Part shown: in pieces, positions 1 through 50,179 of the stretch
How the letters are laid out: each line of letters starts with the position of its first letter
Numbering within the stretch: the stretch's first letter is position 1
Source of the DNA: Methanosarcinales archaeon
GTDB taxonomy: Archaea; Halobacteriota; Methanosarcinia; Methanosarcinales; Methanocomedenaceae
NCBI GenBank assembly: GCA_021108405.1
Contig: JAIOQW010000120.1
Span: forward strand, 1-50,179
Direction: 5' to 3'
DNA: 50,179 bases
Made by a program: the position numbers and the translations under genes
Notes under the pieces: generated by a model
Told to the model about the DNA's origin: nothing
The model's input: only the letters and a program-made list of their open reading frames with translations
The model's database searches: none

Positions 1-13
1 GGTGTTATTAAAA

Positions 14-170
14 AAGAGACCGTTACATTACATGTTGGTACTATCAAAATAACCACAGATGAACACAGATGAACACAGATAAACGTGGATACACTACCTG
101 AAAATCTGTGTTTATCTGTGTTTATCTGTGGTTTCATAATATTTACCAACACGAATTGAAACGGTCTCTT
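14..170. mobile_element. MITE-like element with long nested inverted repeats
   Basis: The ends are imperfect inverted repeats: AAGAGACCGTT and TGTTGGTA on the left are mirrored by TACCAACA and AACGGTCTCTT on the right. Inside lies a second inverted repeat of about 30 bp per arm built from iterated ACACAGAT units. There is no coding capacity. The flanks are A-rich, so a target duplication cannot be fixed. A related core without the right arm occurs near 36917-36963. The call as a non-autonomous transposon is inference from its shape. Confidence 0.6.
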
Positions 171-204
171 AAAAAAGTAAACTATTTATAAGGTGGCTGA
201 ATAG

Positions 205-1806
205 TTACCTTTTCTTTTTATATAAAATTGCAATTACTACTCCAATAATGCCTGCTACCATTCCAAATCCCGGTTGTGTACGGGTGGCTGTAGGCTCTGG
301 TGTTTGTGTGGGTGTAGAAACAGCAGTTTCGCCCGGACGAAGGGATTCTGTAGTAATTACCGGATCTCCTGATGTAAATGTGGGAGAATTAGACATCTCT
401 TCCCCCCGGTATTCCTGAAGGTCATTAAATTTAGCTATGGCTTTTGGGAGTTCATAAACGCCTTGCGTGTTTCCACTGACTACATAACTTAAACTTACAC
501 TTTCATCTTCATCCAGTACTTTCTCAATAAAAGTATCCCCACTTACAAGTACAACGTTATCAGGCAGTGGAGTATTATCAAATATCTCTACATTGGCTCT
601 GACATCACCATTATTTGTGGCTGTGACTGTTACTGTAACCTCACCGTTGATATCTACCCTGGCGGGATTTACTGTTTTACTTAGAATTATCTTTGAGCCG
701 TGGACAATTATTTCAGGTGAATTACTAGATTGATTGTAGGTGATCCCGCCTACATCCCATTTTGCCTGGGATTTATTGAGTTCATACCCGTCCTTATCCG
801 GTTTTAGAGCCCTGATACTATATTTATAATCTTTAGTCTCGCCTGCTTTTATATCTAAATTCCACTGTAGAGGACTACTACCTACCAATTCAAAATAATC
901 CCCTGATGTATCTGTTAGCTCAATATTTTTTACACCATAACTTCCGTAGTTTATGAGTGTCAGATGGACAAAAGCATTATCTTTCATAAAAATTGAATCA
1001 TCAATAGTCTTGGTAAGGGTTATCATATTTGAAATGGTGATCTCTTTACTTCCTGAAAAACTATGCTCTTCTTCTTTCTGGTCAATACCTTTAATACTTG
1101 CAGTAATATTATGTACTGTATCTTTCATGTGGGAAGGTATTTCAAACTCGATATTTTGAGTTATTGTTTCACTATTATTAATACTATCATAGGTATAATG
1201 AGTGGTTTTATTTGTGCAGGAATGATGGAACTTAAGACCATCTATATCAATATCAAGTTCACCATCTTCAAGTGGTGCATCACCACAATTATTAGCTTTA
1301 ATGGTTGCTGATATCTTGGAATCTGTTAATTTATAGGTATCTTTATTAGTTGTAATAGTTACTTTTAATTCCGGAATACCGCGCAGTTCCATTTTAACAC
1401 TTGCCCAGGGGTTGTAGGTGTCATCCTGCCAGTGAATATCTGTAGATTGCATCAAGTCATCTGCAGTTACTCTTATTTCACCATCATAAATAAAATTATT
1501 AAAAATGCCCAGGCTTTCTGTTACAACAAGGACATCATCTTCATATAGCTTTATTCCTACAAAACGTGTACCGATATTTCCTTTGATATCTGTCCTTGGA
1601 AAATCATACGCTTCGACGGTAAAATTACCATTCTCAAGTTTGTCTCCCCAGTATAAGGTGCCGGTTTTACCTTGCGCCCATTTAATGTCATCCACTTCCC
1701 ATGCCTGTGCTATCATAGCAAGATTTGAAATTACTAATACAATAATCAAAACATATCTCAATTTATGAATCGTCCGGAATACTTCTAAAGACATAATGTA
1801 CACCAC
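205..1806 (-). CDS. Exported surface protein with COG1361/DUF11-like repeats and PGF-type C-terminal anchor
   Basis: This 533-residue protein has an N-terminal signal segment (about residues 14-36), then a long extracellular part rich in Asn, Thr and beta-strand patterns. Two stretches resemble DUF11/COG1361 repeats (LTLINYGSYGVKNIEL, about 280-300, and VTVTATNNGDVRANVEIFD, about 390-410). A Thr/Pro-rich stalk (PTQTPEPTATRTQ) leads to PGFGMVAG, a hydrophobic span and terminal KKKR. That tail is the PGF-CTERM layout, which archaeosortase is known to process in related archaea. ATG at 1806 or the internal ATG at residue 5 could be the start. It is a cell-surface structural or adhesion protein; no enzyme motif is visible. 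Confidence 0.8.
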   Translation of the reverse strand: MVYIMSLEVFRTIHKLRYVLIIVLVISNLAMIAQAWEVDDIKWAQGKTGTLYWGDKLENGNFTVEAYDFPRTDIKGNIGTRFVGIKLYEDDVLVVTESLGIFNNFIYDGEIRVTADDLMQSTDIHWQDDTYNPWASVKMELRGIPELKVTITTNKDTYKLTDSKISATIKANNCGDAPLEDGELDIDIDGLKFHHSCTNKTTHYTYDSINNSETITQNIEFEIPSHMKDTVHNITASIKGIDQKEEEHSFSGSKEITISNMITLTKTIDDSIFMKDNAFVHLTLINYGSYGVKNIELTDTSGDYFELVGSSPLQWNLDIKAGETKDYKYSIRALKPDKDGYELNKSQAKWDVGGITYNQSSNSPEIIVHGSKIILSKTVNPARVDINGEVTVTVTATNNGDVRANVEIFDNTPLPDNVVLVSGDTFIEKVLDEDESVSLSYVVSGNTQGVYELPKAIAKFNDLQEYRGEEMSNSPTFTSGDPVITTESLRPGETAVSTPTQTPEPTATRTQPGFGMVAGIIGVVIAILYKKKR

Positions 1807-1871
1807 TCCTCTTATTATTATGTAGACTCTACTACATATTCTTTTAGGCTCAAGTAAATACTCACTTCGTT

Positions 1872-1992
1872 TGTATGAACAAAATCCTCGCTAACGCTCG
1901 GATTTTATTCATCCTGAGGCTCTTAAAAGAACCGAAGATTAGAAAATGTGAAACATTTTCAGTATATCAAGTTATACTTGATATACTAAAAT
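1872..1992. repeat. Hairpin-chain intergenic repeat, copy at 1.9 kb
   Basis: A row of short palindromes: AAAATCC with GGATTTT around a CGCTAACGCTC loop, GGCTCTT with AAGAACC, GAAAATGT with ACATTTTC, and TATATCAAG with CTTGATATA. Linkers such as GAAGATTAG separate them. The same modules recur in many intergenic gaps of this window. It lies between two leftward genes, close to the 3' end of the lipoprotein gene. Confidence 0.75.
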
Positions 1993-1996
1993 AAAA

Positions 1997-2518
1997 TTAA
2001 GCAATTATGGCTTTTGCCAGTATTAATGAAGAATCTTCTAGATTGGAATTGCTTTTGACAATATAGACAATATTCTCATTATTCCAGATAATCCGGTACC
2101 TTGGTACTTGTGTACCATTATTTATGACATATTTCTTTATTTTTACAGCATTATGATCATTAAAATATATTTCGGTAAATCTGCTTCCGTCGGGCAGTTC
2201 AATATATTGGTCTTTATAATTGGATATAAATTCCAGGACGGATTGTTTTGAATCTAATTCTATTTCAATTATTGATACGTCAAGATTATCTCTATCTCGA
2301 TATGCTTCTTCCTTTGAGTGGATAATATGTTCGGAAAATTCATTATAATTGGAATTCGGAACAGTTGCTATATATTCATACCCTGCTGGTATAGGATCAA
2401 CCAGAATAGCAGGATTTTTATCCTGATCATTTGAATCTTCTATACAGCAAAGAGATAGTGAAGCTATGATAATAGATACCAGAACGACAGGAATTAAATT
2501 TATTTTATTATAAAACAT
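1997..2518 (-). CDS. Putative lipoprotein, unknown function
   Basis: I do not recognise the family. The chosen ATG gives 173 residues starting MFYNKINLIPVVLVS, a signal peptide ending in a lipobox-like SLSLCC, so the product is probably a membrane-anchored exported lipoprotein. An upstream in-frame ATG at 2578 would add 20 residues that spoil the signal peptide. The mature part is about 145 residues, acidic, with a predicted alpha/beta pattern (EYIATVPNSNYNEFSEHI, YRIIWNNENIVYIVKSNS). It lies just downstream of the S-layer gene on the same strand and may be co-transcribed with it. Confidence 0.6.
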   Translation of the reverse strand: MFYNKINLIPVVLVSIIIASLSLCCIEDSNDQDKNPAILVDPIPAGYEYIATVPNSNYNEFSEHIIHSKEEAYRDRDNLDVSIIEIELDSKQSVLEFISNYKDQYIELPDGSRFTEIYFNDHNAVKIKKYVINNGTQVPRYRIIWNNENIVYIVKSNSNLEDSSLILAKAIIA

Positions 2519-2612
2519 TGTTATCATATTATTAATTAATTGTTTTGAAAAAAAGAGAAAATAGAAGGGATAAATCATCCCTTCAATGTATTTTATTTAT
2601 TTACTTATTTAT

Positions 2613-4589
2613 TTACTCACGCTTTCTCAGTACCAGATATGCTACTGCAAGTATACCTGCAATTGCGAACACTGCTTCAAATCCAGGCTCTGTAGCCGTT
2701 TCGACTGGTGTTTCATCAGCAGTTTCATCAACACCTGGTCCTTCAGTTACATCTGGTCCTTCAGTTACATCAGGTCCTGCTGTTGCATTTGGGTCTACAG
2801 TTGCATTTGGGTCTACAGTTCCATCTGGAGTTGGTTCTGGAGTTTCATTACCAGTAACGATCTCGACAACCTTGACTACTCCGCCGATCTCTCCATCTTC
2901 ATTGGTCTTAAAGTTGAATCTATCACCAAGGAAACTGACTGTTCCGTCTTTCTTTATGTTGATCTCATCATCGCTTCCATCAATCTTTATTTCAATTTTT
3001 CCAGGATCAGTATCGTATGTTTTGATTAAAAAGCCATCGAATAGATCCTTATCTCCATCTTCGACTACAACAACATCTGATGAAATCTGTCTTGTAGTAT
3101 TGATCTTGATCAGATTGGTATTCATACCTGCAAATACTGTCTCTACATAGAATGACAATACTACATTATTATCCTTGTTGCTATCATTCAGGTCTTCCTT
3201 GTATTCGAATTTTCCTTTTTCCTCGACAACTGAGCTTTTCTTTTCTTCGCCGTCTATGGTAACAGTGACCCATGCTTCTCCACCGTCAACATCAATCTCG
3301 ACCGGAGTGATGCTAAGTCCTTCTTCAAGGGTCATCGTCTCGCCGACTTCTAATAGATGAGTATCATCATCGTCGTCATCTACAAGCAATTCGCTGAGAT
3401 ACCAATCACCGTTATTACTTACGACACTATATGCTTTACCGAGCCATGCAACCATTTCATTACTCCCATCCATATAGGTAGTTGTATTATATGTGAAATT
3501 ACCCTTGGCAATCTCAAGATCATCATTGCTAACTGTAATGTCTAAAGTCTCAGCGCCAAGTCCGTCATCTAAGTCATAGTACAGGATACTTGGATTCTTT
3601 TTTGAAGTCAGATAAAACGGTTCATATCCTCCTGCTGTTAATTCACCTACATCTGCAAAAATTTCATGAACACCAGGTTCAGTAATCTTTACAACAAGAC
3701 CGCCGATATCTCCATCTTCATTGGTCATAAAGTTGAATCTATCGCCCAGAATACTGACTATTCCGTCTTTCTTCAGGTTGATCTCATCATCGCTTCTATC
3801 AATCTTTATTTCAATTTGTCCAAGACCAGTATCGTATGTTTTGATTATAAAGCCATCAAATAGATCCTTATCTCCATCTTCGACTACAACAATATCCGAT
3901 GAAATCTGTCTTGTAGTATTGATCTTGATCAGATTGGTATTCATACCTGCAAATACTGTCTCTACATAGAATGACAATACTACATTATTATCCTTGTTGC
4001 TATCATTCAGGTCTTCCTTGTATTCGAATTTTCCTTTTTCCTCGACAACTGAGCTTTTCTTTTCTTCGCCGTCTATGGTAACAGTGACCCATGCTTCTCC
4101 ACCGTCAACATCAATCTCGACCGGAGTGATGCTAAGTCCTTCTTCAAGGGTCATCGTCTCGCCGACTTCTAATAGATGAGTATCATCATCGTCGTCATCT
4201 ACAAGCAATTCGCTGAGATACCAATCACCGTTATTACTTACGACACTATATGCTTTACCGAGCCATGCAACCATTTCATTACTCCCATCCATATAGGTAG
4301 TTGTATTATATGTGAAATTACCCTTGGCAATCTCAAGATCATCATTGCTAACTGTAATGTCTAAAATCTCAGCGCCAAGTCCGTCATCTAAGTCATAGTA
4401 CAGGATACTTGGATAAGTTTCTGAAGTTAGGTAGAAATCAGCATATTCGTTTGCATCTAGATCATTAACATACGCAAGGAATTCATAAGGCGCTGATACT
4501 TGCTCAATTTCGGCAGTACTTAACGCTGGCAAAACTGTTATGAGCATAGTGAGCACCATAAAACTAATTATAGTTTTCAAATTTTTCAT
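2613..4589 (-). CDS. S-layer family protein with duplicated domain and PGF-CTERM tail
   Basis: This 658-residue protein has a signal peptide (residues 1-26, ending ALSTAEIEQ) and two consecutive copies of a domain of about 270 residues. Each copy contains PSILYYDLDDGLGAE, a WLGKAYSV stretch and a DDDDDD acidic run, typical of the S-layer duplication-domain family that coats Methanosarcinales cells. The C-terminus has iterated VDPNATVDPNAT and VTEGPDVTEGP units (an O-glycosylated-type stalk), then PGF, a hydrophobic span and RKRE. It is probably a major or accessory sheath subunit. The two domains are almost identical from DITVSNDD to RQISSD, so the duplication or conversion is recent. A well-placed GAGGA precedes the ATG. 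Confidence 0.88.
   Translation of the reverse strand: MKNLKTIISFMVLTMLITVLPALSTAEIEQVSAPYEFLAYVNDLDANEYADFYLTSETYPSILYYDLDDGLGAEILDITVSNDDLEIAKGNFTYNTTTYMDGSNEMVAWLGKAYSVVSNNGDWYLSELLVDDDDDDTHLLEVGETMTLEEGLSITPVEIDVDGGEAWVTVTIDGEEKKSSVVEEKGKFEYKEDLNDSNKDNNVVLSFYVETVFAGMNTNLIKINTTRQISSDIVVVEDGDKDLFDGFIIKTYDTGLGQIEIKIDRSDDEINLKKDGIVSILGDRFNFMTNEDGDIGGLVVKITEPGVHEIFADVGELTAGGYEPFYLTSKKNPSILYYDLDDGLGAETLDITVSNDDLEIAKGNFTYNTTTYMDGSNEMVAWLGKAYSVVSNNGDWYLSELLVDDDDDDTHLLEVGETMTLEEGLSITPVEIDVDGGEAWVTVTIDGEEKKSSVVEEKGKFEYKEDLNDSNKDNNVVLSFYVETVFAGMNTNLIKINTTRQISSDVVVVEDGDKDLFDGFLIKTYDTDPGKIEIKIDGSDDEINIKKDGTVSFLGDRFNFKTNEDGEIGGVVKVVEIVTGNETPEPTPDGTVDPNATVDPNATAGPDVTEGPDVTEGPGVDETADETPVETATEPGFEAVFAIAGILAVAYLVLRKRE
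3079..4411. repeat. Tandem intragenic repeat, 819-bp period
   Basis: Positions 3079-3592 and 3898-4411 match over about 514 bp with one difference that I could see (near 3548 and 4367), offset by exactly 819 bp (273 codons). Flanking parts of the two units are clearly more diverged. This patchy identity suggests recent gene conversion within an older domain duplication in the S-layer gene. Confidence 0.85.
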
Positions 4590-4870
4590 TATTTTTCCTC
4601 CTCATTTAGATTATTATTACCCGATAGTCCGGGTATGATTAGAGTGAATGGTAGAATTACCTGTTAAGCTTAAAAAAGCTTACAGGATTCAAGGTTCCGC
4701 CTGCAACCTTGTAGATCCCTACGGAATCGACAATTGTCGCATACGGTTTTATCACCCTCTTAATCCCGTCATATATGGATTATTAACTTTCTATAAGTTG
4801 TTCCCCTTTTAAATCTTTTGCGGTCGAATTATGTTAAAAACAAGCATACGGCTCCATTATATCCAACGAA
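4590..4870 (-). promoter_or_regulatory. Structured leader of the S-layer gene
   Basis: This gene-free stretch between the divergent S-layer and metG genes holds two hairpins: CCTGTTAAGCTT (4660-4671) with AAGCTTACAGG (4676-4686), and AAGGTT (about 4690) with AACCTT. An AT-rich stretch follows near 4780-4820. A long structured 5' leader for the leftward S-layer transcript is the simplest reading. I could not fix a TATA box or start site. Confidence 0.35.
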
Positions 4871-4993
4871 ATAATGTACACATATTGTCGAAGTCCGGTA
4901 TCAATTCCAGCATCCATATTAATAGAAACATATTTTACAACAAACATATATTCATATGCATCACATTTCATTTATTCGGAGGAACCAATTCCA

Positions 4994-7015
4994 ATGTCAG
5001 ACTTCCCAACTAATAAACCTGTCCTTGTCACCTGCGGACTGCCTTATGCTAACGGCAGATGCCATATCGGACACCTACGAACATATATTCCTGCTGATAT
5101 TTATGTCAGGTCACTGCATAAACAGGGCCAGAGAACTGTATTTGTATGCGGTTCTGATACCCATGGTACACCTATCGTGGTAAGTGCAGAGGAATTAAAC
5201 ACGACACCAACGCAACTTATTGAAAAATATCACAGCCATTTTGATGAAGTATTCAAGAACCTGGATATCAGGTTTGACTCTTTCGGGAGTACTGATAACC
5301 GGGTAAACCATAACAGAACGAACGATATCGTCAATAAGCTAATTAAGAATGGTTATGTCTACCCAAAAATAATCGATCTGGCCTACTGCAGCCAATGCGA
5401 ACGGTTCTTACCAGACAGGTATGTGGAAGGTATCTGTCCGTACTGTGAATCCCCTGCAAGGGGAGATGAATGTGATCAAGGCTGCGGCAGGCATTTAGAA
5501 CCTGGCGAGATACGTGATCCGATATGTAAGATATGCGGAAATAAAGCCAAGTATAGACAGCAAGAACATTTCTTCTTTAAATTATCCTCATTTAAGGATT
5601 TTTTACTTGAACATCTTAAGACCCTGAAGGGAACTGATAATGCCAGGAATTATGCTAAAGAGTGGGTTACTAAAGAACTCAGGGACTGGTGCATAACCCG
5701 CAACCTTGAATGGGGCGTGCGGTTCCCGGGTCATGATGATCTGGTTGTTTACGTATGGGTGGATGCTCCGATAGGCTATATTTCCTTCACAGAAGAATAT
5801 TGTAATAATATAGGCGGCGACTGGAAGTCAATATGGCAGGGGGATTCCAGGATCATTCATTTCATTGGCCTTGACATAGCATATCACCACTGCATTTTCT
5901 GGCCAGCTATGCTTGAAGGTGCCGGATATTCACTCCCCTGGGCAGTAATAGCTTCCGGAATGGTAAAGATAGAAGATAAGACATTCAGTAAAAGCAGAGG
6001 ATATGTAGTATGGGTTAATGAGGACTATCTTGAACACGGTTTTCATCCTGATCTGCTGCGTTATTACCTTGCCAGTTACACCTCACATACCAAAGACCTG
6101 AATTTTTCATGGCAGATATTCCAGGATAAGACAAATAACGAACTTGTGGGATCTCTGGGTAATTTCCTGTACCGTACTTTGCATTTTGCACATAAGAACT
6201 ATGGAGTTATTCCTGACGGTGAGGTCTCTGATGAAATATTTAAAGAAATACGCACAACAATCAATGCAGTAATAGAGGCAATGGACCAGTATGAGTTCAA
6301 GAAAGCTATCGATAATATACTCAAACTGTCAGGATATGGCAATACATATTTCCAGTCACATGAGCCCTGGCACCTGATAAAACAGGATAAAAAAGCCTGC
6401 AGTCGTATAGTGAAAGATTGCCTCCAGATCGCAAAGGCACTGGTACTGCTAAGTGAACCCGTACTCCCGGTCAAGATGAAAGAAGCATGGGGTCATCTGG
6501 GTTTAAATGGGGATGTCACACAGTTGAATTATGATGAAGCTCTAATAGAGATAGAATCAGGTAGAACACTTCCAAAACCTAATATCCTTTTTGAGAAGAT
6601 CGATGATAAAAAGATCGAGGAGATGAATATTATTTTGAATAAAAGAGTAGCTGTGGCAAGTGCAAAAGAAGCCAATCTATCACCAAAGATATCTGAGATA
6701 ACATTTGATGAGTTCAAGAACATGGATATACGAGTTGGAACAGTGTTAACGGCACAGAATATAAAAGGTTCCGAAAAGCTCTTGAAACTCATGGTAGATA
6801 TTGGTGAAACCGAGCCAAGACAGGTAGTAGCAGGCATTGCACAAACCCACATACCTGAAAAACTTGTAGGCAGGCAACTGATATTGCTCGCAAATATGAA
6901 ACCGGCTAAAATATTTGGAACGGAATCAAGAGGAATGATCCTTGCAGCTGATGAATCAGGAGCAGTACTGCTTGTGCCTGAGCGATCTGTAAATAATGGT
7001 ACGGCTATTAGATAG
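4994..7015 (+). CDS. metG: Methionyl-tRNA synthetase with C-terminal tRNA-binding domain
   Basis: It charges initiator and elongator tRNA-Met in the cytoplasm. The 673-residue product has the class I HIGH motif (residues 24-27), a zinc knuckle (CSQCERF to CKICGNK, about 130-195), the anticodon-recognition region and a KMSKS-equivalent FSKSRG near 337. A C-terminal EMAP-like tRNA-binding domain ([12 protein letters not shown], about 575 to the end) is fused, as in many archaeal and bacterial MetG. The ATG at 4994 was chosen because CGGAGGAA lies 11 bp upstream. An in-frame ATG at 4874 would add 40 residues of non-homologous leader. It appears monocistronic and is followed by a repeat cluster. 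Confidence 0.97.
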
Positions 7016-7018
7016 ATT

Positions 7019-7185
7019 TAGAACAAAATCCTCGCTATCGCTCGGATTTTCTTGACCGACATTCCAGAGGAATGGAGGATTAAAAGATTCGTAGAATCTT
7101 CGTCTGACATTCCAGAGGAATGGAGGATTAGAAAATGTGAATTGGGTGAGAATTTTCGATATATCGAGTTATACTTGATATACTA
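7019..7185. repeat. Hairpin-chain intergenic repeat after metG
   Basis: The copy starts with the AAAATCC/GGATTTT hairpin 4 bp after the metG stop. It then has two CATTCC-AGAGG-AATG modules, an AAGATTC/GAATCTT module, a GAAAATGT-type module and the TATATC/GATATA palindrome. The first hairpin is followed by T-rich sequence, so it could end the metG transcript. Confidence 0.75.
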
Positions 7186-7377
7186 TATAAATTCAGTTAA
7201 ATATAAATGGGGCATTAAGGATCGGAGGGGATGGATACGATACCGTTATTGCCCCAGTACCATATAATTTGTAATAACTTATTCATATTGTTTTCGATGG
7301 GTCAAATAAATACTTATGTGTAATACATTCGATACTTTAATATAATGTTATTAGACATATCAATTTCAGGTGAAATA

Positions 7378-7794
7378 ATGGAGAAAGAATGGCAGATAGA
7401 TCTTAACCTTCCTGATATTGGTGCATTGTTAACATTATTAAGTACGGCCATATCCTCTGCCCTTATGGGAGTGGGGTGTGTTTTATATGTAGTAATGATG
7501 ATGACAACAGCTTATGAAGTTAAAGGAAAGGATTTTCTGATAAGCCTGATGAACCCGGAAGCAAACTTATCCTTCGAAGCAGATTTCGTACTTGTTGTAG
7601 GTACCCTGTTGATCATCTCAGCAATATTTTTTTTTATTACAATGATAACCTCTATTTTTGAGTTAAATGCAGTCTCAAAGAAGGACAGGAACGGACGTAT
7701 AAATATAGTATTCATATTGTTTGGCATCTCAATGATATCACTGATATTAGCACTGCTTGCAACTGTGTTATTGAGATATTATTACTATTATTAA
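7378..7794 (+). CDS. Small integral membrane protein, unknown
   Basis: I do not recognise the family. The 138-residue product has three predicted membrane helices (about residues 13-40, 66-92 and 105-130) and ends in YYYYY. The ATG at 7378 is preceded by TCAGGTGAAATA, a good site; an upstream ATG at 7345 lacks one. An AT-rich TATA-like element lies about 35 bp upstream. It ends 13 bp before the chelatase-like AAA+ gene on the same strand, so it probably shares a transcript and may anchor or accompany that complex at the membrane. That role is inference from position only. Confidence 0.6.
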
Positions 7795-7807
7795 TGAGGT
7801 AGTGAGA

Positions 7808-8926
7808 ATGGGTAATATTGATATACACGGCAATATAAGAGAAATAGCCGGAATTGAAAAGATAGAAGAATCCAAACCGACCATGAAAGCCAGTATAGAG
7901 ACAAAAACTCATAGAGTATTGTATCCTTTTACAGCTATCGTAGGCCAGGAAAAGATGAAACGTGCTTTGATCCTTAATGCTATCAATCCATCTATTGGCG
8001 GCGTACTGATAAGAGGACAAAAAGGAACAGCAAAATCCACAGCAGTCAGGGGGTTAGCAGAGATACTGCCTGAGTTCGATGTAGTATCAGGCTGTACCTA
8101 CAACTGTGACCCACATGATGAGGAAAAATTCTGCTGGGAATGCCAGATACGCAAGAAAGAAAGAAATATCACTACTAAAAAACATCCGATGAAAGTAATA
8201 GACCTGCCTGTAGGTGCTACCGAAGACAGGGTTGTAGGCAGTCTTGATATAGAAAAAGCCGTAACCGAAGGTATCAAGGCATATGAACCCGGAATACTTG
8301 CCCAGGCAAACCGCAATATCCTGTATGTGGATGAGATTAACCTGCTGGATGATTTTGTAGTAGATGCACTACTGGATGCAGCAGCTATGGGTATAAACAC
8401 TGTCGAGCGTGAAGGTGTGAGTGTAAGCCATCCGTCAAATTTCATCATTATAGGAAGCATGAACCCTGAAGAAGGTGAACTAAGACCCCAACTGCTTGAT
8501 CGGATAGCTTTACAGGTAGAGGTTATAGGCATACAGGATATAGAGCAAAGAGTTGAGATCGTAGAGAGACGTAACAGGTTTAATGAGAACCCGGAAGGAT
8601 TTAGAAGGGAATTCGATCAAGAACAGGACCGTCTGCATGCAAGAATAGTGAAAGGACAACAACTTTTTTCAAGTGTTGTTACAACCCGTGACAATCTTCA
8701 AACTATTGCACAGATCTGTGTGGAATTTAATGTTGATGGGCACAGAGCCGATATCATGATAGAAAGAACTGCCCGCACCAATGCAGGCTTTGAAGGAAGA
8801 GATAGAGTGATCAATGAAGATATTGTTGAGGCTGCTGAAATGGTACTGCCTCATAGAATGAGAAAAAGGCCTTTTGAAGAGGAAGAGTTCAGCGTTGAAC
8901 AATTACGACGTCTGGTGGATAAATGA
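7808..8926 (+). CDS. ChlI/BchI-like AAA+ ATPase (metal-chelatase I subunit family)
   Basis: This 372-residue AAA+ protein has Walker [10 protein letters not shown] (about 70-78), Walker [12 protein letters not shown] and a sensor region [16 protein letters not shown], matching magnesium/cobalt-chelatase I subunits. Four cysteines between Walker A and B ([18 protein letters not shown]) resemble a metal site seen in archaeal members. These ATPases remodel a large catalytic subunit (ChlH or CobN) during metal insertion into tetrapyrroles. No such subunit is in the window. The ATG at 7808 sits 7 bp after GAGGT; a GTG six bases upstream is too close to that site. The stop overlaps the next gene by 4 bp (ATGA). 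Confidence 0.85.
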
Positions 8927-9984
8927 ACGATATTATTGCCAGAAGAATAATAGATAATCTTAAAGAAGATCATGATACAATGGTTGGTCATTCTACACCA
9001 ATCCACCGTACTCCAGTATATACAGTTCCGGTCTCAAAGACCCCAATCTTGCAGGCGCCGATCCATAGTATTCCAGTCAACCGGGAATTGGAGATCACAG
9101 TTGAACCTGGAAAACAAACAGATGATCATGAACAAACAGATGAAGTAGTTCTGCGACAGATACTTACTGATTTTACAAGAATTAAGAAAAAAAAGATCAC
9201 CAGCACCCAGATGAAAAGCGGAAGGCGAGCAGAGGTCCTGACAAAAGGAAAACGAGGCAGGTATGTAAGGTACCGCATGCCTGACGGGGAAGTAACAGAT
9301 ATTGCAATTGCACCGACCATCAGGGCCGCAGCAATGCATGCGTCAGAGAATAAACTGAAGGTATTAAGGAGCGATTATAGAGAAAAAGTAAGACGAAGGC
9401 GCATCTGTACACTTATCAACATAGTCCTGGATACCAGTGGCAGCATGGATGAGATGAATAAAGTGGAGATCACCAGTAGTGTAATAGTAGCACTGTTAAA
9501 GGACGCCTATCAACGCAGGGATAAAGTCTCATTAGTCACCTATAGCGGTCGCAAAGCAGAAGTTGCTCTTCCCTTCACATCATCAGTAGAACGAGCTAAA
9601 GGATATCTGGAAACCATACCGTTCGGTGGTACCACTCCACTGGCATCTGGTATTCTTATGGGGCTGCATGTATTGCATAATGAGATCATAAAAGACCCTT
9701 CCACAATTCCGATAATGATCCTGGTCACTGATGGTAAAGCTAATATACCTCTGGAAGTGGGGGCTAATATCCATCGGGAACTCTCAATGATATTAAATTA
9801 TGTGGTCAATGAAGGGATCCATGTACTAACTGTAGACATGAATAGTCACGGTTCAAAACTTGCCAGGGAGATATCGCAAAAGACCAATGGAAGATATTTT
9901 CATCCTGAGAGTCTTAGCAAGGAGTCATTATATAAGGTTATTAGTAATGAGCGGGACGATGTCTCATATTTTGCCAAAATATAA
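8923..9984 (+). CDS. ChlD/BchD-like von Willebrand factor A domain protein
   Basis: The 353-residue product has an N-terminal Pro-rich linker of HTPI/TPVY-like repeats (about residues 20-55), a basic middle region and a C-terminal VWA domain with the MIDAS motif [11 protein letters not shown] (about 168-178) and downstream [11 protein letters not shown]. It lacks the AAA-like domain of full-length ChlD, which is usual for the short form that pairs with a ChlI-type ATPase. Translation is coupled to the upstream ATPase gene through an ATGA overlap. Together they probably drive a cobalt, magnesium or nickel chelatase or a MoxR-like maturation step. The substrate cannot be read from the sequence. 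Confidence 0.82.
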
Positions 9985-10041
9985 TGGAAGGTTTTATATG
10001 CTAATATAACATGACAAACTATTTCTTGGCGATGATATGGA

Positions 10042-10335
10042 ATGAATATAAGTATTGATCCAATCGGAGTTATAAAAAAATCGGGAAAATTGGTAAATGT
10101 CCTGATCTATTCTGACTTTGACATAATTACCAAAGGTGTGATCGGAAATATCCAGAAAGGCATTGATCTTCTGATAATCCATAAGAATGATAAAATAAAC
10201 AGCAAACACCAGGTATGTGTTTCAAAGGTCACACTAATTGAGCGAAGCGGAAACCTGCTAACTGTCAAGGGTATCAGATCAGCTGATGGTGATTCAGTTA
10301 TCGATATAAGACGAACAGACGACCTTTCCTATTGA
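10042..10335 (+). CDS. Small conserved-looking protein upstream of fen, unknown
   Basis: I do not recognise this 97-residue protein. It is probably soluble and beta-rich (VNVLIYSDFDIITKGVIGN, HQVCVSKVTLIERSGN) with one cysteine and no membrane segment. The ATG at 10042 is only weakly preceded by a Shine-Dalgarno-like sequence (GATGATATGG). The gene ends 9 bp before fen on the same strand, so it is probably co-transcribed with the flap endonuclease. A role in nucleic-acid metabolism is a guess from position. Confidence 0.6.
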   Translation: MNISIDPIGVIKKSGKLVNVLIYSDFDIITKGVIGNIQKGIDLLIIHKNDKINSKHQVCVSKVTLIERSGNLLTVKGIRSADGDSVIDIRRTDDLSY

Positions 10336-10344
10336 GGTCTTGTT

Positions 10345-11358
10345 ATGGGTGTGGAACTGGGAGATATTTTCAAAAAGCATGAAATTGAGATATCGAACCT
10401 TACAGGTAAAGTAATAGCTGTTGACGCCTATAATACCTTATATCAGTTTCTCAGTATTATCAGGCAGCGGGATGGGACTCCTTTGATGAATTCAAAAGGG
10501 GAAGTAACTTCACACCTTTCCGGATTCTTATACCGTACTACAAATTTGATCGAAGCCGGTATAAAACTGATATTTGTTTTTGATGGAAAGCCTCCGGCAT
10601 TCAAGGCCCGGACCCTGGAGGCCAGGGTGAAGACCAGGGATAAAGCTATGCAACGCTGGCAGGATGCTGTTGCTCAAGGAGATGAAGATGCCTTTAAATA
10701 TGCCCAGGCCTCATCCCATGTAAAGGGAAATATGGTAGAAGATGCTAAGGCTCTACTTTGTTATATGGGTATACCGGTAATACAGGCTCCATCGGAAGGT
10801 GAAGCCCAGGCTGCCCATATGGTACTATCGGGTGATGCTGATCTTGCTGCATCCCAGGATTATGATTCTCTTTTATTCGGTTCTCCCAAAGTAGTAAGGA
10901 ACCTGACAGTTACAGGCAAGCGCAAACTGCCTCGCAAGAATATTTATATTGATGTAAAACCAGAAACTTTATTCCTGGATGAAGGTCTTACTGAGAATAA
11001 GATCACAAGGGAGCAATTGGTGGATATTGCACTACTGATCGGAACAGATTACAATCCCGGTATCAAGCGAGTCGGTCCGAAGACTGCGTTAAAATTGATA
11101 AAAGAACACGGTAGCATCGAGGCAGCACTTACCCGGTTAGATCAAAACATAGAGAATATGCTTAAGATAAAGGACCTTTTCCTGTATCCTGAGGTAATAT
11201 CAGATTACAGTCTATCCTGGAAGCCGCCTAAGGAAAAAGAAATAATCAGGCTGCTCTGTGAGAAAAATGACTTTTCAGAAGTAAGGGTAAAAAGTGCAAT
11301 AGATAGGTTGGTACAGGCTTCTGATGCCGGACAGCAGACACTTGATCAATGGTTTTAA
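10345..11358 (+). CDS. fen: Flap endonuclease 1
   Basis: FEN-1 removes 5' flaps at Okazaki-fragment junctions and in base-excision repair. The 337-residue protein starts MGVELGDIF, as archaeal FEN-1 does after Met removal. It carries the N-nuclease region (AVDAYNTLYQFL, FVFDGKPP), the I-nuclease acidic cluster (PSEGEAQAA, DADLAASQDYDSLLFG), the helix-hairpin-helix (LIGTDYNPGIKRVGPKTALK) and a C-terminal PCNA-binding box QQTLDQWF. Its length is typical. The ATG follows GAGGTC with normal spacing and lies in an apparent operon with the small upstream gene. Confidence 0.97.
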   Translation: MGVELGDIFKKHEIEISNLTGKVIAVDAYNTLYQFLSIIRQRDGTPLMNSKGEVTSHLSGFLYRTTNLIEAGIKLIFVFDGKPPAFKARTLEARVKTRDKAMQRWQDAVAQGDEDAFKYAQASSHVKGNMVEDAKALLCYMGIPVIQAPSEGEAQAAHMVLSGDADLAASQDYDSLLFGSPKVVRNLTVTGKRKLPRKNIYIDVKPETLFLDEGLTENKITREQLVDIALLIGTDYNPGIKRVGPKTALKLIKEHGSIEAALTRLDQNIENMLKIKDLFLYPEVISDYSLSWKPPKEKEIIRLLCEKNDFSEVRVKSAIDRLVQASDAGQQTLDQWF

Positions 11359-11408
11359 ACATCTGCAAAGCAGGATGCTTTATGCTTTATACTTTAGTCG
11401 GTGGTGTA

Positions 11409-12227
11409 TCACTTCATCTTCTTATATACACGCTCTGCAAGATTAACAGTTACAAATTGGTCTTTAGCATCTCCAATAAGTGATTCATTCTTACCCTGAA
11501 TAAAAAATCCGTTCTTTCGCAGCATATCATAGAAATTCAAGAACAGTTCTTTTTTCATATCCTCTTTAAAATAAATGATCACATTTCTACATAAGATCAG
11601 ATCATAAATAGGAGCTTTCTTATTAATACCGGTCAGGTCAAGAAAGCTGAACCTGATATGTTGTTTAACAGAAGGCTTGATCTCGTAATCATCTCCAACC
11701 GGTTGAAAATATTTATCTACCAGATCTTTTCGTATGCTTTTTACTTTATTTCCCTCATATATTCCTGTTTTAGCTGTTAGAATGCTTTTTCTATCAATAT
11801 CAGTACCATTGATCGAAACTTTAAATTTTTTATGTGACTTTTTAAGTCCTTCCAGGAATAGTATCGCAAGTGTATATGTCTCTTCTCCTGAGGAACAACC
11901 CGCACTCCATACTTTTATAACATCCGTGGAATCTGATTCCTTATTTGTTATTATTTGAGGTATAATGCTTTTTTCCAGGATATTAAAGGTCCCTGGGTTT
12001 CTGAAAAATTCAGTCACATTGATAGTAAGGGCATCTTTTAATTTACTAAGTTCATCCGGGTCTTTTTTCAATAATGCTATATATTCATTGATACTCTTTA
12101 CATGCGTAAGGCCCATTCTTGCATTAAGTCTTCGTTCAATATATCTGTCTTTATATTGAGTTATTTCAAAATGCAATTTATTTTGTATAAGATTTCTAAG
12201 GACCAGTAAATTGTCTTTATCATTCAT
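11409..12227 (-). CDS. cheR: Chemotaxis receptor methyltransferase CheR
   Basis: CheR transfers methyl groups from S-adenosylmethionine to glutamates of chemoreceptors. The 272-residue product has the all-helical N-terminal domain (INEYIALLKKDPDELSK), the TEFFRNP motif, the SAM-binding VWSAGCSSGEE and the ILCRNVIIYF and GKNESLIG motifs of the catalytic domain. It is on the same strand as the cheC-cheF block but is separated from it by a fossil MCP/CheW gene on the other strand. No intact receptor or cheB is in the window. Confidence 0.95.
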   Translation of the reverse strand: MNDKDNLLVLRNLIQNKLHFEITQYKDRYIERRLNARMGLTHVKSINEYIALLKKDPDELSKLKDALTINVTEFFRNPGTFNILEKSIIPQIITNKESDSTDVIKVWSAGCSSGEETYTLAILFLEGLKKSHKKFKVSINGTDIDRKSILTAKTGIYEGNKVKSIRKDLVDKYFQPVGDDYEIKPSVKQHIRFSFLDLTGINKKAPIYDLILCRNVIIYFKEDMKKELFLNFYDMLRKNGFFIQGKNESLIGDAKDQFVTVNLAERVYKKMK

Positions 12228-12380
12228 ATTTATTAAACCCTGTATTAGGAATATATGTGATTACATTATCAATAAATTTATGGATATATGGGATAAGTTT
12301 AAATATTGAATCTTATTATATTTGTTGTTAATTGCTTTAATTATTTAATTTGAAAGATAATTCTTTTAGAGGGGGTAAGC

Positions 12381-12944
12381 GTGAACGATATTAAACGTAT
12401 TATAAGAAGGAAACTTCTTATAAGTTTTTTGGTGTTTTCTGTATTAATGTTAATTATTGGCAGTATTTCTATATATATTATTGTTACGATGCAGGAAAAT
12501 ATAGATGAAATATTTGAAAACCATGAGCCATTCCTTTCATTATTAACAAATGACTATTTATTAATTAATGATAGTTACAGTCAGACCCTCCATTTTTTAT
12601 TAACAACTGATTATTCCACAAGACAGCAGATAAGATGAACTGTTATAACTGACACAACCAGGGTTATTATTACGGATTATAGAAAAGATCATATTGGTAT
12701 AATAGTTGATTCAATACTTGAAATAGCACTTGTGCCAGTTGATGAAATTGAAAATATACCTGAAGACTTGAAAGCCAGGGATTATGTAAAAGGGATATCT
12801 AAAAATGGTAATAAGATAGTAATTTTTATGGAGCTCGATAGTGTACTCAATACTGCCGCACTTAATAAAACCGAGAACAAAATCCGAGCATTAGCGAGGA
12901 TTTTGTTCTTCTCTGTGTACTTTATGGTTTTATCTTTTATGTAA
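12381..12944 (+). pseudogene. Fossil chimera of a chemoreceptor N-terminus and CheW C-terminus
   Basis: A GTG start after GAGGGGGTAAG opens 85 codons (MNDIKRIIRRKLLISF) with a signal-anchor helix and periplasmic-type start, as in methyl-accepting proteins. After an in-frame TGA (12636-12638) the same frame continues as the C-terminal part of CheW (IGIIVDSILEIALVPVDEIE, YVKGISKNGNKIVIFMELD). It then runs through a hairpin repeat into a TAA at 12942. The middle (receptor signalling domain and CheW N-terminus) is missing, so an internal deletion joined the two genes. It faces opposite to cheR and cheC. Confidence 0.78.
12875..12908. repeat. Single hairpin module inside the CheW fossil
   Basis: GAACAAAATCC (12875-12885) and GGATTTTGTTC (12898-12908) form a perfect 11-bp inverted repeat with a 12-base loop. 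It replaces the normal CheW end in the reading frame, so it inserted into, or was retained at, the gene end. Confidence 0.8.
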
Positions 12945-12978
12945 ATAATTTTGCTATTCCGGTTCAATCTGACCACAA

Positions 12979-13593
12979 TTATGCATGATAATCAATATTC
13001 TCAAACATATCAAAGACAGTCTGTAAATTACCAGGGTCAGGCATCAGCATGATATTGAAGTTGATATCCATGTTGATTATATTGAGCGTGCTGTTAAAAT
13101 AGACCACGAATTCCCCGGTCTTGGTTGCATCGCCCAGAGCTTTATCAATAATAGCATCTGAATAATCATATCCGAATTCAGGTGGATTATGTGTTAGTTC
13201 TATAGAGAAGGTATTTGCCCATACATCAATAAAGGCTGAGGTTATGATATTACATATCTCTACAGATGCCGACTTTTGCATATCATTGAATAGATCTTCT
13301 GATTCTTCATCAGGGAAATCTCCGATCAGTGCACTTGACAATTTCAAGGCACTATCAGGAGTTAATAACAAAAGCATTGTTCCATTAATATCCCCGTTAA
13401 AACGTGTATATAAAGCGACTATTTCTCCACTCCCTACTACTTCAGGGATCGAATGAATAGAAGACATATTCACGGCTGCTATTTTCATATCAACGTCCAT
13501 ATCAAGCATCATGGACAGAAATTCTATAGCTTGTTTGGCTCCGACATCGCCCATATATTTGAGCTGCATTAGTTTGTTTACTTCACCTTCCAT
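12979..13593 (-). CDS. cheC: CheC family CheY phosphatase, first copy
   Basis: CheC removes phosphate from CheY-P and often binds CheD. The 204-residue protein has one clear phosphatase motif with the conserved Glu and Asn (SASVEICNIITSAF, about residues 110-123); the second half is degenerate. The C-terminus ends MLMPDPGNLQTVFDMFENI, very like its paralogue at 14593-15216. It lies 17 bp downstream of cheY on the same strand, forming a cheY-cheC module that is duplicated in the cluster. Confidence 0.9.
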   Translation of the reverse strand: MEGEVNKLMQLKYMGDVGAKQAIEFLSMMLDMDVDMKIAAVNMSSIHSIPEVVGSGEIVALYTRFNGDINGTMLLLLTPDSALKLSSALIGDFPDEESEDLFNDMQKSASVEICNIITSAFIDVWANTFSIELTHNPPEFGYDYSDAIIDKALGDATKTGEFVVYFNSTLNIINMDINFNIMLMPDPGNLQTVFDMFENIDYHA

Positions 13594-13610
13594 TGTATAT
13601 TCCTCCTCTT

Positions 13611-13973
13611 TTATGCTGAAATAACACTCTTGATCTCTTGCAAGACCTTCGGTGCCTGGAATGGTTTATTTACATATCCTTTAGCTCCGGCACTAATTGC
13701 TTTTTTTATTTTCTCTTCCTGTCCGACCGAAGTGCACATAACAACTTTCGCTTCCGGATTTCGCTTCACGATATGTGATGTAGCTGTTATACCGTCCATT
13801 TTAGGCATTACTACATCCATTGTCACGATATCAGGATTTAGTTTTTCATACATTTTTACTGCTTCGATCCCATTGGTAGCTTCACCTACTACAGTAAATT
13901 CAGCTACTAATATTTTTTTGAGAAGTGCTCTCATAAACTGTGAGTCATCCACGATCATTATCTTTATTGGCAT
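13611..13973 (-). CDS. cheY: CheY response regulator, first copy
   Basis: This 120-residue single receiver domain has the acidic pair (IVDDSQFMR), the phosphorylated aspartate (DIVTMDVVMPKMDG, Asp about 53), the switch Thr/Ser (VMCTSVGQ) and the conserved Lys (VNKPF). In archaea CheY-P reaches the archaellum through CheF. The copy at 15250-15612 is nearly identical. A run of three hairpin modules lies just upstream of it. Confidence 0.95.
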   Translation of the reverse strand: MPIKIMIVDDSQFMRALLKKILVAEFTVVGEATNGIEAVKMYEKLNPDIVTMDVVMPKMDGITATSHIVKRNPEAKVVMCTSVGQEEKIKKAISAGAKGYVNKPFQAPKVLQEIKSVISA

Positions 13974-14028
13974 ATTGTATTTCTCCGGTTATGTTTTATT
14001 TTCCTATTTACTATTCCTTTTTTATAGT

Positions 14029-14083
14029 ATATCAAGTATAACTTTATATTGAAAATCCGAGCGTTAGCGAGGATTTTGTTTTA
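14029..14083. repeat. Hairpin-chain repeat between cheD and cheY
   Basis: A TATATCAAG-type module is followed by the AAAATCC/GGATTTT module in reversed orientation. It separates cheD from the downstream cheY and could attenuate transcription between the two halves of the chemotaxis cluster. Confidence 0.7.
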
Positions 14084-14087
14084 ATAA

Positions 14088-14573
14088 TTATAACACTATT
14101 ACTCCACGTCCGGCAGACCTGATCGAATATTTACCTGTAGTTACATCAAGTTCTACCGTACGCCCGTAATCAGCGCCTGTATCATCTGCTTTAAGATAGA
14201 TTTTTTTTTCTTTTAATTTTTTCTTGACAGCTGCCACATTTTCCTGACCTATCTTGAGAATACCATTCGCACCTTTGAACATGTGTGCTCCACCTGCGAT
14301 CTTTGCTATGATCTTTGAGGTATTAGCACCGAGAGCCTTCATCTTCTCAAGCATTTGATCTATTGAGCTATTCGCATACTTTGCCAGATTGATCTTTGTT
14401 CCTGCTGCTCTTTGCCTGGTATTGTCAGGGAGCATGATATGAGCTAATCCACCGATCTTTGTTGTCGGGTCATAAAGAGCTATTCCAACACACGAACCAA
14501 GGCCTACTGTGATAAGTTTTCCATTTTCTTTGGCTACCTTGAAGTCAGCCATCCCTACTTTAATAGAAGTCAT
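14088..14573 (-). CDS. cheD: Chemoreceptor glutamine deamidase CheD
   Basis: CheD deamidates receptor glutamines and stimulates CheC. The 161-residue protein shows the catalytic Cys-His-Thr arrangement of the family (GLGSCVGIALYD, LAHIMLPDN), the KIAGGAHMF motif and the ELDVTTGK end. It lies directly downstream (20 bp) of the second cheC copy, matching the known CheC-CheD partnership. Confidence 0.95.
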   Translation of the reverse strand: MTSIKVGMADFKVAKENGKLITVGLGSCVGIALYDPTTKIGGLAHIMLPDNTRQRAAGTKINLAKYANSSIDQMLEKMKALGANTSKIIAKIAGGAHMFKGANGILKIGQENVAAVKKKLKEKKIYLKADDTGADYGRTVELDVTTGKYSIRSAGRGVIVL

Positions 14574-14592
14574 CGTTTTTGCTTCCGGGATG

Positions 14593-15216
14593 TTATTCAG
14601 TTACTGATTCCGGTTCTACGTTTTCAAACAGGTCAAATACCTTCTGAAGACTTTCAGGGTCAGGCATCATTAGAATATTGAAATCAATATCCATATTGGT
14701 CACATTTAGAGTGCTGTTGAAGAATATTACAAAATCACCACTCTGGGAAGCTTCGATCAGGACATTATCCACAATAGCATCTGCAAAATCATAGGTAAAT
14801 GATGGAGGTTCGTGAGAAAGTTCGATACCGAATGTATCAGCCCATACATCTACAAATGATGATGTGATAATATTACCAATTTCTGCTGCTGCAGACTGCT
14901 GCATTTCATCAAACATCCCATCGGATTCCTCTTCATCGAAATCACCAAGTAGTACACTTGCAATTTTTTTTGTGCTATCGGGACTTAATAGACAGAACAT
15001 GGATCCTGAAACTGTACCCATAAATGGTGAAAATAGTGATACTACTTCATCACTACCTACAATATCAGGTATAGTGATCAGTGAAACCATATTCACTGAA
15101 GATATGTTCATGTTAACATCCGTATCAAGCATCATGGATAAGGATTCTACTGCGCGCTCGGCTCCCTTATCGCCCATGATCTTGAAATGAATTAATTTAT
15201 TTACTTCGCCTTCCAT
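14593..15216 (-). CDS. cheC: CheC family CheY phosphatase, second copy
   Basis: This 207-residue paralogue of the protein at 12979-13593 shares its start MEGEVNKL and its layout. The phosphatase motif is SAAAEIGNIITSSF, with Glu and Asn in place. It lies between cheY and cheD with short spacers. Two divergent CheC copies in one cluster suggest that one acts as the phosphatase while the other regulates CheD or localises to the motor; this split is inference. Confidence 0.92.
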   Translation of the reverse strand: MEGEVNKLIHFKIMGDKGAERAVESLSMMLDTDVNMNISSVNMVSLITIPDIVGSDEVVSLFSPFMGTVSGSMFCLLSPDSTKKIASVLLGDFDEEESDGMFDEMQQSAAAEIGNIITSSFVDVWADTFGIELSHEPPSFTYDFADAIVDNVLIEASQSGDFVIFFNSTLNVTNMDIDFNILMMPDPESLQKVFDLFENVEPESVTE

Positions 15217-15249
15217 TTTAACTATCTCCGTTTTTGTTTTTTTTGTTTT

Positions 15250-15612
15250 TTAAGCTGTTAGTACACTCTTGATCTCTTGCAGGACCTTAGGACCCTGGAA
15301 TGGTTTATTCACATAACCTTTTGCTCCGGCAGCAATGGCTTTTTTGATCTTTTCTTCCTGTCCGACCGAAGTGCACATAATTACTTTTGCATCCGGGTTT
15401 CGTTTCACAATATGTGATGTAGCAGTTATTCCATCCATCTTTGGCATTACTACATCCATGGTCACGATATCCGGTTTTAATTTTTCATACATTTTTACTG
15501 CTTCAATTCCATTAGTAGCTTCACCCACTACAGTATATTCGGCCATTACTATCTTTTTAAGAAGCGCCCTCATAAACTGTGAGTCATCTACTATCATTAG
15601 TTTTACTGCCAT
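15250..15612 (-). CDS. cheY: CheY response regulator, second copy
   Basis: This 120-residue receiver has the full active site (IVDDSQFMR, VTMDVVMPKMDG, CTSVGQEEK, VNKPF). It differs from the first copy at only a few positions, so the cheY-cheC module was duplicated. It follows cheF by 12 bp. Confidence 0.95.
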   Translation of the reverse strand: MAVKLMIVDDSQFMRALLKKIVMAEYTVVGEATNGIEAVKMYEKLKPDIVTMDVVMPKMDGITATSHIVKRNPDAKVIMCTSVGQEEKIKKAIAAGAKGYVNKPFQGPKVLQEIKSVLTA

Positions 15613-15624
15613 ACGTTATTTCTC

Positions 15625-16575
15625 CTAATATAATGGTTTATCAACTTCATCTTTGACTTTCATTTTTTGGTTAACAATAGTCCTGCCTTTAGTAGAAAGC
15701 TCTACTTCTTGCCTGACTCTTACTAAGCTCAATAGACCGAGTTTTATTAATCGTTCATATATTTTTTCAAGTTCATTTACATCCATCTCAAGCATAGTGT
15801 TTATCTCAAGTGATGATATTTCCGAATATAAAGCAACAAGTATCTGTTCCTCCATATCCGACACTTTAAGATCTTTATCACTCCACTCAGCCGACATCAG
15901 GCTATTTGATTTCGGTACTAATCCCATGCTTTCAAGATGGTTCTTCAAGTACCGCATCAATGCAGTCAGGATCTTGTTGTTGGCTGTAAGATAGGATGTA
16001 TATGTCTCATTATTTGCACGATGTTTTATGTTCATCACAGACTGGACATTCTTCTTGACCTGACGCTGCTCAAGCTCAACAGATTCTATAGTATCAAGTA
16101 GAAAACCTGCATTGTCTTTTGAATCTTTTATAACAACAATTTTTTCACTGCCACTTTTCTTATCTTTTAGAAAAGCAAGCCGTCCTTCATCCCATGTTGA
16201 GGTATCATTAATTGCCCCTCCTACTAGTGCAGGATGTTTCACGATCACTGGTTTACTGTGAAGCATGAGAAGCAGTATATTGCGTTCCAGTTTGGCCAGA
16301 TGTTTCGGATGAGATGTAATTATTGTCATAATTTTTTTACCTTTATCAGTATGACTGAGTGAAAGGTAATTTTTTACACCTTTGGTAATCTGTTTAGGGA
16401 CTTGCTGACCTACATTGTCAATTGAAGGAAAAGCAATACCGGAATTACCCAGGATAATAGCATCAGAACGAAGGGCAACTACACCAAGGACCCACTTTTT
16501 AGGGTTGGTAGCACCCATATCAAGACCGTAGATATACTTCGCTTTTATTTTTGTTAATATTTTAGGCTTGACCAA
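15625..16575 (-). CDS. cheF: Archaeal taxis protein CheF
   Basis: CheF is an archaea-specific adaptor linking CheY-P (with CheC/CheD) to the archaellum motor. The 316-residue product begins with a beta-rich region (YIYGLDMGATNPKKWVLGVVAL). It ends in a winged helix (EEQILVALYSEISSLEINTM, about 250-305), consistent with the known two PH-like domains plus wHTH of CheF. It is the first gene of cheF-cheY-cheC-cheD, its usual neighbours. The start is TTG at 16575 preceded by GGAAGCG; no better ATG exists. There is no archaellum gene in the window. Confidence 0.82.
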   Translation of the reverse strand: MVKPKILTKIKAKYIYGLDMGATNPKKWVLGVVALRSDAIILGNSGIAFPSIDNVGQQVPKQITKGVKNYLSLSHTDKGKKIMTIITSHPKHLAKLERNILLLMLHSKPVIVKHPALVGGAINDTSTWDEGRLAFLKDKKSGSEKIVVIKDSKDNAGFLLDTIESVELEQRQVKKNVQSVMNIKHRANNETYTSYLTANNKILTALMRYLKNHLESMGLVPKSNSLMSAEWSDKDLKVSDMEEQILVALYSEISSLEINTMLEMDVNELEKIYERLIKLGLLSLVRVRQEVELSTKGRTIVNQKMKVKDEVDKPLY

Positions 16576-16698
16576 AGTAAATCGCTTCCGTTTTTTTTAT
16601 GGATGAACACTTATTCCATCTTGATTAGTTAATGTAAAATTACTATCGGGAATATTTAAAGAGAAATGTGTAAGTGCATGTGCACATACTAATGTATA

Positions 16699-16832
16699 AA
16701 ACAAAATCCTCGCTAACGCTCGGATTTTCTTGACTGAGGCTCTTAAATGAGCCGAAGATTAGAAGATTCGTAGAATCTTCGTCCGACATTCCAGAGGAAT
16801 GGGGGATTAAAAAATGCTCATTTCATTCGCTT
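16699..16832. repeat. Hairpin-chain repeat upstream of cheF
   Basis: This copy has the modules in the order AAAATCC/GGATTTT, GGCTCTT/AGAGCC (imperfect), AGATTCG/CGAATCT, CATTCC/GGAATG and a partial AATGCTCATTT end. It occupies most of the cheF-regulator gap. Unlike most copies it is on the 5' side of a gene. Confidence 0.7.
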
Positions 16833-16916
16833 TTACTTGCGATATATTTTTATAAAATAGATACCGTAAATTTATTGATAAAAACCATTTTAATACTATT
16901 ATAACTATGATAAACT

Positions 16917-16976
16917 ACTTATATAATAATAATTATAAGTAATATGGGGTATGTTTCAAAATATTATTTGAAACAT
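16917..16976 (+). promoter_or_regulatory. Promoter with two palindromes before the winged-helix regulator
   Basis: ACTTATA (16917-16923) and TATAAGT (16934-16940) form an inverted repeat overlapping a TATA-like ACTTATATAA. Downstream, ATGTTTCAAA (16951-16960) and TTTGAAACAT (16967-16976) form a perfect 10-bp inverted repeat with a 6-base spacer, ending 13 bp before the ATG. The position at or just after the expected transcription start fits an autoregulatory operator for the downstream protein. Confidence 0.6.
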
Positions 16977-16989
16977 TATATGTGATCTC

Positions 16990-17316
16990 ATGGACATAAC
17001 AACAAGGGGAGTACAATATTCGCAGATATTGCGTTCACTAAAAAAAAGTAGAGTACGTACCGAGATTATGATGTATCTATATAAGATTTATCCGAATTCA
17101 TCTTATCCTTCTGATATTTCCAGGCAAACAAGAATAGATCCTACAAACGTCATTGGTGGACTGCGCGGTATGGGAAGTAGATATAATGAGACAAATTCAC
17201 TTCTAGGAGTAAAACTGGTAGAACCAGTTCAACTTGATGGTTCCACATATTATAAACTAACTGAAACTGGAAAAAAATTGATAGAAAGTATGGAATTGAT
17301 CAGACATTTGAATTAA
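16990..17316 (+). CDS. Winged-helix transcriptional regulator
   Basis: The 108-residue protein is a compact wHTH: RVRTEIMMYLYKIYPNSSYPSDISRQTRIDPTNVIGGLRGM (about residues 20-60) is the helix-turn-helix with a recognition helix. The following LVEPVQLDGSTYYKLTETGKKL is the beta wing and dimerisation start. No ligand or sensor domain is visible. It is transcribed alone, divergent from cheF, with palindromic sites in its own promoter. It could regulate itself and the chemotaxis block; this is inference from position. Confidence 0.8.
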   Translation: MDITTRGVQYSQILRSLKKSRVRTEIMMYLYKIYPNSSYPSDISRQTRIDPTNVIGGLRGMGSRYNETNSLLGVKLVEPVQLDGSTYYKLTETGKKLIESMELIRHLN

Positions 17317-17344
17317 TGGTTGATATTGTATTAGTAATTCTGGT

Positions 17345-17493
17345 AGAGTCACAAAAACAATTTTTCAGACATGGATTTACACTGATTTGATTTTGATAGT
17401 ATATCAAGTATAATTTGAAATATCGAAAATGTTCACTCTGTTCACATTTTCTTGTAATCCTCTATTGAAATTACTGGTTTTTAGGATCGTGCC
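17345..17493. mobile_element. Degenerate MITE (family B) with a hairpin repeat nested inside
   Basis: The left half (TTTTTCAGACATGGATTTACACTGATTT, from about 17345) and the right half (CCTCTATTGAAATTACTGG to GTGCC at 17493) match the 9-bp-duplication element found at 22.8, 38.5 and 43.6 kb. The left tip is eroded. A TATATCAAG and AAAATG-GTTCAC-CATTTT hairpin repeat (about 17397-17453) sits in the middle, so it entered after the MITE or during its decay. Confidence 0.6.
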
Positions 17494-17971
17494 AAATTTT
17501 ATATAAAAAATACAAATAAATCATCCCCCCGATCGCAAATCCTATTATACAAAATCCATATACCTCAATATTTCCGAAGATGCCAATAAAGGGGTTTCCA
17601 GAGACCGGCCAAAAGGGTAACATTTCAGGATATAAGAATGCATCGAGGATAACATGTGACCATACTCCAATTACAGCTCCAATAACGATAGATTGGAAAG
17701 AGTAATCCTGCTTGATTTTAAGAAAGATCGAGATTGGTTTGAGGTGGTCACGGAATAGATAGATGCTAAAAATGACCAGTGATGAAAGAATCAATGCCCC
17801 GAGAAATGTGTGGAGTGGTCCGTGAAGAGGATAGCATCCGGTAAATAAACAGTAGGCTGCACGAACATCAACAATTATACTTGCTATCAGGATTGCAGGT
17901 ATATTTATCCATTGTTTGAATATTAGTCCGATTAGTAATCCAGGTCCTAAATGATACGGTGTGAATGGCAT
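17471..17971 (-). CDS. YdjM/DUF457-like membrane-bound metal-dependent hydrolase
   Basis: The 166-residue membrane protein has the family start MPFTPYHLGPG, an HGPLHTFLGA histidine motif (about 50-60), GVWSHVILDAFLYPEMLPFWP with the HxxxD pattern (about 104-124) and four or more hydrophobic helices. The family is annotated as putative inner-membrane metal hydrolases of unknown substrate. The last seven codons (HDPKNQ stop) lie in the terminal repeat of the decayed MITE at its 3' end, so the native C-terminus was probably replaced. RBS GGGGATAAT precedes the ATG. Confidence 0.8.
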   Translation of the reverse strand: MPFTPYHLGPGLLIGLIFKQWINIPAILIASIIVDVRAAYCLFTGCYPLHGPLHTFLGALILSSLVIFSIYLFRDHLKPISIFLKIKQDYSFQSIVIGAVIGVWSHVILDAFLYPEMLPFWPVSGNPFIGIFGNIEVYGFCIIGFAIGGMIYLYFLYKIWHDPKNQ

Positions 17972-17991
17972 TGAGATTATCCCCTAACAAG

Positions 17992-18450
17992 AACAAAATC
18001 CTCCCTCTGGCCGGATTTTCTTGACTGAAGCTTCGAAGAAGCTGAAGATTAGAAGATTCGTAGAATCTTCGTCCGACATTCCAGAGGAATGGAGGATTAG
18101 AAAATGTGAACAGAGTGAACATTTTCGATATATCAAGTTATACTTGATATACTAAGATAATCATAACTCTGATCTTTATATAAATTTTGGTTTTTTATAA
18201 TATATCAAGTATAACTTGATATATCGAAAATGTTTATCCACTTTAAATCAGAGGGCAAAAATGACAGCCACCAAGAACATAGAGGATTTCTTCTAAAGTG
18301 TCCTCTGTGATCTCTGTTGCATATAATATAAACAATGATTTATACAAATTATATTCCCCTACTTTTTGAAATGGATACGAAAATGTTTCACCTATTCTAA
18401 TCTTCGGCTCTTTTAAGAGCCTCAGGTGAATATCCTAATCCTCCATTGTC
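17992..18450. repeat. Cluster of hairpin-chain repeats in a gene-poor gap
   Basis: The stretch between the YdjM-like gene and trmO holds a long chain at 17992-18155 (degenerate AAAATCC module, GAAGCTTC/GAAGCT, AGATTCG/CGAATCT, CATTCC/GGAATG, AAAATGTGAAC/GTGAACATTTT, TATATCAAG/CTTGATATA). A second TATATCAAG module is at about 18199-18229, and further fragments (TCTTCGGCTCTT/AAGAGCC) at about 18378-18450. A TATA-like TTATAAGTACA follows near 18491. I see no gene here. Confidence 0.7.
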
Positions 18451-18587
18451 CCGGAAAGTAATATAAAGTATTCCATCCATTATCGATAGTTATAAGTACA
18501 ATAAAAGACCCACCACTGCTAAAATAAATCAAGGTAGTTTTAAGGGGAGTCGCCCTTAATGACTCCCATAAAAAATAAAACAAAATC

Positions 18588-19073
18588 ATGACCACAATAA
18601 CATATCAACCGATCGGGATCATTCATTCAAGATTCAAAGAGCACAAAGGTACACCAATACAACCTGCTGCAGGTAAGGACATTACGGCTGAGGTTGAGGT
18701 ATTTTCCCAATATGTCGAAGGCCTGAAAGATCTAAAAGATTTCTCTCATATTATCCTGATAGTTCATTTTCATTTATCAGACGGTTTTTCATTAAAAGTA
18801 AAGCCATATATGGATGATAATTATCACGGCCTCTTTGCAACTCGAGCGCCACGCAGACCTAATTCCATAGGTATTTCAGTAGTACGTCTTAGTAAAATAG
18901 AGGAAAATATTCTTCATATCCGGGATGTGGATATAATCGATGGCACTCCCCTTCTGGATATTAAGCCTTATGTGCCGGAATTTTCCGCATCGGAAACTCT
19001 CAGGACCGGATGGCTCAAGACGAATGTGCATAAACTTAACACATCAAAAGATGATGGAAGGTTTACTAAATGA
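18588..19073 (+). CDS. trmO: tRNA (N6-threonylcarbamoyladenosine-37-N6)-methyltransferase TrmO
   Basis: TrmO (YaeB/TsaA family) methylates t6A37 of certain tRNAs using SAM, with a unique beta-barrel fold. The 161-residue protein has the family motifs IGIIHSRF, GLKDLKDFSHIILIVHFH, FATRAPRRPNSIGISVVRL and VDIIDGTPLLDIKPYVP. It is a typical short archaeal form without the C-terminal extension of the E. coli protein. It precedes a radical SAM gene by 9 bp and is probably co-transcribed with it. Confidence 0.93.
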   Translation: MTTITYQPIGIIHSRFKEHKGTPIQPAAGKDITAEVEVFSQYVEGLKDLKDFSHIILIVHFHLSDGFSLKVKPYMDDNYHGLFATRAPRRPNSIGISVVRLSKIEENILHIRDVDIIDGTPLLDIKPYVPEFSASETLRTGWLKTNVHKLNTSKDDGRFTK

Positions 19074-19082
19074 TAGTACTAT

Positions 19083-20147
19083 ATGATTACAAAAGTATCT
19101 GACTCATTTTATTCTTTTTTGCCTACCGGATGCAAGCTGTGCCATGAAGGTGCCAAAATGGTACTCTTTATCACAGGGCTATGTCGGAATAACTGTTTCT
19201 ACTGTCCCGTATCTGACGAAAGACGCAATAAAGATGTAATTTTTATTAATGAGCGTTCGGTGTCATCTAAAGAGGATATATTGCAGGAAGCTCATAGCAT
19301 GAAGGCTCTGGGCACAGGTATTACCGGAGGTGAGCCCCTTTTGGTATTACAAAGAGTACTGGACTGTATCAGACTATTGAAAAAGAATTTTGGCATGTCG
19401 CATCATATACACATGTACACTGCCGAGTCTCCTGATAAAGCGCAATTGCAGGATCTTAACAATGCAGGACTTGATGAGATACGTTTTCATCCGCCACAAC
19501 ATCTTTGGGACATATTTGCTAATTCCGAATTTGCCAGGTCAGTTACATGGGCAAAAGAACTTGGTATGGTGGTGGGAATAGAAATACCATGCATTCACAA
19601 AGCAAACTGTATTGTACCGTTTGCCCTGGAGTATGATATATTCCTTAATTTAAACGAACTGGAATTCTCTGTGACCAATGCCGCAGCATTAAAAGAAAGA
19701 GGATATTTCTTACTATATGATGAACTTAGCAGTGCAGCAGGAAGCAGGGATATAGCATTGGATATCAAAAAGCAATATCCCTATGTGCAATTTAATTTTT
19801 GTTCATCCCGTTTCAAAGATGCTGTTCAACTCCGAAAGCGTCTACTAAGAACTGCTGATGTGATTGCACGTACCTTTGATGAGATCACACAGGATGGTAC
19901 ATTGTTCTATGGGGTGATCACAGGAGACGAGGAGGAGATAATCAGACTGCTGATACATTTGAATGTGCCCAAAGACCTTTATAGCCCTGCCGGAGCAAGA
20001 GTCGAATTGGGTTGGTGGGTACTTGAGGATATTGCGAAATCGATCACAGGCAGGTTTGAATCATATTATGAGGAATGTTATCCCACACATGGAAAGATGG
20101 TTGTTGAAAGAGTACCTTTAACTATAGATTCCATGTATTTAAGGTAA
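19083..20147 (+). CDS. Radical SAM protein, COG2108-like
   Basis: The 354-residue protein has the radical SAM cluster motif CRNNCFYC (about residues 36-43) after GCKLCHEGAKMVLFITG. ITGGEPLLVL is the SAM-contacting GGE motif. An additional Cys pair (GCKLC) lies just upstream. It resembles archaeal COG2108 proteins, whose substrate is not established. No B12-binding or SPASM domain is apparent. The close tail-to-head link to trmO suggests a tRNA or nucleotide-modification context, which remains inference. Confidence 0.82.
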   Translation: MITKVSDSFYSFLPTGCKLCHEGAKMVLFITGLCRNNCFYCPVSDERRNKDVIFINERSVSSKEDILQEAHSMKALGTGITGGEPLLVLQRVLDCIRLLKKNFGMSHHIHMYTAESPDKAQLQDLNNAGLDEIRFHPPQHLWDIFANSEFARSVTWAKELGMVVGIEIPCIHKANCIVPFALEYDIFLNLNELEFSVTNAAALKERGYFLLYDELSSAAGSRDIALDIKKQYPYVQFNFCSSRFKDAVQLRKRLLRTADVIARTFDEITQDGTLFYGVITGDEEEIIRLLIHLNVPKDLYSPAGARVELGWWVLEDIAKSITGRFESYYEECYPTHGKMVVERVPLTIDSMYLR

Positions 20148-20203
20148 ATATTTATTTATTTATAGGATAACATATTAAGACACAAGTAAATTAAATATTA
20201 CCG

Positions 20204-20521
20204 GTGATAATACTGAACCAAAACCAGAATGAATTCAAGGAAAGACTGATCAAATACTTGCGTCGTGATGAGACTAATATCAGAAAAACGGTTCTGAGGG
20301 GTTTCCTTCTTGGAAAAACATATACTACTAATGATATTTACAAAAATCTTGTAGAGGAAGGATTTGATGTGAACTATCGCGGTGTTTCAGCTATGGTAGG
20401 ACTGATGAATACACGACTTGGCATCCTTCGCATCGATGTTACTCGAGAACATAACCTTTATTCCTTAAAAGAAGATTTTTTTGATATTGTCAGGACTGTG
20501 CTGGACAATTTCAAGAAATAA
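20204..20521 (+). CDS. DUF2551-like small protein
   Basis: The 105-residue product looks like the archaeal DUF2551 family: a helical start RLIKYLRRDETNIRKTVLRGFLLGKTYTT, a wHTH-like middle (NDIYKNLVEEGFDVNYRGVSAMVGLM) and a short wing (RIDVTREHNLYSLKE). A DNA-binding role is plausible but not known. The start is GTG at 20204; no in-frame ATG is near. It sits 40 bp upstream of nadX. Confidence 0.7.
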   Translation: MIILNQNQNEFKERLIKYLRRDETNIRKTVLRGFLLGKTYTTNDIYKNLVEEGFDVNYRGVSAMVGLMNTRLGILRIDVTREHNLYSLKEDFFDIVRTVLDNFKK

Positions 20522-20561
20522 TAAATTATCATAATTAGTTATCAACAAAGAGGAGGGTATT

Positions 20562-21374
20562 ATGCTTCGAGTAGGAGTTGTAGGCTGCGGAGCTATTGGT
20601 TCAGTTATTTGCCATGCACTGGATACGCAGATTGAAGGAGCACAATTGGTTGCCATTCATGAGCACCATACTAAAATCGTGGAATCACTCATTACAACTC
20701 TTTGCTGTAAACCGGAGGTGATGAAGGTCACCCAGATGATAGAGCGGGTAGATCTGGTAGTAGAGGCAGCTTCACCTAAAGCTGTTGCTCCAATGGCACT
20801 GCTTGCACTTGAGAACGGATGTAGTGTTATGATAATGAGTGTAGGTGCCCTGGTGGATAAACAATTATTACAAAGACTTGTTACTCTGGCAAAGGAGCAT
20901 GATTGTAAGATATATATCCCCTCTGGCGCAGTAACTGGTATAGATGGTATTAAATCAGCATCGGTAGCAGGTATTAAATCTGTGGCCTTGACCACTATAA
21001 AACCGCCCCGGGCCCTTACCGGAGCGCCTTATGTGGTAGATAATAATATTGATCTTTACGGGTTTAAAGAACCTACTGTAATATTTGAAGGTACTGCCAG
21101 TGAAGCTGTGAAGGCTTTTCCTGCTAATGTTAATGTTGCACTTAGTATCAGTTTGGCAGGAATTGGCATCGAAAGAACTAGAGTAAATATCGTAGTAGAC
21201 CCGAATTCTGATAAGAATAGACATGAGATCGAAGTGATAGGAGATTTTGGAAAATTCACCTCCAGCGTAGAGAATATACCTTCTCACGACAATCCTCATA
21301 CCAGTTATCTTGCAGCGTTATCTGCAGTAGCTACTCTAAAGAAGATCGCCAGCCCATTGCAAATAGGAACATAG
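20562..21374 (+). CDS. nadX: L-aspartate dehydrogenase NadX
   Basis: NadX oxidises aspartate to iminoaspartate, the first step of NAD biosynthesis in archaea lacking NadB. The 270-residue protein has the Rossmann motif GVVGCGAIGS (5-14), the VVEAASPKAV region, the IYIPSGAVTGIDGI substrate loop and the C-terminal HDNPHTSYLAALSAVATL signature with its catalytic His. The ATG follows GAGGAGGG. nadA and nadC are not in the window. The stop codon overlaps the Shine-Dalgarno of the following ABC gene. Confidence 0.95.
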   Translation: MLRVGVVGCGAIGSVICHALDTQIEGAQLVAIHEHHTKIVESLITTLCCKPEVMKVTQMIERVDLVVEAASPKAVAPMALLALENGCSVMIMSVGALVDKQLLQRLVTLAKEHDCKIYIPSGAVTGIDGIKSASVAGIKSVALTTIKPPRALTGAPYVVDNNIDLYGFKEPTVIFEGTASEAVKAFPANVNVALSISLAGIGIERTRVNIVVDPNSDKNRHEIEVIGDFGKFTSSVENIPSHDNPHTSYLAALSAVATLKKIASPLQIGT

Positions 21375-21382
21375 GAGAAAAA

Positions 21383-22096
21383 ATCATTATTTCTATTAAA
21401 AACCTCTCAAAGACCTTTGGGAATAATAATGTCCTTAATAACATCAACCTTGAGATAAAGGCAGGTGAATTCCTTACCATTTTCGGGCCTAACGGAGCCG
21501 GTAAGACCACTCTGATCAAGATCATATCCACTTTGATAAATCCCACATCAGGTACAGTTGTGATCAAAGGTTTCAATGTAAAAGAATCGCCATGCGAGGT
21601 AAAACAGCTTATCGGTGTAATATCACATGAGACATATCTATACCAGGACCTTACAGCCAGAGAGAACTTGCTGTTCTTCGGCAGGATGTATGGCATGTCC
21701 AATGATAGAATAGACCAGAGGATAAATGAACTGGTTGAATTGGTAGGTTTACAATACAGGCTGGATGATAGGGTAGGTACTTTCAGCAGGGGTATGAAAC
21801 AGCGTTTAAGTATTGCCCGTGCTGTATTGCATGATCCTGAACTACTTTTACTGGATGAACCGTATACAGGATTAGATCAGCATGCTTCCGCTGTATTTGA
21901 TAAATTACTGAATGATCTGAATATACCGGATAAAACACAGATCATGATCTCCCATGATATTGAAAGAGGAACTGCACTGGCGCATAGGGTTATTATACTA
22001 TATAATGGTGGAATCGTATATGAGACTGCTGCAGATAAAATAGAGGGTGTCAACAAGTTTCGCAAGATATATGAGCACTATGTCAGTGAGGTGTGA
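21383..22096 (+). CDS. ccmA: Haem-exporter-type ABC ATPase CcmA, non-standard start
   Basis: The ATPase has Walker A FGPNGAGKTTL (about 34-44), signature FSRGMKQRLSIARA, Walker B LLLLDEPYTGLD and the His switch ISHDIERG. With the CcmB gene 3 bp downstream, it is the energising half of the haem/cytochrome c maturation transporter CcmAB. There is no ATG, GTG or TTG in frame between the nadX stop and a TTG at 21533, which lies after Walker A. The true start must be near ATC (21383) or ATT (21386), just after TAGGAGAAA. The 237-residue length then fits the family. Confidence 0.85.
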   Translation: MIISIKNLSKTFGNNNVLNNINLEIKAGEFLTIFGPNGAGKTTLIKIISTLINPTSGTVVIKGFNVKESPCEVKQLIGVISHETYLYQDLTARENLLFFGRMYGMSNDRIDQRINELVELVGLQYRLDDRVGTFSRGMKQRLSIARAVLHDPELLLLDEPYTGLDQHASAVFDKLLNDLNIPDKTQIMISHDIERGTALAHRVIILYNGGIVYETAADKIEGVNKFRKIYEHYVSEV

Positions 22097-22099
22097 GAG

Positions 22100-22774
22100 T
22101 TGAAGGAGTTTTGGTACCTGGCTAAAAAAGACCTGCTTATTGAGTTTCGTACCAAGCAGATGTTGAACAGCATGTTGATATTCTCACTACTTATTATTGT
22201 AATATTCAACTATTCCTTTTCCAACATGCTTTATAAGGTCGATATATCTGACATCGCACCAGGTATTCTGTGGATCGCCTTTACTTTTGCCGGGATGCTG
22301 GGTTTATCAAGATCATTTGCCAGTGAAAAAGAGGACGGATGTCTTGATGGATTAAAATTGTGTCCTGTAGACCCATCAGCTATTTATCTGGGTAAGGTAT
22401 CGTCCAATCTGGGAATAATGTTTATTATAGAGGCTATTATCATACCTTTGTTTATCGTCCTGTTTAATTTTAGGGATATTACAGGTCTGGGTGGACTTGT
22501 GGTTATTGTTCTATTGGGTACACTAGGTTTTATCGTAGTAGGAACATTGTTCTCGGCATTAACGGTTAATATGAGGACGCGAGAGATCCTGTTGCCTGTG
22601 ATTCTGTTTCCTATTATTATTCCGCTGATAATGGCGGCTGTAATGGGTACACAGAAAGTACTCCTGGAAGGAAGTATTATGAGTGCTGTGAATGAGGTAA
22701 GGATACTGGTTGTGTATGATGTTGTTTTTATTATTGCTGCATTGTTAGTGTTTGAATATGTTATTGAAGATTAG
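22100..22774 (+). CDS. ccmB: Haem exporter permease CcmB
   Basis: The 224-residue membrane protein begins with a TTG after GAGGTGTGAG and has six predicted helices. The N-terminal EFWYLAKKDLLIEFRTKQ and SFASEKEDGCLDGLKLCPV (about 75-93) are characteristic of CcmB. With CcmA it takes part in haem delivery for c-type cytochromes, consistent with multihaem cytochromes in Methanosarcinia and ANME archaea. ccmC, ccmE and ccmF are absent. A hairpin repeat and a MITE begin right after the stop. Confidence 0.88.
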   Translation: MKEFWYLAKKDLLIEFRTKQMLNSMLIFSLLIIVIFNYSFSNMLYKVDISDIAPGILWIAFTFAGMLGLSRSFASEKEDGCLDGLKLCPVDPSAIYLGKVSSNLGIMFIIEAIIIPLFIVLFNFRDITGLGGLVVIVLLGTLGFIVVGTLFSALTVNMRTREILLPVILFPIIIPLIMAAVMGTQKVLLEGSIMSAVNEVRILVVYDVVFIIAALLVFEYVIED

Positions 22775-22776
22775 AT

Positions 22777-22803
22777 AATCCGAGTTTTAGCGAGGATTTT
22801 GTT
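22777..22803. repeat. Hairpin module directly after ccmB
   Basis: ATCCGAGTTTTAGCGAGGAT followed by TTTGTTT, starting 3 bp after the ccmB stop. The T-rich end makes it a candidate terminator; it is a degenerate single module of the hairpin family. Confidence 0.6.
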
Positions 22804-22808
22804 TCTGT

Positions 22809-23067
22809 GGCACTGTACCATTTTCCAGTTATTTTTCAGACACAGATTTACACGGATTTACACGGATTTGATTTTGATCAAATACTTTCTATCACAAACG
22901 TAATGGAATCTTATGATATCGACCACAACAACCTTAAATCTGTGTTACCTGCACGCCCCTTAGGCGTTGCAGGCATTCAACTCCGCAGGAGTTGAATGTA
23001 TCCGTGTCTATGCAATTATCGATTTAAATAATCCTCTATTGAAATAACTGGTTTTTAGGACAGTGCC
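22809..23067. mobile_element. MITE family B, copy 1, with 9-bp target duplication
   Basis: Ends GGCACTGTACC and GGACAGTGCC lie within imperfect inverted repeats of about 28 bp that share CCAGTTATTT. The element is flanked by TGTTTCTGT on both sides, a 9-bp target duplication. It is 259 bp and non-coding. It contains an extra insert of about 60 bp with two perfect hairpins (CCTGCACGCC/GGCGTTGCAGG and ATTCAACTCC/GGAGTTGAAT) that copy 2 lacks. Confidence 0.88.
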
Positions 23068-23204
23068 TGTTTCTGTATATATTTTATAAAAATATATCTC
23101 AAGTAAATGCAAATGGAGTGAGCATTTATTGGTAAAGTGATATAGTTATAATTACTGATAGAAACTTATTTTATATTTGAAATATATGTAAACGACGAGT
23201 AAAA

Positions 23205-23753
23205 ATGAAAAGATCAGTAATTCGTGTTAAAGGGAAGGTTCAACGTGTCGGGTATCGTGATGAGGTAGAGGAGATAGCAAGGCAATTGGAAATAGCCGGT
23301 TTTGTTGAGAATATAAAGCCTTATGATGTGCAAATTATCGCTGAAGGTGAAGATTAGAATATAGAGCAGTTCATCAAATAAATAACAATTAAAAGATATC
23401 CGATTAATGTAGAACTGGTAGAGGTTCAGCTTAACGAATTTAAATCTGAATTCGAATATTTTGAAATAAAAAGGGGAGAATGGCAGGAAGAAATAGGTGA
23501 AAGCTTAGATATGGCTGGAAAATTACTACATAAATCTATAGAACTTAGTACAGAATCAGTCATAATAGGAAATAAAATGCTCGATAAACAGGATAAAGTG
23601 CTTGAAAAACAAGATACGATGATTGAAAAACAAGATGAATCTATTGTTGAAATAAAAGGATTACGCCAGGATTTAAAATCATATATGAAGGAAAGATTTG
23701 ATTACTTAGAGCATGAGATTGTGATGATTAAGGAAAAAATAGGGATAATATAA
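23205..23753 (+). pseudogene. Acylphosphatase-like gene with C-terminal coiled coil, broken by two stops
   Basis: ATG 23205 opens MKRSVIRVKGKVQRVGYRDEV, the acylphosphatase signature GxVQxVGYR. The frame stops at TAG (23355) and TAA (23379) but then continues without shift through NVELVEVQLNEFKSEF and KRGEWQEEI. It ends in a long heptad region (DKQDKVLEKQDTMIEKQD) before the TAA at 23751. The protein would be about 180 residues if both stops were read through. Two nonsense mutations in an otherwise clean frame mark a recent pseudogene. A separately translated C-terminal part from 23511 is possible. Confidence 0.75.
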
Positions 23754-23759
23754 ACAGGA

Positions 23760-24102
23760 TTGCTCAAAAGTTTTTTTTTCAATATCCACCTCAAAAAGCA
23801 TGGTATTTTGACCGGATGTTGGTGTTGCAGTGTATCATGTCGCTCTTTTCTAATATTCTTATATTGCCTCTTGAGAAATTTATGTGAATTAGTGTTAATA
23901 CGTGTCAAAAAAAATTTAATTATAATAAGGAAGTATATATTGCTTACGATTCTTATCCAGGATTACACTTTCTATAGAAAGAAAAGTAATCATGATAATG
24001 TCCGAGAGCATTTTATCCCCTCTGAATTTTAATTTAAAGACGCCATACATAGCAACTATTCACCTCTTTTATACAAAATTTATGAAAAAATCATAAAAAG
24101 GT
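23760..24102. other. Gap without a recognisable gene
   Basis: A 90-codon open frame (23760-24032) exists on the plus strand but has a poor start, many Cys, Phe and Ile residues and no domain pattern, so I do not call it. A TATA-like CTTTTATAC near 24065 is a plausible promoter for the next gene. Confidence 0.4.
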
Positions 24103-24954
24103 ATGAATATATACTATGAACTCTCAACAAAATACACCATGACTCAAACAACTACAGAAATAGATAATGAAATATTAAATATCTACTCATTAACAAGGGA
24201 CCTTAAAGACCGGGAGATCTTGTATAGTCAGTCAGATCATCTGATGGATTTTTTTAAGAGACTTGATTACCTGGCAACATTGGATATAGATGATCAACAT
24301 GTACAACAGATGATTTGCAGTTCCCGAAAAGGAACTATGTTAAAATCTATAGTCAGGTTCAGGAATTTATACAGTCTAAGACTTGAGATTGAAAATGCCA
24401 ATTCGATACTTGACAGCTGCGATCCGTGGGATGTCTTGAGAGGGTTTACCCATTTTACTAATTATCTTCAACTGGCCCGAACAGAATACCAGGGATCAGC
24501 ACTCAAACAAGGTGATTGTGTGGTATTCCTTGGAAGCGGACCCCTGCCCCTATCCCTGATCATATTATGCCATTACCACGGCCTTAATGGAATAGGGATC
24601 GAACAGGAACCTGAGAGGGTACAACTTTCAAGAAAAGTTATTAAAAAGCTGGGGCTTTCCAATCAGATCAAGATCATAGACGGAAACCATTTTACCTTAC
24701 CTCTTAGCAGTAAATGTGATCTTCTTATGGTAGCTGCTGCTGCCCAACCCAAGACCGAAGTATTTGCCCATCTGGCAAATGTTGTACCATCCAGAGCAAA
24801 ATTATCCTACCGCCTCTATGAAAAAGGATTAAGAAGATTATTAGAAACACCGGAATTAGTAACACTACCTGAAATGTTCAAAGAATCTCTCAGGATCAGA
24901 CCCAAACCACCTGTTAATAACACTGTGGTATTTATAACTAAAGCGGTAAGTTGA
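24103..24954 (+). CDS. Nicotianamine synthase-like protein
   Basis: Nicotianamine synthases join aminocarboxypropyl groups of SAM to make metal chelators; an archaeal homologue makes a related molecule from SAM and glutamate. The 283-residue protein has the helical N-terminal part (about 10-110) and the Rossmann-like SAM site FLGSGPLPLSLIIL (about 150-163) followed by GIEQEPERVQLSRKV, typical of the family. A role in nickel or cobalt handling would suit a methanogen. ATG 24103 follows AAAGGT; ATG 24139 is an alternative that starts at the conserved region. Confidence 0.8.
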   Translation: MNIYYELSTKYTMTQTTTEIDNEILNIYSLTRDLKDREILYSQSDHLMDFFKRLDYLATLDIDDQHVQQMICSSRKGTMLKSIVRFRNLYSLRLEIENANSILDSCDPWDVLRGFTHFTNYLQLARTEYQGSALKQGDCVVFLGSGPLPLSLIILCHYHGLNGIGIEQEPERVQLSRKVIKKLGLSNQIKIIDGNHFTLPLSSKCDLLMVAAAAQPKTEVFAHLANVVPSRAKLSYRLYEKGLRRLLETPELVTLPEMFKESLRIRPKPPVNNTVVFITKAVS

Positions 24955-24969
24955 ACTGTTGATCAAAGA

Positions 24970-25512
24970 TCATTTCCTGCCCAGGGACCTGGCAAAACTG
25001 ATACTATCACACACATCTCCCTGGAAATTCACTATGGCAGCAGATACTTTTCTGTTATGAATAGTTATCTCGGCAGCACTTGGTTCTGATAACCTCGGAG
25101 ATGTCGGACTGCCAGGACACAGCAGAGTAATATCTCCTATCGTATGCAGCTTAGGCGTGTGTATATGACCAAAAATCAAGAAATCTACCTTTAATTCCCT
25201 GGCAAAATAACCCAGTCCTGTAACATTTGTTGAAGATAACTGACCCTTATGGGTCACACCAAAGCGTATTTTGTCAATCTCAAAGGTAGTATGTTCAGGA
25301 AGAAAATTTTTAAGTTCTGGGGGATCCATGTTCCCTGCTACACATATAAGCCGGTTCATGCTGTTAAGTTCATTATAACAGTCCAGAGATACAAAATCAC
25401 CTGCATGAACGATCATATCAGATTGTTTCAACATATTTAACAGGGGGACTGGTAAAATGGATATTGGCTGTCCTGGTCTGAGATGGGTATCTGAGATAAC
25501 AGTGATCTTCAT
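24970..25512 (-). CDS. MJ0936/YfcE-like metallophosphoesterase
   Basis: The 180-residue protein carries the calcineurin-like motifs in order: ISDTHL (6-11), VHAGDF, VAGNMD, THKGQ and IFGHIHTPKL. It is a small cytosolic phosphodiesterase of the COG0622 family; the physiological substrate is unknown. The ATG at 25512 overlaps the stop of the upstream methanopterin gene (ATGA), giving translational coupling. A longer open frame upstream is only the other frame of that gene. Confidence 0.9.
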   Translation of the reverse strand: MKITVISDTHLRPGQPISILPVPLLNMLKQSDMIVHAGDFVSLDCYNELNSMNRLICVAGNMDPPELKNFLPEHTTFEIDKIRFGVTHKGQLSSTNVTGLGYFARELKVDFLIFGHIHTPKLHTIGDITLLCPGSPTSPRLSEPSAAEITIHNRKVSAAIVNFQGDVCDSISFARSLGRK

Positions 25513-26453
25513 AATTGCGCACCTGAATTCCTGGCATGTGTAATAAAAACACTTCCGTTGATTGTATCTTCCATATATTCTGATACTGCCTTCTCTATAT
25601 TCTTCGGGTCTTCTCCTACTGCGAAGACAGTTGGTCCGAAGGAACTCATACCTGCTCCATATGCTCCGTTCTCCCTCATAATATCCATACATTCTTTTAC
25701 TTCTTTTTTCTGCAACGCTATCTCATGCCTTTTAAACCCTACTTTCTGGATGCGGTTAATAGCATCTCCAAAACATACCGGATCCTCCTCAATTATTGCC
25801 GGGAGCATCTCCATTAATATGATATGAGAAATAGTCCTCACTTCATGTAAAGGGATAGGACAGTATTCCTTGAATATATCAACTTCCTTATGTGAAGAAG
25901 CACCTTGTAATTCCGGTATAGCGACCACTATAGGCCAGTTGGGAAAATCATGCCTGAACAATACAGGTCCAGGTGGTACACAGCTGGCTGCTGATGGAGA
26001 AAAAGCGCCTTTATCAGAAAAACGGTGGCCTCCGTCTACAATAAACCCTCCGTGTTCGAAAGATTCCACTCCTATGCCTGATGTTCCACCGCGGCCCACC
26101 AGTACTGCTACCTCTCTTATGCTCAATCCGAGATCATAAAGCTGGTTAACAGCCCAGCCTGCAGATAGACTGCTCTGGGTCCCGCTGCCCAGACCTCTGT
26201 GGGAGGGGAATGATTCTTCCAGTGTGATGTGGATCCCTTCACCCTTTGGGATAACCGCTTGAGCTGCCGCTTTTATACGTGGAGTATATTCCTTATCACC
26301 TGTTACGAATACGCCCTCGTTAGACTTTATAGCAGATAATCTCATGGAAGGATTGTCAAGAGTTAATCCTACTCCACCATCTACTCTTCCCAGGGCTGCG
26401 TTTAAGTCGATTAACGTAATATGTAGTCTGGAAGGGGTTGTTATTTTGATCAT
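25509..26453 (-). CDS. mptG: Beta-ribofuranosylaminobenzene 5'-phosphate synthase
   Basis: This GHMP-like enzyme condenses p-hydroxybenzoate or p-aminobenzoate with PRPP, an early committed step of (tetrahydro)methanopterin synthesis. The 314-residue protein has PSRLHITLIDLN, GGVGLTLDNP, the glycine-rich PSHRGLGSGTQSSLSAGWA (about 84-102), GRGGTSGIGVESFEHGGFIVDGGH and YGAGMSSFGPTVFAV near the C-terminus. It forms a two-gene unit with the phosphodiesterase. A degenerate AAATCC/GGATTT hairpin lies 8 bp upstream of its start. Confidence 0.93.
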   Translation of the reverse strand: MIKITTPSRLHITLIDLNAALGRVDGGVGLTLDNPSMRLSAIKSNEGVFVTGDKEYTPRIKAAAQAVIPKGEGIHITLEESFPSHRGLGSGTQSSLSAGWAVNQLYDLGLSIREVAVLVGRGGTSGIGVESFEHGGFIVDGGHRFSDKGAFSPSAASCVPPGPVLFRHDFPNWPIVVAIPELQGASSHKEVDIFKEYCPIPLHEVRTISHIILMEMLPAIIEEDPVCFGDAINRIQKVGFKRHEIALQKKEVKECMDIMRENGAYGAGMSSFGPTVFAVGEDPKNIEKAVSEYMEDTINGSVFITHARNSGAQL

Positions 26454-26590
26454 TGATAATTAAATCCTCTCTCTGGTCGGATTTTCTATAGTAAATAATC
26501 TTATAGGTAATATACTATATGAATTTTTATAGCTACGTGGTCTATAAAATAGATTTAAGTGCAATGACTCATAAATAACTCATGGGGATT

Positions 26591-26965
26591 ATGTCAGATA
26601 TCTTTAATACCATTTCAATTATAGTAAACCTAGCATCAATAATACTGGCACTGATCGGATTATTCTTTGTGATCGGGAACTGGCGGGTATGGAAAAGGAT
26701 AGGGTCAGATATAATAAAAGCCAAAGCATTCTTAAATAAGGGTTTTTTAGAATGGAACTGGATCGGTATAGTAGTAGTGGGAGCTTTGATAGTAACAAGG
26801 CGAGTATTCAGGTTCTTTGAACTTATGACTGATGAGATCATGATGTCTCATAAGATCGAAGTCATTTTTGATGTGATAGGTTTTTTGGTAATATTCCTGT
26901 TATTTCTTATAGCGTATCAATGGTATAAATTGATACATAGCCATAACAGGGTGTCTCAAAACTAA
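26591..26965 (+). CDS. Small membrane protein, unknown, 3' end in a MITE
   Basis: The 124-residue protein has three predicted helices (about 6-30, 55-72 and 93-112) separated by basic loops. I do not recognise the family. The ATG at 26591 is preferred over the one at 26582. The last residues RVSQN come from the 107-bp MITE that begins at 26947. Removing the element and one target copy would end the frame HSHK stop at nearly the same place, so the insertion barely changed the protein. Confidence 0.5.
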   Translation: MSDIFNTISIIVNLASIILALIGLFFVIGNWRVWKRIGSDIIKAKAFLNKGFLEWNWIGIVVVGALIVTRRVFRFFELMTDEIMMSHKIEVIFDVIGFLVIFLLFLIAYQWYKLIHSHNRVSQN

Positions 26966-27053
26966 AATTCCCATGGAAAAGGAGTCTAATTATGCCTTTA
27001 AATCAAGAACTAAGGTCTAAATTTTTCATTTTTTGGACTTTTGGGACAGCCTG
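26947..27053. mobile_element. 107-bp MITE family C, copy 1, 4-bp target duplication
   Basis: Ends CAGGGTGTCTCAAAA and TTTTGGGACAGCCTG are imperfect 15-bp inverted repeats. ATAA flanks both sides. The 107 bp are identical to the copy at 49082-49188, so both moved recently or have been conserved by conversion. It is non-coding and must be moved by a transposase encoded elsewhere. Confidence 0.9.
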
Positions 27054-27137
27054 ATAAGTAAGGTATCGATCTAATAATGATCTCCATATCAAAACCTTTA
27101 TGAATAGATATAACCTCAATAATCAATGGTGAACAAT

Positions 27138-27536
27138 ATGGTTGTACTACCCCCTGAAGTAAAAGATGTTATACTTAATCAGAAACCACTGCCCATTGCT
27201 ACTGCCGATAATGCAGGTAATCCGAATGTGGTCTTTATTGGAATGTGGAAATTTATCGATGATGAAACTATATTGATCGTGGATAATTTCTTTAAAAAGA
27301 CGGCTGAAAATCTTAAAGCGAATCCTAAAATGGCTTTGGTGGCTTATGACGGCGAATCTAAGAAATCCTACAAAGTCAAAGGTTCGATAGATTATCTGGA
27401 ACAAGGAGATAAGTTCGAGGAAGCAAAGGCAATAGCTGAGTCTAAGAATATGCCTGGTAAAGCTGCAGTGATCTTCCATATAGAAGAGGTATATAACTCA
27501 ATGTACGGACCAAATGCAGGTGAACGGGTCGTATAG
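27138..27536 (+). CDS. Pyridoxamine 5'-phosphate oxidase-like FMN-binding protein
   Basis: The 132-residue protein has the split-barrel pattern of PPOX-class flavoproteins: PLPIATADNAGNPNVVFIGMWKFIDDETILIVDNFF, then KTAENLKANPKMALVAYD. The family binds FMN or F420; substrate unknown. The ATG at 27138 lies 5 bp after GGTGA, making it the likely start over the ATG at 27126, which would place the Shine-Dalgarno inside the gene. It is monocistronic, downstream of MITE C. Confidence 0.85.
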   Translation: MVVLPPEVKDVILNQKPLPIATADNAGNPNVVFIGMWKFIDDETILIVDNFFKKTAENLKANPKMALVAYDGESKKSYKVKGSIDYLEQGDKFEEAKAIAESKNMPGKAAVIFHIEEVYNSMYGPNAGERVV

Positions 27537-27573
27537 CCTGCAATTTTAAATATTACTATAATCGGTGATTTAT

Positions 27574-27921
27574 TTGGCAAAAAAAAGAACAAAGCAACAG
27601 GATGAAGAGAATTTATATGTAGGAGATGAATATGCTGAAGAGGAGGAACTTACAGAAGATGAGAATGAGCTCGAAGGCCTGTATGATCTTGTAATTCCAC
27701 CTGGTGTACCTGAATCAATAATTGTTGAACTGGTTGAAGAATTTGATTTGGAACCCGTGAACAGACTGTCCAACGTTGATATTGTAGAAATTGATCAGAG
27801 GGAGTTATTAGCACTACGCGGTGAACTGGATATTGTTAATGACGCCCATGATTATATGATGAAAAGGCTGCATGAACTCCAGGAGGAATTTAAGAGTCCT
27901 TGGGTTAATGTAGACGATTAA
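27574..27921 (+). CDS. Small acidic protein, unknown
   Basis: I do not recognise the family. The 115-residue product begins with a short basic patch (AKKRTKQQ), then a strongly acidic stretch (GDEYAEEEELTEDENELEG). A likely folded C-terminal half follows (LVIPPGVPESIIVELVEEFDLEPVN, then a helix ELLALRGELDIVNDAHDYMMKRLHELQEEF). Start TTG 27574 was chosen because GGTGAT lies 4 bp upstream; the GTG inside that motif is the alternative. It may be an adaptor or chaperone-like protein, but nothing proves this. Confidence 0.65.
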   Translation: MAKKRTKQQDEENLYVGDEYAEEEELTEDENELEGLYDLVIPPGVPESIIVELVEEFDLEPVNRLSNVDIVEIDQRELLALRGELDIVNDAHDYMMKRLHELQEEFKSPWVNVDD

Positions 27922-27942
27922 GATTTGAAAAATACTTGTTTC

Positions 27943-28015
27943 GGTCGGATTTTCTAATCCTCCATTCCTCCGGAATGTCGGTCAAGAAAATCCGAGCGTT
28001 AACGAGGATTTTAAT
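27943..28015. repeat. Hairpin-chain repeat after the acidic protein
   Basis: It contains GGTCGGATTTT, CATTCC-TCC-GGAATG and a reversed AAAATCC/GGATTTT module (GAAAATCCGAGCGTTAACGAGG). The remaining gap to about 28200 holds no gene. Confidence 0.65.
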
Positions 28016-28227
28016 TGTGCCCTATACCCTTCATAATCTAATACTTGAAGGTTACACGACACTAGGCCTTTTTAGTGGTATAAGTATAGCTAAATAATCA
28101 CAAAAAATATATATTGTTTCATCCTATATTCTAGTGGGGTATTTATAATGATAGTTGGTTAATTGTCGGACAACCTCAATAGGATGGTATATACTCCCGA
28201 TATATTAAATGAAAGGAGATATTAGAT

Positions 28228-29349
28228 ATATTTAGATGTAATAATTGTATACTTCCAAACACATATCCCTATATCAATTTCGATGAAAATGATATTTGTA
28301 ATTATTGCAATTCATATACTTCTAATGAATATTTAGGTACAGAAGTATTAAATGAACTTGTTGATAAAATAAAATTAAAAAATAACGAATATGATTGTTT
28401 AGTTGGGTTAAGTGGCGGTCGGGATAGTAGTTATTTAGCATATAAACTGGTAAAAGAATTAAAATTAAATGTACTTGCATATTCTTATGATAACGGGAGT
28501 ATGACCGAGAGTGCACGAGAAAATGTAAAGAAAATTTCAGAAAAATTAAACATAAAAACAATTATTATTGATGAAGATTCAAAAAATAATAGTAGAATTT
28601 TCAAAAGAATTTTTTTGGCATGGGCTAAAAAACCTTCTATCGGTATGATTCAGATGTTTTGCGTTGGTTGCAGATCAGGCATTCTCAAATACCAACTTCC
28701 ATTAATGAAAAAATATAATATTGACTATTTAGCTGATGGTGGTAGTTTGAATGAAGACACTTACCATAAGTTAAGTTTCTTGGGTATAAAAAATACCAAT
28801 GATGATGTATTTATCAGGACGAGAGATGCTACTACCCCTGGTGAGTCTTCGAAGGTAAAAATGTTTGGACTTTTATTTGCTGTATTGAAAGAAACACTGA
28901 TGAATCCTTATTTTCTCAATCCTTTAATACTTGTTGATGGCTTTAATGAATTTAAAATAATTTCCAGTAAATTTTCCAGGAATAAGTCATTCTTTAAACC
29001 TCTTAGCTATGAAAAATATGATGAAGATACGATAATAAATATAATTTCTAAAGAATTAAATTGGGAAAAACCGTCATTTTATTCAGCAACATGGCGATCG
29101 GATTGTGAGATAGCTATATTGAAAAATTATTGTTATTCTAAAATGGTAGGTTTTTCCGATTACGATGTAATGCTAAGTAGTATGATTCGTGAAGGATTGA
29201 TTGATCGAAAAGTAGCGATAAGTAGAATTGATGAATTTAACAATTTTGACATTCCATTTATAGATGGCTTTTTACAATCGAAAGGAATTGATCCATTAAT
29301 TTTACATAATACCATAAAGTTGTGGCAAGAAAAATTCAAGAATTTTTAA
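28228..29349 (+). CDS. N-acetyl sugar amidotransferase-like PP-loop ATPase, non-standard start
   Basis: The frame encodes a zinc-finger-like start (FRCNNCILPNTYPYINFDENDICNYC), then the ATP-pyrophosphatase loop GLSGGRDSSYLAYKL, MIQMFCVGCRSGIL and a C-terminal WRSDCEI/YDVMLSSMIREG region, matching WbpG/PseA-type sugar amidotransferases of surface-glycan synthesis. The partner glutaminases are absent. No ATG, GTG or TTG lies between an in-frame TGA (28210) and the first Cys; AAAGGAGAT sits at 28212-28220, so translation may begin at ATA 28228 or nearby. It is more AT-rich than its neighbours and stands alone between repeats, so it was possibly acquired. Confidence 0.8.
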   Translation: MFRCNNCILPNTYPYINFDENDICNYCNSYTSNEYLGTEVLNELVDKIKLKNNEYDCLVGLSGGRDSSYLAYKLVKELKLNVLAYSYDNGSMTESARENVKKISEKLNIKTIIIDEDSKNNSRIFKRIFLAWAKKPSIGMIQMFCVGCRSGILKYQLPLMKKYNIDYLADGGSLNEDTYHKLSFLGIKNTNDDVFIRTRDATTPGESSKVKMFGLLFAVLKETLMNPYFLNPLILVDGFNEFKIISSKFSRNKSFFKPLSYEKYDEDTIINIISKELNWEKPSFYSATWRSDCEIAILKNYCYSKMVGFSDYDVMLSSMIREGLIDRKVAISRIDEFNNFDIPFIDGFLQSKGIDPLILHNTIKLWQEKFKNF

Positions 29350-29351
29350 TA

Positions 29352-29558
29352 ATATATCAAGTATAACTTGATATATCGAAAATGCTCACTTCGTTCACAT
29401 TTTCTAATCCTCCATTCCTCCTGTATGTCGAACGAAGATTCTATGAATCCTCCATTCCTCCTGTATGTCGAACGAAGATTCTATGAATCTTCTATTCCTC
29501 CATTCCTCCTGAATGTCAGTCAAGAAAATCCAACCCTTAGCGAGGATTTTGTTCTAGT
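29352..29558. repeat. Longest hairpin-chain repeat, with a tandem sub-repeat
   Basis: Modules in order: TATATCAAG/CTTGATATA, GAAAATGCTCACTTCGTTCACATTTTC, then two tandem copies of a 49-bp block (TCCTCCATTCCTCCTGTATGTCGAACGAAGATTCTATGAA) and a third partial one. A reversed AAAATCC/GGATTTT module ends inside the next gene. The tandem blocks show how these arrays grow. Confidence 0.75.
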
Positions 29559-30280
29559 ATATCAGTATTTTTGAAAGGGATACTTTTGTTTTTATATAGC
29601 GCTGCACCCAGTGCATTGACAATCTGCGGATTCGGTGGTATTACTACAGTTGATCCAAGTATTATTTCCATAGCATCCACAATCCCTGTATTCAATACAG
29701 TCCCACCGATAAGCACTACCTGTTCTACAGGTGGGATCATCTGTGCAATGCGGTGTGCAAATGCTTCATGAATGCCATGTATCACTTCTTCCATAGTATA
29801 TCCTGCAACCAATTGCGAGATCATCTCTGATATGGCAAATACACCACAGGTATTATTGATCTGTGCGCTTCTTTGTGTCCGGGAATGCAGTCTTCCAAGG
29901 GACTCAACAGGTATATTAAAATAATGAGCTGCAAGTTCTAAGAATGCGCCTGTACCCGCACTGCATTTGTCATTGATCATGAACCTGTTATTTAGAAGAT
30001 CTATAACCTTGGTATCCTGACCCCCGATATCTACTATCACCTGTGCATCAGGTATATGGTACCGCACACCCAGTGATGCGGCTGTGATCTCTGTTATAGC
30101 TGCGTTATGAGGGACTTTCTTGCGGAAATAACCTGTTGATACAATATTATATTCATCCATTCCAGTATCCAGCAGTTCCTTCCAGTTATGGCTGCTTACC
30201 ACCTTTGATCTTATTACTTCATTGTTATCCAGCAGCACGATCTTAGCAGTTGTACTGCCCACATCAAGCCCGATATTCAT
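29537..30280 (-). CDS. HgdC-type ATP-dependent activator (BadF/BadG/BcrA/BcrD family)
   Basis: The 247-residue ASKHA ATPase has NIGLDVGSTTAKIVLLD, VDIGGQDTKVI, NDKCSAGTGAFLELAA and NTCGVFAISEMISQLVAG. The two cysteines bind a bridging [4Fe-4S] cluster in known homodimeric activators. Such proteins push low-potential electrons into a partner by ATP hydrolysis. The partner is the HgdB-like protein, overlapping by 4 bp upstream. The last six residues LEQNPR and the stop are read from an intergenic hairpin repeat, so its end has been reset. Confidence 0.93.
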   Translation of the reverse strand: MNIGLDVGSTTAKIVLLDNNEVIRSKVVSSHNWKELLDTGMDEYNIVSTGYFRKKVPHNAAITEITAASLGVRYHIPDAQVIVDIGGQDTKVIDLLNNRFMINDKCSAGTGAFLELAAHYFNIPVESLGRLHSRTQRSAQINNTCGVFAISEMISQLVAGYTMEEVIHGIHEAFAHRIAQMIPPVEQVVLIGGTVLNTGIVDAMEIILGSTVVIPPNPQIVNALGAALYKNKSIPFKNTDILEQNPR

Positions 30281-31245
30281 GCCATTATCTCCAGCATTTC
30301 GCTAAAAGCTTCCAGTCTGAGTTTCAACTGCTCTGGTGTGGGACCCGGGAGATCACCCTGGACTGTCAGGAATGGATAATCCAGGTAATCCCTGAATATC
30401 TCATCTTCCAGTGTATGGTGACAGGCAAACTGTGTGTAATGGATCACTCCATCCACCCGGCGCTTTTGAAGTTCATTATTGATAAAATTGATCCTGTTAT
30501 TGATAGGCCCTGCAAAGGAATAATTCTTATAACTCTTAGCAAGTCCTTGTAGATCATTTCCCCCTAACCGTATGAATTCATACGGTAGCTCATCATATAC
30601 TATGTGTAATCCGAACTCTTCTGCAACTTTATGAAAGTCCGGATAAATAGGCGGGACTCCTATCAGGGCAATACGACTGGAATATTCGACTTCTGTGTGA
30701 GGGATATTATCAATTAAATTCTCGAATTCATATGGATTACTCTGCATGTCACTAAAGCAAATAAGAGCACTAAAAACATCACTGGCACGAGCATTGTCAT
30801 TCACCCGCTGTTTTTCAAGAGCCAGACCCTTTTTTTTTAATCCGCAAATGTATTTAAACATCTCCTGGTCTTTAATGCCTCCTAAAAATCCTTCTAAACT
30901 TTCCAGTTGAGAGTATAGATACCGGAGGTTTGTGTCAAAAGGATAGAAGAAGTAATGAGTGGGTAAACCGCTTAAAGCAACTTTTTGACCGTCTACTAAT
31001 GCATTATGACAGTCACCCCCTGCTACAACTACCAGTGAGTCAATATCCAGGCTGCCTGTTAAGATCAGTTCCCGCCATAGGGCGGTCCAGGCACACAGTT
31101 TGCTGCGTGGACTTAATGATGATTCGGGTACGACATTGTTTACATCAAGAGGGCGGTGTCCGCAGGCGTATATTAATTCAGGTGGTATCAGGGCTGTGAT
31201 CCCTATTGTATCGGTCATTGGTTGGGGTGTATATCTGGTATTCAA
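30277..31245 (-). CDS. 2-hydroxyacyl-CoA dehydratase D-like (double-cubane-type) reductase
   Basis: The 322-residue protein resembles the HgdB/BcrB fold (ITALIPPELIYACGHRPLDVNN at the start, AGGDCHNALVDG, VHYTQFACHHTLEDEIF near residue 270). Conserved cysteines (YACG, LCAW, GGDC, FACH) are placed as in double-cubane cluster proteins. With no second (HgdA-like) subunit nearby and an adjacent activator, it fits the DCCP group that reduces small molecules rather than a true dehydratase. Substrate unknown. Confidence 0.85.
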   Translation of the reverse strand: MNTRYTPQPMTDTIGITALIPPELIYACGHRPLDVNNVVPESSLSPRSKLCAWTALWRELILTGSLDIDSLVVVAGGDCHNALVDGQKVALSGLPTHYFFYPFDTNLRYLYSQLESLEGFLGGIKDQEMFKYICGLKKKGLALEKQRVNDNARASDVFSALICFSDMQSNPYEFENLIDNIPHTEVEYSSRIALIGVPPIYPDFHKVAEEFGLHIVYDELPYEFIRLGGNDLQGLAKSYKNYSFAGPINNRINFINNELQKRRVDGVIHYTQFACHHTLEDEIFRDYLDYPFLTVQGDLPGPTPEQLKLRLEAFSEMLEIMA

Positions 31246-31259
31246 TGATTGATATTCTT

Positions 31260-31474
31260 AATAGTATATCAAGTATGACTAGATATATCAAAAAAAAATC
31301 TGGAGCCCGGTCAGTTCAGCGGTTTTTTTATTGCATATATTTTATAAAAATATGTCTCAAGTAAATGCGACCGAAGGGAGCATTTTCTTGTAGAGCTGCT
31401 AATAAACCTCGTCCAGCATATTCACGGTACGGATTCTGGCATGTAATATCAATCATACTCTGGACAATGCCAAA
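31260..31474. repeat. Repeat fragments before the chemotaxis fossils
   Basis: A degenerate TATATCAAG module (31263-31290) and an ATATATTTTATAAAAATATGTCTCAAGTAAATGC block (31335-31372) are shared with sequence near 23080. On the minus strand a short open stretch near 31380-31470 reads IVQSMIDITCQNPYREYAGRG; I cannot assign it. Confidence 0.45.
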
Positions 31475-31624
31475 TTATGCTGCCAGGACATTTTTGATCT
31501 CTTGTATAACTTTAGATCCTATAAATGGTTTATTAATATATCCTTTAGCACCTAAAGCCAGTGCTTCTTTAATCTTTTCTTCCTCTTCTACCGAAGAACA
31601 AATAACGATTTTGGCTTCATTATC
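31475..31624 (-). pseudogene. CheY C-terminal fragment
   Basis: The minus strand encodes DNEAKIVICSSVEEEEKIKEALALGAKGYINKPFIGSKVIQEIKNVLAA and a stop. That is the last 50 residues of a CheY receiver including the conserved Lys (NKP), about 60% like the two intact copies. The N-terminal half with the phosphorylation site is gone. Confidence 0.85.
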
Positions 31625-31630
31625 AAATCA

Positions 31631-31732
31631 TTCGATTCGACAATAGAACGGATGAAAGGTTTCTCTGGTGCTACTATTCTCGGAGATGGGAATGTTGTAT
31701 TGATAATGGATGTTAACAGTATAGTTGCGTAA
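31631..31732 (+). pseudogene. CheA C-terminal fragment
   Basis: The plus strand reads FDSTIERMKGFSGATILGDGNVVLIMDVNSIVA then TAA, the invariant end of the CheA regulatory (CheW-like) domain. It abuts the CheY fragment in the opposite direction. It shows that a full signalling kinase once stood here. Confidence 0.85.
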
Positions 31733-32520
31733 AACTAATAAATTCGGACTTTTTCATAGAGGAAACAAAAGGAAAAAGCCAAGGCAGTTGAACTCTGTTT
31801 CCTTTTGTAAAGCAATTTTAATCTCCTTTTTGTGGAAGGTCGGGTTTGAGTAAATCCGAGCGAATCTAATGTAAATCCGACGAAAGGAAGATTTAATTGT
31901 TTTCCTCTTTTTTTAGCACTTTTTTAAGTACAAATCTTTGTGCATTCCGGGTTTATTCATACGTGGCTTTTCTAATAAGACGTAATGCCCCATGGTCTAA
32001 TAGGCTGTTATCGTATTTAAACATTTCGATTTATCGTCTTATTGACCTTTCCGTTGTTTTACCTCACAATCGATGTACAACTGTGGTTAATAAATCTAGT
32101 ATTTATGCATTTTCCGTGGAATCTTTGGATCAATTGATTGTTTAATGGTATTTCGCACTTTTATATGGGTACCTTAAAATATTTCTAACATCAGACCTCT
32201 ATCCTTAGTGAATGCTGGCTGGATATCTGGAAACACAATATATAATAACTACAATGGATATATTCAAGCAGCACAAGCTCACCCAAGAAGAGTAACTGGA
32301 ACTGACATTTAGGTTTACACAAAAAATTGCAAGTAGATTTGCACAGCGAAAGAACTCGGAATTGGGTATTTTCGATATAAAAGAAAAAACTAAAATTCTT
32401 TTTAGGTACAAAGATCGTGAGACATTTAAATCTCAAACTTGATATAAATTATGATTGTCTTTACCAAAGAAGAATTTTAGCCGAAGATTATACACAACCA
32501 AATTATTGACCCTTGATGGG
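31733..32520. other. Gap of about 800 bp with no intact gene
   Basis: Only decayed sequence is visible. On the plus strand 32255-32442 keeps one frame (MDIFKQHKLTQEE, stop, LELTFRFTQKIASRFAQRKN, KEKTKILFRYKDRE) broken by a TAA, perhaps a dead gene. Hairpin GGAAACA/TGTTTCC spans 31762-31804. I recognise nothing else. Confidence 0.4.
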
Positions 32521-32533
32521 ATGTATACTCATC

Positions 32534-32743
32534 TTACTCTTTCAACAATAATATTTCTGACGCTTTTATTACTACGGTAATCTTATCGCCCTCTTTCAAA
32601 CCCAGTTCTTCCACTGCTTCCTTTGTTACCATTGAGGTCATAGTGGTAGGTTTTGAGATTTCAATTTTTACAGTAGAAGCGACCTCGCCTTTTTGGATAC
32701 CCTTTATAGTACCTTCTATCATATTTCGTGCACTTATTTGCAT
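32534..32743 (-). CDS. Molbindin (Mop/TOBE domain protein)
   Basis: The 69-residue protein starts MQISARNMIEGTIKGIQKGEV and contains the Mop pattern VASTVKIEIS and TSMVTKEAVEELGLKEGDKITVVIKASEILL. Single Mop domains bind molybdate or tungstate oligomerically in the cytoplasm. This suits an organism with molybdenum or tungsten formylmethanofuran dehydrogenase. ATG 32743 lies 4 bp after GGTGAT; upstream ATGs would add non-homologous residues. Confidence 0.93.
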   Translation of the reverse strand: MQISARNMIEGTIKGIQKGEVASTVKIEISKPTTMTSMVTKEAVEELGLKEGDKITVVIKASEILLLKE

Positions 32744-32968
32744 TTTTATCACCATTTTTTTTTTACAATCCATATTATGATTGCAGTACATATTATATCA
32801 AAACATTTTATTTAAGTGTTTCAGTAGATGTGGATTATCAACTACTTCATAACTCTTCCTTAAAAATAATAAAATGTATCGATCTACTTTCAGTAGAATA
32901 TTATACAAGTTAAAATAAATATCTAAAAATACAGGTTCAATACAAACTAACATAAAAGAGGAATCCAT

Positions 32969-33388
32969 ATGACAATTATAACAGAATATTTAACTTTCAA
33001 CACCAAAGGTGACACAGATATCACAGACATTACTTCCCAGGTGGATCAAAAACTCAAAGAATCAGGTCTTACTCAAGGTTCGGTCCTGATCTTTGTACCC
33101 GGGTCTACTGGTGCACTGACTACTATTGAATATGAATCCGGTCTGGTAAAGGACATGCAAGACGCACTTGACAGGCTGATACCCAGAGAGCTGGAATATG
33201 CACATAACCGTATGTGGGGGGATGGAAATGGTCATTCCCATGTCAGGGCTTCTATGCTGGGACCCAGTTTGAATGTACCTTTCAATGATGGATCACTCAT
33301 GCTCGGTACCTGGCAGCAGATCGTGTTCCTGGATCTAGATAATCGGTCCCGCACCCGGAAACTAATTATTCAGATAACAGGTGAATGA
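32969..33388 (+). CDS. YjbQ/UPF0047 family protein
   Basis: The 139-residue protein matches UPF0047: GSVLIFVPGSTGALTTIEYE (about 40-58), NRMWGDGNGHSHVRASMLGPS (about 82-102) with the conserved His residues and GTWQQIVFLDLDNRSRTRKL. Some members show secondary thiamine-phosphate synthase activity. It sits 3 bp before aksE in an apparent operon. Confidence 0.9.
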   Translation: MTIITEYLTFNTKGDTDITDITSQVDQKLKESGLTQGSVLIFVPGSTGALTTIEYESGLVKDMQDALDRLIPRELEYAHNRMWGDGNGHSHVRASMLGPSLNVPFNDGSLMLGTWQQIVFLDLDNRSRTRKLIIQITGE

Positions 33389-33391
33389 TCA

Positions 33392-33877
33392 ATGGATCAA
33401 AAAATACATGGCAGAATATGGAAGTTCGGTGATCATATAGATACGGATGTGATCATCCCCGGAAAATATTTAAGGACCACTGATATGATGGTATTTGCCG
33501 GGCATGCTATGGAAGGTATCGACCCTGATTTTTCCAGTAATGTTCGTAAGGGTGATATTATAGTAGCAGGTGAGAATTTCGGATGCGGCTCGTCACGTGA
33601 ACAGGCACCATTGGCACTGAAACATGCAGGTATATCCTGTGTAGTGGCCAGGTCATTTGCAAGGATATTTTTCAGGAACGCTATTAATGTAGGTCTTCCT
33701 ATCATAGAAGCAGATATTGAGTGCGCCCAGGGTGATTTGTGCAATATTGATCTGCAGCAGGGTAAGATCCAGTGCGGCGATAATGTTTATTCAGGGACAA
33801 AGCTTCCTGGTTTTTTACTTGAGATACTTACTGATGGCGGTCTGGTAGCTCATAGAAAAAAACTTAATACAAACTGA
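33392..33877 (+). CDS. aksE: Methanogen homoaconitase small subunit
   Basis: The 161-residue swivel-domain protein has [17 protein letters not shown] with YLRT at residues 26-29, and [16 protein letters not shown] (about 69-84). In methanogens YLRT marks the homoaconitase small subunit of coenzyme B synthesis (2-oxosuberate pathway), whereas isopropylmalate isomerase carries YLVY. The large subunit is not in the window. GGTGA lies 7 bp upstream of the ATG, inside the previous gene. The operon continues with an unknown gene and aksF. Confidence 0.88.
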
Positions 33878-33895
33878 TATAAGGACTTCTATCTG

Positions 33896-34765
33896 ATGAT
33901 ATTTCCTGATGACTATAAAGAAGTAGGAGTTACTCACAATGATCCTATGTTAAGACCTCTGAGTGAAGAACCTATATATTTTTCAACTAAATACTTGATC
34001 GTATTCCTTGAAAATGAGAATTATAAGATACTCAAGGTAAAGAGTGAAACTGCAAATTCCCTGCTTACCAGAGTAACTTCTTTTGAGATGATAGCCCAGG
34101 GAGATGAGATAGTCCTTTATGAATTGGAACTGGATGCTCATGACAGGACTAAATTAATCCAGCTGGCTCTTAAGAAGATCGGTGGTCCTGTAAATACCGT
34201 GATATTCGAAGGCAAGGACAAACACTTAACGTTCGTCCATAAACCTGACCTGAGCAATATTATCGATATCCAGGTCATTGATGTTATCCCGCCTGACCCA
34301 CCCTGGCTGTCCTTTGCTATTCATCGATTGGTGAAAAGTGGTTTACTTGGTGAATTAAATATCAGTTTCGAACACACCTATATCGATATTAAGCAATTTG
34401 AAGGAGTTGATACAGTATTTCCGTGTTATTCATCCGGATTGAAAGGGAAATATCTTGATACTGATTATGATATTAAGGATAATTCATTATTAGTAGGCTG
34501 CGACATCTCTAAAGAGATATTTAAACTAAGGTTCCCGGAATATACTTTCAGGCATATTAATATGTGCCCTCTTAAGACTAATATCATTAAACCATCAAAA
34601 CCCTTTATTACCAGATGCTGTCAGAAAGAACGATCAGGTCTTATCAATCTGAATGGGCATGAGGGTATTGTTGTTCATTGGGGAGTTTCAGAATATGAAA
34701 TCGTTGACGGCATAAGACTTCTTGTAACCAGGTTAAAAAGCGGAAAAGGTGAAAAAAATGAATAA
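33896..34765 (+). CDS. Unknown protein between aksE and aksF
   Basis: I do not recognise this 289-residue protein. It is soluble, with no signal or membrane helix. A cluster of conserved-looking cysteines (FPCYSSG, VGCDISK, NMCPLK, RCCQKE) in the second half could bind metal. It is inserted between two coenzyme B genes, overlapping aksF by 8 bp and 18 bp after aksE, so it is probably co-translated with them. An accessory role in 2-oxosuberate or coenzyme B synthesis is inference from position. Confidence 0.7.
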   Translation: MIFPDDYKEVGVTHNDPMLRPLSEEPIYFSTKYLIVFLENENYKILKVKSETANSLLTRVTSFEMIAQGDEIVLYELELDAHDRTKLIQLALKKIGGPVNTVIFEGKDKHLTFVHKPDLSNIIDIQVIDVIPPDPPWLSFAIHRLVKSGLLGELNISFEHTYIDIKQFEGVDTVFPCYSSGLKGKYLDTDYDIKDNSLLVGCDISKEIFKLRFPEYTFRHINMCPLKTNIIKPSKPFITRCCQKERSGLINLNGHEGIVVHWGVSEYEIVDGIRLLVTRLKSGKGEKNE

Positions 34766-35789
34766 AATAAAAATAGCAGTTATCGAAGGCGACGGCATTG
34801 GTAAGGAAGTAATACCTGCAGCAGTGGATGTGCTTCATGCTGTGGGGCTGGATTTTGAGAGTGTACCCGTTGAGGTAGGATATGGTAAATGGAAGCGTAC
34901 AGGGCAGGCAATGGATGAACATGACCTGGATATTATACGAAGTTGTAAATGTATTCTCTTTGGAGCTATTACTACACCCAATGATCCTGATTATAAGAGT
35001 GTTCTGGTACGTATCAGGCAGGAAATTGGGCTTTATGCCAACATCAGGCCTTTCAGATCACTGAATATCACAATAGATTCACCGTTAAAGCCAGGACATC
35101 CGTTTGATTTTCTTATTGTACGTGAGAATACCGAAGGATTATATGCCGGTATAGAAGAGTTTTCCGAGGATAGGGCCTGCACGACAAAGCTAGTAACAAA
35201 AAAAGGTACTGTCCGTATTGCTAAAATGGCATGCAAATTGGCAAAAGAGCGAAAGAACAGACTGACTATTGTCCATAAAGCAAATGTAATCAAATCATGT
35301 AAATTCTTTAGAGATATATGTATGGATATTGCTAAACAGAATAGTGTTCAATATAATGAAATGTTGGTAGATGCCATGGCTTATAACCTTATACTTAACC
35401 CTGAGAAATATGATGTGCTGGTAATGTCCAATTTATTTGGCGATATTCTCAGTGATATGTCTGCTGCACTTGTGGGCAGTCTTGGTCTATGCCCGAGCAG
35501 CAATATTGGAGAGGAGCATGCCCTCTTTGAACCTGTTCATGGTTCTGCACCTGATATTGCAGGAAAAGGTATTGCTAATCCAATAGCTGCTATTTTAAGT
35601 GTAAAACTATTATTAACCTGGGTACAGGAATTTGAAAAGGCTGATCTGGTACAGGAAGCTGTGGATCATGTGCTTGAGAATGGTATCAGGACTATTGACC
35701 TTGGAGGTTCCGGATCCACAACAGATGTATCTGGTGCGGTTATTGACTATATAAAAACAAAATCCTCGCTAGCGCTCGGATTTTCTTGA
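34758..35789 (+). CDS. aksF: Isohomocitrate/isopropylmalate dehydrogenase family
   Basis: The 343-residue NAD-dependent decarboxylating dehydrogenase has AVIEGDGIGKEV, RPFRSL, VRENTEGLYAGIEE, HKANVIKSC, DAMAYNLILNP, MSNLFGDILSDMSAALVGSLG and FEPVHGSAPDIAGKGIANP. Next to aksE it is best read as the isohomocitrate dehydrogenase of the coenzyme B pathway; LeuB cannot be excluded from sequence alone. ATG 34758 lies after GGTGAAAAAA, so the GTG at 34749 is not the start. The last 12 residues (IKTKSSLALGFS) and stop come from an intergenic hairpin repeat. Confidence 0.88.
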   Translation: MNKIKIAVIEGDGIGKEVIPAAVDVLHAVGLDFESVPVEVGYGKWKRTGQAMDEHDLDIIRSCKCILFGAITTPNDPDYKSVLVRIRQEIGLYANIRPFRSLNITIDSPLKPGHPFDFLIVRENTEGLYAGIEEFSEDRACTTKLVTKKGTVRIAKMACKLAKERKNRLTIVHKANVIKSCKFFRDICMDIAKQNSVQYNEMLVDAMAYNLILNPEKYDVLVMSNLFGDILSDMSAALVGSLGLCPSSNIGEEHALFEPVHGSAPDIAGKGIANPIAAILSVKLLLTWVQEFEKADLVQEAVDHVLENGIRTIDLGGSGSTTDVSGAVIDYIKTKSSLALGFS

Positions 35790-35891
35790 CTGAAGCTTCG
35801 TAGAAGCTGAAGATTAGAAAATGTGAACGGAGTGAGCATTTTCGATACATCAAGTTATACTTGATATACTAAAACAAAATCCTCGCTATAG
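35755..35891. repeat. Hairpin-chain repeat shared by the 3' ends of aksF and purE
   Basis: From left: the AAAATCC/GGATTTT module (encoding the end of aksF), GAAGCTTC/GAAGCTGAAG, AAAATGTGAACGG/GTGAGCATTTT, TATATC-type palindrome and a second AAAATCC half that supplies the purE stop. The two convergent genes thus end in one array, which may terminate both. Confidence 0.8.
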
Positions 35892-36281
35892 ACTATGCGA
35901 AAGATTCAGTATCCGGACTGCCATCAGAGCTGCATTTGTGGAGTTATCAATTCCTACACTGGCAACAGGCACACCTTTTGGCATCTGGACTGTAGATAGT
36001 AGTGCATCAAGTCCACCCAGTTTACTGCTTACTGGTACGCCTATAACTACTTTATTTGTTTTTGAAGCAATCACACCTGACAAGGCGGCCGATAGACCTG
36101 CTATGGCAATAAAAACGTCAGCATCAGAGTCCTTTAAATATTTATCAAGTTCCTCGGGGTTCCTGTGTGCTGAGATGACCTGAATATCATAGCTAACATT
36201 ATTACTTTCAAGTATTTCAATAGCACCTTCGGCAATATGTCGGTCTGAATTCGAGCCCATAATAATAGCAACATCTATCAT
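35886..36281 (-). CDS. purE: PurE-type 5-(carboxyamino)imidazole ribonucleotide mutase or AIR carboxylase
   Basis: The 131-residue protein has [30 protein letters not shown] and the [24 protein letters not shown] core, with [24 protein letters not shown]. It acts in purine synthesis. It is shorter than the usual 155-165 residues, and the AGLSAAL variant resembles the archaeal group. The stop TAG lies in the adjacent repeat (CTATAGCGAGGATTTT), so the last residues may have been trimmed by it. Confidence 0.88.
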
Positions 36282-36325
36282 GGCGGTTATTATAGTGTTA
36301 AGTATATATTAATTGATCGTTATAG

Positions 36326-36613
36326 TTATTCTTCCATTTCAACTTCCATAACTGAGAAGTCATCCATATGCCTGGTGAACATTGATAGCAAGAGTCCATC
36401 TTTACTATAGAATACTTCAGCATTATTCGGATAAGCAAAATCCGACATCTGCTGGGATTGATGGGGGTCATCAATCTTAATAGAATCTCCGAAACAGAGG
36501 TCAACATCCCCGTTTTTTCCGATATTGAATGCTATTTGCATCATATCATCCATATCATACTGTCCAATAACCTCTTTCGGGGCAGCTGCCATGTATTTAA
36601 ATGTGTGTTTCAT
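36326..36613 (-). CDS. Small acidic protein, unknown
   Basis: The 95-residue protein (MKHTFKYMAAAPKEVIGQYDMDDMM) has an alternating strand pattern and is rich in Asp, Met and Phe. I do not recognise it. The ATG at 36613 lies 6 bp after GGTG; the GTG inside that motif is not the start. It follows a tiny RHH-like gene by about 25 bp on the same strand, and the two may be a unit. Confidence 0.6.
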   Translation of the reverse strand: MKHTFKYMAAAPKEVIGQYDMDDMMQIAFNIGKNGDVDLCFGDSIKIDDPHQSQQMSDFAYPNNAEVFYSKDGLLLSMFTRHMDDFSVMEVEMEE

Positions 36614-36638
36614 GTTAAGCACCGTTATCCTCGGAAAA

Positions 36639-36776
36639 TTAATCTATTTCCGCACTACTAAGATAATAATATATTGCTCTTGAAATCGCATCTTTTGTGG
36701 AAGATTCACCTGTTTTGATCTTCAGCCTAATTATATCTTCATCCGGAAGAACGGATTGAACATTCTTTATTTTCAC
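36639..36776 (-). CDS. DUF5371-like 45-residue protein
   Basis: A GTG start 5 bp after GGTGA opens MKIKNVQSVLPDEDIIRLK then TGESSTKDAISRAIYYYLSSAEID and a stop. The pattern looks like the small archaeal DUF5371 group and is ribbon-helix-helix-like: a beta strand followed by two helices. It may be a DNA-binding or antitoxin-like protein. It is too short for standard length cutoffs but has a good start and clean coding pattern. Confidence 0.7.
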   Translation of the reverse strand: MKIKNVQSVLPDEDIIRLKIKTGESSTKDAISRAIYYYLSSAEID

Positions 36777-37065
36777 AAATTTCACCTTCTTTTTATTCTA
36801 AAGAATTTATTTATAATAAATCTCATCATTATCATCATTATTATCATAGATATGTACACCTTAATAATATATATAGATTTGTACTGGAGGTGACTGTTAT
36901 ATTATATGTTAGCAAACTCAAATTAACCGCGGATGGACATAGATAAACGCGGATACGATACCTGGATATCTACGTTAATTTTCGTTTATACTTTCCTGTA
37001 TGTTTTGAAAAAAACGAATGATCTACCACCAATCTTATATATACCTCTATCTAAAATATCCCCAG
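36777..37065 (+). promoter_or_regulatory. Divergent promoter region and leaderless start of the polyferredoxin gene
   Basis: TTATATATA (37035-37043) lies about 27 bp before the polyferredoxin ATG (37066), so the mRNA is probably leaderless. Upstream, an orphan GGAGGTGAC (36884-36892) follows a TATA-like stretch and leads only to a 6-codon frame, then a repeat of the CACAGAT type (36917-36963: ACCGCGGATG, ATAAACGCGGATAC). A gene start was probably lost here. Confidence 0.5.
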
Positions 37066-38340
37066 ATGTCAGATGAACCCACCCGTAACCCCCAAAAAAG
37101 CAGCTTTACTGTTAACACAGAAATGAATATTAATGATTCACATTTCATCTACGTGCAGACTGTAGATGGGTCTAAGAAGACCCTGGACTATGACTATAAA
37201 AAATGTAACGGGTGTGGGATATGCATTTCAGTTTGTCCGGTAGGAGCCATTGAAGCAGGTCCACTGTTCGAGATAGCTACTGGTATGGATGCACCGCCTA
37301 TTATCATTGACCAGACCAGATGTACATTCTGCGGTATGTGTGCATCTTTTTGTCCAGTTCAAGCCATAAGTATGGACATAGACGGGGAAGATATTCTTAA
37401 AAAAAGCGAATACATTCAACTCGATTCTAAAGTTGTAATAAACGAAAAATGCCTGCCCTGTTTGCTATGTGAAAAAGTATGCCCACAAGAGGCCATTGAA
37501 TTAACACTTACCATTCCTAAAAAGGAAGAAATAGCACCATTTAAAGAAAATCAGGATGGTGAGATTATAGTAGACATGAACAAATGTAATTTCTGTGGTA
37601 TATGTGCTCATTTCTGTTTGGCATTCATATTAATAGAAAGAAGCCCTACTCCTGATAATCCTGTACCTTTTGCTGATCTTCTCATCGATCTCGATAAATG
37701 TGATTACTGCAAGATATGTGAAGACCTGTGCCCCGAAGATGCCATTAAAGTTAAAGGTGTCCTGCAAGTTCAGGTACCAGAGATCACCGGTACGCTGAAT
37801 ATAGATAATAATAAGTGCGTTAAGTGCGGGTGGTGCAGGGAAGTATGTCCATATGATGCAGTAGAAGTGATCAAACCATTTGAAGGAGATATTGAGCTTA
37901 TAGAAAAGAGATTGGAAGATTGCGATCCGATAGGGTGTCATGCTTGTTTTAATGTGTGTCCTGCTCATGCCTGGTTTATTCCAGGTGATAAAAAAATAGA
38001 TGTTGCAAAAGATGTTTGTATCTACTGTGGAGCATGTGAAAAAGCCTGTCATGTATATGCTATAGATGTAGGACGCTCGGATGTGAGGCATACTCAAATA
38101 ACGAATAAGCCGTGGACATCTCAATGGGAGGATGCTGTTATTTCCATTAAAACAGAAGACCGGGCAAGACCGGATATCAACCGCAGGGTTGAAGTGGATA
38201 CAACATGCATACAGCATCGTGAACTTAAAGAGATTTCTTCCAGAGAAGATAATGAGCATCTCCCGGAAATTTGTTCACGAATAAATGAACTGATTTCAAT
38301 GCTTGGTGAGGTTAAGAGCAGGTATAAAATGGAGAAATAA
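37066..38340 (+). CDS. Polyferredoxin with eight [4Fe-4S] motifs, FwdF-like
   Basis: The 424-residue protein holds eight CxxCxxCxxxC sets: CNGCGICISVCP, CTFCGMCASFCP, CLPCLLCEKVCP, CNFCGICAHFC, CDYCKICEDLCP, CVKCGWCREVCP, GCHACFNVCP and CIYCGACEKACH. Paired 2x4 clusters and length fit the F subunit of formylmethanofuran dehydrogenase, which conducts electrons in CO2 reduction or methyl oxidation; other methanogen polyferredoxins (MvhB-type) remain possible. A helical C-terminal tail of about 60 residues has no cysteine clusters. No other fwd gene is in the window. Confidence 0.85.
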   Translation: MSDEPTRNPQKSSFTVNTEMNINDSHFIYVQTVDGSKKTLDYDYKKCNGCGICISVCPVGAIEAGPLFEIATGMDAPPIIIDQTRCTFCGMCASFCPVQAISMDIDGEDILKKSEYIQLDSKVVINEKCLPCLLCEKVCPQEAIELTLTIPKKEEIAPFKENQDGEIIVDMNKCNFCGICAHFCLAFILIERSPTPDNPVPFADLLIDLDKCDYCKICEDLCPEDAIKVKGVLQVQVPEITGTLNIDNNKCVKCGWCREVCPYDAVEVIKPFEGDIELIEKRLEDCDPIGCHACFNVCPAHAWFIPGDKKIDVAKDVCIYCGACEKACHVYAIDVGRSDVRHTQITNKPWTSQWEDAVISIKTEDRARPDINRRVEVDTTCIQHRELKEISSREDNEHLPEICSRINELISMLGEVKSRYKMEK

Positions 38341-38452
38341 AAGCTTGTTGGAAGAAATCTCCTGGAGTGCACTCTAGGAAGCAATGAGGAGATATAAATT
38401 AAAGGACGGATATATTCTAACATTGGAGAATGAAGAATTAATAGAACCAGAT
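38341..38452. other. Decayed stretch before the MITE
   Basis: No gene is recognised. The sequence GAACCAGAT at its end is repeated after the following MITE and is its target duplication. Confidence 0.4.
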
Positions 38453-38649
38453 GGCACTGTACCATTTTCCAGTTATTTTTCAGACACAGATTTACACAGA
38501 TTTACACGGATTTGATTTTGATCAAATACTTTCTATAACAAACTTAATGGAATCTTATGATATCGACCACAACAACCTTAAATCCGTGTCTATGCAATTA
38601 TCGACTTAAATAATCCTCTATTGAAATAACTGGTTTTTAGGACAGTGCC
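38453..38649. mobile_element. MITE family B, copy 2, with 9-bp target duplication
   Basis: This 197-bp element starts GGCACTGTACC and ends GGACAGTGCC with the shared inner CCAGTTATTT inverted repeats. GAACCAGAT occurs immediately on both sides. Most of its length matches copy 1 at 22809-23067 with few changes. It carries no internal 60-bp hairpin insert. Confidence 0.9.
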
Positions 38650-38741
38650 GAACCAGATAATAAGAAAATAATAATAAAACCGATATGGAAGTGGCTGCTG
38701 GAGTTTGATAACTCCTAATTGAAAAGGCTTAATAAATCGTA

Positions 38742-38803
38742 AACAAAATCCTCGCTAGCGCTCGGATTTTCTTGAGTACATCAAGTTATACTTGATATAC
38801 TAC
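38742..38803. repeat. Hairpin-chain repeat before the YgiQ gene
   Basis: AAAATCC/GGATTTT module then a TATATC/GATATA palindrome, ending about 60 bp before the gene. It is one of few copies placed 5' of a gene. Confidence 0.7.
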
Positions 38804-38863
38804 AAGAAAGTATATACTTACCTATACGTGAACAAAAAAAACTCAATATATCGTGATCTGAAT

Positions 38864-40705
38864 ATGAACGAACAGCCCGATTTCCTGCCAATGTCAATGG
38901 ATGAAGCAAAAGCCCTGGGATTTAAGGAATTCGATATCATCCTGGTGACAGGGGACGCATATGTAGACCATCCCTCTTTTGGTACGGCCCTGGTTGGACG
39001 GATGCTGTGGGATGCGGGTTACAAAGTAGGTATCATCCCCCAGCCCGACTGGAAGAGAGATACGGATTTCATGAAACTGGGCCAACCCAGGCTGTTCTTT
39101 GGCGTAACATCCGGCAATGTTGATTCTATGGTCAACAACTACACGCCAAATAAGAAAAAACGCCATGATGATGTATATTCCCCTGGCGGCACCGGAGGCT
39201 TAAGACCCAACCGCGCCGCCATCGTGTACACTGATAAGCTGCATGCCATTTTTCCTGATACACCCATCGTGCTGGGCGGCATCGAAGCCAGCTTGCGGCG
39301 GTTCGCTCATTATGATCACTGGTCTGATTCGGTACGCCAGTCCATCCTTGCAGATGCACCGTCTGATATACTTGTGTTCGGGATGGGGGAGCAGCAGGTG
39401 GTTGAAATTGCCCGCCGGCTTTCTGTAGGTAAGGATACAAACGACCTCATCGACCATACGGACCATACTGACCTTACCAACCTTACTGACATCCCAGGCA
39501 CGGTCATTAAGCTGGAACTGAAAAAATGGCGTGCAATGGGGCATAAAGGATATATTGAGCTACCGTCATTCACTGAAGTTTCGCAGGATAAGGAACTATA
39601 CGCCAGGGCCTTCAGGCTCCATTACCAGAATCAAGACCCGGTACGTGGCAGACCTGTTGCCCAACAGCACCCTAAAACTGTGGTCATCCAGAACAGGCCT
39701 GCTATGCCGCTGTCCACAGCCGAGCTTGACCATGTGTATGAACTGCCCTATACAAGGACGGCACATCCTTCTTATAAAAAAGCTATACCTGCACTTGCCC
39801 CTGTCAAGTTCTCCATTGTGAGCCATAGGGGATGTTTCGCATCATGCTCTTTTTGCGCATTAACACATCACCAGGGACGCATAGTGCAGAGCCGGAGTAT
39901 CGGATCCATGGTGTGGGAAGTGGAACGAATGGTACAGATGCCTGGTTTCAAAGGTATCGTGCAGGATGTGGGCGGCCCCACTGCCAATATGTACGGCATG
40001 ACCTGCGGCAGGTGGGAAACAGAGGGTGCATGTGCCGGTAAGATATGTACCCATCCGCTTTGCAAAAGCCTTGATACCAGCCATGAGCAGCAGGTAGAAC
40101 TGTTGCGCCGCCTGCGCCAAATCCAGGGGGTGATGAAGGTATTCATAAGGTCCGGGATACGGTATGACCTGCTATTGGCTGAATCTTCAGGTTATCTTCA
40201 TGATCTGTGTGAGCACCATGTCAGCGGGCAGCTTAAGGTGGCACCTGAACATGTGAGTGGGCATGTGACTAATATTATGTGTAAGCCTTCAAGGGAGGTG
40301 TTCGACGAATTCAGGAGTAAGTTCAAAGAAGTGAACAAGGAACTGGAGAAGGAACAATACCTGATACCTTATTTTATGTCCGGCCATCCAGGATGCACGG
40401 TTGAGGATATGGTGGAACTTGCCGAGTATATCAGGGACAATGACCTGTACACTGAGCAGGTGCAGGACTTTACACCTACGCCTATGACGGCTTCTACGTG
40501 CATGTATTATACGGGCATCAATCCCTTTACTATGGAGGAGGTACATGTAGCAAAAAGGAGGGGAAAGAGGATACAGCGGGCTTTAATGCAATACAGGGAT
40601 GAGAGGAATTATAGGCTGGTTTATGAGGGGCTAAAGATGGTGGGGCGGGAGGAACTGATAGGGAATGAGTGGCAGTGTTTGGTAAGGCGAAAAGGGAGGC
40701 GGTGA
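38864..40705 (+). CDS. ygiQ: YgiQ-family radical SAM protein (UPF0313)
   Basis: The 613-residue protein has the YgiQ N-terminal domain (VTGDAYVDHPSFGTALVGRML, about 27-47), IVLGGIEASLRRFAHYD and the radical SAM motif CFASCSFCALTHHQGR (about 320-335). It continues with GGPTANMYGM, a Cys-rich segment (CGRWETEGACAGKICTHPLC) and the C-terminal QDFTPTPMTASTCMYYTG. The function is unknown. Its GC content and codon use look higher than its neighbours, suggesting a different history. The ATG at 38864 is chosen because the region upstream is repeat-derived. Confidence 0.92.
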   Translation: MNEQPDFLPMSMDEAKALGFKEFDIILVTGDAYVDHPSFGTALVGRMLWDAGYKVGIIPQPDWKRDTDFMKLGQPRLFFGVTSGNVDSMVNNYTPNKKKRHDDVYSPGGTGGLRPNRAAIVYTDKLHAIFPDTPIVLGGIEASLRRFAHYDHWSDSVRQSILADAPSDILVFGMGEQQVVEIARRLSVGKDTNDLIDHTDHTDLTNLTDIPGTVIKLELKKWRAMGHKGYIELPSFTEVSQDKELYARAFRLHYQNQDPVRGRPVAQQHPKTVVIQNRPAMPLSTAELDHVYELPYTRTAHPSYKKAIPALAPVKFSIVSHRGCFASCSFCALTHHQGRIVQSRSIGSMVWEVERMVQMPGFKGIVQDVGGPTANMYGMTCGRWETEGACAGKICTHPLCKSLDTSHEQQVELLRRLRQIQGVMKVFIRSGIRYDLLLAESSGYLHDLCEHHVSGQLKVAPEHVSGHVTNIMCKPSREVFDEFRSKFKEVNKELEKEQYLIPYFMSGHPGCTVEDMVELAEYIRDNDLYTEQVQDFTPTPMTASTCMYYTGINPFTMEEVHVAKRRGKRIQRALMQYRDERNYRLVYEGLKMVGREELIGNEWQCLVRRKGRR

Positions 40706-40753
40706 ATTAGAGATTTTTTATGATTTTCTCAGATGAAACAGAAGGAAGTTTTG

Positions 40754-40990
40754 TCAAACTACAACACCAATGTTGGATGTGAATTTATTTGATGTCTGTA
40801 TTGATGCTGTAAAATCATCTAAAATACCAAGAATTTTAGCGTTTTCAATATATAATTCTACAGCTTCTTTTAGGTTTTCAAGAGCTTCTTGTGGTGTATC
40901 ACCAGCACTGGCGACTTCAAGTTCCGGACATTTTGAAACATAAACATCATCTTCTTGCCAGATAACTGCTGTAACATTGAATTCTTTCAT
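40754..40990 (-). CDS. Orphan HicB-like antitoxin
   Basis: The 78-residue protein has the HicB/UPF0150 pattern: FNVTAVIWQEDDVYVSKCPELEVASAGDTPQEALENLKEAVELYIE. It binds and neutralises HicA-type RNases in two-gene systems, but no hicA is adjacent. ATG 40990 is favoured over the GTG at 40999 since GTGA serves as ribosome site. It may act in trans or be a leftover. Confidence 0.8.
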   Translation of the reverse strand: MKEFNVTAVIWQEDDVYVSKCPELEVASAGDTPQEALENLKEAVELYIENAKILGILDDFTASIQTSNKFTSNIGVVV

Positions 40991-41034
40991 AATTTTCACT
41001 CAATAGAAGTAAGGTAATTAATGTAAATAAATAT

Positions 41035-41364
41035 ATGGGCCCAAAGGAATATGCAAGGATAATACCTGCAAATAGTCTAAAGGATTTTGCTCTGCAAACC
41101 ATGTTCGACCTGCTCATTATAATCGCAAAGCGCCAGTTATCTGATATAATCTCCGGATATGCATTAAGGGCTGTCGACCTGATAGATATGGTGGTAATAG
41201 ACCTGTGGAACGCAGGCGAAAAACGCCCTGTTGAGACCCTGTTCGGTGGCGAGTCATTCCTAGTAAGCTTATCGATGGCCCTGACACTGTCATAACTGAG
41301 CAGCGGGCGCTTAAGGCTGGAATCCCTGTTTTTGGGCGAGGGCTTTAGCACACTGGACAGCTAA
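41035..41364 (+). pseudogene. SbcC/Rad50 C-terminal fragment
   Basis: The frame reads VIDLWNAGEKRPVETLFGGESFLVSLSMALTLS, the ABC signature region of SbcC. After an in-frame TAA (41293) it continues LSSGRLRLESLFLGEGFSTLDS, the Walker B/D-loop end. Everything upstream is missing. The remnant shows loss of a repair exonuclease gene here; a working copy would have to lie elsewhere. Confidence 0.85.
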
Positions 41365-41407
41365 TGATTGAAAGGGAGATTATATTAATTATAAAAACAA
41401 TTTGGTA

Positions 41408-41608
41408 ATGACGATATATATGGAATCTATGACAGTCGAACTGACAATCAGAACAATAGAGAAATTGAAATTCATCGGCAAAAAAGGAGAGAATTACGAT
41501 GATATTATTCAGCATCTAATAGATGAAGTTGACTATGAGGCATTTATACAAAAACAGTATAAAATCCTAGATGAAGAAGATGAGTGGATATCTTTAGATG
41601 AGTTATAA
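41408..41608 (+). CDS. RelB-type antitoxin (VapB/DUF7557-like)
   Basis: This 66-residue protein has a short beta strand (MTVELTIRTIEKLKFIG) and helices (NYDDIIQHLIDEVDYEAFIQKQYKIL) as in archaeal antitoxins, with an acidic C-terminus (DEEDEWISLDEL). Its stop overlaps the toxin ATG by one base (TAATG). The start could also be ATG 41429 (MTVEL), which is the usual family start, or the TTG at 41402. Confidence 0.7.
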   Translation: MTIYMESMTVELTIRTIEKLKFIGKKGENYDDIIQHLIDEVDYEAFIQKQYKILDEEDEWISLDEL

Positions 41609-41880
41609 TGTCAAAACCTATTTTTTTATCAAAAATTGCAAAAAAACAACTAGATTCATTGCCAGATGATACGAAAAATAGAATTAAAAATGCACTATAT
41701 ACTTTAATTGATGCGCAAAAGAGTAGAAAGATTGATACTAAGAAATTAAAAGGTATTAAGGGCAGAGAAGATCTTTTTCGGTTGAGAATTGGCAATTATC
41801 GTATTGTCTATTTCGAAGATGTTAAGAGCATTAAAATAATCCAGATTTTCCATCGTGGGAAGGAATATAAATGGTTATGA
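41608..41880 (+). CDS. RelE/ParE-family toxin
   Basis: The 90-residue protein has the RelE fold pattern: FLSKIAKKQLDSLPDDTKNRI (helices), KLKGIKGREDLFRLRIGNYRIVYFEDVKSIKIIQIFHRGKEY. RelE homologues cleave ribosome-bound mRNA. The conserved LRIGNYRIVY strand is intact. It is coupled to the antitoxin. Confidence 0.88.
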   Translation: MSKPIFLSKIAKKQLDSLPDDTKNRIKNALYTLIDAQKSRKIDTKKLKGIKGREDLFRLRIGNYRIVYFEDVKSIKIIQIFHRGKEYKWL

Positions 41881-41970
41881 AATTAATATAGTATACTTGT
41901 AACTTTTAGAATTTTGCCTTCTCACCTGAAACGACTGGTAACTTCATTTGATATATCTGGCTAGACAACA

Positions 41971-42174
41971 ACTTCAGCGATTTCGGCAGTACGAGATATC
42001 CACAACATTAACCGGCAACAAATCCAAAAAATTATAAGAGCAGTTTAGTCACTTACCGATAACCCATTTCCTCGTAATTATCTTAAGATTCAGGGATCGG
42101 AAGAGGATTATAGAATTCGGATTGGAGATTATAGAGCTATCTGTCGAGTGCATACTAGATCTAGACTTCAGTAG
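41971..42174 (+). pseudogene. Second RelE toxin, broken
   Basis: The frame TSAISAVRDIHNINRQQIQKIIRAV, then TAG, then SLTDNPFPRNYLKIQGSEEDYRIRIGDYRAICRV and a stop aligns with RelE. The in-frame TAG near 42046 and the missing N-terminus disable it. It lies 15 bp before the dGTPase-like gene. Confidence 0.8.
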
Positions 42175-42189
42175 TAATGAGGTGATATA

Positions 42190-43089
42190 GTGGGAGATAA
42201 ATACCATAAAAAAATGAAATTCGATTTGGAAGAAAAAATAAAATCTTATATTACCAGGAGGGAGAAAGACTATTTATCGGAATTTGCCTATAAAAACGAA
42301 GACGGATTAAGAAGGAAACAAAAAAATATAGAGGACATTCGGACTAAATGCTCAAGAGATGCCGATCGGATTGCGCATACACGTGCTTATTCGAGATATA
42401 TTGATAAAACTCAAGTCTTCTTTTTAGTGAACAACGATCACATTACACATCGTGTTCTTCATGTCCAACTAGTTTCAAAGATAGCCCGGACAATAGGAAG
42501 GGCCCTAAAATTAAACGAAGACCTAATTGAAGCCATTTCATTGGGACATGATATTGGTCATGTACCATTTGGCCACCCTGGTGAATCCATTCTATCTGAA
42601 TTGTGTGAAAAATGCGGACTCGGTAGATTCTTGCATAATGTTCAAGGTGTTCAATTCCTTGATAAGATCGAAGATTGTGATCTAACGCTTCAAGTACTTG
42701 ATGGTATTTTGTGCCATAATGGGGAAGTCCATAATCAATCATTAGAGCCCAATAGGGATAAAGACTGGGAAAAATTCGATAAAGAAATAGAGGATGTCAA
42801 AAAAGGGAAAAAAGATTATGTTCCTATGACCATGGAAGGATGTGTTGTAAGATTTGCTGACACAATAGCATATTTAGGTAGGGATATTCAAGATGCGATT
42901 GAAATAGGCCTCATAAGTAGCGATTTGGAAGTTCCGGAGCGTTGCAGGGAAAATATCGGGACAAAAAATGACGAAATAATAAATGCACTTGTTATAGATT
43001 TAATTGAAAATAGTTATGATCGAAATTACATTTCGTATTCAAAAGAAATTATGCTTCCTGGAAGAGTTACGTCATTCGCAAGTAATTGA
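42190..43089 (+). CDS. HD-domain dGTPase-like protein
   Basis: The 299-residue protein has the dNTP triphosphohydrolase layout: CSRDADRIAHTRAYSRYIDKTQVF, HRVLHVQLVSKIARTIGRAL and the HD motif SLGHDIGHVPFGHPGE (about 114-129), then VVRFADTIAYLGRDIQDAI with the final Asp. It hydrolyses dNTPs to deoxynucleosides and triphosphate; homologues serve in dNTP control and antiviral defence. It is shorter than common family members and its last 15 residues (IMLPGRVTSFASN) look unlike the family, so the C-terminus may be truncated. Start GTG after GAGGTGAT. It pairs with the next gene, 14 bp on. Confidence 0.85.
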   Translation: MGDKYHKKMKFDLEEKIKSYITRREKDYLSEFAYKNEDGLRRKQKNIEDIRTKCSRDADRIAHTRAYSRYIDKTQVFFLVNNDHITHRVLHVQLVSKIARTIGRALKLNEDLIEAISLGHDIGHVPFGHPGESILSELCEKCGLGRFLHNVQGVQFLDKIEDCDLTLQVLDGILCHNGEVHNQSLEPNRDKDWEKFDKEIEDVKKGKKDYVPMTMEGCVVRFADTIAYLGRDIQDAIEIGLISSDLEVPERCRENIGTKNDEIINALVIDLIENSYDRNYISYSKEIMLPGRVTSFASN

Positions 43090-43103
43090 GGGCTGTGATA
43101 CGC

Positions 43104-43532
43104 ATGTCAAGAATATATATAGCAGGTCCGTTATTTTCTGAAGCTGAAAAGCAGTATAACAGATATTTGAGTAAATATCTTGAAGATATGGGTTTTGAGA
43201 CATTTCTGCCACAACGTGATGGGTATAAGTTATCAGAATTATTGGCAAATGGTGAATCTGAATCATTTGCTATGGGTAAAATCTTCAAGCGAGATATTAG
43301 TGAAATTAAAAAGTCAGATATTGTAGTTTTTGTTATGGATGGTAGAGTCCCGGATGATGGGGCGTGTGTTGAGATCGGGTATGCTTATGCTATAGGAAAA
43401 GAGTGTATTGGTTTGAAAACGGACTCAAGAACACTTATGTCAGATCTGGATAACCCTATGATTTTAGGTGCTCTGAAGGATAGAATTGCAAGAAACCTCA
43501 AAGAACTAGGAGATTTTCTTATGCCACATTAG
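43104..43532 (+). CDS. Nucleoside 2-deoxyribosyltransferase family protein
   Basis: The 142-residue protein has the family start SRIYIAGPLFSEAEKQYN (3-20) and FKRDISEIKKSDIVVFVMDGRVPDDGACVEIGYAYAIGK with the catalytic Glu in DGACVEIGYA. Members transfer or hydrolyse deoxyribose on nucleosides or nucleotides. It lies 14 bp after the dGTPase-like gene and is probably co-transcribed. The chosen ATG 43104 begins at the conserved strand; a GTG 18 bases upstream is less likely. Confidence 0.9.
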   Translation: MSRIYIAGPLFSEAEKQYNRYLSKYLEDMGFETFLPQRDGYKLSELLANGESESFAMGKIFKRDISEIKKSDIVVFVMDGRVPDDGACVEIGYAYAIGKECIGLKTDSRTLMSDLDNPMILGALKDRIARNLKELGDFLMPH

Positions 43533-43632
43533 GAACCGCGAATAGTTAAGTTGAATAAAATCAACTTTTAAAGAAATAAATATATACAGTGCATACGCAT
43601 GGGAATACTAATATATTATATAACCCAATGTT

Positions 43633-43766
43633 GACACTGTACCATTTTCCAGTTATTTTTCAGACACGGATACACCCAACTCCGTAGGAGGTGGGTGTAT
43701 CCGTGTCTATGTAATTATCGACTTCAACAATCTTCTATTGAAATAACTGGTTTTTAGGATAGTGCC
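43633..43766. mobile_element. MITE family B, copy 3, with 9-bp target duplication
   Basis: This 134-bp short version starts GACACTGTACC, ends GATAGTGCC and is flanked by CCCAATGTT on both sides. Its middle is a different perfect-looking hairpin (GGATACACCCAACTCC/GGAGGTGGGTGTATCC). It sits in the leader of the next gene, separating its promoter from the start codon. Confidence 0.9.
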
Positions 43767-43791
43767 CCCAATGTTAATAGGTGATTGAAAT

Positions 43792-43992
43792 ATGTCTGTG
43801 TCTATAAAATTACCTGCTGAATTTAAAAGCGCATATGAACATGTTTTTAAACAAGATTCTGATGAAGGTACAATGCATCTTATTATCCACGAATTACGCA
43901 GACAGCTTGTCGAAAATAGATTAATGGCGGGGAGCAGAATAGGTGAATATTATCAAATGAATATTTGTTGTGTTCTAAGTTTTCTTGAATAA
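43792..43992 (+). CDS. Small protein after the MITE, unknown
   Basis: The 66-residue product (MSVSIKLPAEFKSAYEHVF) starts 6 bp after GGTGAT and looks like a short helix-rich antitoxin-type protein (HLIIHELRRQLVENRL). The last 20 residues (GSRIGEYYQMNICCVLSFLE) look unlike the front, so the 3' end may be altered. No partner gene is intact beside it. Confidence 0.45.
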   Translation: MSVSIKLPAEFKSAYEHVFKQDSDEGTMHLIIHELRRQLVENRLMAGSRIGEYYQMNICCVLSFLE

Positions 43993-44328
43993 GGCCATAC
44001 GACTCCAACTTTGTTGATGCCTCGGATTTAAGCGTAGCGAAATCCGGGGTCGTTGACGGCGTGCCTTGAAGTATAAAAGAGATAGATAAACAACCAGGAC
44101 ATTAGAGATTAAAAATCATTTTCCATTGCGGGTTCAAATTCCTCCATCCGGGTCTGCTCCCGGATGAAGAGAACAAAAAGTGCGGTATCGTAAGATACTA
44201 TACAGAATTCCTTAGTATCGGCAACCATAGCCCGAAGCGCAAGCGAACGCAAGGTATAACTAAAAAAGGAAAGCCAGACCAATGCAGCCCGAGTTGCGCC
44301 TCGGGAGAGCGCACACATGGGTGAAATA
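43993..44328. other. Gene-free stretch with GC-rich hairpin
   Basis: CCTCGGATTT (44020-44029) and AAATCCGGGG (44040-44049) form a stem with a 10-base loop AAGCGTAGCG. A close relative is at 45590-45619. Farther on, an inverted GAAGCGCAAGCGAACGC stretch (44231-44250) is visible. No gene is called; an open frame on the minus strand near 44109-44318 has no recognisable pattern. Confidence 0.45.
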
Positions 44329-44482
44329 TTATCTGAATAATGTATATGAAAGTTTTTGACAGGCAGGTATTAATATGTTTATTATGCACGGTGCCGTTTG
44401 TTTGGTGATTTGTAGTGGTGGTGGTGGGGCAGCTTTAAGGATACAGGGGTGATTCTGGCAGTTAGAGGGTGGTACATTCAAA
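44329..44482. repeat. Repeat family E, copy 1
   Basis: TTATCTGAATAATGTATATGAAAGTTTTTGACA, GCGCGGTGCCGTTTG-like and GGTACATTCAAA segments match 49329-49480 over about 150 bp at roughly 85% by eye. It is non-coding. Copy 2 lies directly before the group II intron. Confidence 0.7.
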
Positions 44483-44618
44483 TCAGATAATCAACTACAT
44501 TACTAAGGGCACTCAAATTATTTAACTGTCAAACTTGGTTATTAACATGAAAATATATACTTTATATACAATAAAAAGCTTATAAATTATAGAATCATAT
44601 TATAAAATGGGTGACAGG

Positions 44619-44840
44619 ATGAATACAAATGTAAAGGAAATATTAAGTGAAATCTTCCCATTATCTTTAAAAGAAAAAACAGAGCTCATTGGCTGGATAG
44701 CAAAATCTATAGAAGAAGATAGTCTGAAACTCCATAAAAAAGATATTCGTAAATATTGCGGTGTTTTAAAAAGTAAGAGGGATGCTCTGAAATTTGAAAG
44801 GGATATTAGAAATGAATGGGACAGACAGATATCTAATTGA
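44619..44840 (+). CDS. VapB-like antitoxin
   Basis: The 73-residue protein has a helical start (NTNVKEILSEIFPLSLKEKTELIGWIAKSIEED) and a basic end (LKFERDIRNEWDRQISN). ATG 44619 lies 4 bp after GGTGA; ATG 44607 holds that site inside the gene. It overlaps the PIN toxin gene by 29 bp, the usual antitoxin-toxin arrangement. Confidence 0.75.
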   Translation: MNTNVKEILSEIFPLSLKEKTELIGWIAKSIEEDSLKLHKKDIRKYCGVLKSKRDALKFERDIRNEWDRQISN

Positions 44841-45213
44841 TACGAATATTTTGATATATTTCTTGCAGGGAGAGGAAGTAGCCATATCTTTTTTTAATAA
44901 TGTAATGGATAAAGAGCTTTGCATTTCTTTGATTAATAAAATCGAAGTATTATCCTTTCCAGACCTTCTCGAGAATGAAGAAATAGAGATTAAACAGTTT
45001 TTATTGAATTTTATCATTCTCAATGTTGATGATTCGGTAGCAGAAGAAACCATACAGATAAGAAAGATGTATAAATTGAAATTAGGGGATGCCCTTATAT
45101 CTGCAACATCCATAATACATGATGCTGTACTTGTCTCAAGAAATGAGAAGGATTTTAGAAAAGTTGATGGGCTGAAATTTTTAAATCCTTATGGTGCAAG
45201 GCACAAATCTTGA
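44812..45213 (+). CDS. vapC: VapC-type PIN-domain toxin
   Basis: The 133-residue PIN-domain ribonuclease has the acidic active-site positions: YLIDTNILIYFLQG (Asp about 9), SLINKIEVLSFP (Glu about 40) and LGDALISATSIIHDAVLVSRNEKDF (Asp about 92 and further). It is tightly linked to the upstream antitoxin. Start ATG 44812 follows GGGATATTAG. Confidence 0.9.
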   Translation: MNGTDRYLIDTNILIYFLQGEEVAISFFNNVMDKELCISLINKIEVLSFPDLLENEEIEIKQFLLNFIILNVDDSVAEETIQIRKMYKLKLGDALISATSIIHDAVLVSRNEKDFRKVDGLKFLNPYGARHKS

Positions 45214-45510
45214 TCATACCTCAGTGTTTATAGATATTATCATGATGGTCATAATCTTCAAGTGTGGCGCTCTTTGATAAATGCTTTTTGTGAAAGTTTC
45301 ATGAAGACATTAAAATACGAGGAAGTCTACCTTGCAGATTATAGAACCTTCAACGAGGCATATGATAATATTGAGAATTTTATCGAGAGTGTCTATAATG
45401 AAAAGAGACTGCATTCGAAGATAGGATATCTACCACCGATAGAATATGAAGAAGCGTTAAGATTATATAGTGTTGCTTAACTACCTGTCCGGTATTAAGG
45501 GTGCACTCCA
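45214..45510 (+). mobile_element. IS3-family insertion sequence remnant, right end
   Basis: A transposase tail (next entry) is followed at 45487-45510 by TGTCCGGTATTAAGGGTGCACTCC. Its mirror image GGAGTGCACC...CGGACA is found at 47545-47570. Those are the two IS3-type terminal repeats, now 2 kb apart with other genes between and with most of the element deleted. Confidence 0.75.
45262..45480 (+). pseudogene. IS3 OrfB transposase C-terminal fragment
   Basis: NAFCESFMKTLKYEEVYLADYRTF and NIENFIESVYNEKRLHSKIGYLPPIEYEE are the end of the rve integrase core of IS3 transposases. The DD part of DDE and all of OrfA are missing. No start is likely to be real. Confidence 0.9.
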
Positions 45511-45589
45511 TTATATACGAAAAAAATCTGAGGAATTACTACAAGATTTACACAGATAATCCTACTACCCGACCTCCATCCCGTGGATG

Positions 45590-45619
45590 CCCCGGACTTG
45601 AGCGAAGCGAAGTCCGGGG
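45590..45619. repeat. Perfect 10-bp stem, 10-base loop hairpin
   Basis: CCCCGGACTT and AAGTCCGGGG enclose GAGCGAAGCG. It lies in a gene-free stretch (45511-45815). The same architecture is at 44020-44049. Confidence 0.8.
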
Positions 45620-45815
45620 TAGTGACTGGGGCTGGTATTGGTGTATGCCGAGGTTGGTTTGGTCATATGATCTAAAAAGGTTATAGGGTGAGGCAAAAGA
45701 CTTAATGCAAGAGAAGAATGAATTGGTTAAATATACGTGGGTAGAATATTTCTCGACCCATTCGAAAAAGCCATATACCAGTTAAGCGAAATGAATAAGT
45801 GAAGGAGAATCAAAC

Positions 45816-46034
45816 ATGTCTGCCGAAATTTCTATTTACGAAAAACAATTAATCCATGAAATAAAAGAGACACCATATGAATATTTGCCGAACCTGCTTA
45901 AGATTGTCAGATTGTTCCGTGAAAGCGTAGAGTTAAAGCCTGCTGAGGCGAGCTTCCGCCAGGGCTGGAAAGAAGCTATTGTGAATGATATAGAACCGGT
46001 GTCTGAATTGTGGGATGGCATCGATGCCGAATGA
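45816..46034 (+). CDS. Antitoxin-like partner of the RelE toxin
   Basis: The 72-residue protein (MSAEISIYEKQLIHEIKETPYEYLPNLLKIVRLFRESVEL) is helical; a strong GAAGGAGAA precedes the ATG. It resembles short toxin partners of the DUF2281 type. Its stop lies 20 bp inside the toxin gene. Confidence 0.7.
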   Translation: MSAEISIYEKQLIHEIKETPYEYLPNLLKIVRLFRESVELKPAEASFRQGWKEAIVNDIEPVSELWDGIDAE

Positions 46035-46386
46035 GTTATCTGAACAAGTGCAAGTTGAGTTTACCCCGGAATTTAAACGTAATCTACGAGCGCTTTCCAA
46101 GAAATATCGACACATTCGCTCTGATGTTCAGCCGGCAATTGACCAACTTCAAGCAGGCGAAGTCATAGGCGACCAAGTGCCTAGAACGACTTACACAATA
46201 TTCAAGATGAGAGTACGGAATAGTGATATACAAAAAGGGAAACGTTCCGGGTATCGTCTGATCTATTATCTCAAGACGCATACAAACATCATTCTTGTAA
46301 CGATTTATTCCAAGTTAGATCAGGCAGACATATCAGCCGAGCAGATTCAGCGTATTTTAATTAATTTTGATAAGCACAATGAATAA
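46015..46386 (+). CDS. RelE/ParE-type toxin, larger form
   Basis: The 123-residue protein has VEFTPEFKRNLRALSKKYRHIRSDVQPAIDQLQAG and GKRSGYRLIYYLKTHTNIILVTIYSKLDQADISAEQIQRI, the RelE/HigB-like pattern with conserved YRLIYY strand. It overlaps the antitoxin gene. The ATG at 46015 or the one at 46024 could be used. Confidence 0.82.
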   Translation: MASMPNELSEQVQVEFTPEFKRNLRALSKKYRHIRSDVQPAIDQLQAGEVIGDQVPRTTYTIFKMRVRNSDIQKGKRSGYRLIYYLKTHTNIILVTIYSKLDQADISAEQIQRILINFDKHNE

Positions 46387-46497
46387 CAGCGTGAATAATA
46401 TAATAAGATAAATGAGTGCTCTGAAGGGACTTAATTTATTCTTCATCCTAAATCCCTCAATAAATATTTTTATACCTATCCCAGGCCAGTAAAGATA

Positions 46498-46911
46498 ATG
46501 CTAATGATGAAAGACCTGTTCCCCGCCGTTCTTAACCGCACTGCAATGCTCGACGGCTGCGGAATTAATCACCCGAGATTTGCGGGACTTGCTACCCATA
46601 TAGGTGTTGCACTCGATATCCCGACCATCGGCGTATCAAAAAACATCCTCTGTGGTACTTCCGAGCAGCCTGTGGATGTCGGAGAATTTCATCCGTTAAT
46701 TTATAACAATAAGCATACCGGATGGGTACTCTTATCCAAAGAGAACTGCAACCCGATCATCATAGCACCTGGACACCAGGTTTCGCTGGCAAGTTCTATC
46801 GAGATAGTAAAACACTGTCTGCGCGGATACAAACTTCCTGAGCCAACAAGACAGGCACATGACTATGTGAATACTGTAAAAAGAGAAATGAAAGCATCTA
46901 GTTTCTATTGA
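46498..46911 (+). pseudogene. nfi: Endonuclease V, C-terminal part
   Basis: DGCGINHPRFAGLATHIGVALDIPTIGVSKNIL, IIAPGHQVSLASSIEIV and RGYKLPEPTRQAH are strong endonuclease V motifs. About 90 N-terminal residues, including the first catalytic Asp and Glu, are missing; no upstream frame restores them. It is probably a non-functional fragment, though an open frame of 137 codons survives. Confidence 0.88.
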
Positions 46912-47020
46912 TTTTTGCCCTAGTGTTCAGTCAAAGATACAGAGGCAAGGTGCTTGTAGGTGATATTTTACTTCTAAAGCATCTTAATAACAATTTTCAA
47001 TTTTTAGGATACCATTGTGG

Positions 47021-47275
47021 TTATTTTATATAGAATAGATTTTCTATAAGATTTTCTTTTGTCATTTTCAAATATGCTGCAATATCTTTTAAAATGTTAT
47101 TTAGTGTTCCTACCTTAATGGGACTATGGGCTGGAATTGTAATCAAATGCTCATGTCCCATAAAATTGCTTTTCAATCGAATGTGACTTCCTGTTTGTCG
47201 TGAGATTGTATAACCATATTTCCTCAAGACTGTGCATAAGTCTTTATGCGAAACATCCCTTGGCATTCGAGGCAT
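47021..47275 (-). CDS. hicA: HicA-type toxin
   Basis: The 84-residue protein has the HicA/YcfA dsRBD-like pattern MPRMPRDVSHKDLCTVLRKYGYTISRQTGSHIRLKSN with the catalytic His in GSHIRL, then ITIPAHSPIKVGTLNNILKDIAAYL. It cleaves mRNA until bound by HicB. Its start overlaps hicB by 32 bp. Confidence 0.93.
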   Translation of the reverse strand: MPRMPRDVSHKDLCTVLRKYGYTISRQTGSHIRLKSNFMGHEHLITIPAHSPIKVGTLNNILKDIAAYLKMTKENLIENLFYIK

Positions 47276-47480
47276 ATGTTAAAATCTCCTCTCTGACAAA
47301 ATGAAGCCTGATTATTTTAGGTATGTCTTCTAATTTATTAAAATAACAGCTTAATGCATCCGTAATATTTTCTTTTATTTCTTCTACTGTTTCGCCTTCT
47401 GTAAAAATAGAATATCCGAGTGCTTGAGCGTTATAGCCCCCTTCAGGATCATCTTCTATCAAAAATATGATTTCGTTCAT
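47244..47480 (-). CDS. hicB: HicB-type antitoxin
   Basis: The 78-residue protein has the HicB degraded RNase H fold: IIFLIEDDPEGGYNAQALGYSIFTEGETVEEIKENITDALSCYF. It lies upstream of and overlaps hicA. ATG 47480 is preceded by GAGGAATT. The module is complete. Confidence 0.92.
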   Translation of the reverse strand: MNEIIFLIEDDPEGGYNAQALGYSIFTEGETVEEIKENITDALSCYFNKLEDIPKIIRLHFVREEILTYASNAKGCFA

Positions 47481-47544
47481 GGCTCAATTCCTCTAATACT
47501 AATATCTTTTCTTCTATTTTAAGTTTTATCATAATTACTGAGTG

Positions 47545-47570
47545 GAGTGCACCACAAGAAACGGACAATT
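47545..47570. mobile_element. Left terminal repeat of the IS3-type element
   Basis: GGAGTGCACC and CGGACA match, in inverse, the right end at 45487-45510. No transposase N-terminus follows; the next sequence is a methylase fossil. So either a rearrangement split the element or a second copy left only its end. Confidence 0.65.
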
Positions 47571-47587
47571 AGTTAAGCAATGAAAAA

Positions 47588-47704
47588 ATGGCTTTGGGTT
47601 CTAAAGAGAAGTATGCACCGCTTCAATTGCACGGACAGGAGTTTACGGCTGGCACATGGGCTATGAGCAAAATGAACATGGTAATACATGACATGGAGGG
47701 GTAA
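47588..47704 (+). pseudogene. Type I restriction methylase (HsdM) fragment
   Basis: The frame YAPLQLHGQEFTAGTWAMSKMNMVIHDMEG ends in TAA. It is the LxGQExxxxTxxxxKMNM-hIhxxxG stretch of HsdM, which lies just after the N6-methylase core. Only about 38 codons survive. It points to a lost type I system at this site. Confidence 0.75.
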
Positions 47705-47725
47705 TTGAAACCATACAAATCTATC

Positions 47726-48493
47726 TCATTCTACAAGTTCTGTAATATATTCATCTCTTCTGGACCATAGTATAGGTTTTATTCCATACTGTAAAAGAGC
47801 ACTTTCCAAATCCGGGTTAATCTTGGACTCGGTATCATTTAAGAAACTGCATGTAATAGATTCAATCGGCCTGACTTCCTTTGTATCAGTCCATGAAAAA
47901 ATTAAGAAACTTATGCTCTGACGATCCGGATGATTTACAACTTTAATTATTCTTTCCGGTCGTTTTTGGGAAGTTGGAATAACAAAATCAAAAGATTGAT
48001 TAAATCCACTTTTTCCTGTAAACTTAACTGCTGGTGTAAAACGAATATTATGAATACTTAGGAACTTTTCCACGTCTTCTCTAAAAACATTAGCTACTAT
48101 TGATTGAGCCATTACGAACATATCATTAATAGCAAGCATTGCCTGTAGTAAATCATGTTTTTTTTGAGGAAAATTTTCAATTTTTGCTCTTACAATAATC
48201 TCGTCACCTTGAAGATGAGCACCAAAACTATTTAAAATTGAATCCAATATTTGTTTCCTTTTCTCAGTTGAGATATCAAAACCGCTCAGTCTAAGGTCCT
48301 TAATTGTGTACCCATCATCAGTAAGAATAAGTGAATTGTCAATTTGTTTTACATATATCTGTAAATGATCATTATGTCGGTCAACAAATGGAGTAATAAT
48401 CTCACAGATTCCTTCTATATCTTTTACAGTAAATTTCTGTTTGAACCATTCACTATAAGTTTCAATTAAATCCTGACATTCATTCAAACTCAT
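47726..48493 (-). CDS. DUF1828/DUF1829 protein
   Basis: The 255-residue protein has an N-terminal DUF1828-like half (about 1-120: VDRHNDHLQIYVKQIDNSLILTDDGYTIKDLRLSG) and a C-terminal DUF1829-like half (about 150-255: FDFVIPTSQKRPERIIKVVNHPDRQSISFLIFSWTD). It is soluble, function unknown; members occur on phages and in defence neighbourhoods. Its start overlaps the upstream gene by 14 bp, so the two form a unit. Confidence 0.75.
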   Translation of the reverse strand: MSLNECQDLIETYSEWFKQKFTVKDIEGICEIITPFVDRHNDHLQIYVKQIDNSLILTDDGYTIKDLRLSGFDISTEKRKQILDSILNSFGAHLQGDEIIVRAKIENFPQKKHDLLQAMLAINDMFVMAQSIVANVFREDVEKFLSIHNIRFTPAVKFTGKSGFNQSFDFVIPTSQKRPERIIKVVNHPDRQSISFLIFSWTDTKEVRPIESITCSFLNDTESKINPDLESALLQYGIKPILWSRRDEYITELVE

Positions 48494-48968
48494 TTAATGT
48501 TTGCCTCCAGTATATTTTTGGTGGTTCAACTACATTACAATAACGGAAGAAATCCTCTAATGTATTATATAAAGATTTTGTATCAGAAAAGTCACTACTG
48601 GAAATAGGAATAGCCCATTTGTCCATATAACCTTCTATATATAAATGTATATGTGGACAATCAACAATCTGTCCGTTATAATCTTCTAAAAATGGAAATG
48701 GAGCTGTTTCTATTTCTGGATTGGAATGTGGTGGTCCATCAACATCGAGGCGGATAAAAATTATAGATTGCTGGTATCGTTCTTGATAAGTACATTTTGA
48801 AAGTCTAATATTCCCTCGGTTAATATCCAACAAGAATTTTTCTTGTTCATCTAGAGAAATAATAGGTATACTTAAAAAATCTCCTGGAAATGGGAAGTTA
48901 TAACTTTCATTGCTGTTATTTTTTTTTGGAAGATTAATAAGAGCATCTGCTTTGGTCTGAGTCAACAT
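48480..48968 (-). CDS. Partner of the DUF1828/1829 gene, unknown
   Basis: The 162-residue protein starts MLTQTKADALINLPKKNN; I do not recognise it. It is likely soluble with a beta-rich middle (FPFPGDFLSIPIISLDEQEKFLLDINRGNIRLS, QQSIIFIRLDVDGPPHSNPEIE) and DCPHIHLYIEGY. ATG 48968 is chosen because GGAAAT precedes it; a longer frame to 49109 would start inside the 107-bp MITE. It is translationally coupled to the DUF1828 gene. Confidence 0.6.
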   Translation of the reverse strand: MLTQTKADALINLPKKNNSNESYNFPFPGDFLSIPIISLDEQEKFLLDINRGNIRLSKCTYQERYQQSIIFIRLDVDGPPHSNPEIETAPFPFLEDYNGQIVDCPHIHLYIEGYMDKWAIPISSSDFSDTKSLYNTLEDFFRYCNVVEPPKIYWRQTLNEFE

Positions 48969-49081
48969 TTTATTTCCTACCAGATGGAACATCATGATGC
49001 ATATAATTAAAATTGTGTTTGAAGATTTAATAATTTCCGTATAATGATGAATTCCATCTATCCATTGTAAAACCTTCTTAA

Positions 49082-49188
49082 CAGGGTGTCTCAAAACTAA
49101 AATTCCCATGGAAAAGGAGTCTAATTATGCCTTTAAATCAAGAACTAAGGTCTAAATTTTTCATTTTTTGGACTTTTGGGACAGCCTG
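49082..49188. mobile_element. 107-bp MITE family C, copy 2, 4-bp target duplication
   Basis: It is identical to 26947-27053 over all 107 bp and flanked by TTAA on both sides. It lies about 110 bp upstream of the DUF1828 partner gene and probably cut that gene off from its native promoter. Confidence 0.9.
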
Positions 49189-49328
49189 TTAATATAATTT
49201 TACCAAGAGCGATGTGAAAGTAATTCATCTATCCTGCCCTATTTATATTGCTGTTATTATTGGAGACATGATATTGCTGATATAGATTTAGATTTTCTCT
49301 GGAATTGACATTTTCATGGTCATGAATA

Positions 49329-49480
49329 TTATCTGGATAATGTATATGAAAGTTTTTGACACCCAGGCTTCAATGTTTTTATTATGCGCGGTGCCGTTTG
49401 CCTGGGTATTTGTACTGGTGTAGGGCCGGCTTTAAGGATATCAGGGTGATTCTGGTAGTTAGAGAGCGGTACATTCGAAA
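49329..49480. repeat. Repeat family E, copy 2
   Basis: It matches 44329-44482 from TTATCTGGATAATGTATATGAAAG to GGTACATTC. About 100 bp separate its end from the start of the group II intron, so the intron and this repeat may share a target or history. Confidence 0.7.
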
Positions 49481-49577
49481 AGTTTATTAATTATATCATG
49501 TATCGTAGAATGTAGGAAAGGAAATATTCCTTGAAATCGTTATATACAGGCCTCGTTACATTTGTACGGAGTATACC

Positions 49578-50179
49578 GTGCTGTGACAAGAAGTCGCATA
49601 ATGAATTGCTATATGCTGCCCCTTCCGTTTGGGGTAATCCTACTGAGATATGCGTCAGCAGTAACGCTGGGGTGTAATGCTCTCAGGACAATATGGAGAC
49701 ATTTGAAAGACTAATTCAAACGATCTGTTAGGATAAGAATGCTATGAAGAAAACGAAAGTTGAACCATTGTAAGAGTCGTGAACCCCAATAAGTGAAAAT
49801 AGTCTGAAAACACTTAAACCAAAAGGTACGGAATCAGACCATAATGACTCACGGTGCATTATGGGAAACGGACAAATGATCCCCGGTTTATAGATGGCTT
49901 CTAAGGCATTCAAAATTATTCATTATGTGGAACTTGGTAAGCCCTATACGCTCCCATTAGGGTAGAAATTCCGCGAGGAACAACGATGGCGTAGAGGGTA
50001 GAGGAGAGAGTAAAAAGCGAAAGGCACCTTGTAATGAGATGCATAGAGGTTCAAAATTTGCCTTGATCCGAAAGGATGCTGACTTACTCTATGGTGTTTT
50101 ATTGTGTGAACGAAGGTAAATCTATGAATGTAAGAAATTCAATTACACCGCAAGGTGAGAAGCTTACAAACATGCAACT
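49578..50179 (+). mobile_element. Group II intron, 5' part (domains I to IV start), runs off the window
   Basis: The stretch GTGCTGTGACAAGAAGTC begins a structured, gene-free RNA of about 540 bases. GAGTCGTGAACCCC, GTGAAAATAGTCTGAAAACAC and a long GTAAAAAGCGAAAGGCACC part look like group II intron domain I. It leads to a reading frame with a reverse-transcriptase-type start. The exact 5' splice site (49578 or 49583) is uncertain. The 3' end and domains V-VI lie beyond the window. Confidence 0.7.
50124..50179 (+). CDS. Start of the intron-encoded reverse transcriptase/maturase, partial
   Basis: ATG 50124 opens MNVRNSITPQGEKLTNMQ before the window ends. The leader NxRNSITPQGE resembles starts of bacterial-type group II intron proteins, which carry RT, maturase and sometimes endonuclease domains. 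Too little is present to confirm domains. Confidence 0.55.
   Translation, partial: MNVRNSITPQGEKLTNMQ

Follow-up and report, generated by a model that had tools for sequence, protein, structure and literature searches.

A CheF-containing chemotaxis block and two deletion scars in a Methanosarcinales archaeon whose draft assembly contains no CheA or CheB gene

Introduction

In chemotaxis, the kinase CheA couples receptors to the response regulator. The window analyzed here, which is the whole of contig C9 (50,179 nucleotides) of a draft Methanosarcinales assembly (3.67 Mb, 363 contigs, 99.01% complete, 1.95% contaminated), carries a chemotaxis block with cheF and holds no intact cheA, cheB, cheW or receptor (MCP) gene. 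This raises the question of what drives CheY and CheF in this organism. An earlier note, made from the sequence of the window alone, had proposed that either the receptors and the kinase are encoded elsewhere or CheY and CheF serve another circuit.

In the known chain, CheY that has been phosphorylated by CheA (CheY-P) docks onto the C-terminal domain of a dimeric CheF, which in turn acts on ArlCDE (PMC9126983, PMC9680633). Literature searches on ANME chemotaxis together with the archaellum gave no paper, and no chemotaxis appears in the main text of a large comparative genomics paper on ANME (PMC9012536).

Results

The output side of the system is intact

The che block at 11409-16575 consists of seven minus-strand genes, each a full-length open reading frame with the expected Pfam domain, and a divergent regulator gene lies beside it:

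11409..12227, minus strand: cheR, intact MCP methyltransferase (Pfam CheR E 2.4e-51)
12979..13593, minus strand: cheC1, CheY-P phosphatase (CheX E 8.4e-7, CheC E 3.6e-4)
13611..13973, minus strand: cheY1, single receiver domain (Response_reg E 4e-30)
14088..14573, minus strand: cheD, receptor deamidase and CheC partner (CheD E 1.8e-30; Cys and His motif present)
14593..15216, minus strand: cheC2 (CheC E 6.5e-10; 55% to the cheC of relative G001)
15250..15612, minus strand: cheY2 (Response_reg E 2.1e-29; 69% to the cheY of G001)
15625..16575, minus strand: cheF, adaptor linking CheY-P with the archaellum switch (CheF-arch E 2.6e-22; C-terminal domain kept)
16990..17316, plus strand: winged-helix EarA-like regulator, oriented divergently to the che block (EarA E 2.8e-27)

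The genes are arranged as cheF-cheY2-cheC2-cheD and cheY1-cheC1, with cheR past the first of the scars described below. CheF scored 80.1 bits against CheF-arch (PF04283; curated cut-off 25) and retains the CheY-binding C-terminal domain. Its family profile matched the solved CheF structures 7ovp and 7od9, and a chance match is ruled out by these matches and the score. The CheC and CheD partners are both represented, CheC by its fold with the E..N phosphatase motif and CheD by its Cys/His motif; the E and N were kept in the alignment of cheC1, and the family profile matched CheC structures. The phosphorylatable Asp and the conserved Thr and Lys of CheY are also present (D9, D10, D53, Thr and K103 in the alignment of cheY1), and cheY1 scored 173.5 bits against the CheY_Halo model, under its cut-off of 200.

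The duplication reported in the earlier note is real for cheY and cheC, and its description of CheY, CheC, CheD, CheF and CheR as an intact output side was borne out at these positions. The two cheY genes are 86% identical over 300 nt (89% in protein; dN 0.053, dS 0.80, dN/dS about 0.07), and cheC1 and cheC2 are 58% identical. In a CheC alignment scan, the relatives in named genomes were ANME-2 cluster archaea and ANME-2c Methanosarcinales; a protein scan of genome contigs with CheF gave no match, possibly because the genome's own and closely related records were excluded from it. In relatives, homologues of the EarA-like regulator adjoin cheY; in the same assembly, a paralogue with 77% identity is the first gene of an archaellum operon on contig C48.

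A 26-base near-palindromic repeat (AAAATCCGAGCGTTAGCGAGGATTTT) was observed in 10 copies in the window with at most 3 mismatches, where none would be expected by chance:

1881-1906, 7025-7050, 12879-12904, 14052-14077, 16703-16728, 22775-22800, 27987-28012, 29525-29550, 35759-35784 and 38745-38770: copies of the 26-base repeat

Three of these copies flank che modules and may have played a role in their rearrangement.

Two scars preserve parts of the sensing side

In ANME-2-type relatives of the family, receptor, cheW, cheB and cheA genes stand together in intact clusters, of which two types occur. In G001 (type A) the order is MCP-cheW-cheB-cheA with a divergent cheR, and in G038 and G030 (type B) it is MCP-cheW-cheY-cheB-cheA. 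Some relatives, such as G050 and G038, have two che clusters. The earlier note had described fossils of the sensing side within the che block and near 31.5 kb, and both were recovered as scars composed of two gene remnants each:

12381..12638, plus strand: scar 1, left half, N-terminal end of a type-B MCP with a four-helix-bundle sensor, closed by a TGA close to the deletion junction (4HB_MCP_1 E 3e-8)
12639..12863, plus strand: scar 1, right half, end of a type-B CheW, in frame with the left half (CheW profile match at 12627-12854, E 4.7e-9)
31475..31618, minus strand: scar 2, left half, 3' remnant of a cheY comprising 47 codons and the stop (66% identical to cheY2 across 47 aa)
31619..31732, plus strand: scar 2, right half, 3' remnant of a cheA comprising 37 codons and the stop (CheA profile E 1.3e-11, model positions 643-678 of 680)

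Scar 1 thus reads as MCP codons 1-85, a TGA and the last part of CheW in one frame. Its MCP half is 50% identical over 86 aa to the G038 MCP and its CheW half 46% identical over 56 aa to the G030 CheW, and both halves are nearest to type-B clusters (G005, G038, G030). In tblastn comparisons with relatives, the nearest counterpart of the block cheR was the cheR divergent from the type-B MCP (61% to G038); this divergent arrangement, present in G005 and G038, matches the layout of cheR and scar 1 in the window. In scar 2, the 3' remnant of the minus-strand cheY abuts the plus-strand cheA tail exactly. The CheA tail is of type A and scar 1 of type B, so that both cluster types have been cut down in this genome. 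An assembly chimera at scar 2 was considered and is unlikely, because the two halves abut exactly and no other CheA fragment lies at any contig end.

Outside the junction TGA, none of the 194 fossil codons is a stop. Most differences between the CheA tail and its counterpart in G020, the genus's only other genome, fall at third positions. In a small neutral-decay simulation, 0.1 substitutions per site produced 1.2 stops on average, and 0.2 produced 2.2. Read against these means, the lack of stops and the third-position differences indicate that the scars are young, with a loose bound on their age.

Scar 2 is separated by 1.7 kb from a leuD gene (33392-33877). The proximity of leuC and leuD to che or archaellum genes in some ANME-2c genomes hints that scar 2 may mark a former che location.

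Receptors and CheW, but no kinase, are found elsewhere in the assembly

No cheA gene was detected in the whole assembly with PF02895 or with a CheA profile built from ten relatives. With the latter profile, the 37-residue tail in the window was the only CheA sequence; the other matches were much weaker and corresponded to ATPase parts of ordinary histidine kinases and one CheW. CheB and the Hpt domain (PF01627) were likewise not found anywhere in the assembly, whereas the same searches gave positives in named control archaea. We also looked for an intact cheA-cheB-MCP cluster nearby and found none.

Contig C7 carries two intact tandem MCP-cheW pairs (L006:11801-19374; 1147, 165, 1015 and 165 aa), and the hairpin signalling tip of both receptors is intact. 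The duplication dS of about 0.16-0.22 indicates that the pairs arose by recent duplication; dN/dS of the MCP pair is about 0.36. About 600 bases upstream of a receptor gene the contig stops, in what resembles the end of an insertion sequence. Downstream of cheW, at the site occupied by cheB-cheA in relatives, lies an unrelated gene.

Compared with a canonical Che system, the assembly thus holds receptors with intact tips together with CheW, and of the adaptation pair CheR and CheB it holds CheR; it holds no CheA with Hpt, dimerisation and ATPase domains. The earlier statement that cheA, cheB, cheW and receptors are missing is correct for the window and extends to the assembly for cheA and cheB; for cheW and receptors it does not extend that far, and the view of a sensing side reduced to fossils applies, within this assembly, to CheA and CheB. 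Likewise, the suggestion that receptors and kinase lie elsewhere was right for the receptors, which are accompanied by CheW, and was not borne out for the kinase in this assembly.

Two archaellum loci are present

The genome-wide search that the earlier note had proposed as a check, for cheA, receptor and archaellum genes, also returned archaellins at two loci, on contigs C45 and C48. The C45 locus (L080) contains four archaellins, ArlF, ArlG, ArlH, ArlI and ArlJ and an adjoining fused ArlC-ArlD/E (FlaC/FlaD-E) protein, and all components expected of a euryarchaeal archaellum (archaellins, ArlCDE, ArlF, ArlG, ArlH, ArlI, ArlJ) are present in this one locus. The C48 locus contains two archaellins, ArlF to ArlJ with a split ArlJ, and a divergent ArlC/E-like protein that was identified by its position and its similarity to proteins at the same place elsewhere.

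The C48 operon (L081:4766-11069) runs in one direction from the EarA-like regulator through two receivers, a HisKA kinase and a PAS-HisKA kinase to the archaellins and motor genes. None of six comparable operons elsewhere in the order whose upstream side was readable carried such a kinase/receiver insert. The C48 receivers are 36-42% identical to cheY2, and one of them scored 93 bits against the archaeal CheY model (cut-off 200).

Within C48, arlJ (L081:412-1943) is split into two overlapping open reading frames of 373 and 137 aa by an apparent frameshift or sequencing error. Separately, about six histidine kinase genes in the same direction, interspersed with other genes, were observed on contig C10 (L082, about 27.9-39.7 kb).

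The gene content is uncommon among relatives

Within the family, MCP was detected in 8 of 17 genomes, and this genome (G000) is the only one of the eight without CheA. It is also the only genome of the family with CheF. Several family members, such as G001, G005, G046 and G054, have che clusters and no archaellins. In an order-level sample of 150 genomes, CheF was present in 23 (one below the curated cut-off), and all 22 CheF-bearing genomes other than this one have CheA. MCP was above cut-off in 101 genomes of the sample, five of which have no CheA (G000, G063, G077, G083 and G105); the other four carry one weaker MCP each.

G020 has no MCP, and its CheA lacks Hpt and has a gap in the ATPase domain. 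The gene (L046:4526-6016, contig C224) adjoins a probable multihaem cytochrome, and an ambiguous base lies at the ATPase gap. Kinase decay thus appears to be seen twice in the genus, in this genome and in G020, with the ambiguous base as a reservation for the latter.

Discussion

We consider it somewhat more probable than all other readings combined (about 55%) that the CheA-CheB core was recently lost by deletion, which would have left receptors and the CheY-CheF-ArlCDE output disconnected. Such a loss would probably be both recent and uncommon, and would not amount to a system of a new kind. The block would represent the output and adaptation half, in which CheY-P would act through CheF on the ArlCDE switch, CheC and CheD would serve dephosphorylation and receptor deamidation, and CheR would methylate receptors. 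Deletion would have removed CheA and CheB, and receptors could then no longer phosphorylate CheY, so that receptor-driven steering would be disconnected and the motor would run with an unsteered or otherwise controlled switch. Judging from the intact genes, motility would persist. The genome retains two receptor-CheW pairs, the che block and a complete ArlCDE archaellum locus; in this assembly the chain is present from CheY onward, and the CheA step is missing. The remaining genes may be kept mainly because the loss is recent. They appear to be constrained (dN/dS about 0.07 for the cheY pair and about 0.36 for the MCP pair), which would fit both present use and recent loss. The gene duplications have dS values of 0.16 to 1.7 and are probably older than the kinase loss; dN/dS therefore cannot decide between the two.

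Against a recent loss, the absence of CheA rests on one draft assembly of 363 contigs. Because C7 ends at an insertion-sequence-like element near a receptor gene, a cheA-cheB segment could be missing from it. A kinase missed by assembly or binning is rather unlikely in our estimate; a second cheB-cheA would then lie on a segment that was not assembled or not binned, the system would be complete, and the scars would be remnants of redundant clusters. Everything else in the pathway is intact, and since some relatives have two clusters (G050, G038), one loss need not be a total loss. However, completeness is 99.01%, and the C7 site downstream of cheW is present and occupied by another gene. The absence of Hpt and CheB, the lack of CheA fragments at contig ends apart from the tail in the window, and the lack of a functional-looking CheA in G020 of the same genus also argue against a missed kinase.

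The other circuit raised by the earlier note is possible. The C48 HisKA kinases and receivers, or other soluble kinases, might feed CheY and CheF or act directly on the switch. The two receivers and two HisKA kinases ahead of the archaellins, an insert without counterpart in the six operons of the same type, and the EarA paralogues beside both the che block and the C48 operon point in this direction, and an alternative input to CheY from the C48 kinases is plausible. Their neighbouring receivers would nevertheless be more natural partners: given their limited identity to cheY2 and the low CheY score, the kinases may serve those receivers only, and the apparent frameshift in the C48 arlJ also speaks against this input, which we regard as unlikely. 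The more specific proposal that the lineage dropped CheA and that HisKA-type kinases, including the two in the archaellum operon, drive CheY-CheF-ArlCDE, with receptors and CheW idle or coupled to those kinases, seems quite improbable. Least credible is a non-motility role of the retained genes, in type IV pili, gene regulation or aggregate formation, with archaella incidental. Family members with che clusters and no archaellins suggest that Che can serve other ends, but CheF is an archaellum adaptor found within the family only here, in a genome with two archaellum loci.

A genome in which the kinase was deleted, the scar is readable and the rest is kept would permit a direct test of CheY-CheF input from other kinases, or would reveal the order in which chemotaxis decays in consortium-living methane oxidisers. 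The finding would be ordinary if the assembly had merely missed the kinase.

Compared with the system of Haloferax, Halobacterium and Methanococcus maripaludis, the same CheY, CheC, CheD, CheR and CheF and an ArlCDE archaellum are present here (PMC9126983, PMC2666748), and the CheF profile matches the M. maripaludis CheF structure. In contrast to those organisms, this assembly contains no CheA or CheB, and cheY and cheC are doubled. Among ANME-2 che clusters, the cheY-cheC-cheD genes are homologous to type A (G001/G050; about 53-69% identity) and cheR to type B (G005/G038; 61%), an EarA-like neighbour is likewise present, and cheF is shared with the ANME-2c type (33-37% identity). These relatives hold MCP-cheW-cheB-cheA together, whereas here two scars remain and MCP-cheW lies on another contig. 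Among MCP-bearing archaeal strains, 4% were reported to have no CheA or CheW (PMC9680633), with which our 5 of 101 MCP-positive genomes without CheA agrees. The present genome resembles those strains in its receptor-positive, kinase-negative gene content and differs from them in its visible genetic scar and its retention of a complete CheF output and archaellum. Such kinase-less receptor gene content is already known in about 4-5% of receptor-bearing archaea, and this case is a variant of it.

Follow-up and report, generated by a model that had tools for sequence, protein, structure and literature searches.

A stretch of 50,179 nucleotides from a Methanosarcinales archaeon (Methanocomedenaceae; assembly GCA_021108405.1, contig JAIOQW010000120.1), hereafter the window, carries a dGTPase-like gene followed closely by a gene for a nucleoside 2-deoxyribosyltransferase (NDT) family protein. 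The original prediction proposed that the two enzymes form a nucleotide-depletion defence, which raises the question of whether such a pair exists as a unit, what it does and whether the copy in the window still does it. In our reading, the window locus derives by decay from an accessory two-gene operon of archaea, whose intact copies would serve as a dNTP-depletion defence (probability about 0.5). The pair and the element downstream of it are as follows.

42190-43089, + strand: dGTPase (HD-domain dNTP triphosphohydrolase), internally deleted; identified by Pfam HD and the PADLOC dGTPase model
43104-43532, + strand: NDT family protein; identified by PF05014, catalytic-residue alignment and nearest solved structure (7o62)
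43662-43708: near-perfect 22-bp inverted repeat with a 3-nt loop, downstream of the NDT gene

The dGTPase ORF encodes 299 aa from a GTG start, compared with about 398 aa in its full-length homologue, and matches Pfam HD (2.7e-11) and the PADLOC dGTPase model (2.4e-42). The NDT ORF encodes 142 aa from an ATG and matches PF05014 (7.9e-24 for the TTG-start form) with 84.5 bits, well above the gathering cut-off of 28.8. The ORF coordinates agree with the spacing originally given, the dGTPase stop and the NDT ATG lying 14 bp apart on the same strand. The HD metal motif (GHDIGH) and the NDT glutamate (E90) had been described as intact, and both were found, together with D64, D84 and N117. Judged by its sequence, the inverted repeat is a possible terminator or element end.

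The dGTPase had also been noted for an odd, short C-terminus. It is indeed shortened, but not simply at its C-terminal end. Its closest homologue, a protein of 398 aa with 86% identity, belongs to an ANME-2 cluster archaeon (G049 = L052; G049/L004), and compared with this gene exactly 285 bp (95 codons) are gone from the interior of the window gene, with the reading frame kept. The missing codons occur in every intact homologue (about 390-410 aa or slightly longer). In the full-length homologue the 285 bp are bracketed by two 9-bp direct repeats, AAAGAAATT, one of which is left in the window:

43042-43050, + strand: deletion scar with a single AAAGAAATT, identified by the junction and the shared 9-mer

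An assembly collapse appeared unlikely as the source of this deletion, because the frame is kept and a repeat of 9 bp would not be nearly long enough for an assembler to collapse, and the deletion was thus taken as biological. The lost peptide includes VRDYIAGMTDRYF, the core of which is found in solved dGTPases (Thermus 2dqb, 9p8w, 7lwz and 9vwa). Intact members have both the HD motif and a C-terminal DYIAGMTDRY region, of which the window copy keeps the HD motif only. As expected from the deletion, its TIGR01353 score (125 bits) falls below the cut-off of 152.35 bits, whereas intact paired members score 160-175. Since the conserved DYIAGMTDRY region is deleted, the window dGTPase is most likely inactive, and after this loss the window retains an NDT gene that, from its sequence, still looks intact. 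The dN/dS of the retained dGTPase part against the G049 homologue is 0.21, a value that mostly reflects the time before the deletion.

The region upstream has been reduced as well. Another contig of the same assembly (C179; L143; G000:C179 77-6029) breaks off after the first 126 bp of a second dGTPase gene, whose start shows 88% amino acid identity to the window dGTPase over 42 residues. This start is preceded by HsdS and HsdR (type I restriction), a gene that from its sequence we take to be SprT-like, and a RelB/RelE pair whose RelE gene has a ParE Pfam match. The counterpart in the window is a remnant:

41979-42163, + strand: RelE/ParE toxin remnant, with 94% DNA identity (blastn) to the C179 RelE gene preceding the second dGTPase

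The end of this RelE gene is joined 2 bp ahead of the region homologous to the dGTPase leader, and about 290 bp are absent upstream of the window dGTPase compared with C179. With its internal deletion and shortened upstream region, the window locus is doubly reduced.

The wider surroundings in the window contain the following features.

41402-41880, + strand: toxin-antitoxin pair (DUF7557 antitoxin-like; ParE toxin), upstream of the dGTPase
44794-45213: PIN/VapC toxin-antitoxin gene
45262-45480: integrase-core (rve) fragment
46015-46386: RelE/ParE-like toxin-antitoxin gene
46498-46911: endonuclease V fragment, C-terminal half
47021-47275: HicA toxin gene
47726-49109: PADLOC candidate pair PDC-M24A/B (a DUF6978 protein and a DUF1828/DUF1829 protein)

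The toxin-antitoxin genes reported around the pair are thus present. The accompanying claim of restriction and repair fossils holds for repair (endonuclease V), but no clear restriction-gene fossil was found near the pair in the window, the type I restriction genes being those that adjoin the dGTPase start on C179. The rve and endonuclease V fragments are signs of local gene decay. The PDC-M24 pair adjoins the HicA gene (DUF1828/DUF1829 protein match, 7e-102), and a group II intron domain match (RF02012, 54 bits) lies at 49617-49767, near the contig end.

With regard to the second enzyme, D64, D84, E90 and N117 are invariant in the alignment, and E90, D84, D64 and N117 correspond by spacing to the catalytic positions Glu101, Asp95, Asp75 and Asn128 of LhPDT (PMC4270796). 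In the Lactobacillus enzymes, the carboxylate of a C-terminal Tyr (Tyr157/Tyr167) holds the base. This terminal Tyr is absent from the window NDT, which ends MPH, and the C-terminus is unconserved among the pairs. Owing to this absence, transfer and hydrolysis are both compatible with the paired NDT, which on its sequence may have hydrolase or other glycosyl activity rather than transfer activity. A structure model of moderate confidence (pLDDT 68), used only for fold class, was closest to the Desulfotalea NDT 7o62, followed by other NDTs, with the nucleotide hydrolases MilB and DNPH1 further away. Solved NDTs (7o62, Chroococcidiopsis NDT and Lactobacillus NDT/PDT) and methanogen housekeeping NDT-like genes share the fold and the Asp/Asp/Glu/Asn positions, whereas the paired NDTs form their own group, linked to a dGTPase.

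A search for co-occurrence identified a dGTPase followed by an NDT in eight genomes besides the window among 60 relatives (G003, G004, G006, G007, G037, G041, G049 and G059). Scanning GTDB contigs with the dGTPase alignment and checking the neighbouring genes by profile added pairs in Methanophagales (ANME-1), an Altarchaeum, a Thermoplasmata, ANME-3, Methanothrix and one Methanoregula. Between the paired ORFs there is either an overlap of no more than 4 bp or a gap of at most about 120 bp. Because many genomes have members of these two families side by side and in this order, both chance adjacency and the possibility, raised with the original prediction, that the pair is unique to this contig could be ruled out. 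In methane-cycling and other archaea, the dGTPase and NDT genes make up a real and recurrent, though patchy, operon.

When 394 genomes of the phylum and 186 of the order were surveyed, 28 genomes proved to have the NDT subfamily. An intact dGTPase lies directly upstream in 16 of them and a dGTPase remnant in nine (the window, G052, G012, G506, G503, G392, G306, G492 and G138), and no upstream dGTPase was found in three (G020, G390 and G244). In G037 the dGTPase is intact and the NDT has an internal stop. Distribution within the order is patchy (21 of 186 genomes). Most members of the dGTPase subfamily itself have no NDT partner (73 genomes of the phylum sample), and intact unpaired members occur in Altiarchaeota (L055, L057 and L058). 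Eight other Thermoplasmatota genomes have related NDTs with no adjoining dGTPase, and the NDT subfamily was absent from the 297 Desulfobacterota genomes surveyed. NDT relatives on plasmids of Selenomonas, Streptosporangium, Eleftheria and Halarchaeum also have neighbours other than a dGTPase, so that the pairing is a feature of one NDT subfamily. On the Eleftheria terrae plasmid (L222, 2277-4435) a SIR2-family gene, possibly another defence-like NDT partner, overlaps the NDT relative (47% identity). The relative on the Streptosporangium plasmid (L221, 1234-4474) lies within a 7-deazaguanine (QueD/QueE/QueC-like) cluster and is perhaps a base-exchange enzyme.

The window dGTPase is 86% identical to that in a genome of another family and only 59-63% identical to those in four genomes of its own family, and the pair occupies many chromosomal sites. 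Together with the patchy distribution, this indicates that the pair moves horizontally. In the dGTPase tree (like the NDT tree, a quick tree with some long branches), paired members fall in a few clades, with 5 label changes, and the main clades of paired NDTs resemble the dGTPase clades. Paired and orphan NDTs are separated from the methanogen housekeeping paralogue with a branch support of 100, long-branch plasmid and viral relatives falling on the paired/orphan side. The orphan NDTs are scattered in the tree, requiring about six label changes, which indicates repeated dGTPase loss. The NDTs are under purifying selection (dN/dS 0.06-0.36), with a value of 0.13 between G306 and G392, both of which are without a working dGTPase. 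Vertical inheritance of housekeeping orthologues, the other objection foreseen at the outset, was rejected for the paired form, which is patchy and found at several sites. It seems to hold for the closest unpaired dGTPases, those of Methanoregula and Desulfobacterales, which are in fixed synteny.

HD dGTPases convert dNTPs to deoxynucleosides and triphosphate. Enzymes of the NDT family use a catalytic Glu to attack deoxynucleosides at the glycosidic bond. In the intact operon, the first gene would encode a full-length HD dNTP triphosphohydrolase that performs the former reaction, and the NDT-family product of the second gene would act on the released deoxynucleosides, breaking or exchanging their N-glycosidic bond. 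Deoxynucleosides so altered could not simply be re-phosphorylated, which would make dNTP removal hard to reverse. The pair probably lowers or reshapes the pool of DNA building blocks, and its most likely use would be to deplete that pool conditionally when viruses or other invaders enter. Conserved gene order and adjacency, joint inheritance of the two genes, the catalytic residues, patchiness, movement between lineages, repeated dGTPase loss and the deletion in the window were observed. The two reactions, their coupling and their defensive purpose are inferred. Nucleotide-depletion defence best accounts for a module of this conditional, dispensable and mobile kind. What the original prediction had pictured as a two-enzyme defence is therefore upheld as a recurrent, mobile unit, for which some neighbourhoods suggest defence, but not for the window copy, with its 95-codon deletion and shortened upstream region. 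A bolder version of this reading, which we advance tentatively, is that intact pairs constitute a new antiviral system of archaea whose enzymes act in series, the deoxynucleosides stripped from dNTPs being destroyed or scrambled beyond rescue by host and viral deoxynucleoside kinases, and that the dGTPase is frequently lost because it is costly.

The gene neighbourhoods point to both defence and metabolism. The 144 proteins encoded within 6 kb of 17 paired or orphan loci gave matches to 171 PADLOC models, compared with 20 models for 139 proteins from random regions of the same genomes. A few loci drive this contrast (a single nuclease accounts for 16 models), and the controls are few and often from short contigs. 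The contrast stems from AbiE (G004), a type I methyltransferase (G324), a DUF1016 nuclease (G041), the PDC-M24 pair of the window and others; in G012 there is presumably also an AbiE, as read from its sequence. In G037 the pair is immediately followed by DNA methylase, NurA and HerA-type genes, and the same arrangement was observed in G059. The enrichment near defence genes that had been suggested as a check was thus observed in the counts, but many pairs sit between ordinary housekeeping genes, for example those that from sequence we take to be for HisS, IlvD, AroA or 2-oxoacid:ferredoxin oxidoreductase. As a further point against defence, the closest unpaired dGTPases resemble housekeeping genes passed down vertically. 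Viral contigs contained no relative of the paired dGTPases and only distant NDTs; there is thus no direct link to viruses, and a virus-borne metabolic module was rejected.

The alternative that survives best, possible although less favoured, is salvage or tuning of the dNTP pool, in which the dGTPase would trim excess dNTPs and the NDT recycle deoxyribose onto other bases, as an accessory trait spread horizontally. Neither family is unusual among nucleotide enzymes, a deoxyribosyltransferase is the nearest solved relative of the NDT, and many copies lie beside housekeeping genes as described above. In addition, anaerobic ribonucleotide reductase (NrdD), which suits dNTP metabolism, was found within about 8 kb in four settings, namely Methanophagales (with NrdG too), G059, G020 and Methanothrix (L139, L142, L097 and L176/L182), compared with none at 71 unpaired dGTPase loci (1.05 Mb) and none in further flanks of the paired loci. 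However, this link was noticed post hoc, and the reductase genes lie outside the operon. Patchiness, repeated decay and changes of site fit a dispensable defence at least equally well.

It is unlikely that the dGTPase is a toxic effector restrained by a nucleotide-derived signal that the NDT makes or removes. Such an arrangement would resemble Clover, in which CloA, the dGTPase, is toxic when the partner enzyme is missing (PMC12265719). Among the nine loci with a damaged dGTPase, the NDT is full-length in seven, shortened in G138 and stopped in G492, the reverse case being only G037, and the low dN/dS between the NDTs of G306 and G392 also suits a retained partner. However, the survey began from NDT presence, so that this asymmetry is biased and was rejected as proof of an antitoxin role, and the dGTPase is a 2.8 times longer target. 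Moreover, intact unpaired dGTPases exist in Altiarchaeota, and the pair has no nucleotidyltransferase. Least of all do we expect the window pair itself to be a working two-enzyme defence, as the original prediction taken literally would have it: the frame stays open after the deletion, the HD metal motif is kept and the retained part has a dN/dS of 0.21 against G049, but the 95 lost residues include the VRDYIAGMTDRY region of Thermus and other solved dGTPases, the dN/dS mostly predates the loss, and sequence upstream is missing too in comparison with C179. The defence hypothesis is thus favoured over its rivals, followed by salvage or pool tuning and then by the Clover-like effector and restrainer.

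Nucleotide depletion is a known antiviral strategy of bacteria and animals, and the dGTPase systems known to us act alone or with a nucleotidyltransferase. Experimental virology is scarce for ANME-1, -2 and -3, and the pair would be a candidate nucleotide-depletion module of these anaerobic methanotrophs. If its role is metabolic instead, methane-cycling archaea would have a mobile operon for dNTP salvage, which is unexpected. In line with the original prediction, our literature search, with most subscription papers outside its reach, found no described defence system that combines a dGTPase with a deoxyribosyltransferase. Retrons with an NDT-like protein, which works with a reverse transcriptase and ncRNA in defence (PMC12548924), share the defensive use of an NDT-superfamily protein and differ from the pair, which includes neither reverse transcriptase nor ncRNA. 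Clover also consists of two genes, a dGTPase (CloA) and a nucleotide-acting partner (CloB) that holds it in check (PMC12265719), but that partner is a Pol-beta nucleotidyltransferase rather than a PF05014 NDT. The single-gene anti-phage dGTPases, such as SpdGTPase of Shewanella putrefaciens, share the HD-type family, its motifs and the PADLOC dGTPase match, and by analogy dNTP depletion would be the common principle. Against their model NF041026 (cut-off 400 bits), the window copy scored 95 bits and intact pairs 107-125, below the cut-off. In contrast with these enzymes, the pair is archaeal and its dGTPase is accompanied by an NDT, and this coupling of a dGTPase to a deoxyribosyltransferase would add a second, hard-to-reverse step to nucleotide depletion.
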